A stretch of DNA of 33,159 nucleotides, taken from positions 1-33,159 of the forward strand of contig SLRC01000039.1 of NCBI GenBank assembly GCA_007131175.1, in the 5' to 3' direction. The stretch is from Syntrophomonadaceae bacterium. GTDB lineage: Bacteria; Bacillota; Dethiobacteria; DTU022; UBA8154. Made by a program: the position numbers and the translations under genes. Shown here one piece after another: positions 1 to 33,159 of this stretch (positions are counted from its first letter, which is position 1; each line of letters begins with the position of its first letter). Under the pieces are notes generated by a model. That model ran no database searches. It saw only the letters and a program-made list of their open reading frames with translations, and was not told the origin of the DNA.

Positions 1-1621
1 GGCGTAAAAGTTTTCCCGAAGAACTCTTGGGAATCTGTTCCACAATTTTTATTTGTTTGGGGCATTTATAAGCGGCAAGATGTTTGCCACAATAGGATAT
101 AATCTCTTCCTCAGAAATTGCTTCATCATTCTTAAGTACTATAAATGCCACAACTTCTTCACCATAAAGCTCATGTGGAACTCCCAGGCAGGCCGCATCT
201 TTTACTGCCCGGTGGCTGTAGAGGACCTCTTCAATCTCCCTGGGATAAATATTTTCACCTCCACGGATAATCATATCATTCTTCCGGTCAACAATGGTAA
301 AATAGCCGTCTTCATCATAATAGCCAAGGTCACCACTGTGAAACCATCCATTATGAAAAGCCTCTGCTGTAGCCTGGGGATTATTATAATAGCCTTTCAT
401 CAAATTTTCACCGCGGATGACAATCTCGCCTATTTCCCCCGGTCCCAGTTGCCTGCCCCGATCATCCAGAACCGTCATTTCATTGCCCAGGGGGAGTCCC
501 ACCGAACCAAGCTTGCGGTAGCCATCACTCTCCCCCAGTTTCAATTTACCAGGGGGAGGTAAAAGGTTAAACGTTGAGCGGCATGTTGTCTCTGTCATCC
601 CATAGCCTTCGATCACAGGAACCCTAAAAGTCTGCTCAAAAGCGACCTGAACCTGCACAGGGACAGGTGCAGAACCACAAAAAACAACACGCAGTCTGCT
701 TTCCTTGGAAATATCAACCGGTTCAATACGGTTCAAAAGCATGGAAAGCATTGTTGCCACCGTGCCCGTGTAAGTAACATCATGTTTCACTATATCAGGG
801 AAAAATCGTGTAACACTGAAACGTTCCGGTAATACAATACTCCCCCCGTGAATAAGGGGAGTAATCACTGTGACAACCTGCCCGTTAACATGAAAAAGGG
901 GCATTACACACATTGCCCGATCCTGTTCCTGCAAACGGTGGCAGGCTGATATCCAATGAGCGTCAATTACTAAGTTGTGATGGGTCAACATTGCTCCTTT
1001 GGGCTTGCCGGTTGTACCGGAGGTATAAATGATTTCCGCCACGTCTTCCGGGTCAATATGGATTGTTTTCACTTCCGGCAGCAGTGTTTCTTTTTCGTAT
1101 AATATGGCCTCATTTACATTGATCCCCTGGAGCGGAATCCTTTCAGCCGCTTCTTCCTTATCGCTCCACAGAAACAATTTTATTTTTTTCCCTGCTGCTG
1201 TCTGCAAGTGCAGTGCCGTTTCCCCATATTCAGACCCAACAAAAAGAGCAACGCTATCTGAATCGTTTAAAATAAAGGCCGCTTCTTCCTTTTTTAGATT
1301 AATATTAACAGGGCAGGCGATGGCTCCAAGCTGGGTAATGGAAAATAAGGAAAAGAGGTACTCAGGGCTGTTGGACATGAGGATGGATACTTTATCGTCT
1401 TTTCCTATTCCCATCCTCCACAAGAAATTGCTTACGGAGTTAACTTTATTTTGAAATTCCGTATAGCTGTACTCAATCTTTTTCACAGGATCAACCAGGA
1501 ACGTTTTAGTCCCATATTTAAAACAGCGATCTTGCAGCAACTCACCCAGTGTCATCTTCTGCAGAAAAGGGGATTTCTCTCTAATGAGGTCTTTTCCTTG
1601 ATTGTTTTCACCAAAAACCAT
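1..1621 (-). CDS. AMP-dependent acyl-CoA synthetase/ligase (3' end cut by window edge)
   Basis: An open frame runs from an ATG at 1621 to the left edge without a stop, about 540 residues, so only the last few residues are missing. The ANL-family signatures are in order: the P-loop YTSGTTGKPKG, the GYGMTE motif, the hinge region SGDLGYYDEDGY followed by DRKNDMIIRGGENIYP, and close to the edge PKSSSGK with the catalytic lysine. Enzymes of this family adenylate a carboxylic acid with ATP and transfer the acyl group to CoA. The acyl chain cannot be read from sequence; the overall look is that of medium/long-chain fatty acid or benzoate-type ligases. A GAGGTG ribosome site lies about 9 bases before the ATG. 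The gene follows the inositol monophosphatase gene by 57 bases on the same strand and may be its last operon partner. Confidence 0.93.
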   Translation of the reverse strand, partial: MVFGENNQGKDLIREKSPFLQKMTLGELLQDRCFKYGTKTFLVDPVKKIEYSYTEFQNKVNSVSNFLWRMGIGKDDKVSILMSNSPEYLFSLFSITQLGAIACPVNINLKKEEAAFILNDSDSVALFVGSEYGETALHLQTAAGKKIKLFLWSDKEEAAERIPLQGINVNEAILYEKETLLPEVKTIHIDPEDVAEIIYTSGTTGKPKGAMLTHHNLVIDAHWISACHRLQEQDRAMCVMPLFHVNGQVVTVITPLIHGGSIVLPERFSVTRFFPDIVKHDVTYTGTVATMLSMLLNRIEPVDISKESRLRVVFCGSAPVPVQVQVAFEQTFRVPVIEGYGMTETTCRSTFNLLPPPGKLKLGESDGYRKLGSVGLPLGNEMTVLDDRGRQLGPGEIGEIVIRGENLMKGYYNNPQATAEAFHNGWFHSGDLGYYDEDGYFTIVDRKNDMIIRGGENIYPREIEEVLYSHRAVKDAACLGVPHELYGEEVVAFIVLKNDEAISEEEIISYCGKHLAAYKCPKQIKIVEQIPKSSSGKLLR

Positions 1622-1678
1622 AATAAAATTTCACCTCAAATGCTGCCATCTTTTGCGGTAACACGTTGTCTACCTAGC

Positions 1679-2479
1679 CTAAGACTGGCTGTCCTGTGTT
1701 ACCCCATCCACTTCTTCAATGGAGTTTCGTATAATATTGCAAATAACATCATTCCCAGCTATCAGGGAAATACCTCTCTTCTCAAGCAACTCTACCCTGC
1801 CTCCCGCTTCTTCCACTAATAGAATGCCGGCTGCCACATCCCACAGGGATAGGTTCAGTTCCCAGAAACCATCAAGCCTACCTGCCGCCACACCGGCCAA
1901 ATCGTAGGCTGCTGCCCCAAAACGCCGCAAGCCCCTTACCCGTGGGACAAAGTAAGAAAAATAATTGGCATTGTTCTGCTTGTGAATAGCCTTGTCATAG
2001 GGAAAGCCGGTGCCAAGCACACATTTTGCCAGGTCCGTTTTGGCAGATACGCTTATTTCCCGCCCATTCAGGTAAGCCCCTTTTCCCTTAACAGCGGTAA
2101 ACATCTCATCAAGAACAGGTTGATACACTACTCCCAGGACGGTATCTCCCCGGTACTGCAGAGCTAACGAAATCGCAAATATGGGAATGCCCTGGGTATA
2201 ATTTGTGGTGCCGTCCAGGGGATCAATCACCCACACATATTCTGCATCGATGTTTGCCCCGCCACATTCTTCTGAAAGATAGCCATGCTCGGGGTAGGCT
2301 GTTCCAATTGCCTCAAGCAGGGTCTTTTCTGAATGCTCATCCACCTCGGTAACCAAATCATCCATGGATGTTTTGCTGTACACCCTTAACCCTTTAGAGC
2401 CCAAGCGATCCTTTTGCATCTTACCAACATTAAAAGCCCATTTCTTAACATTTTCCATTTTTTTTTCAAGATCGTGCAT
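1679..2479 (-). CDS. Inositol monophosphatase family protein (SuhB-like)
   Basis: 266 residues, the usual length of the family. Metal-binding and catalytic motifs are intact: E70 in LSEECGG, WVIDPLDGTTNY (D86, D89) and WDVAAG at 213-218. The family hydrolyses phosphate from inositol-1-phosphate, related sugar phosphates or, in some members, fructose-1,6-bisphosphate or NADP; specificity cannot be assigned. The start ATG follows a GGTGAGG site. It is 36 bases downstream of the radical SAM gene and 57 bases upstream of the acyl-CoA synthetase gene, all on the same strand, so a shared transcript is likely. No membrane segment is seen, so it should be cytoplasmic. Confidence 0.92.
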   Translation of the reverse strand: MHDLEKKMENVKKWAFNVGKMQKDRLGSKGLRVYSKTSMDDLVTEVDEHSEKTLLEAIGTAYPEHGYLSEECGGANIDAEYVWVIDPLDGTTNYTQGIPIFAISLALQYRGDTVLGVVYQPVLDEMFTAVKGKGAYLNGREISVSAKTDLAKCVLGTGFPYDKAIHKQNNANYFSYFVPRVRGLRRFGAAAYDLAGVAAGRLDGFWELNLSLWDVAAGILLVEEAGGRVELLEKRGISLIAGNDVICNIIRNSIEEVDGVTQDSQS

Positions 2480-2515
2480 ATTTACCTCACCAGTGTTATT
2501 ATATTTCCTGTTAGA

Positions 2516-3505
2516 TTATCGAGCCAAATCAGCTTTTTTATTCCTTTTGTCAGGAGCATGGGGAGGATTATTTTTTATCTTGTAAAATAATCCCCGCTTT
2601 TCCCGGATATATTCCACACGTTTCAACTGCACAAGCATGTGCAGGTGTTTATTTATTTCAACCGGGCGAAGGCCTAGTAATCCCACCAGATCCCCGGCAG
2701 TACACCGTCTGTGCTGCAAAACATCCAGTATATTTTTCTGATGTTCCATATTAAGGGGTATTGCCCTGCGACGGTGGTAACCTTCTGTAATTTTACCCTC
2801 ATTGATTATAGCGGAACATTTTTTTAATTCGTTTTCTCCAGCAGGTTGCACCCAGTTTTCCGCACCCGGTCGATCAAGGGTGTTCAGCTGAATTCGATCC
2901 GGTTTAACTTGGCGTATCACCTCACCCATTTGCTCCAGTTCCGCCATACAATCATTTAGCCCGGGAATAACAAATATTTCCAGACATATCTCGCCCGAAT
3001 ATTCCCGGCGAAACTGCACCAAACCCGGAATTATCTCTTGGCAATCCAGACCGCTGTGTGGCCGGTTTATTTTTTGAAACAACTGATTAGTAACAGCATC
3101 AAGGGAAGGGATAACCAGATCAGCACGGGCCAACGAAGCTCGCACTTCCTGCTGTGTCAGCAGGGTACCATTGGTCAATACGGCGACGGCATAAAAGGGA
3201 TAATGTAACTTTATCCAGGCAATGATTTCACCAATCCTGCTGTGCAGCAAAGGCTCCCCGGAGCCAGCAAATGTTACATAATCCAGGGCAGGCCTTTCTT
3301 TTAGGAATTCATCCAGTTCTTCCAGGACATCATTAACAGGAACGTATTCATTACGGCATAACGTTAAATTGGTGGTTGCACCGCATTCACAATATACGCA
3401 ATCCAATGTGCAAGTCTTGTAAGGAAGAAGATCAATGCCTAAAGAAGCACCAAGCCGCCTTGAAGGTACAGGGCCAAACAGATATTTTTTCCTTTTTTTG
3501 TCCAT
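2516..3505 (-). CDS. Radical SAM protein with C-terminal winged-helix domain
   Basis: 329 residues. CTLDCVYC (C32, C36, C39) is the CxxxCxxC motif that binds the 4Fe-4S cluster and S-adenosylmethionine, and FAGSGEPLLH is the GGE-like SAM-contact strand. The N-terminal GPVPSRRLGASLGID is typical of the COG0731-type Fe-S oxidoreductases. Residues about 240-310 look like a winged-helix DNA-binding domain (HQKNILDVLQHRR, then LVGLLGLRPVEINKHLHMLVQLKRVEYI), and the C-terminus is strongly basic. The reaction is unknown. The extra domain suggests contact with nucleic acid or a regulatory role, but that is inference. It lies 56 bases downstream of the DMT transporter gene. Confidence 0.88.
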   Translation of the reverse strand: MDKKRKKYLFGPVPSRRLGASLGIDLLPYKTCTLDCVYCECGATTNLTLCRNEYVPVNDVLEELDEFLKERPALDYVTFAGSGEPLLHSRIGEIIAWIKLHYPFYAVAVLTNGTLLTQQEVRASLARADLVIPSLDAVTNQLFQKINRPHSGLDCQEIIPGLVQFRREYSGEICLEIFVIPGLNDCMAELEQMGEVIRQVKPDRIQLNTLDRPGAENWVQPAGENELKKCSAIINEGKITEGYHRRRAIPLNMEHQKNILDVLQHRRCTAGDLVGLLGLRPVEINKHLHMLVQLKRVEYIREKRGLFYKIKNNPPHAPDKRNKKADLAR

Positions 3506-3561
3506 AATAAATTATTCTCCTTCACTAGCATTTAACCCTGCCTGGTTTAACCTTTTATATA

Positions 3562-4437
3562 CTAAGGGCGCCACCGCACCCCCAGGTAGAGGCCTGTTAA
3601 GATTAAAACGCCACCGGCAAATTGTGCAAATGTGGGAGTTTCTTTAAGAAAGAAAAAAGCTAAAATACCTGCCCCCACCGGTTCTCCCAGTGCTGTGAAA
3701 GCAACAAATGAGGCAGGAACCTTTCCCAGCACCCAGTTAAAAACCGTATGCCCCATAAGTGTGGGAATCAGGGCCAAAGCCAAAAATATGGCGTATTCTT
3801 GCCGTGGATAAGGATGGAGAGAAGCAGACGTTAGTAACACTGCAATTAAGAGGCTCAGGGAAGCGCTCCCGTATGCACATAATGTATATGTAAGAGTAGA
3901 GAGGCGTGTTCGCAGCCTACGGCCAATTAGAAGATAGACAGCCATGGCAAAAGCGCCAAGCATTGCCAGTAAATTTCCACTCCAGGCGCCACTGCCGTTA
4001 ATCAGCTCGCCCGCACCCATTACAGCAGTTCCCAAAAGAGCCAGGGTTAAGGTAAACCAATAAGCACCTGGTATTTGCTCTTTAAAAAAATACCATCCTA
4101 ATAAAGCAACAAAGATTGGATGAAGGGAAACAAGAAGCACGGAAGCGGCAACAGTTGTATACTGGAGGGATGTCATCCATGCATAAAAATGGATAGCCAG
4201 GAATAATCCACTCAACATACAACGACCCAGGTCCCCTGCTGAAAGAGTTCTCAACTCAGATTTGCATAGAATTAACGTGGCGGGGGCAAGAAAAACAACG
4301 GTAAACAAAAGGCGGTACGCAGCGATTACCAGTGAAGGCGCCACCGAAAGCCTAACCAGCACCGCAGAAAAGGACACTGCCAGCACCGCCAGAAATAAAA
4401 CAGGTAGAACAGGGACGATGCCATTTTCCTTGATCAT
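3562..4437 (-). CDS. DMT-superfamily (EamA-type) transporter
   Basis: 291 residues with about ten hydrophobic segments arranged as two homologous halves of five, the standard EamA architecture; the first half opens with LAVLAVSFSAVLVRLS and the second half ends with GEPVGAGILAFFFLKETPT, both family hallmarks. These are inner-membrane drug/metabolite exporters or importers; the substrate is unknown. The ATG at 4437 is only five bases after a TATAAT box, and the nearest AGGAG is 22 bases away, so the message may be leaderless. An inverted repeat overlaps the -10 and the start codon (see the regulatory feature at 4436-4472). First gene of the minus-strand group that runs to the left edge. Confidence 0.9.
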   Translation of the reverse strand: MIKENGIVPVLPVLFLAVLAVSFSAVLVRLSVAPSLVIAAYRLLFTVVFLAPATLILCKSELRTLSAGDLGRCMLSGLFLAIHFYAWMTSLQYTTVAASVLLVSLHPIFVALLGWYFFKEQIPGAYWFTLTLALLGTAVMGAGELINGSGAWSGNLLAMLGAFAMAVYLLIGRRLRTRLSTLTYTLCAYGSASLSLLIAVLLTSASLHPYPRQEYAIFLALALIPTLMGHTVFNWVLGKVPASFVAFTALGEPVGAGILAFFFLKETPTFAQFAGGVLILTGLYLGVRWRP

Positions 4438-4472
4438 ACGACATTATATCGTATTTTTTCTCCTTTTGTAAA
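4436..4472 (-). promoter_or_regulatory. Promoter and operator-like inverted repeat of the DMT transporter gene
   Basis: On the minus strand TTTACA (4467-4472) is followed after 18 bases by TATAAT (4443-4448). The arms ATACGA (4436-4441) and TCGTAT (4449-4454) form a perfect 6-bp inverted repeat with a 7-base centre that covers the -10 and overlaps the ATG. Such placement is typical of repressor operators. The cognate regulator is not in the window. Confidence 0.5.
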
Positions 4473-4716
4473 CTATGGCATTAAACTTAGGAGGTCATGC
4501 TTTTCGGGTAACTTCTTTTGATTTCCCGCTTCTCTTCTTATTTAATCCGATCTGTGTTATACTGTAACTACTTGTATTCTCTAGAAAATACTTCTTGTTC
4601 CAAGGCATTGTATTTTCCATACACAGGCCAGTACTTGATGAGAATACTTAACGGGAATCTATTCATGCTATCAAGGTAAGGCACCATATATTATTTAATT
4701 TTAGGAGGCCCCTTCA

Positions 4717-6492
4717 GTGAAAAACATTGTTCTTATTGAACCACAGGCTTCGGGGGGACATGTGTTCAGCAAAACGCAAATGCCGCGACTGGGCTTGCCC
4801 CTCTTAGGCACACAATTAAAAAAAGATGGTTACGAGGTATCCATTTTTGTAGGGCCTGCCTCAAGCATGCCCTGGGAAAAGATCCTGGAAGCAGACTTAG
4901 TTGGCATTTCCACCATTACTCCCACCAGTCGTGAAGCTTATCGTATTGCTTCTTATCTGCGTGACAGCAATATCCCTGTGGTCATTGGTGGCATCCATGC
5001 CACTTTTTTGCCTGACGAAGCGCTGCAGTATGCAGATTACGTGATACGGGGAGAAGCTGATTTTACTTTTCCAGCCCTTGTGGATTGTCTGAAAAAAGGG
5101 GAGTTGCCTCATAAATTACCTGGCCTTTCTTACTGGACAGGAGAAGAAATAATACATAACCCAAGCGTACCGGAATGGGTAAATGTAGATGAGTTGCCCA
5201 TACCCGACCTTTCCCTTTTTACCAAAGGTGGCCCTGGTAAGGGGGCTATTCCCGTAATGACTTCACGTGGTTGCCCCTTTAACTGTACTTTCTGTAGTGT
5301 TACACCCATGTTTGGGAGGGGTTACCGTTATCGTTCCACAGAAAATGTGCTGGAAGAACTGTCGCGTTATGAAGGCCGGCATATATTTTTCTGTGATGAT
5401 AATTTTGCTGCTGACCGTCGACGCAGCATGGAACTTCTTCAGGGGATCATTGATCGTAAGATAAAGATCAAGGGATGGGGTGCACAACTGCGTGTAGAAG
5501 CATCCCGTGATGATGAACTTATGGATATGATGCGCCGTACCGGCGGCCATATCGTTTACCTGGGCCTGGAATCGGTTAACGAAGAAACCCTTAAAGCATA
5601 TAACAAAAAACAAAGTGTGGAAGATATTGCCGATGCCGTTCGACGTTATCATGCATATGGCATGAGGGTACACGGAATGTTTGTTTTAGGGGGAGATGAT
5701 GACACTGTGGATACCATAAGGGATACAGTGGATTTTGCCCTGCGTTTGCGTATTGACACAGTACAGTTTTTAATGCTCACACCCCTCCCTGGGACACCCC
5801 TTTTCCACAAATTGGAAGCAGAGGGTCGCTTACTGACACGCGACTGGGAATTATACGACGGGCACCATGCAGTATTTCAGCCAGCCCGCATGGCTGCAGA
5901 GGAGTTACAAACAGAAACGGTCCGCGCTTTTCAGCGTTTTTATGCCCCCAAAAATATTATGCAGAATTTTTTCTTTACAGGCTGGGCGTCCGCCCTTTAC
6001 CGGGGTTTGGGTTGGATCCTGGTGCGTCGTTTTGTACGGGAAAGTCGCTGGTATCCAAAGTTTTTACAACAACTGCAAAGCGAAACACGGCGTGTCCCCT
6101 TACTTTACCGAAGGGTGCCTGCCATGGCAGGCAATGCTCAACAAAATGAAGCAGGAGCAAACAGCCACCTGAAAATTTTCATTGCAGAAAGCCAGGGTGT
6201 TTTTTATGTGCGTTTGCGCGGTTTTCTAGACCGATTTACCTTTAAAGAAATAAAACGATCCTTGCAGGGACATCTGCCAGACCGTTTCTTCCAATTGGTT
6301 GTTGATACAAAAGAATTAAATTTTGCATCTGAGCGGGCTTCCCGTTCATTTACACGCCTGTTGAACCGCCTGCAAAAGAGGGCACATCGCCTGCAGCTAA
6401 TTTACAGCGACGGTCAGCGACCAACATTTCTTTCCCTGCGCCAATACTTCACAAAATTATCCCGTCTTGAGCTGCTTCCCCATAAACGCTAA
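4717..6492 (+). CDS. B12-binding radical SAM protein with C-terminal STAS-like extension
   Basis: 591 residues from a GTG start preceded by AGGAGG eight bases upstream. Residues 1-140 form a Rossmann-type B12-binding domain (GISTITPTSREAY, then VVIGGIHATFLPDEAL); the DxHxxG histidine motif of base-off cobalamin enzymes is not seen. The radical SAM core starts with CPFNCTFC (C186, C190, C193) and continues with the typical WGAQLRVEASRDDELMDMM and GLESVNEETLKAYNK blocks. After about residue 410 the protein departs from the common two-domain form: a linker with a hydrophobic stretch near FFFTGWASALYRGLGWILV, then residues about 485-591 that read like a STAS/anti-sigma-antagonist fold (FYVRLRGFLDRFTFKEIKR, LVVDTKELNFASERASRSF). 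Relatives act in lipid, hopanoid and natural-product chemistry, but the substrate is unknown. Single-gene transcript. Confidence 0.87.
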   Translation: MKNIVLIEPQASGGHVFSKTQMPRLGLPLLGTQLKKDGYEVSIFVGPASSMPWEKILEADLVGISTITPTSREAYRIASYLRDSNIPVVIGGIHATFLPDEALQYADYVIRGEADFTFPALVDCLKKGELPHKLPGLSYWTGEEIIHNPSVPEWVNVDELPIPDLSLFTKGGPGKGAIPVMTSRGCPFNCTFCSVTPMFGRGYRYRSTENVLEELSRYEGRHIFFCDDNFAADRRRSMELLQGIIDRKIKIKGWGAQLRVEASRDDELMDMMRRTGGHIVYLGLESVNEETLKAYNKKQSVEDIADAVRRYHAYGMRVHGMFVLGGDDDTVDTIRDTVDFALRLRIDTVQFLMLTPLPGTPLFHKLEAEGRLLTRDWELYDGHHAVFQPARMAAEELQTETVRAFQRFYAPKNIMQNFFFTGWASALYRGLGWILVRRFVRESRWYPKFLQQLQSETRRVPLLYRRVPAMAGNAQQNEAGANSHLKIFIAESQGVFYVRLRGFLDRFTFKEIKRSLQGHLPDRFFQLVVDTKELNFASERASRSFTRLLNRLQKRAHRLQLIYSDGQRPTFLSLRQYFTKLSRLELLPHKR

Positions 6493-6493
6493 A

Positions 6494-6525
6494 AAAGTGC
6501 CCCTTAGGCACTTTCAACTTTTTTC
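6494..6525 (+). terminator. Probable terminator of the B12-radical SAM gene
   Basis: AAAGTGCC (6494-6501) pairs with GGCACTTT (6507-6514) across a five-base loop, starting two bases after the stop codon, followed by TCAACTTTTTT. The U-run is interrupted near the stem, so efficiency is uncertain. Confidence 0.6.
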
Positions 6526-6553
6526 CGCGCCGTTAAATGTTTGTTATATTTGC

Positions 6554-6587
6554 AAAAAAGAAGCAGGGGCTGGGCCTGCCCCTGCTT
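6554..6587 (-). terminator. Minus-strand intrinsic terminator
   Basis: AAGCAGGGGC (6561-6570) and GCCCCTGCTT (6578-6587) form a perfect 10-bp stem with a 7-base loop. Read on the minus strand it is followed by CTTTTTTG, a good U-tract; on the plus strand no such tract follows. It is the first clear stop for transcription coming leftward from the selD/SASP cluster, which would then run antisense through the structured RNA. Confidence 0.6.
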
Positions 6588-6717
6588 AAGATATTTTGTA
6601 GGAGGTTAGGTTTTAGCAGATTTGAAATATTGAAACTATTTGTATTATATAGAATAATTTGCTCTTTGGCAAGAGCAATTTTAAAAATATTTTTACTTTT
6701 TTCATGCCAAAGAATCC

Positions 6718-6746
6718 AATACAGTTAGCCGTTTTATTTCTAAAAT
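6718..6746 (+). promoter_or_regulatory. Weak candidate promoter for the structured RNA
   Basis: AATACA (6718-6723), a 17-base spacer and TAAAAT (6741-6746) would start transcription near 6753, just at the foot of the 6754-6786 hairpin. The -35 matches consensus at only three positions, so this is a tentative placement. Confidence 0.3.
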
Positions 6747-6789
6747 TTGGGAGTAATAGATTCCCTGTCATTTGGTTAATCTATTAGGG

Positions 6790-7218
6790 AAGAAAGGTCC
6801 ATAATGACCGGGCCAAGATTGCGGTAAGGTCAATCAGGCTTTATCGCAGTCGGCCAAAGGCTGATAGCAGGTCTATACGGCTTGTTATCAGCCGGCGGGA
6901 AGATCATGTTATGTTCCGCCATGGCCCTGGAATGGTCAGTGAAGACCGTTTTAGGGTCAATAAGGAATATAACATGGTCGAGCGCAGATCAGTATAAGTT
7001 CCCGTTATGAAAAGATATTTTCAACCTGTGTAAACACATTGAGGATAAAGGAGACCGGTAATGGTCGGAAGATCATTGCCGGTTTCCCCGGGGATTTATA
7101 CTGGTCGAGCCAAGGTTACGGCAGGTTCAAAATGCGGTCTGTTACAGTCAAAGGATTGTAACAGGCTGTAAAGAGGATTTGCCGTAGCCGGAAGCAAAGG
7201 TCATTATGGGCTTTTCTT
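6790..7218 (+). ncRNA. Large multi-arm structured RNA, family not recognised
   Basis: A 20-bp helix (6790-6809 with 7199-7218, two G-U) encloses five arms. P2: 6817-6827/6841-6851, 11 bp, plus GGCC 6811-6814/6852-6855. P3: 6859-6869/6883-6893, 11 bp. P4: 6902-6917/6964-6979, 16 bp, carrying 6923-6937/6944-6958, 15 bp with loop AGUGAA. P5: 6987-7004/7089-7106, 18 bp, carrying small hairpins near 7008-7038 and P6, 7050-7063/7074-7087, 14 bp. P7: 7114-7128/7175-7189, 15 bp, then a 4x4 A-rich internal loop, then 7133-7146/7157-7170, 14 bp. Every imperfect pair in these helices (about 23) is G-U on the plus strand, none A-C, which indicates selection on a plus-strand RNA and not on DNA palindromes. 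P2 and P3 share 13-base loops; P6 and the P7 tip share 10-base loops. A pyrimidine-rich tail (7211-7229) follows. It lacks tRNA-like ends and does not look to me like RNase P, SRP or tmRNA. Confidence 0.8.
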
Positions 7219-7440
7219 TTTACTTTTTCTGCTAGAAAGGTGTCCTCCGATACGGCCCGTTTGCCGGGAAGTTAGGCCTCCCCAACCTTTTTCTTTGACT
7301 TCATCCATAAGACCCAATTCAAGGGCAACCTCGTTTTTAAGCCGATCTTTCAATGCATCCTCTTTATTAACCTTTTTTTTCTTTGGTGTCAAATAACTAA
7401 CCCCCCATTTTTTTCTTATTCTTGCCGGGGGGTAAAACAT
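7204..7440 (-). CDS. Small acid-soluble spore protein, alpha/beta type
   Basis: 78 residues if the ATG at 7440 is used. The core LKNEVALELGLMDEVKEK followed by GWGGLTSRQTGRIGGHLSSR matches the two conserved blocks of alpha/beta SASPs, which coat and protect DNA in dormant spores and are cut by the Gpr protease at the first block. The C-terminus is lysine-rich. The start is uncertain: the ATG lies 10 bases after the selD stop with only a poor GGAA site. A TTG at 7392 preceded by GGGGGG gives a 62-residue protein beginning MTPKKKKVNKED, closer to the usual SASP length. The last five codons and the stop form one strand of the closing helix of the opposite-strand structured RNA. Confidence 0.82.
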   Translation of the reverse strand: MFYPPARIRKKWGVSYLTPKKKKVNKEDALKDRLKNEVALELGLMDEVKEKGWGGLTSRQTGRIGGHLSSRKSKKKSP

Positions 7441-7450
7441 TTATGCAAAA

Positions 7451-8500
7451 TCATTCCGTTAAAAAGATTTGCCCGCCGCCACGGTCACTGATTCTTCCGA
7501 TAATGGCAGCATAAACCAAACCTTTTTCCCGAAGCAACTTTATAGCCCGCTCCGCTTCAGTTTCTTTAACAGCCATCAGGAGTCCTCCTGAAGTCTGGGG
7601 ATCGCAAACTATATCCAACCACACTTCATCGATCTTTGCCACATTGCTGATTCTGTCCGCAAGATAATCTCTGTTAGTCTTCGCCCCCCCGGGCACAAGG
7701 CCCATTTCTGCCAGTTCTTTTGTCCCCTCCACAAGCGGCAAGGAAGGTATATGGATAATGGCACTCAAGTTGCTCCCTGCAACCATCTCGGCAGTATGTC
7801 CCGCAAGGCCGAAGCCAGTGATATCTGTACATGCTTTTACGTCCACCTGGCGAGCCACATCCGCCCCATTTTTATTCAGTTCCACCATCCAACGGGTTAT
7901 TTCTGCCATGGCATCGGGAGGGGCCATCTCTCCCTTTTGGGCAGTGGTTATAATACCTGATCCAAGCGGCTTAGTAAGAATAAGTAAATCTCCTGCTTCT
8001 ACCGCTCCCTTGGTAAATATTTCCATAGGAGAAATTAGCCCTGTAACGGCCAGTCCATACTTGGGCTCATCATCGCTAATGGTGTGCCCACCAACCAGCA
8101 GAGCCCCTGCTTCCGCTACTTTTAGAGCACCTCCCTTCAGTATCTCCACCAGGACATCCAGTCCCAATTTGCGGCAGGGAAAGCATACAATATTCATTGC
8201 CGTAAGCGGACGGCCACCCATGGCATAGATATCGCTTAAAGCGTTTGCTGCAGCAATTTGTCCGTAAGTAAACGGATCATCCACCACTGGCGGAAAAAAA
8301 TCAACTGTCTGGATAAGCGCCTGCTCATCAGATAAACGGTAAACAGCAGCATCATCAGGAAATTCAGTTCCCACAAGCAGATTCTCATCTTTTTGTACCG
8401 GCAAAAGTGGAACAATGCTGGCCAGGTCCCCTGGCCCCAGTTTGGCTGCTCAACCTGCACTGGTGGAATAATGTGTCAGTTTAATCTTATCTGCTGCCAT
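7451..8500 (-). CDS. selD: Selenide, water dikinase, selenocysteine-containing (SelD)
   Basis: Makes selenophosphate from selenide and ATP, the selenium donor for selenocysteine and selenouridine. The full gene starts at the ATG at 8500 and has an in-frame TGA at 8450-8452 (codon 17) inside HYSTSAG-U-AAKLGPGDL. This is exactly where SelD enzymes carry the catalytic Cys or Sec, followed by the essential lysine (K20). Read through, the product is 349 residues, normal for the family. A truncated call starting at 8404 would lose the active site. Downstream motifs are typical: DDAAVY, AAANALSDIYAMGG, CTDITGFGLAGH and DPQTSGGLL. A SECIS hairpin follows the TGA. The start is six bases after the thiF-like stop, so translation is probably coupled. 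Confidence 0.95.
8420..8452 (-). promoter_or_regulatory. Bacterial SECIS element in selD
   Basis: Directly downstream of the TGA (8450-8452), GGCCAGG and CCTGGCC form a perfect 7-bp stem with a GGA loop (8420-8436). The loop lies 21-23 bases after the TGA and begins with G. Both features fit the published bacterial SECIS rules (guanine in the first two loop positions, loop roughly 16-37 bases from the UGA). It would bind SelB during UGA decoding. Confidence 0.85.
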
Positions 8501-8506
8501 AATTGA

Positions 8507-9370
8507 TTACTCCCCTTCCAATTGAATAGTCTCAAAACAGCCCTGTATTGTGTCAATAAACAGGAGGCGATTGCGGAATGACTTTTCAATTTTTAAAAGT
8601 ATTTTAAGGGTTTCTTGTGCCTGTAAAGACGCTACCAAAGCCGGTGTAGTGGCAGGGTTTCCCAGTTCTTTTTCAATTCCATGCTCTTTATCATTATCCC
8701 GGGGACCATAAATGGCTGTCAAGCCGGGATCTCCAGGATATATAACGGCTACCTGTCCGTAAAATTGTGCAATAGCTCCGTGAACAAAAGGTATATTCAA
8801 GGCACGGCAACCATCCTGAAGCATAAAGCGGGTACTGAGATTATCGAGACAATCAACTGCCACATCAGAGCCGGAAAGCATGCCCTCCAAGTTATGAGGT
8901 GTGGCAAATTGAGCAAAGACAACATGCTCCACAGCAGCATTGATTTCCTTGAGACGCGTGGCTGCAGCAAAAGCTTTTTGCACACCAAGTACGGCCTCTG
9001 TTGAAATAATTTGGCGGTTTAAATTACTTTCACTAAAACGATCTCCGTCTATTAAAACGAGTGTTCCCACACCCATTCGGGCCAACAACTCTGCAACCAG
9101 GCCGCCAAGTCCACCTAACCCCACTATGGCAACACGGGACCGAAGCAACTGCAACTGCCCTGCAGGCCCACCCACCGTACCCAAGCTCCGTTCATAGCGC
9201 TGAGGTATCACTCCCATTTCAAGAGCATTAACTTCCACCTCTCTTAAGGATAGGGAACATATGGAAGCAATCTTCCGCACTGCGGCCAGAGAAAGTGCTC
9301 CGTATTCAACTTCGTCAAAAACAATACTCTTTTCATTTGCTTTTGCTTTAATTAACTTTGCCGGATCCAT
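8507..9370 (-). CDS. ThiF/MoeB/HesA-family adenylyltransferase without zinc cysteines
   Basis: 287 residues. Residues 1-62 are an extra N-terminal region with a helical look; the Rossmann adenylation domain follows with GLGGLGG (84-90), LIDGDRFSESNLNRQ (D108, R119), K132 and DCLDN (173-177). Such E1-like enzymes adenylate the C-terminal glycine of a small ubiquitin-like sulfur carrier. The two CxxC zinc pairs of canonical MoeB/ThiF are absent: the expected region reads GNPATTPALVASLQAQETLK. This variant is known near tungsten/molybdenum enzyme loci. It sits 49 bases after the MoaD-like gene and six bases before selD, so its partner is very likely that MoaD-like protein. Confidence 0.88.
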   Translation of the reverse strand: MDPAKLIKAKANEKSIVFDEVEYGALSLAAVRKIASICSLSLREVEVNALEMGVIPQRYERSLGTVGGPAGQLQLLRSRVAIVGLGGLGGLVAELLARMGVGTLVLIDGDRFSESNLNRQIISTEAVLGVQKAFAAATRLKEINAAVEHVVFAQFATPHNLEGMLSGSDVAVDCLDNLSTRFMLQDGCRALNIPFVHGAIAQFYGQVAVIYPGDPGLTAIYGPRDNDKEHGIEKELGNPATTPALVASLQAQETLKILLKIEKSFRNRLLFIDTIQGCFETIQLEGE

Positions 9371-9419
9371 TTTTCAAGGCCTCTTTCTTTAAGAAGCATT
9401 CTGGCAATCAAATTATTGT

Positions 9420-9662
9420 TTAACCGCCAGCAATCGGTGGAAAGACAGCTACCCGCTGTCCGTCCTGCAATACATAATCTTTCTCACGGCGGACATTATC
9501 TACAAAAACCTGTTTACTCTCTTTTACTGGGATTTTCAGTTCATTGAGCACCTGTTCAACAGTGCTTCCCACGGGTAATTGTATGGTGAAAGGGTCCGAA
9601 CTTTCACCGTAGGGATTATAGCGACGGAGCGTGGCAAATAAGGCAACTTCCAATTTTATCAT
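9420..9662 (-). CDS. MoaD/ThiS-family sulfur-carrier protein
   Basis: 80 residues with a beta-grasp pattern (IKLEVALFATLRRYNP, then LPVGSTVEQVLNELKIP, then LQDGQRVAVFPPIAGG). The C-terminal Gly-Gly is the site of adenylation and thiocarboxylate formation. Carriers of this family deliver sulfur to molybdopterin, thiamine or other cofactors. PPIAGG and the neighbouring ThiF-like enzyme favour a MoaD-type role in molybdenum or tungsten cofactor assembly, but no target enzyme is in the window. The ATG at 9662 has a good GGGAGGT site. It is the first gene of the moaD-like/thiF-like/selD cluster. Confidence 0.9.
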   Translation of the reverse strand: MIKLEVALFATLRRYNPYGESSDPFTIQLPVGSTVEQVLNELKIPVKESKQVFVDNVRREKDYVLQDGQRVAVFPPIAGG

Positions 9663-9728
9663 TACAGATTACCTCCCATAAGGAAGTATACTAAGCTAAG
9701 CATTTTGCCCTGTTTTTGTCAGAGGGAT

Positions 9729-9956
9729 CAGCAGCCAGGAGTCAGCACACAGTAGTCAGAATAAAGGATTAAAAATCGATCTTGATCGTTTCAAAATGGA
9801 TCCTGTTCGCGATCGGCGAGCTAGCCAAGTTGCGTTGAACTATCCGGTTGTGTCTGTGTAATTACGAGTCTTAGACGCGGCAATCCTGAACCTGTATATT
9901 ACACCTTGCTCAAGCCTGTGCGTGGATTTATTCTGGATACTGACTCCTGAATTCTG
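9729..9956. repeat. Decayed inverted-repeat (MITE-like) element
   Basis: The 324-base gap between the sirtuin and MoaD-like genes carries AGGAGTCAG (9737-9745) and CAGAATAAA (9757-9765) on the left, and their reverse complements TTTATTCTG (9927-9935) and CTGACTCCT (9940-9948) on the right. The spacing between the two blocks differs on each side (11 and 4 bases). The roughly 160 bases between hold no credible frame or RNA gene. This arrangement suggests an old non-autonomous element or a recombination scar; no target duplication is clear. Confidence 0.4.
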
Positions 9957-9986
9957 AATACCTGAGTTGTTACAATATTAAATAAA

Positions 9987-10748
9987 TTACTGCTCTGCTG
10001 TTTTTTTTATCTCGGCCAACAAAAGAGGCATTATCTCTTCAGCATTACCCTGCAGGAATATATCGACTGAGGTTGTTGTCAGCCAGGATGGCTCGGGGTT
10101 CACTTCCACAATGAGTGCACCGCTGTTTCGGGCCATAGCTGGCAGGCTGGCCGCCGGCTCAACCATGCCGGAAGTTCCTATTACCAACATGGAGTCACAT
10201 TGCTGGCTTTCCACATGAGCACGCAGCAACGCTGCTGGGGGAATGGCCTCGCCAAAAAAAACAGCATCAGGTTTTAGTAACCCACCACAGTTAAAGCAGG
10301 GAGGGGGAATGAGCTCAAGATCTACTTCAGCTATGGGAAAAATAGCGCTGCAATCCAGGCAGATTACCCTGCTTGTACTGCCGTGAAACTCGATCACATT
10401 ACTGCTTCCCGCCTTTTGGTGTAATCCGTCCACATTTTGTGTAATGATAGAACGGACTATACCCATCCTTTCAAGCACGTTAACTGCAAGGTGTGCCGGA
10501 TTGGGGTTCGCTTCAGCAATCACTTCAACAATTTCGCGGAGCATTTTCCAGGAATCTCCAGGCGAACGATGAAAATTATCAATGTTGACCACAACTTCGG
10601 GGTCATATTTTTCCCAAAGACCGCCCTTGCCCCGGAATGGACGAATCCCACTTGCCACCGATATGCCCGCCCCGCTTAACACGGTTAAGGATCCTTGAGC
10701 TAATTTATTAGCTGCTTTTTTTAACTCTAATTTAAGGTGGTCAGACAT
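9987..10748 (-). CDS. NAD-dependent protein deacylase, Sir2 family
   Basis: 253 residues. NAD-binding GAGIS (26-30), TQNVDGLHQKAG (103-114) and the catalytic H122 in FHGS are present, and the zinc site is complete (C130, C133, C151, C154). Later motifs FFGEAIP, VIGTSGMVEPAASLP and VEVNPE are also typical. The enzyme removes acetyl or other acyl groups from lysine using NAD and is cytoplasmic. Its start overlaps the end of rsfS by 22 bases, so the two are translationally linked. Two acyl-CoA synthetases elsewhere in the window are of a class often controlled by lysine acetylation; a functional link is only a guess. Confidence 0.93.
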   Translation of the reverse strand: MSDHLKLELKKAANKLAQGSLTVLSGAGISVASGIRPFRGKGGLWEKYDPEVVVNIDNFHRSPGDSWKMLREIVEVIAEANPNPAHLAVNVLERMGIVRSIITQNVDGLHQKAGSSNVIEFHGSTSRVICLDCSAIFPIAEVDLELIPPPCFNCGGLLKPDAVFFGEAIPPAALLRAHVESQQCDSMLVIGTSGMVEPAASLPAMARNSGALIVEVNPEPSWLTTTSVDIFLQGNAEEIMPLLLAEIKKTAEQ

Positions 10749-11092
10749 CCTGTGTCAACGCCTCCCGCATTTCCCCAGAGACGTTCAAGATTATAAAAAG
10801 AACGTGTCTCTGGCAGGAAAATATGAACGACTAAAGTGCCAAAATCCAGTAAAATCCAGCTTGCTTCCTCGTATCCTTCCCTGCGTAGCAGCTTGTAATG
10901 ATCATCTTGAAGATTTTCCTGCAAATGGTCGCTAAGAGCCTGGGTCTGAACTTTATTTAAACCACTGCAAATAAGGAAGTAATCAGCGATAAGCGACAAC
11001 CTTCCTATCTCTAAAAGGCAAATATCCTGTGCCTTTTTATCCTTTAACAACCCCACTGCCTTCAGGGCAAACTCCTTCGCATCTAAAGGCAA
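10727..11092 (-). CDS. rsfS: Ribosomal silencing factor RsfS
   Basis: 121 residues, usual length. Motifs of the family are clear: KKAQDICLLEIGRLSLIADYFLICSG near the start and GYEEASWILLDFGTLVVHIF in the second half. RsfS binds ribosomal protein L14 on the 50S subunit and blocks joining with 30S when nutrients are low. It is placed downstream of the LCP gene (14-base gap) in the conserved Firmicute order nadD-yqeK-LCP-rsfS. The last 22 bases overlap the sirtuin gene. Confidence 0.95.
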   Translation of the reverse strand: MPLDAKEFALKAVGLLKDKKAQDICLLEIGRLSLIADYFLICSGLNKVQTQALSDHLQENLQDDHYKLLRREGYEEASWILLDFGTLVVHIFLPETRSFYNLERLWGNAGGVDTGCLTTLN

Positions 11093-11106
11093 ACATACCC
11101 TCCTCC

Positions 11107-12366
11107 TTAATCTAAAGTAAAGTTTTTTCCTACAATTACCGTGACCATCGCTGGTGAACCTTCAACAGGTTCTTTTAGCAACTCTGATCCAGGTATTACA
11201 ACCGCCACCTCACGTGCCGGTTCCATTCCATCCTGACGGGATATAACCTGGCTGCGCGGATAATCAAATGAATCAGCATTATCCACGTCAACAACCTGAA
11301 ACCCTTTTTCTTCCAAAAGCTCTGCAACCTGGGCAGCTATTCCCGCAACACCGCTTCCGTTTAATACTGCCACCGTAATCAACTCCCGCGGCAGAATAAA
11401 TTCCTTCCCCAAATTTGTCATCATGTAAGAAATCAATTCATTATTCGGTTCAAAATAAGTATCGCCGTCAATATGTTCCCGCCATACTCCAGGCACCTCA
11501 ATCACATTATCTTTCAGGTTATTTTCCTGATCGCTAAATAGTGGGGCCAGTGAAACATAAAAATTATCCAACTCGTCCCAAGTCATATTTGTATCTATGT
11601 ACGGAGCTGCCCTTCTAACAGAACGCGATTTACTGAAAACGCCCCTTTTCTCCCCTACGTATTCAACCAGGCTGCTCAAGGACTGCATACGGCGCAGTGC
11701 CCTACCTAAAGGAAGTTCATCCCTTTCACCCTGCAGGAAATAATCGTAGTAATCATCTCCATCCAAATCATAACCCCGGTAGGTGATTCCACCCCGGTAA
11801 TCAACCATCTCAGGGATTCCCTCATAATTCAACTCCAGGTAATAATGAACTGGAACGCCAAGAAAATAAGACAACTGATCAATAAGAAGCTTGGCGCCTC
11901 CTTCTTTATAGAAATGTACAGGAAAATAGAAAGTGTTTATTCTTTCATTTGTCCCTAAATTATTTTCTTCGTTTCCCGGAATTTCATCACTATTTTCCAG
12001 TGATGAAATTTCCAGAGATTCTACCTGACGGTTAAAGAGCATCTCTCCCGGAATAAAAATAATATGGGGTGATTCCATATCCGGAGGATAATTTATGAGA
12101 AAGATATCTTCCAGAAGCATACTACCACCTTTCTCATAAAAACCATATAAAAGATGATTCGTCCCTTGCTCCCTTAAAGCTGCATCACTCAAAGAAAGAG
12201 CCCATTCCGCCCTGTTTTGCAAATCATTATGAGCTCCACTGAAACGAAAACCGATTATTAATACAACAATAAAAAGCAGAAGAGCAACAAAGAAATATAA
12301 TCGGTTTAGCGGTAGCTTGCTTCTTTTTACTGTTGGACTCCGTCTTAAAAGGTTATCCCTTTCCAT
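11107..12366 (-). CDS. LCP-family (LytR-CpsA-Psr) membrane protein with LytR_C domain, divergent
   Basis: 419 residues: a short basic cytoplasmic tail, one membrane anchor (about 22-43), an extracellular LCP-like domain (about 60-290) and a C-terminal LytR_C domain starting at ITVAVLNGSGVAGIAAQVAELL. Canonical LCP proteins transfer teichoic acid or other glycopolymers to peptidoglycan. Here GGAKLLIDQLSYFLGVPVHYYLELNYEGIPEMVDYRGGI is recognisable (counted in two halves), but the usual phosphate-binding arginines are missing. The PRDT position reads IPGEM, and the GR..RQ helix reads LGRALRRMQSLSSLV. The enzyme may be inactive or act on something else. Its start overlaps the yqeK end by 14 bases. 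Confidence 0.85.
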   Translation of the reverse strand: MERDNLLRRSPTVKRSKLPLNRLYFFVALLLFIVVLIIGFRFSGAHNDLQNRAEWALSLSDAALREQGTNHLLYGFYEKGGSMLLEDIFLINYPPDMESPHIIFIPGEMLFNRQVESLEISSLENSDEIPGNEENNLGTNERINTFYFPVHFYKEGGAKLLIDQLSYFLGVPVHYYLELNYEGIPEMVDYRGGITYRGYDLDGDDYYDYFLQGERDELPLGRALRRMQSLSSLVEYVGEKRGVFSKSRSVRRAAPYIDTNMTWDELDNFYVSLAPLFSDQENNLKDNVIEVPGVWREHIDGDTYFEPNNELISYMMTNLGKEFILPRELITVAVLNGSGVAGIAAQVAELLEEKGFQVVDVDNADSFDYPRSQVISRQDGMEPAREVAVVIPGSELLKEPVEGSPAMVTVIVGKNFTLD

Positions 12367-12958
12367 GTTTCTCCTCCAAATTTTTTTCCCGCAAAAACAA
12401 AATTATACTATTGCGAAAAGCAATGGAAGCATCGTGTAATAATCTACCCTTTTGCAGAACGCTGAAAATTGTCATCTCAATGGAAGCCAGTAACGCCTGC
12501 TCCAACTGCCCCTGCTTTAAAGCCAAATTACGTATTATCTCAACACCACCAAATCTTCGATTTGGTTCAATAAAATCAGCCAGGTATACAATGCGCGAAA
12601 GAAGTCCCATCTTTCCTGATCCTGTAGTGTGTTGCCGTACAGCATCCAACACTTCCTGATCCTGTAAACCCAGCTCATGTTCCAATAGCCAGGCTCCAAC
12701 TGGAGCATGCAGTAATGCCGGTTCCCATAACATAATCGGTTCAATTTCAATATCATTCTTTTGCACTAAGTTTATTAACTCATCATGTCCTAAAAGTTTA
12801 CCATAATCATGCGTTAATCCTGCCAAAGCTGCTTTTTCTTCATTCAAACCGTACTTTTCAGCCAACTCTATGGCAGTATTTTCCACCCTTTGTGCATGAC
12901 CATATAATTTTTCACTGCCTTTTATTCTCAATAGCTCATGAATTTTCTCCCTGTTCAT
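12353..12958 (-). CDS. yqeK: Bis(5'-nucleosyl)-tetraphosphatase YqeK (HD domain)
   Basis: 201 residues. HD-domain metal ligands are H21 (HAQRVENTAIELA), H50-D51 (LTHDYGK) and later HAPVGAWLLEHELG and IVYLADFIEPNRRF. YqeK proteins symmetrically cleave Ap4A to ADP, controlling this stress alarmone. Position between nadD and the LCP gene is the standard order, although here an RRM-protein gene lies between nadD and yqeK. No signal peptide. Confidence 0.93.
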   Translation of the reverse strand: MNREKIHELLRIKGSEKLYGHAQRVENTAIELAEKYGLNEEKAALAGLTHDYGKLLGHDELINLVQKNDIEIEPIMLWEPALLHAPVGAWLLEHELGLQDQEVLDAVRQHTTGSGKMGLLSRIVYLADFIEPNRRFGGVEIIRNLALKQGQLEQALLASIEMTIFSVLQKGRLLHDASIAFRNSIILFLREKNLEEKHGKG

Positions 12959-13051
12959 TGCTTCACCATGATTCTGGCATTTAAAAAAAATGTTTGCACC
13001 TTTTTCATAATATCTAATTTGACAAGAAGCTAGACATTCCTGCTAAAAAGT

Positions 13052-13083
13052 AAAAAAAGGCAACTTTGCAGTTGCCTTTTTTA
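13052..13083 (-). terminator. Intrinsic terminator of the RRM-protein gene
   Basis: GGCAACT (13059-13065), loop TTGC and AGTTGCC (13070-13076), flanked by A- and T-runs on both sides, directly after the RRM stop codon. With the flanking A/T pairs the stem exceeds 12 bp. It would also work for plus-strand transcription. Confidence 0.85.
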
Positions 13084-13329
13084 TTATTCCCGTGGCTTTG
13101 CTTCATTTACCACCAGTCTCCGTCCATCTATTTCGGCCCCGTTCATGGCCTCAATTACTTTCTCCGCATCCTCATCGTTAACTTCAACAAAACCATATCC
13201 CCGGGAACGGCCAGTCGCTCTTTCCGTAATAATACGGCATCCCAGCACTTCCGCATGGCTGGCAAAGGTGTTGCGCAGCTCATCTTCCGTAGTTCCCCAG
13301 GAAATGTTCCCCACATAAAGGGTTTTCAT
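13084..13329 (-). CDS. RRM-domain RNA-binding protein
   Basis: 81 residues, a single RNA-recognition motif: RNP2 is LYVGNI near the N-terminus and RNP1 is GYGFVEV in the middle (RSRGYGFVEVNDEDAEKVI). Start chosen at the second ATG of an ATGATG pair, six bases after GAGGTG. An in-frame upstream extension to 13386 lacks family similarity. Bacterial RRM proteins of this size are cytoplasmic RNA chaperones, often cold- or stress-induced. The gene has its own promoter, a leader of about 230 bases and its own terminator, so it is independent of the surrounding nadD/yqeK genes. Confidence 0.92.
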   Translation of the reverse strand: MKTLYVGNISWGTTEDELRNTFASHAEVLGCRIITERATGRSRGYGFVEVNDEDAEKVIEAMNGAEIDGRRLVVNEAKPRE

Positions 13330-13346
13330 CATTGTCACCTCGCTTC

Positions 13347-13429
13347 CCGGCATTACGGAACTATCCCCGTATATTATGCGACACAAAAAACTGGTTTATA
13401 CGAAACTCACCTCCTGGAAATAATGCCGG
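13347..13429 (-). repeat. Inverted repeat in the RRM-gene leader
   Basis: CCGGCATTA (13347-13355) and TAATGCCGG (13421-13429) form a perfect 9-bp helix that closes a 65-base loop within the leader, ending close to the ribosome site. A second hairpin in the same leader has arms GCAAG/CTTGC around 13521-13537. Together they suggest a structured 5' UTR. Confidence 0.5.
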
Positions 13430-13570
13430 CGGGTAAGAAGGAGAACAAAGCGGGTAACCTTTAGGAAAGGACCCAAACACAAATCCCGTACCGCATCGGC
13501 TCTTAGTTAACCCTGTTTTTACGCAAGAAGACCTTGCATAAACTTTATGTCCATTCATCTATTTTTCAAC

Positions 13571-13599
13571 ATATTACCACCATAACAGGGGTTAGTCAA
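13571..13599 (-). promoter_or_regulatory. Promoter of the RRM-protein gene
   Basis: TTGACT (13594-13599), spacer of 17 and TAATAT (13571-13576) preceded by TGG (extended -10), just after the nadD stop. The predicted start near 13564 leaves about 235 bases of leader before the ATG at 13329. Confidence 0.75.
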
Positions 13600-13605
13600 G
13601 GGCAG

Positions 13606-14244
13606 CTATCTGTAAAGCTGATTTTTGTAGATATACTGCTCCACCGGTCTCGGTGTCAGATAACGGATCGTTTTCCCAGCAGCTACGCGGCGCCTTATTT
13701 CTGTTGAAGAAATTGCCATGGCAGGCACTTCCAGCAGGTGAATATGTTGCATAACTGCCGCAAAAGCAGAACCGAGCACTTCCCGTAATTTTTGCAGAGA
13801 ATAACCTGGCCGGGAAGTGGCAATAAAAGAGCACCTTTCTAATATTTCCTCATAATTTTTCCAGGTAGTGATATCAAGGATTGCATCAGCGCCCGTGATA
13901 AAAAATAGTTCCAAATTGCTTCCATATAAATCACAGAAGCGTCGTACCGTATCTACAGTATACGAAGTTCTTTCACTTTCTATTTCCATGCGTGATATTG
14001 TAAAACAGGGGTTAGCCACTACTGCTAACATGGTCATGATATAACGGTGTTCTGCCGCCGTAACTTGACGCTTGTCCTTGTGAGGTGGTTCCCCGGAAGG
14101 CATAAAAATAACATTATTCAAGTTAAACTGCTGGCATGCTTCCTCAGCAGTAACAAGATGTCCCATATGGATAGGGTCAAAGGTTCCCCCCATAATTCCC
14201 AGCCTCAGTTGCTTACCATTCGCTTTGGGCAACAAAAAGCTCAT
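13606..14244 (-). CDS. nadD: Nicotinate-nucleotide adenylyltransferase
   Basis: 212 residues. GIMGGTFDPIHMGH (17-30) holds the HxGH nucleotidyl-transfer motif and ISSTEIRRRV near residue 178 is the second signature. It converts nicotinate mononucleotide plus ATP to nicotinate adenine dinucleotide in NAD synthesis. The ATG at 14244 follows a GGAGG site by eight bases. It is 52 bases downstream of obgE, the common Firmicute arrangement. Confidence 0.95.
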   Translation of the reverse strand: MSFLLPKANGKQLRLGIMGGTFDPIHMGHLVTAEEACQQFNLNNVIFMPSGEPPHKDKRQVTAAEHRYIMTMLAVVANPCFTISRMEIESERTSYTVDTVRRFCDLYGSNLELFFITGADAILDITTWKNYEEILERCSFIATSRPGYSLQKLREVLGSAFAAVMQHIHLLEVPAMAISSTEIRRRVAAGKTIRYLTPRPVEQYIYKNQLYR

Positions 14245-14296
14245 TATGACTTCCTCCGTGTTCCTTCATAGGGGTAAACTTACTTTTCCATTAACC

Positions 14297-15595
14297 CTAT
14301 TCCTGATTGTTAAATTCTGATTCCTGATAAAAAATAAATTCCATATCACTGATACGAACAGTATCGCCTTCATGTATTCCCGCTTTTAAAAGTACCTTTT
14401 CAACACCCAGTTCGTCCAGCATTTTTTGAAAATATCTCCGACCTTCCAAACCGTGCAAGTCTGCACGGCGAACCACTCGTTCCACCTCATCGCCTTCCAC
14501 AATAAATATTCCCTGTTCCTGTCGCACGGTCATTTCTCGTCGTGGCAAGGGAGGCAGATAGATAATGTCATCGCTTTCTCCATCTTCCTCCGGATGAGGT
14601 TTTAATTGCTCCTGCCAGTGACGGTAAACTGCTTCCAACAAAACCCTTACTCCTTCTCCTGTTACTGCAGATAAAGGGAAAACCTCCTCATCATGCTGAA
14701 GCTTAGCATTAAAAATGGCAAGATTGTTTTTAGCTGCAGGTACGTCCATCTTGTTGGCAGCAATCACCGCCGGGCGTTTTAATAACTCGGACTGATAACA
14801 GCCCAGCTCATCCCTTAGCTTTTTATAGTCTGCATGCGGGTCTCGCTCTTCCGTGCCCGCCATATCAATCACATAAATCAGCACCATTGTTCGTTCTATA
14901 TGTTTTAGAAACTGATGCCCCAGGCCTACACCGCGATGAGCTCCCTCCACAATCCCCGGCAAATCAGCTACAACAAATGAGCGTTCACGATCCAGGCTGA
15001 CTACTCCCAGTTGTGGTATAAGCGTTGTAAAAGGGTAATTGGCGATTTTGGGCCTGGCAGCAGAAATATGAGATAACAGTGTTGATTTGCCGGCATTAGG
15101 AAACCCAACAAGGCCAACATCAGCCAAAAGTTTCAGTTCCAGGATAAGCGTACGTGCTTCCCCGTATTCTCCTTTTTCCGCAAAAGAGGGTGCACGGCGC
15201 CTCGCAGTGGCAAAGGAAGTGTTGCCCCGTCCTCCCTTGCCTCCCCTGGCTACCACTGCCCGCTGACCATGTCTGACTAAATCAGCCAGAATTACCCCGT
15301 TTTCATCTTTAATCACGGTGCCCGTTGGAACCTCAATAGTCAGAGCAGAGGCATTTTTACCATTTTTGTTTTTCCCTTCACCATGCTTTCCTGAAGGGGC
15401 AAACAAATGTGGCCGGTAACTTAAATCTACCAGGGTGCTCTTACGCATATTGGCAAACAGGATTACATCCCCACCGCCACCACCGTTTCCACCATCGGGG
15501 CCTCCATGGGGAATATACTTCTCGCGGCGGAAGGAAACTACACCATTGCCGCCCCTGCCGCCTTTAACAAAAACCTTTACCTGGTCGACAAACAA
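14297..15595 (-). CDS. obgE: GTPase ObgE/CgtA
   Basis: 432 residues with all three domains: the glycine-rich Obg fold (1-158), the GTPase domain with P-loop GFPNAGKS (164-171), DLPGIVEGAHRGVGLG and NKMD, and the C-terminal OCT domain of Gram-positive Obg. Obg binds the 50S subunit and couples ribosome maturation, the stringent response and sporulation. The start is TTG (15593-15595); no in-frame ATG lies nearby, and a GGTGAT site is five bases upstream. A strong terminator separates it from rpmA, so obgE expression needs readthrough or a local promoter; a poor candidate (TTGGCA-17-ATAAAT) overlaps the terminator edge. Confidence 0.95.
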   Translation of the reverse strand: MFVDQVKVFVKGGRGGNGVVSFRREKYIPHGGPDGGNGGGGGDVILFANMRKSTLVDLSYRPHLFAPSGKHGEGKNKNGKNASALTIEVPTGTVIKDENGVILADLVRHGQRAVVARGGKGGRGNTSFATARRRAPSFAEKGEYGEARTLILELKLLADVGLVGFPNAGKSTLLSHISAARPKIANYPFTTLIPQLGVVSLDRERSFVVADLPGIVEGAHRGVGLGHQFLKHIERTMVLIYVIDMAGTEERDPHADYKKLRDELGCYQSELLKRPAVIAANKMDVPAAKNNLAIFNAKLQHDEEVFPLSAVTGEGVRVLLEAVYRHWQEQLKPHPEEDGESDDIIYLPPLPRREMTVRQEQGIFIVEGDEVERVVRRADLHGLEGRRYFQKMLDELGVEKVLLKAGIHEGDTVRISDMEFIFYQESEFNNQE

Positions 15596-15638
15596 TCAGG
15601 ATCACCACTTCATTTATTTTATTTGATATTTATTTGCC

Positions 15639-15667
15639 AAAAAAGCCCGGGTAGCCCGGGCTTTTTT
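15639..15667. terminator. Strong bidirectional terminator between rpmA and obgE
   Basis: A perfect 13-bp stem, AAAAAAGCCCGGG (15639-15651) with its reverse complement (15655-15667), loop TAG, with U-tracts on either strand. It should end the rplU-prp-rpmA transcript. Confidence 0.9.
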
Positions 15668-15718
15668 TACGGTATAGCGACCTGGCGAAATTACTCCTCT
15701 TTCAGCAGCACCCCACCA

Positions 15719-16015
15719 CTAGCTCGTCAGATCAGCACTTAAAGGATATACACTTACCTGCTTACGCGTCTTACCCTGGCGTTCGTAAGTTACAAGGCCG
15801 TCAGCCATGGCAAACAAGGTATCATCCCTGCCCTTGCCTACGTTAATGCCCGGGTGTATGCGTGTTCCACGTTGCCGCGCAATAATACTTCCTGCAGAGA
15901 CTACCTGACCACCGTAGCGTTTAATACCTAGACGCTTGGCATTACTGTCCCGGCCATTACGGGAACTACCCACACCTTTTTTATGAGCAAATAACTGCAA
16001 ATTAATCATGCGCAT
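15719..16015 (-). CDS. rpmA: 50S ribosomal protein L27 with cleavable N-terminal extension
   Basis: 98 residues. [21 protein letters not shown] and [20 protein letters not shown] are L27 hallmarks. The first residues [10 protein letters not shown] correspond to the Firmicute extension removed by Prp after the LQxFA-type site; cleavage exposes the N-terminus that reaches the peptidyl-transferase centre. The prp gene sits immediately upstream. The ATG at 16015 has AAGGTG six bases before it, while a much better AGGAGGTGA lies 43 bases upstream beyond a hairpin. Confidence 0.96.
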
Positions 16016-16026
16016 CTAAAGCACCT

Positions 16027-16067
16027 TGCTTTGCGTCTAATAAAAGCAAAGCAGGCTTTCACCTCCT
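16027..16067 (-). promoter_or_regulatory. Distant strong ribosome site and hairpin before rpmA
   Basis: AGGAGGTGA (minus strand, 16059-16067) is followed by an 8-bp hairpin (16046-16053 with 16027-16034) and then a second, weaker AAGGTG before the rpmA ATG. Folding out the hairpin shortens the distance from the strong site to the ATG from 43 to about 16 bases. Confidence 0.4.
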
Positions 16068-16074
16068 TATTAGT

Positions 16075-16407
16075 TTACTTAAATGATTCTTCGTAAGAGA
16101 CATTGGCAACATATGCTTTTGCTGTTTCCTTTAGACCGAGAAGCATGGTCTCCAATAAGAGATAGTATTTTTCTTCCTGATCTTTCTCCATTTTTTCAGG
16201 GTGGGAAAGCAACAGATACCCCTCTTCCATACGTAACAGGGGCTTAATTTTAAGCAAATCCTCCAGGGCAAAAACCACTGTCTGCACCAGCATGGATACG
16301 GCAGCACAGACAATATCCCTGCCATGTCTGGCAAATAGAGCATGCCCCCTGATCTCCACAGAGATTGGGTGGTTCTGCTTGTTACGCTGAACCAACACCC
16401 TGATCAT
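16075..16407 (-). CDS. prp: Ribosomal-processing cysteine protease Prp
   Basis: 110 residues from the ATG at 16407; an in-frame upstream extension overlaps rplU and is not part of the family. H22 in GHALFARHG and C34 in DIVCAAVSML match the catalytic pair of the Staphylococcus Prp by number and context. Prp removes the N-terminal extension of L27, an essential step in Firmicutes. It lies four bases after rplU and 59 bases before rpmA, the conserved rplU-prp-rpmA order. Confidence 0.93.
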   Translation of the reverse strand: MIRVLVQRNKQNHPISVEIRGHALFARHGRDIVCAAVSMLVQTVVFALEDLLKIKPLLRMEEGYLLLSHPEKMEKDQEEKYYLLLETMLLGLKETAKAYVANVSYEESFK

Positions 16408-16411
16408 ACGA

Positions 16412-16732
16412 TTACGCCTTGCCTGTCTCGATTTTCTCAATAAATAGTTCAGTATAAGGTTGACGGTGGCCTTGTTTGCGTCGATAGTTTTTCTTAGCCT
16501 TGTATTTATAGACAATGATTTTTCGGCCCTTACCGTGTGCTTTTACCTTGGCCCTGATGCAAGCTCCGGCAATATAGGGACTGCCAACTTCCACCTCTTC
16601 ACCATTACCCACAACCAACACCCGTTCAAGCATAACATCTGAACCCACCGCGTCAGGCAACAGCTCCACTTGTAAGGTAACTCCCTCAGATACGCGGTAC
16701 TGCTTCCCTCCAGTTTCAATAATAGCGTACAT
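16412..16732 (-). CDS. rplU: 50S ribosomal protein L21
   Basis: 106 residues; [17 protein letters not shown] at the start and [19 protein letters not shown] near the end are L21 signatures. It binds 23S rRNA in the large subunit. It is the first gene of the rplU-prp-rpmA transcript, with a clear promoter and a leader that probably gives autogenous control. A GAGGGA ribosome site precedes the ATG. Confidence 0.97.
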
Positions 16733-16755
16733 GCAAAATCCCTCTTTTTTATCAG

Positions 16756-16826
16756 GCTCGCCGTTCAGGGCAATCTTGTTTCATTTTGAAAGATATTTAA
16801 AACCCTGTCCGTGCGGCTAAACAAGC
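16756..16826 (-). ncRNA. Probable L21 leader (autoregulatory)
   Basis: Between promoter and rplU, the minus strand has GCCG (16814-16817) and CAGGG (16803-16807) pairing with CCCTG (16766-16770) and CGGC (16760-16763), separated by an AT-rich loop of about 30 bases. The position and the CCCTGAACGGCGAGCC 3' strand resemble the L21 leader of Firmicutes as I recall it. Confidence 0.6.
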
Positions 16827-16832
16827 TCAATC

Positions 16833-16861
16833 ATCTTAGCATATTCCGTCGTTATTGTCAA
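16833..16861 (-). promoter_or_regulatory. Promoter of rplU-prp-rpmA
   Basis: TTGACA (16856-16861), 17-base spacer, TAAGAT (16833-16838) with an upstream TG (extended -10). A near-consensus housekeeping promoter, as expected for ribosomal protein genes. Confidence 0.88.
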
Positions 16862-16888
16862 TAAATCGGGCTTTTAAATTCAGTCGTT

Positions 16889-19333
16889 TTATTCCTGCTG
16901 CAGAACCCTTACCCGTTCCAGATAGAAATCTGCAAGGGAAGCGGCTTTCTCCTCCGAGCTGCTCTCCCCAATAACACGACAAACCGGTTCCTCAGGATCG
17001 GGCAGGACGAGAGCCCAACCCCCTGGTTGGTAAACTTTCAGACCTTCGATCAATTCCACCTGGGAACCATTCGTTTCTTCCACCAATCTGCGCATGATTT
17101 TACCTTTTTGATTCCATGGGCAGGGGATTCTTTTTTCTTTCAGATAGTAAGGAGGGATTTCTTGCAGCAATTCTTCCAGGCTTTTTTGCTCAGAAGCCAT
17201 AAAATCAAGTAATTCGAGGAGTATACGTGTGGCATCAAATACCTGTGGGATAAAAGATAACCCGGCACCACGCATTCCTTCCATCCACTGTCGTGGGGAT
17301 GTTCGTGTCCGTACCACCCTGCTGCTAAAGCGGCGGGCCAATTCCTCATGTACACGGGATGCCGTAACCGGGACGGCCACAGTTGTAAGGTGTCGATGAC
17401 GTAATTGCAAAAGTGTAACCAGGGCATCCAGCTCTTCTTCTTCCAGTAATCGGCCACCTGGTGTTGATAAATAGAGTCTTTCTCCATCCGGATTGAGAGT
17501 GCTCCCAAGGTCAGCCCCCAACTTTTCTACCAGTTCCCGCATTGTTTCCCGGGCAAAAGAACGGGTAGAAATCATGTTATCCTGAGGTAAGGGAATATAA
17601 TAAAGGGAGCATCCCAGCTTTTCAAGGATATTAATGAGCACATCCTGTGCCAGGCTTTTTGGGCAGCTTAAAACTATTTTAAATTTATTTTTTTGTATTG
17701 CACTGCACTTAACTGCTGACAAAAGATGTTCCCCATACCTTTCCACTACCCCGGGAACCTGCACTTCTTCAATCAATTCAGAACCGGAAACACGGGCAAA
17801 GTCGTCACGAAAATAAAGTTGCTCTATTTTGCGTTCATCATTGCGGGAAATGTTCATACCTTCCTCATCAACAAAACGCAGGCAAAATGAATCAACTTCT
17901 CCCTGAGCCGTATGCAGATAAATTCCTCCAGAAGCTCCAAACAGGGTTACGCTAAGCCGGAGCATGGCACATGTTACTTCACCCAGTTCATATACTTCTA
18001 ATCCCGCAGATCTAAGCCCAAGCTTCACTGCACCTTTTAACAAGTTGTTTGCGGATCCCAACTCACTACCCACAACTATTCTTTTATTTTTTCCCAAAAT
18101 GTATCCAAAAGTTGCACCCAGACTTACTGCCGCTTCCGGACTGAGATCGCTGTTAAGCCTTCCCTTAACACCGTCAAATCCAAAAAGGAACCGGCAGGTC
18201 CTGCTCCCCCACACAAGATTTGAGCGTAAAACCACACCACTCTCCACACGCTTATTTGGCCAGACTTTTACGCCCGGATTGATCACACTTCCCTCTCCCA
18301 GTACGCTTTTATCTCCCAAAACTGCTTCCTCATAAACAATAGCACCATTCTCCAGCAGAACTTTTTGTCCAAGGATCCCACCCTTTAAAGCAGCACGGGA
18401 TGCGAGGTTTACCCCCTCCCAAGTGATCCCCTTTTTAATAACGGCATCCGGTCCAATAAAGTTTTGGGAACCTATTACCGCATCTCCTCCAACCGTTGCT
18501 CCTGCACATATACAGCTGCCAGGTCCTATAAAGAGGGGAGGCAGGAGCTTGGCATCTTCATGCAGCTCAACACCAGGGCTTATCCAGATTCCGCTTGCTT
18601 TCTCGGCAGCAGGTATTTCCACCGTCACTTTGCCGCCCAGCATATCATATTGAGCCTGTGCATACTGCTCCAGGCTGCCAATATCACACCAGTATCCCGG
18701 TAAAACACATCCGTACAAAGGCTTCAGTTCTGCTAGAAGCAACGGGAAAAGATCCCTGCTAAAATCATATTTCTTTCCCTCAGGAATATAGCGGAGCACT
18801 TCTGGTTCGAGAATATAGATTCCGGTGTTTACAGTATCGCTGAAAACCTCCCCCCAACTCGGCTTCTCCAGAAATCTAGTGATTTTTCCAGTTGTATCAG
18901 TCATAACAACCCCGTATTCCAGGGGATCTTCCCTGGGGGTTAGAACTATGGTGACCAGGGCTTTCTTCCGATGGTGAAAACGCAAGGCTTCTGTCAAATC
19001 AATATCAGTTAAACAGTCTCCACTAATTACAAGAAATGTTTCGTTTAGCATAGATGCAGCATTTTTAACACTGCCAGCTGTTCCCAGGGGTTCTTTCTCC
19101 AGAAAGTAATTCAAACTGACACCCCAATTTTCCCCGCTGCCAAAATGCCCTTTTATTCTTTCGGGAAGGTATTGAAGCGTCACCGCCAGTTCCTGAAGTT
19201 CATGTTTTTTTAAAAGTTTAATAATATACTCCATCATCGGTCTTCCCAAAAGGGGCACCATTGGTTTAGGCCGGTCACAGGTAAGAGGCCGTAGTCTTGC
19301 ACCCTCACCGCCAGCCATAATCAGCCCTTTCAA
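16889..19333 (-). CDS. Sugar-phosphate nucleotidyltransferase fused to phosphomannomutase-like domains
   Basis: 814 residues from a TTG start at 19333, eight bases after AGGAG. Residues 1-230 are a nucleotidyltransferase (LIMAGGEGARLRPLT, RPKPMVPLLGRPM, VISGDCLTDID). About 240-360 are left-handed beta-helix hexapeptide repeats (ISPGVELHEDAKLLPPLFIG and similar). The rest resembles phosphomannomutase/phosphoglucomutase domains. In that half the catalytic serine loop TASHNP is replaced by TLFGASGGIYLHT, and the metal loop reads NPDGER, so mutase activity is doubtful. This is a known COG1208-type fusion, annotated mannose-1-phosphate guanylyltransferase in relatives. It would make an NDP-sugar for polysaccharide or cell-wall use. 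Confidence 0.88.
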   Translation of the reverse strand: MKGLIMAGGEGARLRPLTCDRPKPMVPLLGRPMMEYIIKLLKKHELQELAVTLQYLPERIKGHFGSGENWGVSLNYFLEKEPLGTAGSVKNAASMLNETFLVISGDCLTDIDLTEALRFHHRKKALVTIVLTPREDPLEYGVVMTDTTGKITRFLEKPSWGEVFSDTVNTGIYILEPEVLRYIPEGKKYDFSRDLFPLLLAELKPLYGCVLPGYWCDIGSLEQYAQAQYDMLGGKVTVEIPAAEKASGIWISPGVELHEDAKLLPPLFIGPGSCICAGATVGGDAVIGSQNFIGPDAVIKKGITWEGVNLASRAALKGGILGQKVLLENGAIVYEEAVLGDKSVLGEGSVINPGVKVWPNKRVESGVVLRSNLVWGSRTCRFLFGFDGVKGRLNSDLSPEAAVSLGATFGYILGKNKRIVVGSELGSANNLLKGAVKLGLRSAGLEVYELGEVTCAMLRLSVTLFGASGGIYLHTAQGEVDSFCLRFVDEEGMNISRNDERKIEQLYFRDDFARVSGSELIEEVQVPGVVERYGEHLLSAVKCSAIQKNKFKIVLSCPKSLAQDVLINILEKLGCSLYYIPLPQDNMISTRSFARETMRELVEKLGADLGSTLNPDGERLYLSTPGGRLLEEEELDALVTLLQLRHRHLTTVAVPVTASRVHEELARRFSSRVVRTRTSPRQWMEGMRGAGLSFIPQVFDATRILLELLDFMASEQKSLEELLQEIPPYYLKEKRIPCPWNQKGKIMRRLVEETNGSQVELIEGLKVYQPGGWALVLPDPEEPVCRVIGESSSEEKAASLADFYLERVRVLQQE

Positions 19334-19496
19334 AACCTCATCTCCTTTCAAATTTAAGTTTCTCTTTTGTCATACAGAAAGTTAAAAGAAATATCTCCCT
19401 TACCTTTTAGCCTGAATTATGCCTGCTTTTAAATTTATTATCCCCTTTTCATACTGCTTCAAACTTCAAATATCAAAAGAAACGGATGGCTATGTT

Positions 19497-19526
19497 TTGA
19501 CTTCCCTGCTATTTTTTTGATAAAAT
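19497..19526 (+). promoter_or_regulatory. Promoter of the HAD hydrolase gene
   Basis: TTGACT (19497-19502), 18-base spacer and TAAAAT (19521-19526) preceded by TGA (extended -10), 51 bases before the start codon. Confidence 0.65.
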
Positions 19527-19577
19527 GTCGGAGAAACAATATAGAATACGAATACCCTTTTGTAAAAGGAAATTCCC

Positions 19578-20282
19578 ATGTATAAAACCCTCCTGTTTGA
19601 TCTTGACGGAACCTTATTATCCATGAACATGCAAGAATTTGTGGAACGCTATCTTAATAGCGTTACCACTCGTTTTGTCCATTTATTTAAACCGGAGGAG
19701 TTTGTGGACCACTTGTTGCAAAGCACACAAGCTATGCTTATGAATAAGGATCCAAAAAAAACTAATGAAGAAGTTTTCATGGAAAATTTTCTTCCCCGTG
19801 TCAGGCTGCCCCGGCAAGAAATAACTGCCACGTTTACAGAATACTACAACACTGAATTTACAAGCTTGCAGCGTTATACCAAATCTGAACCACTGGCAAA
19901 AAATATCGTGGAGCAGGCAGTTGCACAAAATATCGAAGTGGTTATTGCCACCAACCCTGTCTTTCCTGAAATTGCCATTCAGCGGCGGCTGCAGTGGGCA
20001 GGGATTGACCACCTGCCCTTTCGCCTGGTAACCACTTACGAAAAAATGCATTTTTGTAAACCCCATCTGGAATACTACAACGAAATATTAACCCTATTAA
20101 ATCGCCTTCCGGGGGAATGTCTCATGATCGGAAATGATGCCCGGGAAGACCTGGCAGCAAAAGGTGTTGGTATCGATACATATCTCTTAAAAAATGACCT
20201 GGTTAACGATGAAGAAATTGCTTATCGCCCTGATCACGAGGGTTACCTGGAAGATCTTTTCCATTTTATCTGCAATTTATAA
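19578..20282 (+). CDS. HAD-superfamily hydrolase
   Basis: 234 residues. DLDGT (D8, D10) is the nucleophile motif, VIATNPVFP supplies the motif II threonine region, and GNDAREDLAAKGVG is motif IV with acidic metal ligands. HAD proteins of this size are mostly phosphatases of small phosphorylated metabolites; the substrate is unknown. The ribosome site is weak (AAGGA). Divergent from the nucleotidyltransferase gene, with its own promoter. Confidence 0.88.
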   Translation: MYKTLLFDLDGTLLSMNMQEFVERYLNSVTTRFVHLFKPEEFVDHLLQSTQAMLMNKDPKKTNEEVFMENFLPRVRLPRQEITATFTEYYNTEFTSLQRYTKSEPLAKNIVEQAVAQNIEVVIATNPVFPEIAIQRRLQWAGIDHLPFRLVTTYEKMHFCKPHLEYYNEILTLLNRLPGECLMIGNDAREDLAAKGVGIDTYLLKNDLVNDEEIAYRPDHEGYLEDLFHFICNL

Positions 20283-20458
20283 ATTACTCACCCAATATGG
20301 CCTGACTCCTCGACTGCTGAGCAAACAGCTTTTATTTTTATGGTAGTTAATATTGTTGATGGGAAGATAGCATGGTTAAAAGTAAATATTGTGAAATTGA
20401 AGTCGGTGCATAAAATACCTTGCTCCCTGCAAACAATATACGCAGGAGGTGGGTTATA

Positions 20459-20947
20459 ATGACCGGACAAACGCAAAATGTGCAATTGACGCAAAAGGAA
20501 AAAACCCTTTTGCAGGATCAAAAGACCCATGAGGAAATTTGTGTGCAAAAGTATCAGAACTATGCAAACCAAGCCCAGGACCCTCAGTTAAAGCAGTTGT
20601 TCAGTGATTATGCCGGACAGGAACAACAGCATCTGGATACTATTAACCAGATTCTGGGTGGGCAAGTGCCGGCTGTCGGTCAACAGGGTCAACAAAATCA
20701 ACAAAACAGTCCCGGTGTCGGTTCAAATCAAATGGAAGGGGCCATGGCTAACCAAGGGGATGCTTCACTGTGTAATGACATGCTCATGACGGAGAAATAC
20801 GTCTCTGATACCTATGATACCGCCATTTTTGAATGTTCCGACTCGAACATCCGTCAAGCTTTAAATCACATCCAAAAAGAGGAACAGCAACACGGAGAAG
20901 GAATTTTTAATTACATGCAAAACAAGGGCATGTATAAACCCAAGTGA
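20459..20947 (+). CDS. CotF-type spore coat protein
   Basis: 162 residues from an ATG preceded by AGGAGGT at nine bases. Two ferritin-like helical segments flank a Gln/Asn/Gly-rich linker (about 78-100). The first is LTQKEKTLLQDQKTHEEICVQKY (given as a run of two parts: LTQKEKTLLQDQ, KTHEEICVQKY). The second contains SLCNDMLMTEKYVSDTYD and HIQKEEQQHGEGIFNYM. This matches the Coat_F family of small coat or coat-like proteins in spore formers. CATAAAATA at 20409-20417 fits the -10 pattern CATANNNTA of the mother-cell sigma factors, though no matching -35 is seen. Confidence 0.85.
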   Translation: MTGQTQNVQLTQKEKTLLQDQKTHEEICVQKYQNYANQAQDPQLKQLFSDYAGQEQQHLDTINQILGGQVPAVGQQGQQNQQNSPGVGSNQMEGAMANQGDASLCNDMLMTEKYVSDTYDTAIFECSDSNIRQALNHIQKEEQQHGEGIFNYMQNKGMYKPK

Positions 20948-21356
20948 GGAACATACCGATTAGGCAACCGCTAACTGTCCGCCCCATGGCAGCTAGTTTT
21001 TCCATCAGAAATACCTTCCCAATTTTACTTGTCCACAGGCTGAGCAACCCTAAGGGTTGCTCTTTCTATTGGGCAATTAATAGCTCTTAATACAATTATC
21101 ACCAGCCTGCCGAAGACCATGGATTTCAAAACCGTAATCTTAGCATTCTCATAATGATGCAAGGGCATCTATAGATCAGCTTTTATATCCGTTCTCAGTT
21201 TGTTAGGACTTCCTTGCCCTTACCTTTCTTCTCCCTTATAATACAGAACTATAAGCTTTTAAAAAAAGAAGAGCTCTTTTCCCGACAGACGGCCATACCG
21301 CCTCGGCTCACTGACATGCCCTCTGACAGGACAAATCTGAGTAAGGAGGATAAAAG
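20948..21356. other. Intergenic stretch before the SleB-type hydrolase
   Basis: Apart from the terminator hairpins I see no gene. The last 100 bases contain the palindrome AAGAGCTCTT (around 21268-21280) and a GC-rich segment with small hairpins (CCGA/TCGG around 21283-21307) upstream of the ribosome site. It does not match the c-di-AMP (ydaO) riboswitch that often precedes cell-wall hydrolases. Confidence 0.4.
21042..21070 (+). terminator. Probable terminator downstream of the CotF-type gene
   Basis: GAGCAACCC (21042-21050) pairs with GGGTTGCTC (21054-21062), followed by TTTCTATT. The tail is short in T. An imperfect hairpin nearer the stop (about 20973-20999, followed by TTTTT) is an alternative. 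Confidence 0.6.
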
Positions 21357-21974
21357 ATGCTAAAAAAGATTGTTAATATTATAATATGTTTTTTAATAAT
21401 AGCCGGTGGCTCCACTGAAGCGGCTATGGGCCCTGAATCAGCGGCTCTTAATGACCAGGAATCATCCCCGGCAGCACTAATGCTAAGTGGGAGTGCACTG
21501 GATCCTTTGTTAAAACCAACCCTTGAATTTAAGGAAGGGGAAGGGGATAATAATAAAATTGCTTATTTTCCCGATTGTGCCTTGCATAAAACTACACAGA
21601 CCCAACGTTTTTCCCCCAAGGATCTGGAATTGTTGGCCCGTTTGGTCCAGGCAGAATCGGAAGGTGAGCCATTTAACGGAAAGGTTGCCGTTGCGGCAAC
21701 AGTTTTAAACAGGGTTCAAAGCTCCTGTTATCCGAACACAATTCCCGGTGTCATATACCAAAAAGAGCATGGCTATCAGTATTGCCCCGTTCGGAACAGT
21801 ACAATAAACAGACCGGCAGGGGATGCTGCCCGCAAAGCCGTGCAGGAAGCTCTGCGCGGTAAAGATCCTACAAGCGGGGGGCTTTCCTTTTATAATCCGC
21901 ACATGGCTGCTAACGCCTGGATTCGTAACCGCCCCGTTCAAACACGTATTGGAAATCATGTATTCGTACGATGA
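21357..21974 (+). CDS. SleB-type cell-wall hydrolase (spore cortex lytic or related)
   Basis: 205 residues. An N-terminal signal peptide (MLKKIVNIIICFLIIAGGSTEA) is followed by a low-complexity spacer and a Hydrolase_2 domain from about 85. That domain shows LLARLVQAESEGEPFNGK with the catalytic glutamate, AVAATVLNRV and GGLSFYNP. Such enzymes are lytic transglycosylases of spore cortex or vegetative peptidoglycan. The peptidoglycan-binding domain found in SleB proper is absent, so a CwlJ-like or vegetative role is possible. Good AAGGAGGA ribosome site. It converges on the ABC-F gene, leaving 11 bases between the stops. Confidence 0.88.
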   Translation: MLKKIVNIIICFLIIAGGSTEAAMGPESAALNDQESSPAALMLSGSALDPLLKPTLEFKEGEGDNNKIAYFPDCALHKTTQTQRFSPKDLELLARLVQAESEGEPFNGKVAVAATVLNRVQSSCYPNTIPGVIYQKEHGYQYCPVRNSTINRPAGDAARKAVQEALRGKDPTSGGLSFYNPHMAANAWIRNRPVQTRIGNHVFVR

Positions 21975-21985
21975 TCAAAAAATAA

Positions 21986-24022
21986 TCACAATGGCGGCAG
22001 TTCTTCTAACCGGGCTGCCGCTTTTTCCCATTCTTTATAGAGTGATTCAATTTTAAATCGGGTTTCCTGAAGGTCATTCATTATCTCACGTACGTCGGAA
22101 TAACAATTGTAAATTGAAGGCTCGGCTAAACGCCCCTCCAACTGGGAGACTCTCGTTTCTTCCTGTTGAATTTCCTCTTCCAAAACATGCAACTGTTGTT
22201 GCAAAGTACGGTGCGCACGTCGGCGCACCAGCAACTGCTGCCTTTCATCCTTTTCCTTTTGCTTCCGCTCACGGCGGGCTGCCTTTTCATTATTTGACTT
22301 GTTGGATTTTATATCCAAAGCGCCCTTAACAGACAATCCCCTGGTTTGCGCTAATGGACTAACCCTGGCGCTTTTTTCCGATCCTGCCTCACCGGCATCT
22401 TCCTCTTTAACCTTTAGTTCCCGATACTCCATGTAGCCCATTCGAAAGAGGCGTATCCTTCCTCCCCGTACTTCCAATATGCTGCGGGCCGTCCGGGAAA
22501 CAAAATAGCGGTCATGGGAGACTACCAGCAGGGTTCCCGGATAGTTTGCCAGTGTGGCCTCCAACTCCTCCACACCCTGAATATCAAGGTGGTTGGTAGG
22601 CTCATCCATGATCAGGAAGTTGCCCGACACAAGGCCCATTTTTGCAAGAGCAAGGCGGCTAATCTCCCCTCCGCTCAACATTTCATTTTTTTTAAATACA
22701 TCATCCCCACGAAACAGATAACTTCCCAGGTAGTTACGTGCATCCCCCATATCCATACCCGATATATCCATAATTGTATCCAGTGGAGTGCCATTTAAAT
22801 CAAGCTGCCGCTGTTCCTGATCAAAGTACGTAATCTGAACAGCTGGACCCACTTTTACCCGCCCTGAAGAGGGATGCTCTTCCCCCGTTATAATACGTAA
22901 AAGAGTTGTTTTACCTGCACCATTAGGTCCTATTACTGCTACATGGTCTCCCCAGTTTATCTCCAGGTTTACCCCTGTAAAGACTTGCAAGTCTCCAAAT
23001 TGCTTGGCCACATTTTCCAAGGCCAAAACCAACTTGCCGCTTCTTCCCGCAAAATCAAGCTTCATTTTCATGTTACGTTTAACTGAAGAAATTTCTAACG
23101 AGGCCATTTTCTGAAGGCGTTTCTCCCGGCTGCGAGCCTGTTTTTTCGTGCGCTCATCTGCCGTGGCATTGCGGATAAAGGCTCGTTCCTTTTCCACCAC
23201 CGCCTGCTGCTGCTCATAGGCTTTTAAAGCAGCCGCGTCTTCCTGACGGCGTTTTAGCTGATAATCACTGTAATTTCCCCTATAAGTGTGTGCTACACCT
23301 TCATCCAGAAGTACCACACTGTTGACCACACGGTCAAGAAAAAACCGGTCATGGGAAACCACCAGCAGGGCACCCTTCCAGGCAGCCAGGGTGTTTTCCA
23401 GCCACTCCAATGCTTCTCTGTCAAGATTATTTGTGGGCTCATCCAGTAAAAGCAAATCGGGCTCCTGTAATAACAGGGCAGCCAGTTGCGCCCGCGTCTT
23501 CTCACCACCACTGAAGCTGCTTAAAGGGCGTTTCAGTTCCGTCTCTTTGAAACCCATTCCGCGGGATACGGCAAGCAAACGATGCTCCATGTTATAACCA
23601 TCCCGTTCTTCAAAAAGTTGGGAAAGCTGCCCATATCGTTCCATCAGTGTATCAAGTTGGCGAGAATTGTTTTTTAGACCTTGCCGTGATGCAGCAGCCA
23701 TCTCTTCTTCCAGTGAATTAATCTGCTCTTTCAGCGCACGGAGGTCTCCCATCCCCTGCTCCAAATAGTCATATAGAACAGCATCGTCTGCAAATTCGGG
23801 CTTTTGGCTAAGATAACCCACCTGCATTTCTTTAGAAAGATGAAACCGCCCTCCGTCAGCCAACTCTTCTCCCGTAATTATTTTAAGCAGAGTGCTTTTC
23901 CCTGCTCCATTAACTCCAATCAACCCAACCCGCTCACCGCGGCGTACTTGAAATGATACTCCACACAGCACAACGTTATCTCCATAAGCCTTATCAATGT
24001 TTTGTAATTGCATAACAATCAT
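21986..24022 (-). CDS. ABC-F family ATPase
   Basis: 678 residues from the ATG at 24022, placed eight bases after GAGGTG; the frame extends five codons further up without similarity. Two ABC domains without membrane segments carry Walker A GVNGAGKSTLL and GPNGAGKTTLL, signatures FSGGEKTRAQL and LSGGEISRLAL, and Walker B LLLLDEPTNNLD and FLIMDEPTNHLD. A charged linker lies between the domains, and a C-terminal coiled coil (from about 590) is rich in Gln and Glu. ABC-F proteins act on the ribosome as translation factors or antibiotic-protection proteins. The coiled-coil tail resembles the Uup/YdiF type, so housekeeping translation is more likely than resistance. Confidence 0.93.
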   Translation of the reverse strand: MIVMQLQNIDKAYGDNVVLCGVSFQVRRGERVGLIGVNGAGKSTLLKIITGEELADGGRFHLSKEMQVGYLSQKPEFADDAVLYDYLEQGMGDLRALKEQINSLEEEMAAASRQGLKNNSRQLDTLMERYGQLSQLFEERDGYNMEHRLLAVSRGMGFKETELKRPLSSFSGGEKTRAQLAALLLQEPDLLLLDEPTNNLDREALEWLENTLAAWKGALLVVSHDRFFLDRVVNSVVLLDEGVAHTYRGNYSDYQLKRRQEDAAALKAYEQQQAVVEKERAFIRNATADERTKKQARSREKRLQKMASLEISSVKRNMKMKLDFAGRSGKLVLALENVAKQFGDLQVFTGVNLEINWGDHVAVIGPNGAGKTTLLRIITGEEHPSSGRVKVGPAVQITYFDQEQRQLDLNGTPLDTIMDISGMDMGDARNYLGSYLFRGDDVFKKNEMLSGGEISRLALAKMGLVSGNFLIMDEPTNHLDIQGVEELEATLANYPGTLLVVSHDRYFVSRTARSILEVRGGRIRLFRMGYMEYRELKVKEEDAGEAGSEKSARVSPLAQTRGLSVKGALDIKSNKSNNEKAARRERKQKEKDERQQLLVRRRAHRTLQQQLHVLEEEIQQEETRVSQLEGRLAEPSIYNCYSDVREIMNDLQETRFKIESLYKEWEKAAARLEELPPL
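21994..22026 (+). terminator. Terminator of the SleB-type gene inside the ABC-F coding end
   Basis: GCGGCAG (21994-22000) and CTGCCGC (22015-22021) followed by TTTTT on the plus strand. It lies within the last codons of the opposite-strand ABC-F gene. Confidence 0.7.
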
Positions 24023-24054
24023 AAATGGACACCTCATAATTCATAAAACGCCAC

Positions 24055-24546
24055 TTATTCTTCACACTGCCCTAAAGCTGTATCAACTTTTTCTGTCCCG
24101 CCCGTAACAACGGAAAGAAAGGAGAGATTTGCCAGAACAATAAATGTTCCGGTGGCATGTCCCACCAGTTTTTCATTGTCATCATAAAGAAACATTTCCA
24201 CGACATTTTGACGCTTACCCGTTTTGAGGAGGCTTCCAATTGCCCGCAGGGTTGATCGTTTTGCAGGCTCGAGAAGATGCATGCTCATCTCAGCGGTTGC
24301 AACCCAGCAGTCTATGTCATGTGCCATCGCAGCCGTAAACCATCCCGCCGTATCCAGCAGCGTTGCATATACACCACCATGTATTCCTCCCAGGCTATGA
24401 TCCAGGTCCGGATTATAAGGAAGTTCAACAATGGCATTGTACTTTTCGTCAAAGGAAAGCTCCATGCCAAAAGAACGGGCAATGGGAGACATTTCATTAA
24501 AGTTGCGAATATATTCATCCATTCGTTTTTTTCTGTCCAAGGGCAT
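24055..24546 (-). CDS. PaaI-type hotdog-fold thioesterase
   Basis: 163 residues. The hotdog motif LGGIHGGVYATLLDTAGWFTA and ATAEMSMHLLEPAKRSTLRA are typical of PaaI/YdiI-like acyl-CoA thioesterases, which hydrolyse acyl- or aryl-CoA to free CoA. It lies 32 bases before the ABC-F gene and 52 bases after the ATP-grasp subunit gene, so it probably shares a transcript with the acyl-CoA synthetase genes and could oppose them. The 30-residue C-terminal tail has no clear match. Confidence 0.85.
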   Translation of the reverse strand: MPLDRKKRMDEYIRNFNEMSPIARSFGMELSFDEKYNAIVELPYNPDLDHSLGGIHGGVYATLLDTAGWFTAAMAHDIDCWVATAEMSMHLLEPAKRSTLRAIGSLLKTGKRQNVVEMFLYDDNEKLVGHATGTFIVLANLSFLSVVTGGTEKVDTALGQCEE

Positions 24547-24598
24547 TCCCTCCCAATGAATAAGCGTAAGTATACCTTTGCAGGTTTCTTTTGCTTTG

Positions 24599-25282
24599 CT
24601 ACTTTAGTATCATCCGGGCATCCAATGCCAGCACACCCCTTTGATATACAACGAGGGGGTTAATATCAAGCTCTTTAATTTCCGGACTCTGACCCAACAG
24701 TTCGGAAAGACATAAAAGAGCGCCTTGCACTGCCTCAATATCGCTCATCTTACGGCTACGATAACCTTTGAGGAGTGGCTTGCTGCGCAGGGAGTGAACC
24801 ATTTCCAGCGCATCAGCATCAGCCAGGGGCGGCAGACGGAATACCATGTCCTGGAGAAGCTCTGTAAAAATCCCCCCCGTGCCCAACATAAGCACTGTCC
24901 CAAAATGAGGATCAGTGGTGGCACCGGCAATTAGCTCAACTCCTGGCGGTGCCATCTTTTGTATTGTTATCCCGGCATTGGGGTCATGCAACCGGCCCCG
25001 GTCCAAAAGCTGCTCATATGCTGCACTAAGATCGCCAGATGTGGTCAGGTTTAACACCACACCCCCCATTTCCCATTTATGCATAAACAATAGAGAAGAA
25101 ATCTTAAGCACCACGGGATACCCGATCTTTTCCGCTTTGCTACAAGCTTCTTGTGCACTGTCAACCACGTAACAACGGGTTGTGGGAATACCTGCCAATT
25201 GAAGAACCTCTTTCGCTTCTTTTTCCAACACCACAGTTTGCCCTTTTTCCCGCATCGAGCGGATCGTTTCCCCAGCCTTCAT
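24599..25282 (-). CDS. ADP-forming acyl-CoA synthetase, beta (ATP-grasp) subunit
   Basis: 227 residues from the ATG at 25282, which overlaps the TGA of the alpha-subunit gene (ATGA), with AGGAGG ten bases upstream. The ATP-grasp pattern is clear: VVLEKEAKEVLQLAGIPTTR, YPVVLKISS, GTGGIFTELLQDMVFRLPPL and LDINPLVVY. With the alpha subunit it should convert acetyl- or other acyl-CoA, ADP and phosphate to acid, CoA and ATP, an energy-saving step in anaerobes. Acyl specificity cannot be read. Confidence 0.9.
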   Translation of the reverse strand: MKAGETIRSMREKGQTVVLEKEAKEVLQLAGIPTTRCYVVDSAQEACSKAEKIGYPVVLKISSLLFMHKWEMGGVVLNLTTSGDLSAAYEQLLDRGRLHDPNAGITIQKMAPPGVELIAGATTDPHFGTVLMLGTGGIFTELLQDMVFRLPPLADADALEMVHSLRSKPLLKGYRSRKMSDIEAVQGALLCLSELLGQSPEIKELDINPLVVYQRGVLALDARMILK

Positions 25283-26709
25283 CGGGAGGTTTCCTCCTTT
25301 ACTGACTTTCCTTTTTCCAGATTGGTCAAATGTCCGGCAGCCCAAATGAGGGCCAGGACAGCCTGTGCTGCTTCTTCCGGGCAGGCATACAGGGGAATTC
25401 CGGATCTTTCCAAAATAACACGCTCCGCAGGAAGGTGTGCTGTACTGGAAATATAACAGGCCACCACCGGTTTTCCACTTAACTCTTTCACACGAACCAA
25501 TTCAGTGGAAGGAAAAGGCCAGTGAGGGTTGGCGTTGTGACAGAAAAACGCCAGGACCATATCCACGTTGGGATCGGTTGCCATTAGCTCAAGGTACTGA
25601 CCGTAAACATCCACCATAAAGCCCATTCCTGCCACGTCCAGGGGGTTCTTCAAGGTAAACGGCGGGTTTGGGCCGGTCAGTTTCTGCACTTTCGCCAGCG
25701 TTTGCGGTGTAAGGGAAGGCAAGGTATAACCTTGTTCCAGCAACAAATCGGCAGCAACAATACTGGGCCCAGCCGTATGAGTCATTAAACCAATACGACT
25801 TCCCTGTGGCAGGGATGCAATAGAAAGTGATTTTGTTGCTGTTACCAGTTCTCCCATGCTCCCCACACTATAAATGCCAAACTGACGAAATACATCCTCA
25901 TATACACGGTGTGAACCCGCCATGCTTCCTGTGTGTGTAATAGCTGCAAAATCTGCTTCCCCGGAACGGCCGGCCTTGTAGACTACAACAGGTTTTTTCA
26001 GGCTGCCGGCAACATGCACTAGGCGAGCCGCATCTTCTGTCCCCTCCAGGTACAGGCCGATTACTTTTGTCCCTGCATCTTCCCCCAGAAAGGAAAGGTA
26101 ATCGGCAAATTCAAAATAGGTGCGGTTTCCTGCCCCAATCCATTTATTTATACCCAGACCAACATCCACAGCACGGCAAATAAAATCAAGGCCCATGCCA
26201 CCGCTCTGGGATATGAAGGAAACATTTCCTACTGGGAGACGCATGGGGTAGAAAGTGGTGTTAAGACCGTTCTCGTTATTAATAAACCCCAGTGTATTGG
26301 GACCCACAATTGAAACATTGCAGCGCTGTGCAGTATCCAGCAGTTCCTTCTCAAGGTCTATCCCGGCCTCGCTTGTTTCCCTGTAGCCGCCGGCGACACA
26401 CACCGCACCCGGCACCCCCTGCTCTGCACATTCCTTTATTGCAGCAATGGTAGAACGCTCATTAAGGGCAATAACTGCCAAATCCACAGGCTCAGGCAGT
26501 GCAGCCAGGGATGAATAAACCCGGTGCTCCAGCACTGCTTTCAAGCGGGGGTGGATGGGATAAATATTTCCCTTGAAACCTCCACCGGTAAGGCTTGAAA
26601 AAATATTAAAACCAACGCGGTTTGGATCATCGCTTGCACCCAACAAGGCCACGTTTTGCGGGTAAAAAATGCTGCGCAGTTTTGCTGCAGGATCATTTTT
26701 ATTATGCAT
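25279..26709 (-). CDS. ADP-forming acyl-CoA synthetase, alpha (CoA-binding) subunit
   Basis: About 476 residues. N-terminal CoA-binding Rossmann domain (IFYPQNVALLGASDDPNRVG, then VAGGYRETSEAG and VGPNTLGFINNENG), then the succinyl-CoA-ligase-like domains with ITHTGSMAGSHRVYEDVFRQ. The histidine in the last motif is the residue phosphorylated in ADP-forming acetyl-CoA synthetases. The start may be ATG 26709 or an in-frame TTG at 26721 with GGGGTG six bases upstream. Translation is coupled to the beta-subunit gene by a four-base overlap. It follows the adenine deaminase gene, with a tiny frame between. Confidence 0.9.
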   Translation of the reverse strand: MHNKNDPAAKLRSIFYPQNVALLGASDDPNRVGFNIFSSLTGGGFKGNIYPIHPRLKAVLEHRVYSSLAALPEPVDLAVIALNERSTIAAIKECAEQGVPGAVCVAGGYRETSEAGIDLEKELLDTAQRCNVSIVGPNTLGFINNENGLNTTFYPMRLPVGNVSFISQSGGMGLDFICRAVDVGLGINKWIGAGNRTYFEFADYLSFLGEDAGTKVIGLYLEGTEDAARLVHVAGSLKKPVVVYKAGRSGEADFAAITHTGSMAGSHRVYEDVFRQFGIYSVGSMGELVTATKSLSIASLPQGSRIGLMTHTAGPSIVAADLLLEQGYTLPSLTPQTLAKVQKLTGPNPPFTLKNPLDVAGMGFMVDVYGQYLELMATDPNVDMVLAFFCHNANPHWPFPSTELVRVKELSGKPVVACYISSTAHLPAERVILERSGIPLYACPEEAAQAVLALIWAAGHLTNLEKGKSVKEETSR

Positions 26710-26726
26710 GTTTTGCCCCAACTACT

Positions 26727-26801
26727 TCACCCCTGTATCTTTTTTTCATCCGGTTTATTTTTTTCTTCGTCTTCAATAATCACCAGCTTATATTGATTCA
26801 T
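26727..26801 (-). CDS. Possible 24-residue small protein
   Basis: ATG at 26801 overlaps the end of the adenine deaminase gene and has GAGGAC five bases upstream. The frame MNQYKLVIIEDEEKNKPDEK plus four residues ends in a TGA that overlaps the ribosome site of the alpha-subunit gene. The composition is highly charged. It could be a real small protein, or a leader frame that couples translation from the deaminase to the synthetase gene. No homologue is known to me. Confidence 0.3.
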   Translation of the reverse strand: MNQYKLVIIEDEEKNKPDEKKIQG

Positions 26802-28551
26802 TAACGTCCTCCTCAGATCCTGCTTCCCAAAGATCCACAATGGCGAATTTGTTTACATCCACCAAACCCTGGTCCGTAATTTTCAGTTCAGGAATTACGG
26901 GAAGAGCGAGGAAAGAGAGAGACATAAAGGGCTGGGAGAGAGTACATCCGATTTTTCGGGCGGCATTGCAAAGGGAAGAATGGACATGGGCTACAGAAAC
27001 TGCATCCTGATCAGACATGATGCCGGCCACAGGCAACGGCAGCAAAGCCTCAACCTGCCCACCGGCAGCCACTACCACCAGCCCTCCCCCTTTTTCCGCA
27101 AGGGTTTTAGCAGCCAACTCCATTTCTTTTTCATTTGAACCCACCACGATAAGATTGTGACTATCGTGGGCTACTGTAGATGCCAGAGCACCATTTAGCG
27201 GGCCAAAACCTCTCACAAAACCGGTTGTCACATTGCCATTTTTGCCGTGACGCTCCACAACAGCAATACGAGCTATATCTTCGGCTGTTTCTATCTCACC
27301 TGCTGTGAGGTACTGTACCCCTGTCAGCAGTTGTCCTGGTTTAATGGTAATAACTTTTGCCTTTGCCCGCTTTGAAGGTTCCTTAACAGGCTGCAAGCGT
27401 CCCCTAAGATCAGGTAGAAATACACTGTCACGCAACCATTGTCCCGGGCAGCTTGATGTAATTTTTTCCACCAGCTCCCCGTTCCGGGCTACAAGCCTTC
27501 CATCTTTAAAAACCATCTGGATCGTAAACTCATTAAGGTTATCCACAATAACCATGTCCCCTTTGTATCCGGGAGCAACACCTCCCCGGTCCGAAAAATA
27601 ATAATGGCGGGCCGCATTTATGGTAGCCATTTGGACTGCCCTTACCGGCTCCAGGCCGGCAGCAACAGCCTTGCGCAGGATATTGTCCATACCCCCTTCG
27701 GTTAATAAATCCGCAGGGTGACGATCATCAGAACAGAAAAAGGTAAATGTAAACGTATTTTCATCCACAACAGGCAGCAAATCAAGCAGGTTTTTTGCCG
27801 CAGAGCCCTCCCGAATAAGCACGGCCATTCCCAGGCTTAGCTTTTCCCTGGCTTCCTCCAACGTTGAACATTCATGGTCTGAAGTTATCCCGGCCGCTAT
27901 ATAGGCGTTAAGTTCCCGCTCTTTCAACAGGGGAGCATGTCCGTCCACCCTAAGGCCGGCGCCGCGGGCCGTGAGGATTTTTGCCAGCACTGCTTCATTT
28001 TTGGCTAAAACACCAGGATAGTTCATCACTTCCCCCAGTGCCGGCGAGGAAGAATAAACTTTAATGGCCTGTGTCACTTCAGAAGGACCAATTATTGCGC
28101 CGGCAGTTTCCAAAGGTGAAGCAGGCACGCAGGAGGGAATGGTGTAATAAAAATCAAGGGGCAGTTTCCTGGAGTTTTCCATCATAAAACGCAACCCCTC
28201 AAGACCGGCAACATTGGCGATTTCATGTGGATCTGCCACGACGGCGGTTGTTCCGTGAGGAAGCGCTGCTGCAGCAAATGCTGCAGGAGTAAGCATGGAA
28301 CTTTCAATATGAATATGCCCATCTATCAAACCGGGAAGCAGAAACTTGCCTGCCAAATCCACGATTTCCGCGCCCTGGGTGTAATCACCAACACCGGCAA
28401 TAATACCATTTTTTACTGCCACATTGCCACGGGTTATTTTCCCATTAAAGACATTGACAATATTGGCACCGCGCAACACCAGATCGGCCTTTGCTTCACC
28501 CCTTGCCGTAGCAATGATCTCTTGTAAACCAGTAAGTTTTTTCCCATTCAA
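26788..28551 (-). CDS. ade: Adenine deaminase
   Basis: 587 residues, usual length. The amidohydrolase metal site DGHIHIESSMLTP and the block GTTAVVADPHEIANVAG are diagnostic, followed by SDDRHPADLL and the C-terminal DSHNLIVVGSNEKEM of AdeC-type deaminases. It converts adenine to hypoxanthine and ammonia in purine salvage. The start is TTG at 28551, seven bases after GGGGGGTG; the nearby ATG is out of frame. It appears to be the first gene of the run to the ABC-F gene. Confidence 0.95.
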   Translation of the reverse strand: MNGKKLTGLQEIIATARGEAKADLVLRGANIVNVFNGKITRGNVAVKNGIIAGVGDYTQGAEIVDLAGKFLLPGLIDGHIHIESSMLTPAAFAAAALPHGTTAVVADPHEIANVAGLEGLRFMMENSRKLPLDFYYTIPSCVPASPLETAGAIIGPSEVTQAIKVYSSSPALGEVMNYPGVLAKNEAVLAKILTARGAGLRVDGHAPLLKERELNAYIAAGITSDHECSTLEEAREKLSLGMAVLIREGSAAKNLLDLLPVVDENTFTFTFFCSDDRHPADLLTEGGMDNILRKAVAAGLEPVRAVQMATINAARHYYFSDRGGVAPGYKGDMVIVDNLNEFTIQMVFKDGRLVARNGELVEKITSSCPGQWLRDSVFLPDLRGRLQPVKEPSKRAKAKVITIKPGQLLTGVQYLTAGEIETAEDIARIAVVERHGKNGNVTTGFVRGFGPLNGALASTVAHDSHNLIVVGSNEKEMELAAKTLAEKGGGLVVVAAGGQVEALLPLPVAGIMSDQDAVSVAHVHSSLCNAARKIGCTLSQPFMSLSFLALPVIPELKITDQGLVDVNKFAIVDLWEAGSEEDVNESI

Positions 28552-28577
28552 AGTTAAGCACCCCCCTGTGCATAAAC

Positions 28578-28607
28578 ATTATACACAGAATTCTTCTTCA
28601 ACTGCAA
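28578..28607 (-). promoter_or_regulatory. Promoter of the adenine deaminase gene
   Basis: TTGCAG (28602-28607), 18-base spacer, TATAAT (28578-28583), about 27 bases before the TTG start. No purine riboswitch is seen in the short leader. Confidence 0.6.
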
Positions 28608-28698
28608 CTGGAGCATTGGTAAAGGGAAGGGATTTTTAGATGACCTTTTTGTATAACGTCATACTGTAAAGAGAACATTTTGATCAAAAATGTGTTAA

Positions 28699-29076
28699 AT
28701 GGGATGTTTGAAAATCTTAATAGCAGTTGATGGATCGGAGCACGCCAAAAAGGTCGTCAAAGATGCCGTTCGTTTTGCTGTTCCGTTGCAGGCGGAAGTA
28801 ACTGTTTTGACTGTGGAGGATTGGCGTGCAGTGGACCGCACTGTTGGTAAAAAGAGCAAAAGAAACTGTGGAAAATGCAGCAGAAGCTTTTTCGTGCCGC
28901 TGGACTTGAAGTGGATAAAATCGTAGAAAAAGGGAACACGTCGTCCTGCAGATTTGATTTGTGAGATTGCCCATGCTGGGGATTATGATCTGGCAGTGAT
29001 GGGAAGCAGGGGGCTGCGAAACATCCAGGAAATATTTTTAAGTGGCATGAGCCATCGTGTGGCCGCACCTTATTGA
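28699..29076 (+). pseudogene. Universal stress protein (UspA) remnant with three frameshifts
   Basis: The first 40 codons read LKILIAVDGSEHAKKVVKDA and further UspA sequence. The match then continues in other frames: LLVKRAKETVENAAEA, then AGLEVDKIVEKGN, then RPADLICEIAHAGDYDLAVM followed by GSRGLRNIQEIFLSGMSHRV. So about 125 codons of an ordinary UspA domain, including the G-rich ATP loop, are present but split by three indels near 28825, 28890 and 28935. It is a recent pseudogene, or the indels are sequencing errors. Confidence 0.85.
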
Positions 29077-29077
29077 C

Positions 29078-29126
29078 AACGAACAAAAGATAAACAAGGC
29101 GATTTTGTTCATTAGTTTTGTTCGTT
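29078..29126. repeat. Inverted repeat between the UspA remnant and yedF
   Basis: AACGAACAAAA (29078-29088) and TTTTGTTCGTT (29116-29126) are perfect complements, 27 bases apart, with an additional TTTTGTTC at 29103-29110 inside. It lies between two convergent genes. It could be a weak bidirectional terminator or a cluster of GAACAAAA binding sites. Confidence 0.5.
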
Positions 29127-29155
29127 AATAATGTTCTGGATCCTGGCTGCCTTTT

Positions 29156-29803
29156 CTACAGCGTAATACACTTACTGGACGCGAGCATGGCATCAACCGT
29201 GTCATACATATTTGTAACCTGGCCAACCTGAAGTTTATCCTTCAGTTTGTAATAATCCAGGCATGTTCCACATGAGAAAATTTCTACGCCCCGGGAAGCC
29301 AATTCCTGTAATTCTTCCAGTACGGGGCTTCCTTCCACCGTTAGATTGACACCACTATTTAGAAAGAAAATGCGTGCCGGAGGCGTGTCATTTTCCTTAA
29401 TGGCAAAGCAAAAACTTCGCATTAGCAAGCTGCCCAGCTCTTCGCTTCCATTGCCCAGGGTGGAAGAGGTAATGATCATGACAGTTTTTGCAACCCCTTC
29501 CGTTTCATCCCTGCATTCTAACTCCTGATCTTTCTGTTCTTCTGGTGCAGGAAATAAAGCCGTTTGGTATTTTTTGTTGATGTGAACAAGAAATTCCTCA
29601 TCTTTTTTTTCCACTGTTACCTGATAGCCTAAACTGCGGGCAAAGCGGGAGACATTTTCCGCTGCCGTTTCGTTATCCACCAGTGTTGTAAGGGTAAAAA
29701 CCGCATTTGGATTTGCTGTCAGTTCCTCCAGAGCTTTCTTTGTATTTACCACCGGCAAGGGACAGGAAAGTCCCCTGCTATCAACAGTTTTTAATTGTGA
29801 CAT
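29156..29803 (-). CDS. yedF: Sulfurtransferase-like selenium metabolism protein YedF
   Basis: 215 residues in two domains. Residues 1-75 are a TusA/SirA fold with SCPLPVV (C14, the CPxP motif). Residues about 105-215 form a DsrE-like domain (MIITSSTLGNGSEELGSLLM, FFLNSGVNL, FSCGTCLDYYKLKDKL). This two-domain arrangement defines the YedF family, which in comparative genomics co-occurs with selenium use; its precise role is not settled. The strong GGGGAGGGGG site fixes the ATG. selD is 21 kb away in the same window, consistent with a selenium-using host. Confidence 0.9.
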   Translation of the reverse strand: MSQLKTVDSRGLSCPLPVVNTKKALEELTANPNAVFTLTTLVDNETAAENVSRFARSLGYQVTVEKKDEEFLVHINKKYQTALFPAPEEQKDQELECRDETEGVAKTVMIITSSTLGNGSEELGSLLMRSFCFAIKENDTPPARIFFLNSGVNLTVEGSPVLEELQELASRGVEIFSCGTCLDYYKLKDKLQVGQVTNMYDTVDAMLASSKCITL

Positions 29804-29929
29804 TGGCTGCCCCCCTCCCCGTAATTATAAACTGGCTGAGCCAAAGAGAGAAATAGAAATTATCTATAATGTATGTTTAAAATATAGAAACTACCACTGG
29901 CGCTTCCATTACAGAAGCAAAGTATTGGT

Positions 29930-30808
29930 TTATTTTGAAATTATAAACTCGGCACCGGCGCTCAGGGGAACAAAGCGATCTCCCAAAACATTGTAAAAAG
30001 CAACTTGTGCATCAAAACCGGTGCAATGTCCTGCCGACACCAGATCGGGTCTGAAACTGCAAAGTTCTTCCACCGTCTTTGTAATGCGCTCTGACCCAGC
30101 TCCTTCCAGATGCAATCCACCAATCACTACATGGAGTTCCTCTCCGGGGTAAAGGGAAAAGGCCTGCTTTATGATATTAATTATACCCGCATGGCTACAG
30201 CCTGTAATCACCACAAGCCCCCGCCCTTTAATACAAGCCACCAGGGAAATATCATCGGGCATGCTGTCCCTGAACACATTCCCTTCGTTAATTGTAAAGA
30301 CTTTCAACACACTTTCTTCAAATGAAGTAATACGGGGAACTTCACCCGTTGTAGTAAGACCAGGCATAAGGGGCAGGGGATCGCGTGTGAGGAAGGGTTG
30401 ACCACCTGCAGCCACAAGGGATTGCATATTGTTTCCCTCCATGATACCAACATGTCGCAAAACGGGTGTGTTGATGAAATGGGCACGAAATATATGGGGA
30501 TGGGCAATCACGGGTACTCCACGTTTTTTTGTTTGAGTCAGTAATGCAGCAACACCGGAGGTATGATCATAATGACAGTGACTAAGTACAACCGCATCGA
30601 TTTGACCGACATCTACATTTAACTTCTCCATGTTGTTGCAAAGAGCATCATAATCCTGTCCCACGTCCATAATTACCTGCAGGGTGGCTTGCTCAGACTT
30701 CCCTTCGATCAGGAAGGAAAGACCGTGCTGTCCCAGCAAAGAGCCCCCAAACGGGGCCGTATTCTCAGCCAGTGTTAAGATACGCAGGGAATCCAATTTT
30801 TCCATCAT
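29930..30808 (-). CDS. MBL-fold metallo-hydrolase
   Basis: 292 residues from the first ATG of an ATGATG pair, 11 bases after AGGAGG; the frame can extend 14 codons further but those overlap the upstream cupin gene. Metal ligands are LSHCHYDHTSG (HxHxDH), later TGCSHAGIINI, and GGLHLEGAG and SAGHCTG. The pattern matches the COG1237 group, annotated as 7,8-dihydropterin-6-methyl-4-(beta-D-ribofuranosyl)aminobenzene-5'-phosphate synthase-like, but the real substrate is unknown here. It is the last gene after PspC, LiaF-like and cupin. Confidence 0.88.
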   Translation of the reverse strand: MMEKLDSLRILTLAENTAPFGGSLLGQHGLSFLIEGKSEQATLQVIMDVGQDYDALCNNMEKLNVDVGQIDAVVLSHCHYDHTSGVAALLTQTKKRGVPVIAHPHIFRAHFINTPVLRHVGIMEGNNMQSLVAAGGQPFLTRDPLPLMPGLTTTGEVPRITSFEESVLKVFTINEGNVFRDSMPDDISLVACIKGRGLVVITGCSHAGIINIIKQAFSLYPGEELHVVIGGLHLEGAGSERITKTVEELCSFRPDLVSAGHCTGFDAQVAFYNVLGDRFVPLSAGAEFIISK

Positions 30809-30824
30809 AATCTCTTTTGCCTCC

Positions 30825-31151
30825 TCATCTGTTACCATAATAAACAGCAAGCCAAATACAGGGAGGCTCAGCTGAGGTCCAATTTACACGGTGTCGTTTA
30901 TGTGCAGGAATAAAAACCCAATCTCCTTTTTCCAAGATCACCACATGCCCATCATCCCAAGCCAGCTCAGCCTGACCCTGCAATAACAGAACCCACTCAT
31001 TTTCCACCTGGTCATACCAAAAATCGGGAGGTGACGCTTGTCCGGTGGAGACGATACGTTCGATACGAACTCCCTGTTTTAAATCCTTGAGCAAAACATC
31101 CAGGTGTTCTTCATATTGGGGCAGGCCTGCCGGCAGCTCAAATATATTCAC
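30825..31151 (-). CDS. Small cupin-domain protein
   Basis: 108 residues from a GTG at 31151, seven bases after GAGGAGGT; a longer in-frame version overlaps the upstream gene and adds non-family sequence. Cupin motifs are NEWVLLLQGQAELAWDDG and LEKGDWVFIPAHKRHRVNW. The first motif has lost most metal-binding histidines, while the second keeps HKRH. Small cupins bind a metal and a small ligand; the function is unknown. Sixteen bases separate it from the MBL gene. Confidence 0.85.
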   Translation of the reverse strand: MNIFELPAGLPQYEEHLDVLLKDLKQGVRIERIVSTGQASPPDFWYDQVENEWVLLLQGQAELAWDDGHVVILEKGDWVFIPAHKRHRVNWTSAEPPCIWLAVYYGNR

Positions 31152-31173
31152 CAGCCTTACCTCCTCGCCCAGG

Positions 31174-32067
31174 TTAGCTTTGTATGGGAAGGACTTCGAC
31201 CGTAAAATTACCCACAGCCACGTCAATGTCCAGCAAGACACGGGAAGTAGCCCTGTTATAAGAAGGAGAGCGATAGCGACCATCAACAAGCGGCCAACCC
31301 AGTTCCCTGAGGTTAGTGTTGGCCAGCACCCCGTTCATCCTAATATCCATACCCATATCCTCGGGTACCAGTAATTTTATGTTGGCAGCTCCTGCTTCCA
31401 CACGCATATTCACATCGCCATTATCACCCAGCTTTACGGTCATATTGCCTGCTCCCACTTTTAGATTAACACTGTCAAGGGGGATCCCTTCCAAATCAAG
31501 TTCGCCATCAACCGCTCCACTATCTACCTCCAATTCCCAGCGTAAAGAGGGGGAAAGATGTATATGCCAGATATTAATAATGTTGCGTCCAGGCAAGGAA
31601 ACACCCCTTTCCCGGAGGTTCAGGTAAAGAGTCTGTTCTTCCACATTATATGACGGAACTGTTTGAGCAGGCCCACGGAAGCTTCCGTCAAACCAATTCT
31701 CTGTTTGCCTGTCGAGAAAAAGCCTGCCTCCACCAAAATGCAAGGTAAGCTGTCCTGTTTCCAGGTTGGGGTAACGCCCCTGCTCCACGCTTAACTGGGT
31801 TTGAATCCCTCCCTGGATTCCGGGCCCGGGAGCTGCAAAAGCCAGCACCAATACACCCACGATGATTACAGCAACCAGGATGAAAGAAAGAAAGCGGGGA
31901 ATGATACCACCCCAAAAGAGACTAATCCCAATAATGATCAGTATCAAGGGCCAAAAGCGCAAAAGCTGTTGTATAAACATGGGTGAAACATAACCCAGGT
32001 TGGAGAGGAAAATAACCAAACCGGCTAAAATAAAAAAAAGTGCAAGCAGGAGGGTTCCCGCTCTCAT
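31174..32067 (-). CDS. LiaF-like membrane protein with toast-rack C-terminus
   Basis: 297 residues. The N-terminal 90 residues are hydrophobic with three to four membrane segments (LLLALFFILAGLVIFLSNLG, LRFWPLILIIIGISLFWGG, FILVAVIIVGVLVLAFAA), the LiaI/LiaF-type pattern. The rest is a beta-rich domain with repeated units (LEVDSGAVDGELDLEG, NLKVGAGNMTVKLGDNG, MRVEAGAANIKLLVPEDMG) typical of LiaF-like proteins. Such proteins sense or buffer cell-envelope stress. The start overlaps the PspC-protein stop by four bases (ATGA). Confidence 0.85.
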   Translation of the reverse strand: MRAGTLLLALFFILAGLVIFLSNLGYVSPMFIQQLLRFWPLILIIIGISLFWGGIIPRFLSFILVAVIIVGVLVLAFAAPGPGIQGGIQTQLSVEQGRYPNLETGQLTLHFGGGRLFLDRQTENWFDGSFRGPAQTVPSYNVEEQTLYLNLRERGVSLPGRNIINIWHIHLSPSLRWELEVDSGAVDGELDLEGIPLDSVNLKVGAGNMTVKLGDNGDVNMRVEAGAANIKLLVPEDMGMDIRMNGVLANTNLRELGWPLVDGRYRSPSYNRATSRVLLDIDVAVGNFTVEVLPIQS

Positions 32068-32525
32068 TGCACTCCCCCCTTACGCTCGCGGGCCAGCAGA
32101 TATATACCCAGCGCTATAAGCAAAAGGGGCCAGGCAAAACGGAAGAGGGGGCCAAAAAGCTGATACGACAGGAATATAATACCCAGGCCTACAAGAAGGA
32201 AACCGGCACTATGCCGTCGCCGCATCCCTGCCTTCCCTTCTTCATTTTCATTTTGCGTTTGTTCACCCCTATTTCCCCAAATCACTTCAGCCGCATCATC
32301 GGGGCTGCTTTCTTCAGTCTGCTTGCCCGGGCCTTTAAACACACTTTGTTCATCAGGTATGATAATCCAGGCCACGATATAGACAAACAATCCGCCTCCC
32401 CCCAAAAAAATGGAGAGAACCCACAACAGGCGAACCAACACCACATCCACACGAAAATACTCGGCAAGGCCACCAGCCACCCCAGCGATGACCCGGTTTG
32501 TCTGTGAGCGGTAAAGACGCTCCAT
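32064..32525 (-). CDS. PspC-domain membrane protein
   Basis: 153 residues from the ATG at 32525 after GAGGAGGGGG. Residues 1-60 are a PspC domain (LYRSQTNRVIAGVAGGLAEY, then DVVLVRLLWVLSIFLGGGGL and VYIVAWIIIPDE). A charged linker and a second pair of membrane segments (SAGFLLVGLGIIFLSYQLFG, WPLLLIALGIYLLA) follow. PspC proteins take part in envelope-stress responses. No PspA or two-component sensor is nearby. It leads the operon PspC, LiaF-like, cupin, MBL. Confidence 0.9.
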   Translation of the reverse strand: MERLYRSQTNRVIAGVAGGLAEYFRVDVVLVRLLWVLSIFLGGGGLFVYIVAWIIIPDEQSVFKGPGKQTEESSPDDAAEVIWGNRGEQTQNENEEGKAGMRRRHSAGFLLVGLGIIFLSYQLFGPLFRFAWPLLLIALGIYLLARERKGGVQ

Positions 32526-32598
32526 CACTACCCCCTCCTCATTAGATTTCCAAGAGTTTATGGTTGTTTAAGAAGATTTTCCGTTACTCCACATGTTA

Positions 32599-32604
32599 AT
32601 TATA
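32599..32604 (-). promoter_or_regulatory. Extended -10 of the PspC operon
   Basis: TGGTATAAT on the minus strand, about 75 bases before the ATG. No good -35 is visible at the right distance, as is common for extended -10 promoters or activator-dependent ones. Confidence 0.5.
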
Positions 32605-32710
32605 CCACTTCTCTCTCCTTTTTGTTGCACACTATGAGCCATTATCTGCTGCCTTTTATGATTCAGCTACCAGCAAGCATTGCTCTGATATTGCTTCAAC
32701 CAAGGGAAGC

Positions 32711-32781
32711 TTTACATGTAAAACAACAGGTGATAACAGGGCCAATAATCCGAAGGCACAAATGCCAACTTTTACCTGTTG
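32711..32781 (+). promoter_or_regulatory. Palindrome and hairpin upstream of the MFS gene
   Basis: The 370-base gap between the PspC and MFS genes holds a perfect 12-bp palindrome TTTACATGTAAA (32711-32722). Next to it is a 58-base hairpin: CAACAGGT (32724-32731) with ACCTGTTG (32774-32781), containing GGCACAAATGCC (32755-32766). It may be an operator plus a structured leader. It matches no riboswitch I recognise. The rest of the gap shows no gene. Confidence 0.4.
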
Positions 32782-32895
32782 AATTAAATAGAATTTTTTG
32801 ATGCAGGAAAACTAACAAGTTTGCTTAATTTATTAATACGCCGGATTATCCACCAGGATTAGGGCTTTCTAACTCACGAAAGAAGGTAAACAATA

Positions 32896-33159
32896 ATGCC
32901 TGCAGGCAGAACACAGCTTTGGCGGAAAGAACGGGATAATCTGGTCTGGCTGATGTGGATTATCCTTGCGTTTGCTTATCTCATCTCATACTTCCACCGT
33001 CTCTCCCTGGCGGTGGTAATGGATCATTTGATTGTGGACCTGCAAATCGGGGAAGCGGCCCTTGCTGGTGCCCTGGCGGGCAGCTATGCAGTCATATATA
33101 TGATCATGCAGGTTCCCACCGGTTTGCTGGTTGATTCCTGGGGGCCACGCAAAACGGTA
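32896..33159 (+). CDS. MFS transporter, N-terminal part (cut by window edge)
   Basis: 88 codons from an ATG preceded by GAAGGT and open to the right edge. The sequence begins with a charged N-terminus, then a first membrane segment (LMWIILAFAYLISYFHRLSL) and a second (ALAGALAGSYAVIYMIMQVP), followed by GLLVDSWGPRKT, which fits the MFS loop 2-3 motif (GxLaDrxGrkr). The substrate cannot be told; the FHR context in the first helix resembles MFS permeases of the nitrate/organic-anion type. Confidence 0.85.
   Translation, partial: MPAGRTQLWRKERDNLVWLMWIILAFAYLISYFHRLSLAVVMDHLIVDLQIGEAALAGALAGSYAVIYMIMQVPTGLLVDSWGPRKTV

Follow-up and report, generated by a model that had tools for sequence, protein, structure and literature searches.

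What is the element at positions 6790 to 7218 of the 33,159-nucleotide stretch of Syntrophomonadaceae DNA analysed here (the window), where an earlier note, made from the sequence alone, had described an unrecognised large structured RNA and assigned it to the plus strand? The overall claim held, and the RNA is larger than described. In particular, the MFE fold of 6780-7230 on the plus strand has a free energy of -256.7 kcal/mol, compared to -125.8 ± 5.3 kcal/mol for 100 dinucleotide shuffles (z = -24.7). The minus strand of the same region reaches only z = -8.5, and the plus strand is therefore identified as the RNA strand, as the note had concluded from its G-U pairs. All of the elements that the note had named, including the five arms, lie where it had placed them. 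Its closing helix of 20 bp extends to 23 bp, its approximately 138 base pairs become 171 within 6790-7218, and its approximately 23 G-U positions become 31 G-U pairs. The junction strands are purine-rich, as it had claimed, and are also among the most conserved columns of the homologue alignment. The elements of the RNA are as follows.

6787 to 6809, plus strand: 5′ strand of the closing helix, pairing with 7199-7221 over 23 bp (fold).
6811 to 6855, plus strand: arm 1, 4 bp + 15 bp, with a GGUC/GGCU wobble module flanking the hairpin loop (fold, pair counts).
6859 to 6893, plus strand: arm 2, 15 bp, with a GGUC/GGCU wobble module flanking the hairpin loop (fold, pair counts).
6894 to 6901, plus strand: purine-rich junction strand GGCGGGAA, near-invariant alignment columns.
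6902 to 6979, plus strand: arm 3, 16 bp + internal loop + 16 bp (fold, pair counts).
6980 to 6986, plus strand: conserved junction strand GAGCGCA, invariant TCGAG..AGA alignment columns.
6987 to 7106, plus strand: arm 4, 18 bp, with a variable side branch at 7016-7047 and a hairpin at 7050-7087 (fold, pair counts).
7107 to 7113, plus strand: conserved junction strand GAGCCAA (alignment columns).
7114 to 7189, plus strand: arm 5, 15 bp + internal loop + 17 bp (fold, pair counts).
7190 to 7198, plus strand: conserved junction strand of the GGAAGCAAA type (alignment columns).
7199 to 7221, plus strand: 3′ strand of the closing helix (fold).

About 80% of the RNA's bases are paired, and the alignment shows hairpin loops that are short and variable in both length and sequence. 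The 3′ strand of the closing helix, together with a U-rich run extending to 7228, may, by inference, serve as an intrinsic terminator. Two inverted repeats lie between the RNA and a radical-SAM gene: one at 6561-6587, which resembles the terminator of that gene, and another at 6663-6713.

The fold is under selection. When 60 relatives were searched at the DNA level, about 20 homologues were recovered, with 68-91% identity. From 20 of them, RNAalifold calculates 148 pairs, 81 of which have at least one two-sided compensatory change; in the closing helix, 11 of the 20 alignment pairs have one. Counting pairs across the same 20 homologues, 97.7% of cells are paired and 333 cells show a two-sided change, compared to 91 ± 9 when shuffled and at most 48 when the alignment is slid. 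The compensatory selection claimed beforehand is thus confirmed overwhelmingly. Moreover, in 72 further homologues from the phylum, none of which was used in building the covariance model, arms 1 and 2 have 98.5% of their cells paired and show 488 two-sided changes (104 when shuffled, fewer than 100 when slid), at 25 of 32 pairs. The pairing percentage is inflated, because the structure was used to fit this alignment. Compensatory changes across independent homologues, a criterion for a new RNA family, are therefore present. Among the 20 class homologues, no open frame longer than 92 codons is stop-free through any of them and none is common to them; a coding sequence was rejected and the RNA is considered noncoding because the stop-free frames differ. 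Overall, the locus is a structured RNA under selection.

A mobile element or a DNA-level structure without an RNA gene (an attachment site, a cruciform or a decayed repeat) is all but excluded as an explanation. Tandem copies in one genome would support it. Against it, the genome of the window (a 2.16-Mb draft with a completeness of about 77%) has only one copy of the RNA, whose G-U pairs are conserved strand-specifically and which has its own promoter. Further, a search for the RNA in phages, plasmids and viral contigs gave no match, and an origin from these sources was rejected on that basis.

A feature absent from the earlier note is that many of the G-U pairs are conserved as wobbles, beyond mere tolerance. 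Nineteen wobble pairs are retained in at least 17 of the 20 class homologues, usually within a module that reads G-U, any pair, U-G and then C-G next to the loop. In sequence terms, 5′-GNUC-3′ lies opposite 5′-GGNU-3′, placing a G-U and a U-G around one free pair. Across the 72 phylum homologues, arm 1 retains the G-U in 66 and the U-G in 65, with a middle pair that is GC in 39, AU in 13, CG in 13 and UA in 5, and that shows a two-sided change in 32; arm 2 retains its wobbles in 64 and 66. A G-U pair mutates readily to G-C or A-U and yet these pairs are kept; the wobble geometry itself is therefore selected, not merely tolerated. It is possible, by inference, that the geometry is kept for a protein or tertiary contact.

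The RNA family extends throughout the phylum. A covariance model (R1) that covers arms 1 and 2 matches 39 of 98 class genomes, or 38 of 98 without one weak match (G039), which was excluded from later counts. A second model (R2), built from 37 class sequences, finds the RNA in 132 of 398 genomes sampled evenly from the phylum, about a third, with E-values down to about 1e-22 outside of the class. When 110 RNAs were folded, an automatic count found exactly five arms in 88. Arm lengths are repeated with almost single-nucleotide precision: arm 3 is often 75-77 nt (many homologues from the phylum have 75 nt and about 31 bp) and arm 5 is often 74-76 nt (74 nt and 30-32 bp in most phylum homologues). 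Named records with the conserved core motif are mostly drafts of Dethiobacter-like or unplaced Bacillota; two are labelled Desulfovibrio, and these labels look wrong, an inference from the agreement of both records with relatives of the same family or order. A pattern match in Porphyromonadaceae (L089) had no covariance-model match and was taken as chance. Six genomes (G386, G467, G240, G108, G170 and G129) have 2-4 RNA-model matches each, which are possible paralogues; some of the weak second matches, however, arise where the model of arms 1-2 picks up arms 4-5. A tandem RNA pair about 140 nt apart was observed in a genome labelled Dethiobacter alkaliphilus (L026 8725-9724; L083).

No known family accounts for the RNA. 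Using cmscan against Rfam 15, nothing was found over the RNA in the window at the gathering threshold, and against Rfam, nothing over it in 6500-7450 up to E = 5 or, with a limit of E = 0.1, in 13 homologue loci from the phylum. A known Rfam family, including OLE, ROOL, GOLLD, HEARO and raiA, was accordingly rejected for lack of a covariance-model match, and the note's failure to recognise any known ornate RNA is upheld. Elsewhere in the window, at 16744-16828 on the minus strand, there is a leader of ribosomal protein L21, which scores 39.2 bits against Rfam RF00559. The RNA is similar to OLE, ROOL and GOLLD in its size, complexity and unknown function, and to OLE in its anaerobic Bacillota hosts; it differs from them by its sporulation-type promoter, the lack of an Rfam match and the absence of any viral or prophage association in our searches. 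The raiA motif (ModT) is likewise a structured Bacillota RNA and one paper on it discusses sporulation (PMC11706538), but it is about 205 nt in cryo-EM work and the five-arm RNA has no Rfam match.

The promoter type, the link to sporulation and the phylum-wide range were all absent from the earlier note. The promoter has the following parts.

6752 to 6783, plus strand: forespore-type (sigma-F/G-like) promoter, 15.5 bits, position-specific match.
6752 to 6760, plus strand: -35 region AGTAATAGA of this promoter.
6774 to 6783, plus strand: -10 region GGTTAATCTA of this promoter.

The window's promoter is one of the matrix training sequences. In 36 class homologues, the RNA is preceded by the motif nnATA-spacer-GGnnAnAnTA, with 4-13 nt between the end of the motif and the RNA. 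When a matrix trained only on the class was applied to 73 phylum loci, the median score was 12.8 bits, compared to a shuffled median of 1.6 and a shuffled 99th percentile of 12.0; 53% of these loci exceed that percentile, and the matches lie mostly 8-12 nt from one common reference point. The sigma-F consensus of Bacillus is GYATA, about 15 nt, and GGNNANANTA. As judged by sequence, the RNA's promoter motif resembles this consensus more than that of sigma-A. According to a promoter map of Clostridioides difficile, the SigF and SigG consensus sequences overlap and SASP genes have SigF-like promoters (PMC7438776).

The same promoter type is shared with other genes. Minor SASP genes, several of them adjoining the RNA, have it with scores of 17-19 bits, compared to a null 99.9th percentile of 15.4, and hutP genes mostly lack it. 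As a control, the promoter was mostly not found at the classical sigma-F gene spoIIR, with start codons as chosen. A pattern scan of two genomes yielded 16 matches, compared to 7 for the reversed pattern, which is suggestive only; among the 16 are two genes for SASPs and one for a regulator that was called AbrB-type on the basis of its sequence, without a family search, and only part of the genome-wide matches point to obvious sporulation genes. The window has its own SASP gene, which is convergent with the RNA and whose last codons overlap the closing helix.

7204 to 7392, minus strand: lysine-rich alpha/beta-type SASP gene (PF00269, 5.6e-9; TTG start at 7392, TAA stop at 7204).
7417 to 7446, minus strand: SASP promoter GCATA-N15-GGCAAGAATA, of the same type as the RNA's (15.0 bits, pattern match).

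Beyond it, at 7451-8500 on the minus strand, selD is an apparent selenoprotein gene with an in-frame TGA (8452-8450) in the motif SAG-U-AAK.

The RNA also co-occurs with sporulation genes. In the phylum sample, SpoIVA is found in 129 of 132 RNA-bearing genomes and in 207 of 266 genomes without a detected RNA (both 129, RNA only 3, SpoIVA only 207, neither 59; Fisher p = 1.7e-8). Two of the three genomes with the RNA and without SpoIVA are only 75% and 61% complete. Within the class, genomes at least 90% complete give a similar table (both 24, RNA only 2, SpoIVA only 16, neither 21; p = 5.5e-5), and the well-sampled SpoIVA-negative genera (g22, g23, g24 and g27) have no convincing copy of the RNA. 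These tests are uncorrected for phylogeny, and the p values are optimistic because related genomes are not independent. The 207 SpoIVA-positive genomes without a detectable copy imply that the RNA is inessential to sporulation generally, or that diverged copies were missed. From the promoter and the co-occurrence, we infer that the RNA is likely transcribed in the forespore, in the absence of expression data.

Alternatively, it could be an OLE-like general stress or housekeeping RNA whose promoter likeness and co-occurrence derive from shared ancestry. The lack of expression data and the many sporulators without a detected RNA are compatible with this explanation. However, the promoter's fixed position across distant families and the RNA's absence from the well-sampled SpoIVA-negative genera make it unlikely.

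The RNA's neighbours vary between families and include SASP, SpoVT, SpoIVA, SpoVR and DUF444 genes. At three loci (L310, L311 and L312; families f51 and f131), spoIVA and the RNA are separated by about 1 kb or less. Another neighbour is hutP, and on one rival explanation the RNA would act together with HutP or be targeted by it. HutP is an antiterminator that binds RNA, and its gene follows closely downstream in many loci. In support, hutP is located 0.1-1.1 kb downstream on the same strand in 12 loci, and the junction strands contain NAG triplets. However, genera g1, g7 and g8 have the RNA without a PF09021 match (in genomes up to 98% complete), family f6 has RNA loci without a nearby hutP, other hutP loci have no RNA, and the hutP promoter is ordinary and sigma-A-like with or without the RNA. 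Compared to the HutP-hut mRNA system, adjacency is common, but the RNA persists without hutP and has a different promoter class. The partnership is largely refuted by the co-occurrence and promoter tests and is very unlikely; the adjacency is best regarded, by inference, as inherited gene order. A HutP-family gene was observed downstream of the RNA at L008, L009, L010, L011, L013, L015, L016, L019 and L020, and many RNA-free HutP loci have a divergent zinc-ribbon-like gene upstream.

What, then, would the RNA do? Its role in spores is inferred throughout. In the proposed mechanism, a stand-alone noncoding RNA of about 430 nt (transcript approximately 6790-7228, plus strand) would be made in the forespore by sigma-F and/or sigma-G, and folds into a rigid star with five arms of near-fixed length around a conserved junction. 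The repeated GNUC/GGNU wobble modules mark helix ends next to loops; at these modules and at the junction, the scaffold would bind multiple copies of a protein from the forespore or the spore core, and the resulting ribonucleoprotein would aid spore maturation or dormancy. This scaffold is favoured because of the predicted forespore transcription, the fixed geometry and the repeated wobble modules. Protein binding, taken by itself, is inferred with rather more doubt than confidence, and no partner protein has been identified; the SASP encoded beside the RNA in one family can be called no more than a candidate. For the mechanism as a whole, a forespore-transcribed rigid scaffold that builds a ribonucleoprotein in the spore, the balance tips slightly in favour, its function being inferred.

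The main rival, which remains possible, is an RNA-only multimer (a cage or filament) held together by RNA-RNA contacts without an essential protein, whose tertiary or quaternary contacts would be made by the wobble modules and the A-rich loops. Arms of fixed length but free sequence point to an exact geometry, the wobble modules adjoin loops, and some genomes have more than one RNA copy; OLE, ROOL and GOLLD assemble as RNA multimers (PMC12286853), which also supports it. Against it, the hairpin loops vary and the homologue alignment has no obvious kissing-loop complementarity.

A second rival is a base-pairing forespore sRNA, similar to Bvs196/S357 of Bacillus, whose loops or junctions would pair with sporulation mRNAs. 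Bvs196 is a 294-nt forespore RNA under sigma-F/G that is reported to bind the spo0A and sspN-tlp mRNAs (PMC9147052). The predicted control is the same as that of Bvs196 and, as with CsfG/Bvs196, the five-arm RNA is a stand-alone RNA gene in spore-formers with predicted sigma-F/G control (PMC9147052); it meets their promoter trait by a sequence motif only. However, Bvs196 folds with -82 kcal/mol, compared to about -257 kcal/mol for the fixed star of about 430 nt. With about 80% of bases paired, short and variable loops, and no conserved unpaired seed in the alignment except the purine-rich junction, this explanation is unlikely.

Returning to the scaffold reading, large structured RNAs and forespore sRNAs both exist as kinds, but to our knowledge no RNA combines a five-arm architecture, predicted forespore control and a phylum-wide range, and the family is rated new for that reason. 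The literature that was searched contains no description, though an earlier report is possible, as most subscription journals and preprints were not covered. This is probably a large bacterial spore RNA that had not been listed before. A bolder reading, for and against which we find the case evenly poised, is that of a new and ancient RNA class dedicated to the endospore, a forespore-made five-arm scaffold of fixed geometry that would use its repeated wobble modules for recognition and assemble an unknown spore-core ribonucleoprotein across much of the phylum.

These wobble modules provide a clean case of selection on wobble pairs as such, where a fixed G-U and U-G flank a freely varying pair. 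Moreover, a large and conserved RNA that is present in about a third of the sampled phylum genomes and not listed in Rfam 15 or described in the papers searched would be a major missing RNA class, and a cultivated relative carrying it would make it directly testable. If its expression is forespore-specific, a structured RNA would be connected with how spores form or stay dormant, a field with few known RNAs.

Follow-up and report, generated by a model that had tools for sequence, protein, structure and literature searches.

A six-armed structured RNA of Bacillota built on a repeated 15-bp wobble module, with a putative forespore promoter

What kind of RNA is encoded at about 6792-7217 (+) of the window (the whole 33,159-nucleotide stretch of Syntrophomonadaceae DNA that was analysed), of which parts is it built and what might it do in the cell? 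A first-pass annotation, made from the letters alone, had described within it two classes of hairpins with matching loops. The element behaves as a stand-alone, strand-specific structured RNA: the minimum free energy (MFE) of the + strand is -257.7 kcal/mol (z = -22), while that of the reverse strand is only -143.5 (z = -8.9). Its parts are collected in table 1. The true 5′ end lies probably a few bases before the aligned start, near 6790, and at the other end P1 with the T-run that follows it looks like the transcription terminator of the RNA; in Desulfotomaculum-type relatives it is a separate hairpin that comes next instead.

Table 1. Features of the RNA locus in the window; paired strands are separated by a slash.
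Feature	Position	Strand	Details and evidence
Putative forespore (sigma-F/G type) promoter	6754-6783	+	TAATA 6754-6758, 15-nt spacer, GGTTAATCTA 6774-6783
Structured RNA as aligned	6792-7217	+	426 nt; fold z -22, 35-sequence alignment A1, covariation
P1 5′ strand, flipped module	6795-6809	+	partner 7199-7213; covariation, wobble analysis, distant matches
Linker J1/2	6810-6816	+	GGGCCAA; wobble-module layout
P2 arm	6817-6851	+	module 6817-6831 / 6837-6851, loop AAUCA; covariation, wobble layout
Linker J2/3	6852-6858	+	GGCCAAA; wobble-module layout
P3 arm	6859-6893	+	module 6859-6873 / 6879-6893, loop UAUAC; covariation, wobble layout
Linker J3/4	6894-6901	+	GGCGGGAA; wobble-module layout
P4/P5 arm	6902-6979	+	P4 module 6902-6916 / 6965-6979, internal loop, flipped P5 module 6923-6937 / 6944-6958; covariation, wobble layout
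Linker J4/6	6980-6986	+	GAGCGCA; wobble-module layout
P6 arm	6987-7106	+	P6a module 6987-7001 / 7092-7106, variable insert, flipped P6b module 7052-7066 / 7071-7085, GGAA loop; covariation, wobble layout
Linker J6/7	7107-7113	+	GAGCCAA; wobble-module layout
P7 arm	7114-7189	+	P7a module 7114-7128 / 7175-7189, internal loop, flipped P7b module 7135-7149 / 7154-7168, AAAG loop; covariation, wobble layout
Linker J7/1	7190-7198	+	GGAAGCAAA; wobble-module layout
P1 3′ strand, then T-run	7199-7228	+	sequence

Relatives were found by blastn in 27 of the 99 genomes searched, the window's own genome, which holds a single copy, being counted. Alignment A1 comprises 35 full copies (L016, L024 and L029 were not used), L036 and two tandem copies were left out of alignment A3, and L039, L042 and L044 were dropped as chance matches with no RNA around them. 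On A1 the nine-helix structure is paired in 97.4% of 4,709 cells and double changes occur at 95 of the 135 pairs; in 500 shuffles none of these measures was equalled, and when the partners are slid by one column, pairing falls to about 41-44%.

A covariance model limited to the 5′ domain (R1, i.e. the P1 5′ strand, P2 and P3) matches in 38 of 97 genomes of the class, in 26 of 245 of another class and in 142 of 398 genomes of the phylum Bacillota, five of these positives being weak (E 1e-5 to 1e-3; G122, G144, G216, G397 and G468). Carriers include Desulfofundulus thermosubterraneus, D. australicus, Desulfotruncus arcticus, Sporotomaculum syntrophicum and a Dethiobacter metagenome-assembled genome (MAG); Desulfotruncus belongs to the Clostridia and Dethiobacter to the Dethiobacteria, both within Bacillota. 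Two MAGs named 'Desulfovibrio' (L030, L037) hold this Bacillota RNA next to HutP genes, and their labels are probably wrong. In 63 distant matches P1 pairs at 15/15 positions in 58 and at 14/15 in three, and is unconvincing in two, one of which (L148_2698) is an internal match of an RNA already counted; no convincing P1 3′ strand was found in L143. Tandem copies about 0.5 kb apart are present in G020 (L006/L028) and in Sporotomaculum syntrophicum (L046), two copies lie 2.6 and 6.7 kb apart in L099 and L137, respectively, and the longest form seen, L036 (506 nt as cut), has a P3 loop of 57 nt and a large insert in P6.

With the helices so defined, the hairpin classes described at first take on a different aspect. 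In P2 and P3, GGUCAAUCAGGCU (6828-6840) and GGUCUAUACGGCU (6870-6882) do cap 11-bp stems, as had been reported, but they are not 13-base loops: in both the MFE fold and the covariation the pattern GGUC-N5-GGCU adds four pairs (G.U, G-C, U.G and C-G), so that each of the two helices is 15 bp long and capped by a 5-nt loop. Likewise, GUCGGAAGAU (7064-7073) and GUCAAAGGAU (7147-7156) are found at the tips of P6b and P7b, as stated, but the supposed 10-base loops add three pairs, GUC with GAU, and leave 4-nt loops. The suggestion that the loops are functional did not survive the inspection of their conservation, which led to conserved loops being rejected: among the 35 homologues there are 31 different sequences of the P2 loop, of 2 to 10 nt, and 32 of the P3 loop, of 3 to 57 nt, and the P6b and P7b loops, usually of 4 nt and often GNRA-like, come in 15 and 18 different sequences. 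Docking or multimer contact, which had been ascribed to the loops, might take place through the paired modules instead. The count of about ten GGUC in the element was right, as there are exactly ten (at 6796, 6828, 6870, 6934, 6955, 6976, 7063, 7103, 7136 and 7199) against a shuffle mean of 2.2, and the idea of a recurring functional GGUC element is supported in so far as they are paired wobble motifs rather than loops. The proposed pairing of AGCCG with the P3 loop was abandoned, both sides being strands of conserved, covarying helices (the P7a 3′ strand and the P3 stem); AGCCG itself lies at 7186-7190, one base from where it had been placed.

The unit that recurs is the helix. All nine helices are copies of a single 15-bp module with wobble pairs in one orientation at positions 3 (U.G, mean 75% of cells), 12 (G.U, 93%) and 14 (U.G, 93%), the mean wobble share at any other position being at most 16%. 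When positions are permuted within helices, the observed wobble statistic of 192 is reached in none of 20,000 trials (maximum 110), and it drops to 104 if P1, P5, P6b and P7b are left unflipped. The consensus of the top strand is about GRUY-N7-GKUC; the seven central pairs covary freely, and the 11 bp from position 3 to position 14 make about one A-form turn. The conservation of the wobbles also indicates that the RNA is read from the + strand, since the opposite strand would have C-A mismatches. Growth by duplication of modules, as first supposed, is therefore strongly supported, with a different unit, namely this 15-bp wobble module in nine copies; a model of P2-P3 also picks up the RNA's own 3′ part (window 7092-7204, for instance, at E 1.8e-6). 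The distant set carries the same modules, although few recognizable ones (0-3) are present in the MFE fold of 13 of 96 distant relatives, a count made without L143 and without L148_2698, the second match in L148.

As to the overall architecture, the RNA is a pseudo-six-fold star of nine modules on a six-way junction, which six modules and six GAGCNAA-like linkers surround. Position 1 of the module faces the central junction in P1, P2, P3, P4, P6a and P7a, and the hairpin loop in P5, P6b and P7b, so that in three of the arms two modules are joined tail to tail. All six linkers resemble one another (GNGCCNA, GGCCAAA, GGNGGGNA, GAGCNAA, GAGCNAA and a looser J7/1, GNAGNNNA). A relative of 291 nt, L124 (genome G239), has no more than the six arms and six linkers of this kind (GAGCAAA, GAGCAAA, GGAGCGAA, GAGCCAA, GGGCAAA and GGCGCGAA), with the full wobble triad in four of the six arms, positions 3 and 12 in P4 and position 3 only in P6. 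In the light of this minimal form, the six-arm star looks like the core, to which the second modules would have been added; the reverse order, in which they were lost, is possible.

What best explains these features as a whole, at a probability of about 0.5 and with a presumed partner and function, is an RNA of the forespore that acts as a scaffold or sponge through nine equal docking modules. In this mechanism, the sigma-F (or sigma-G) RNA polymerase of the forespore would read a stand-alone noncoding RNA gene on the + strand and stop just past the closing helix. All modules would be equivalent docking sites, recognized through the minor groove along a single helical turn, and the RNA would gather several copies of one partner during spore development, perhaps around its six-fold centre. 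It would then work like the CsrB/RsmZ-type sponges, in which many copies of a motif, GGA in loops, titrate a protein; here the motif is a paired wobble module. For multivalent docking by the modules the odds appear roughly even, and the conserved wobbles could equally serve RNA-RNA packing instead.

Such packing is the main alternative, and a rather unlikely one: the modules would pack through their G.U minor grooves within or between copies, with no special protein, into a compact particle or a homo-oligomer such as OLE, ROOL and GOLLD make. The wobbles, being 11 bp apart, share one face of the helix, the repeated identical lengths would suit packing in bundles, and large ornate RNAs of such kind assemble without protein, according to the relevant part of PMC12286853. 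The contacts named in that part are, however, kissing loops and A-minor contacts, while the RNA described here has freely varying P2 and P3 loops. It is mainly because the hairpin loops are free that a protein-binding scaffold or sponge is favoured over an RNA-only particle, on evidence that is not decisive.

The link to the forespore comes from the promoter and from the distribution of the RNA. Just upstream of the RNA, at a near-constant distance, the pattern GNATA-N14/15-GGNNANANTR is found. Scored with what we take to be the sigma-F consensus letters, 69 of 97 copies (L148_2698 excluded) reach at least 9/10, compared with 1.75% of shuffles and, for 3,720 genomic stretches taken at random from the same loci, 0.8%. 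The choice of the pattern with the sequences already in view makes this a weaker test, but the distance between copies and controls is large. The 80-nt promoter controls do not include L036, which was too short. Patterns presumed to represent the sigA, E, K and H consensus were not enriched upstream of the copies. Both the 14-15-nt spacing of the pattern and the upstream G of its -10 element match what PMC5942855 and PMC3789822 describe for sigma-F promoters.

When the same 398 genomes were sorted by their best match to TIGR02885 (340 below 1e-75 and 58 above 1e-60, the cut being set after the gap in E-values was seen), the RNA was present in 141 of the 340 with forespore-type sigma and in one of the 58 without (Fisher test, p 3.9e-11, which ignores phylogeny), the sole exception being a bin 61% complete. 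In the other 199 sigma-F/G genomes no match was obtained, through true absence or as an effect of the 5′-domain-only model. Promoter and distribution together make it quite probable that the RNA is transcribed in the forespore. That it is instead a housekeeping large RNA unconnected with sporulation, whose promoter merely resembles sigma-F sites, is unlikely: the window's own promoter is indeed weaker than that of most copies, with 8/10 consensus positions, but the sigA pattern is not enriched and 141 of the 142 RNA-positive genomes carry forespore sigma genes. The promoter would tie the RNA to endospore formation, a process in which few RNAs have, to our knowledge, known roles.

As for the partner, a dedicated one might be sought in the HutP family of RNA-binding proteins, HutP being a hexamer that binds NAG triplets and that could sit as a ring on six AAG-ended linkers. 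A HutP-family gene (PF09021) lies downstream of the RNA in 10 of the 27 loci of the window's relatives (L007-L010, L014, L015, L019, L020, L022 and L026). Among sigma-F/G genomes, HutP is found in 119 RNA-positive ones and missing from 22, the corresponding figures for RNA-negative ones being 126 and 73 (p 1.6e-5, ignoring phylogeny). Nevertheless, the adjacency is confined to the window's class, 11 of the 58 genomes that lack forespore sigma have HutP as well, and the 22 of 142 RNA-positive genomes without it include nearly complete ones as well as the window's own (77% complete), in which it was not found. HutP was therefore rejected as an obligate partner, and as a dedicated one it is improbable. 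Hfq, the other hexameric candidate, is carried by 90 of the 96 genomes in the class and cannot discriminate.

The RNA of the window is flanked by a radical-SAM/B12 gene, which has the same orientation, and a SelD-like (AIRS) gene on the opposite strand, with a ThiF gene also nearby; histidine-use genes with NAG triplets, as for a hut-leader antiterminator, are not among these neighbours. Neighbours differ from lineage to lineage, with no fixed gene beside the RNA, and this, together with the single copy in its own genome and the lack of matches in plasmids, phages and viral contigs, is why it is considered a stand-alone gene; the last two observations also led to a mobile element being discarded. 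A cis-acting leader or riboswitch is very improbable and was rejected on the differing neighbours, since, despite some loci with a same-strand gene starting less than 200 bp away, P1 and the T-run end the transcript, downstream genes vary and are often on the opposite strand, as in the window, and no conserved same-strand downstream gene was seen across the loci examined. A genuine leader, that of ribosomal protein L21 (RF00559, 39.2 bits), occurs elsewhere in the window at 16744-16828 (-), upstream of an L21-like gene (16412-16732).

With Rfam 15, no family was found on this RNA in the whole window at gathering score or in 20 of 60 distant loci, and the element gave three chance-level matches only at E up to 10; none of OLE, ROOL, GOLLD, raiA, 6S, RNase P, tmRNA and others matched. 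No description of the RNA was found in the literature, supplements, and hence any supplement-only motif, lying outside the search. In size the RNA can be grouped loosely with the large ornate RNAs, but no tested feature fits any of their families; it is for its repeated-module, six-fold design that we call it a new kind of RNA, and on a stricter view it could be a new family inside the loose kind 'large structured RNA'. We would tentatively go further, to a new class based on a repeat code: a pseudo-six-fold star, each arm a multiple of the 15-bp wobble module, which many spore-forming Bacillota would produce in the forespore as the RNA core of an assembly, such as a six-fold ring or a scaffold on which a spore-development protein gathers. 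An RNA of about 400 nt carried by more than one third of the sampled Bacillota genomes (142/398) and not in Rfam 15 would rank among the more widespread uncharacterized bacterial RNAs, and its architecture is nearer to designed RNA nanostructures than to the known families compared.

Among known RNAs, CsfG, which we take to be RF00516 (the ylbH leader) from its ylbG-ylbH position, is noncoding like this RNA; RF00516 differs in having 122 positions in Rfam and in occurring in Bacilli beside ylbG. Identity with CsfG was rejected, as RF00516 matched neither the window, the element nor the distant loci tested, and R1 matched none of 13 of the 25 ylbG loci fetched. No ylbG was found in the class of G443; the gene was located in a Bacilli class. 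In L157, L160 and L162 an RF00516 'leader' lies near ylbG, the reported location of the CsfG sRNA, and is probably CsfG. The part of PMC9147052 on this forespore sRNA of Bacillus places it under sigma-F/G control. The raiA motif, or ModT RNA, is a widespread structured RNA of Bacillota in the account of it in PMC11706538, and differs in that no copy tested with Rfam 15 matched it. OLE, ROOL and GOLLD are, like this RNA, large, heavily structured, stand-alone and strongly covarying, with unclear function, but this RNA, besides matching no Rfam family, is built as a repeated 15-bp module around a six-way junction. In L143 an OLE RNA (741-1366, -) lies about 1.1 kb from the RNA described here, which starts at 2446.
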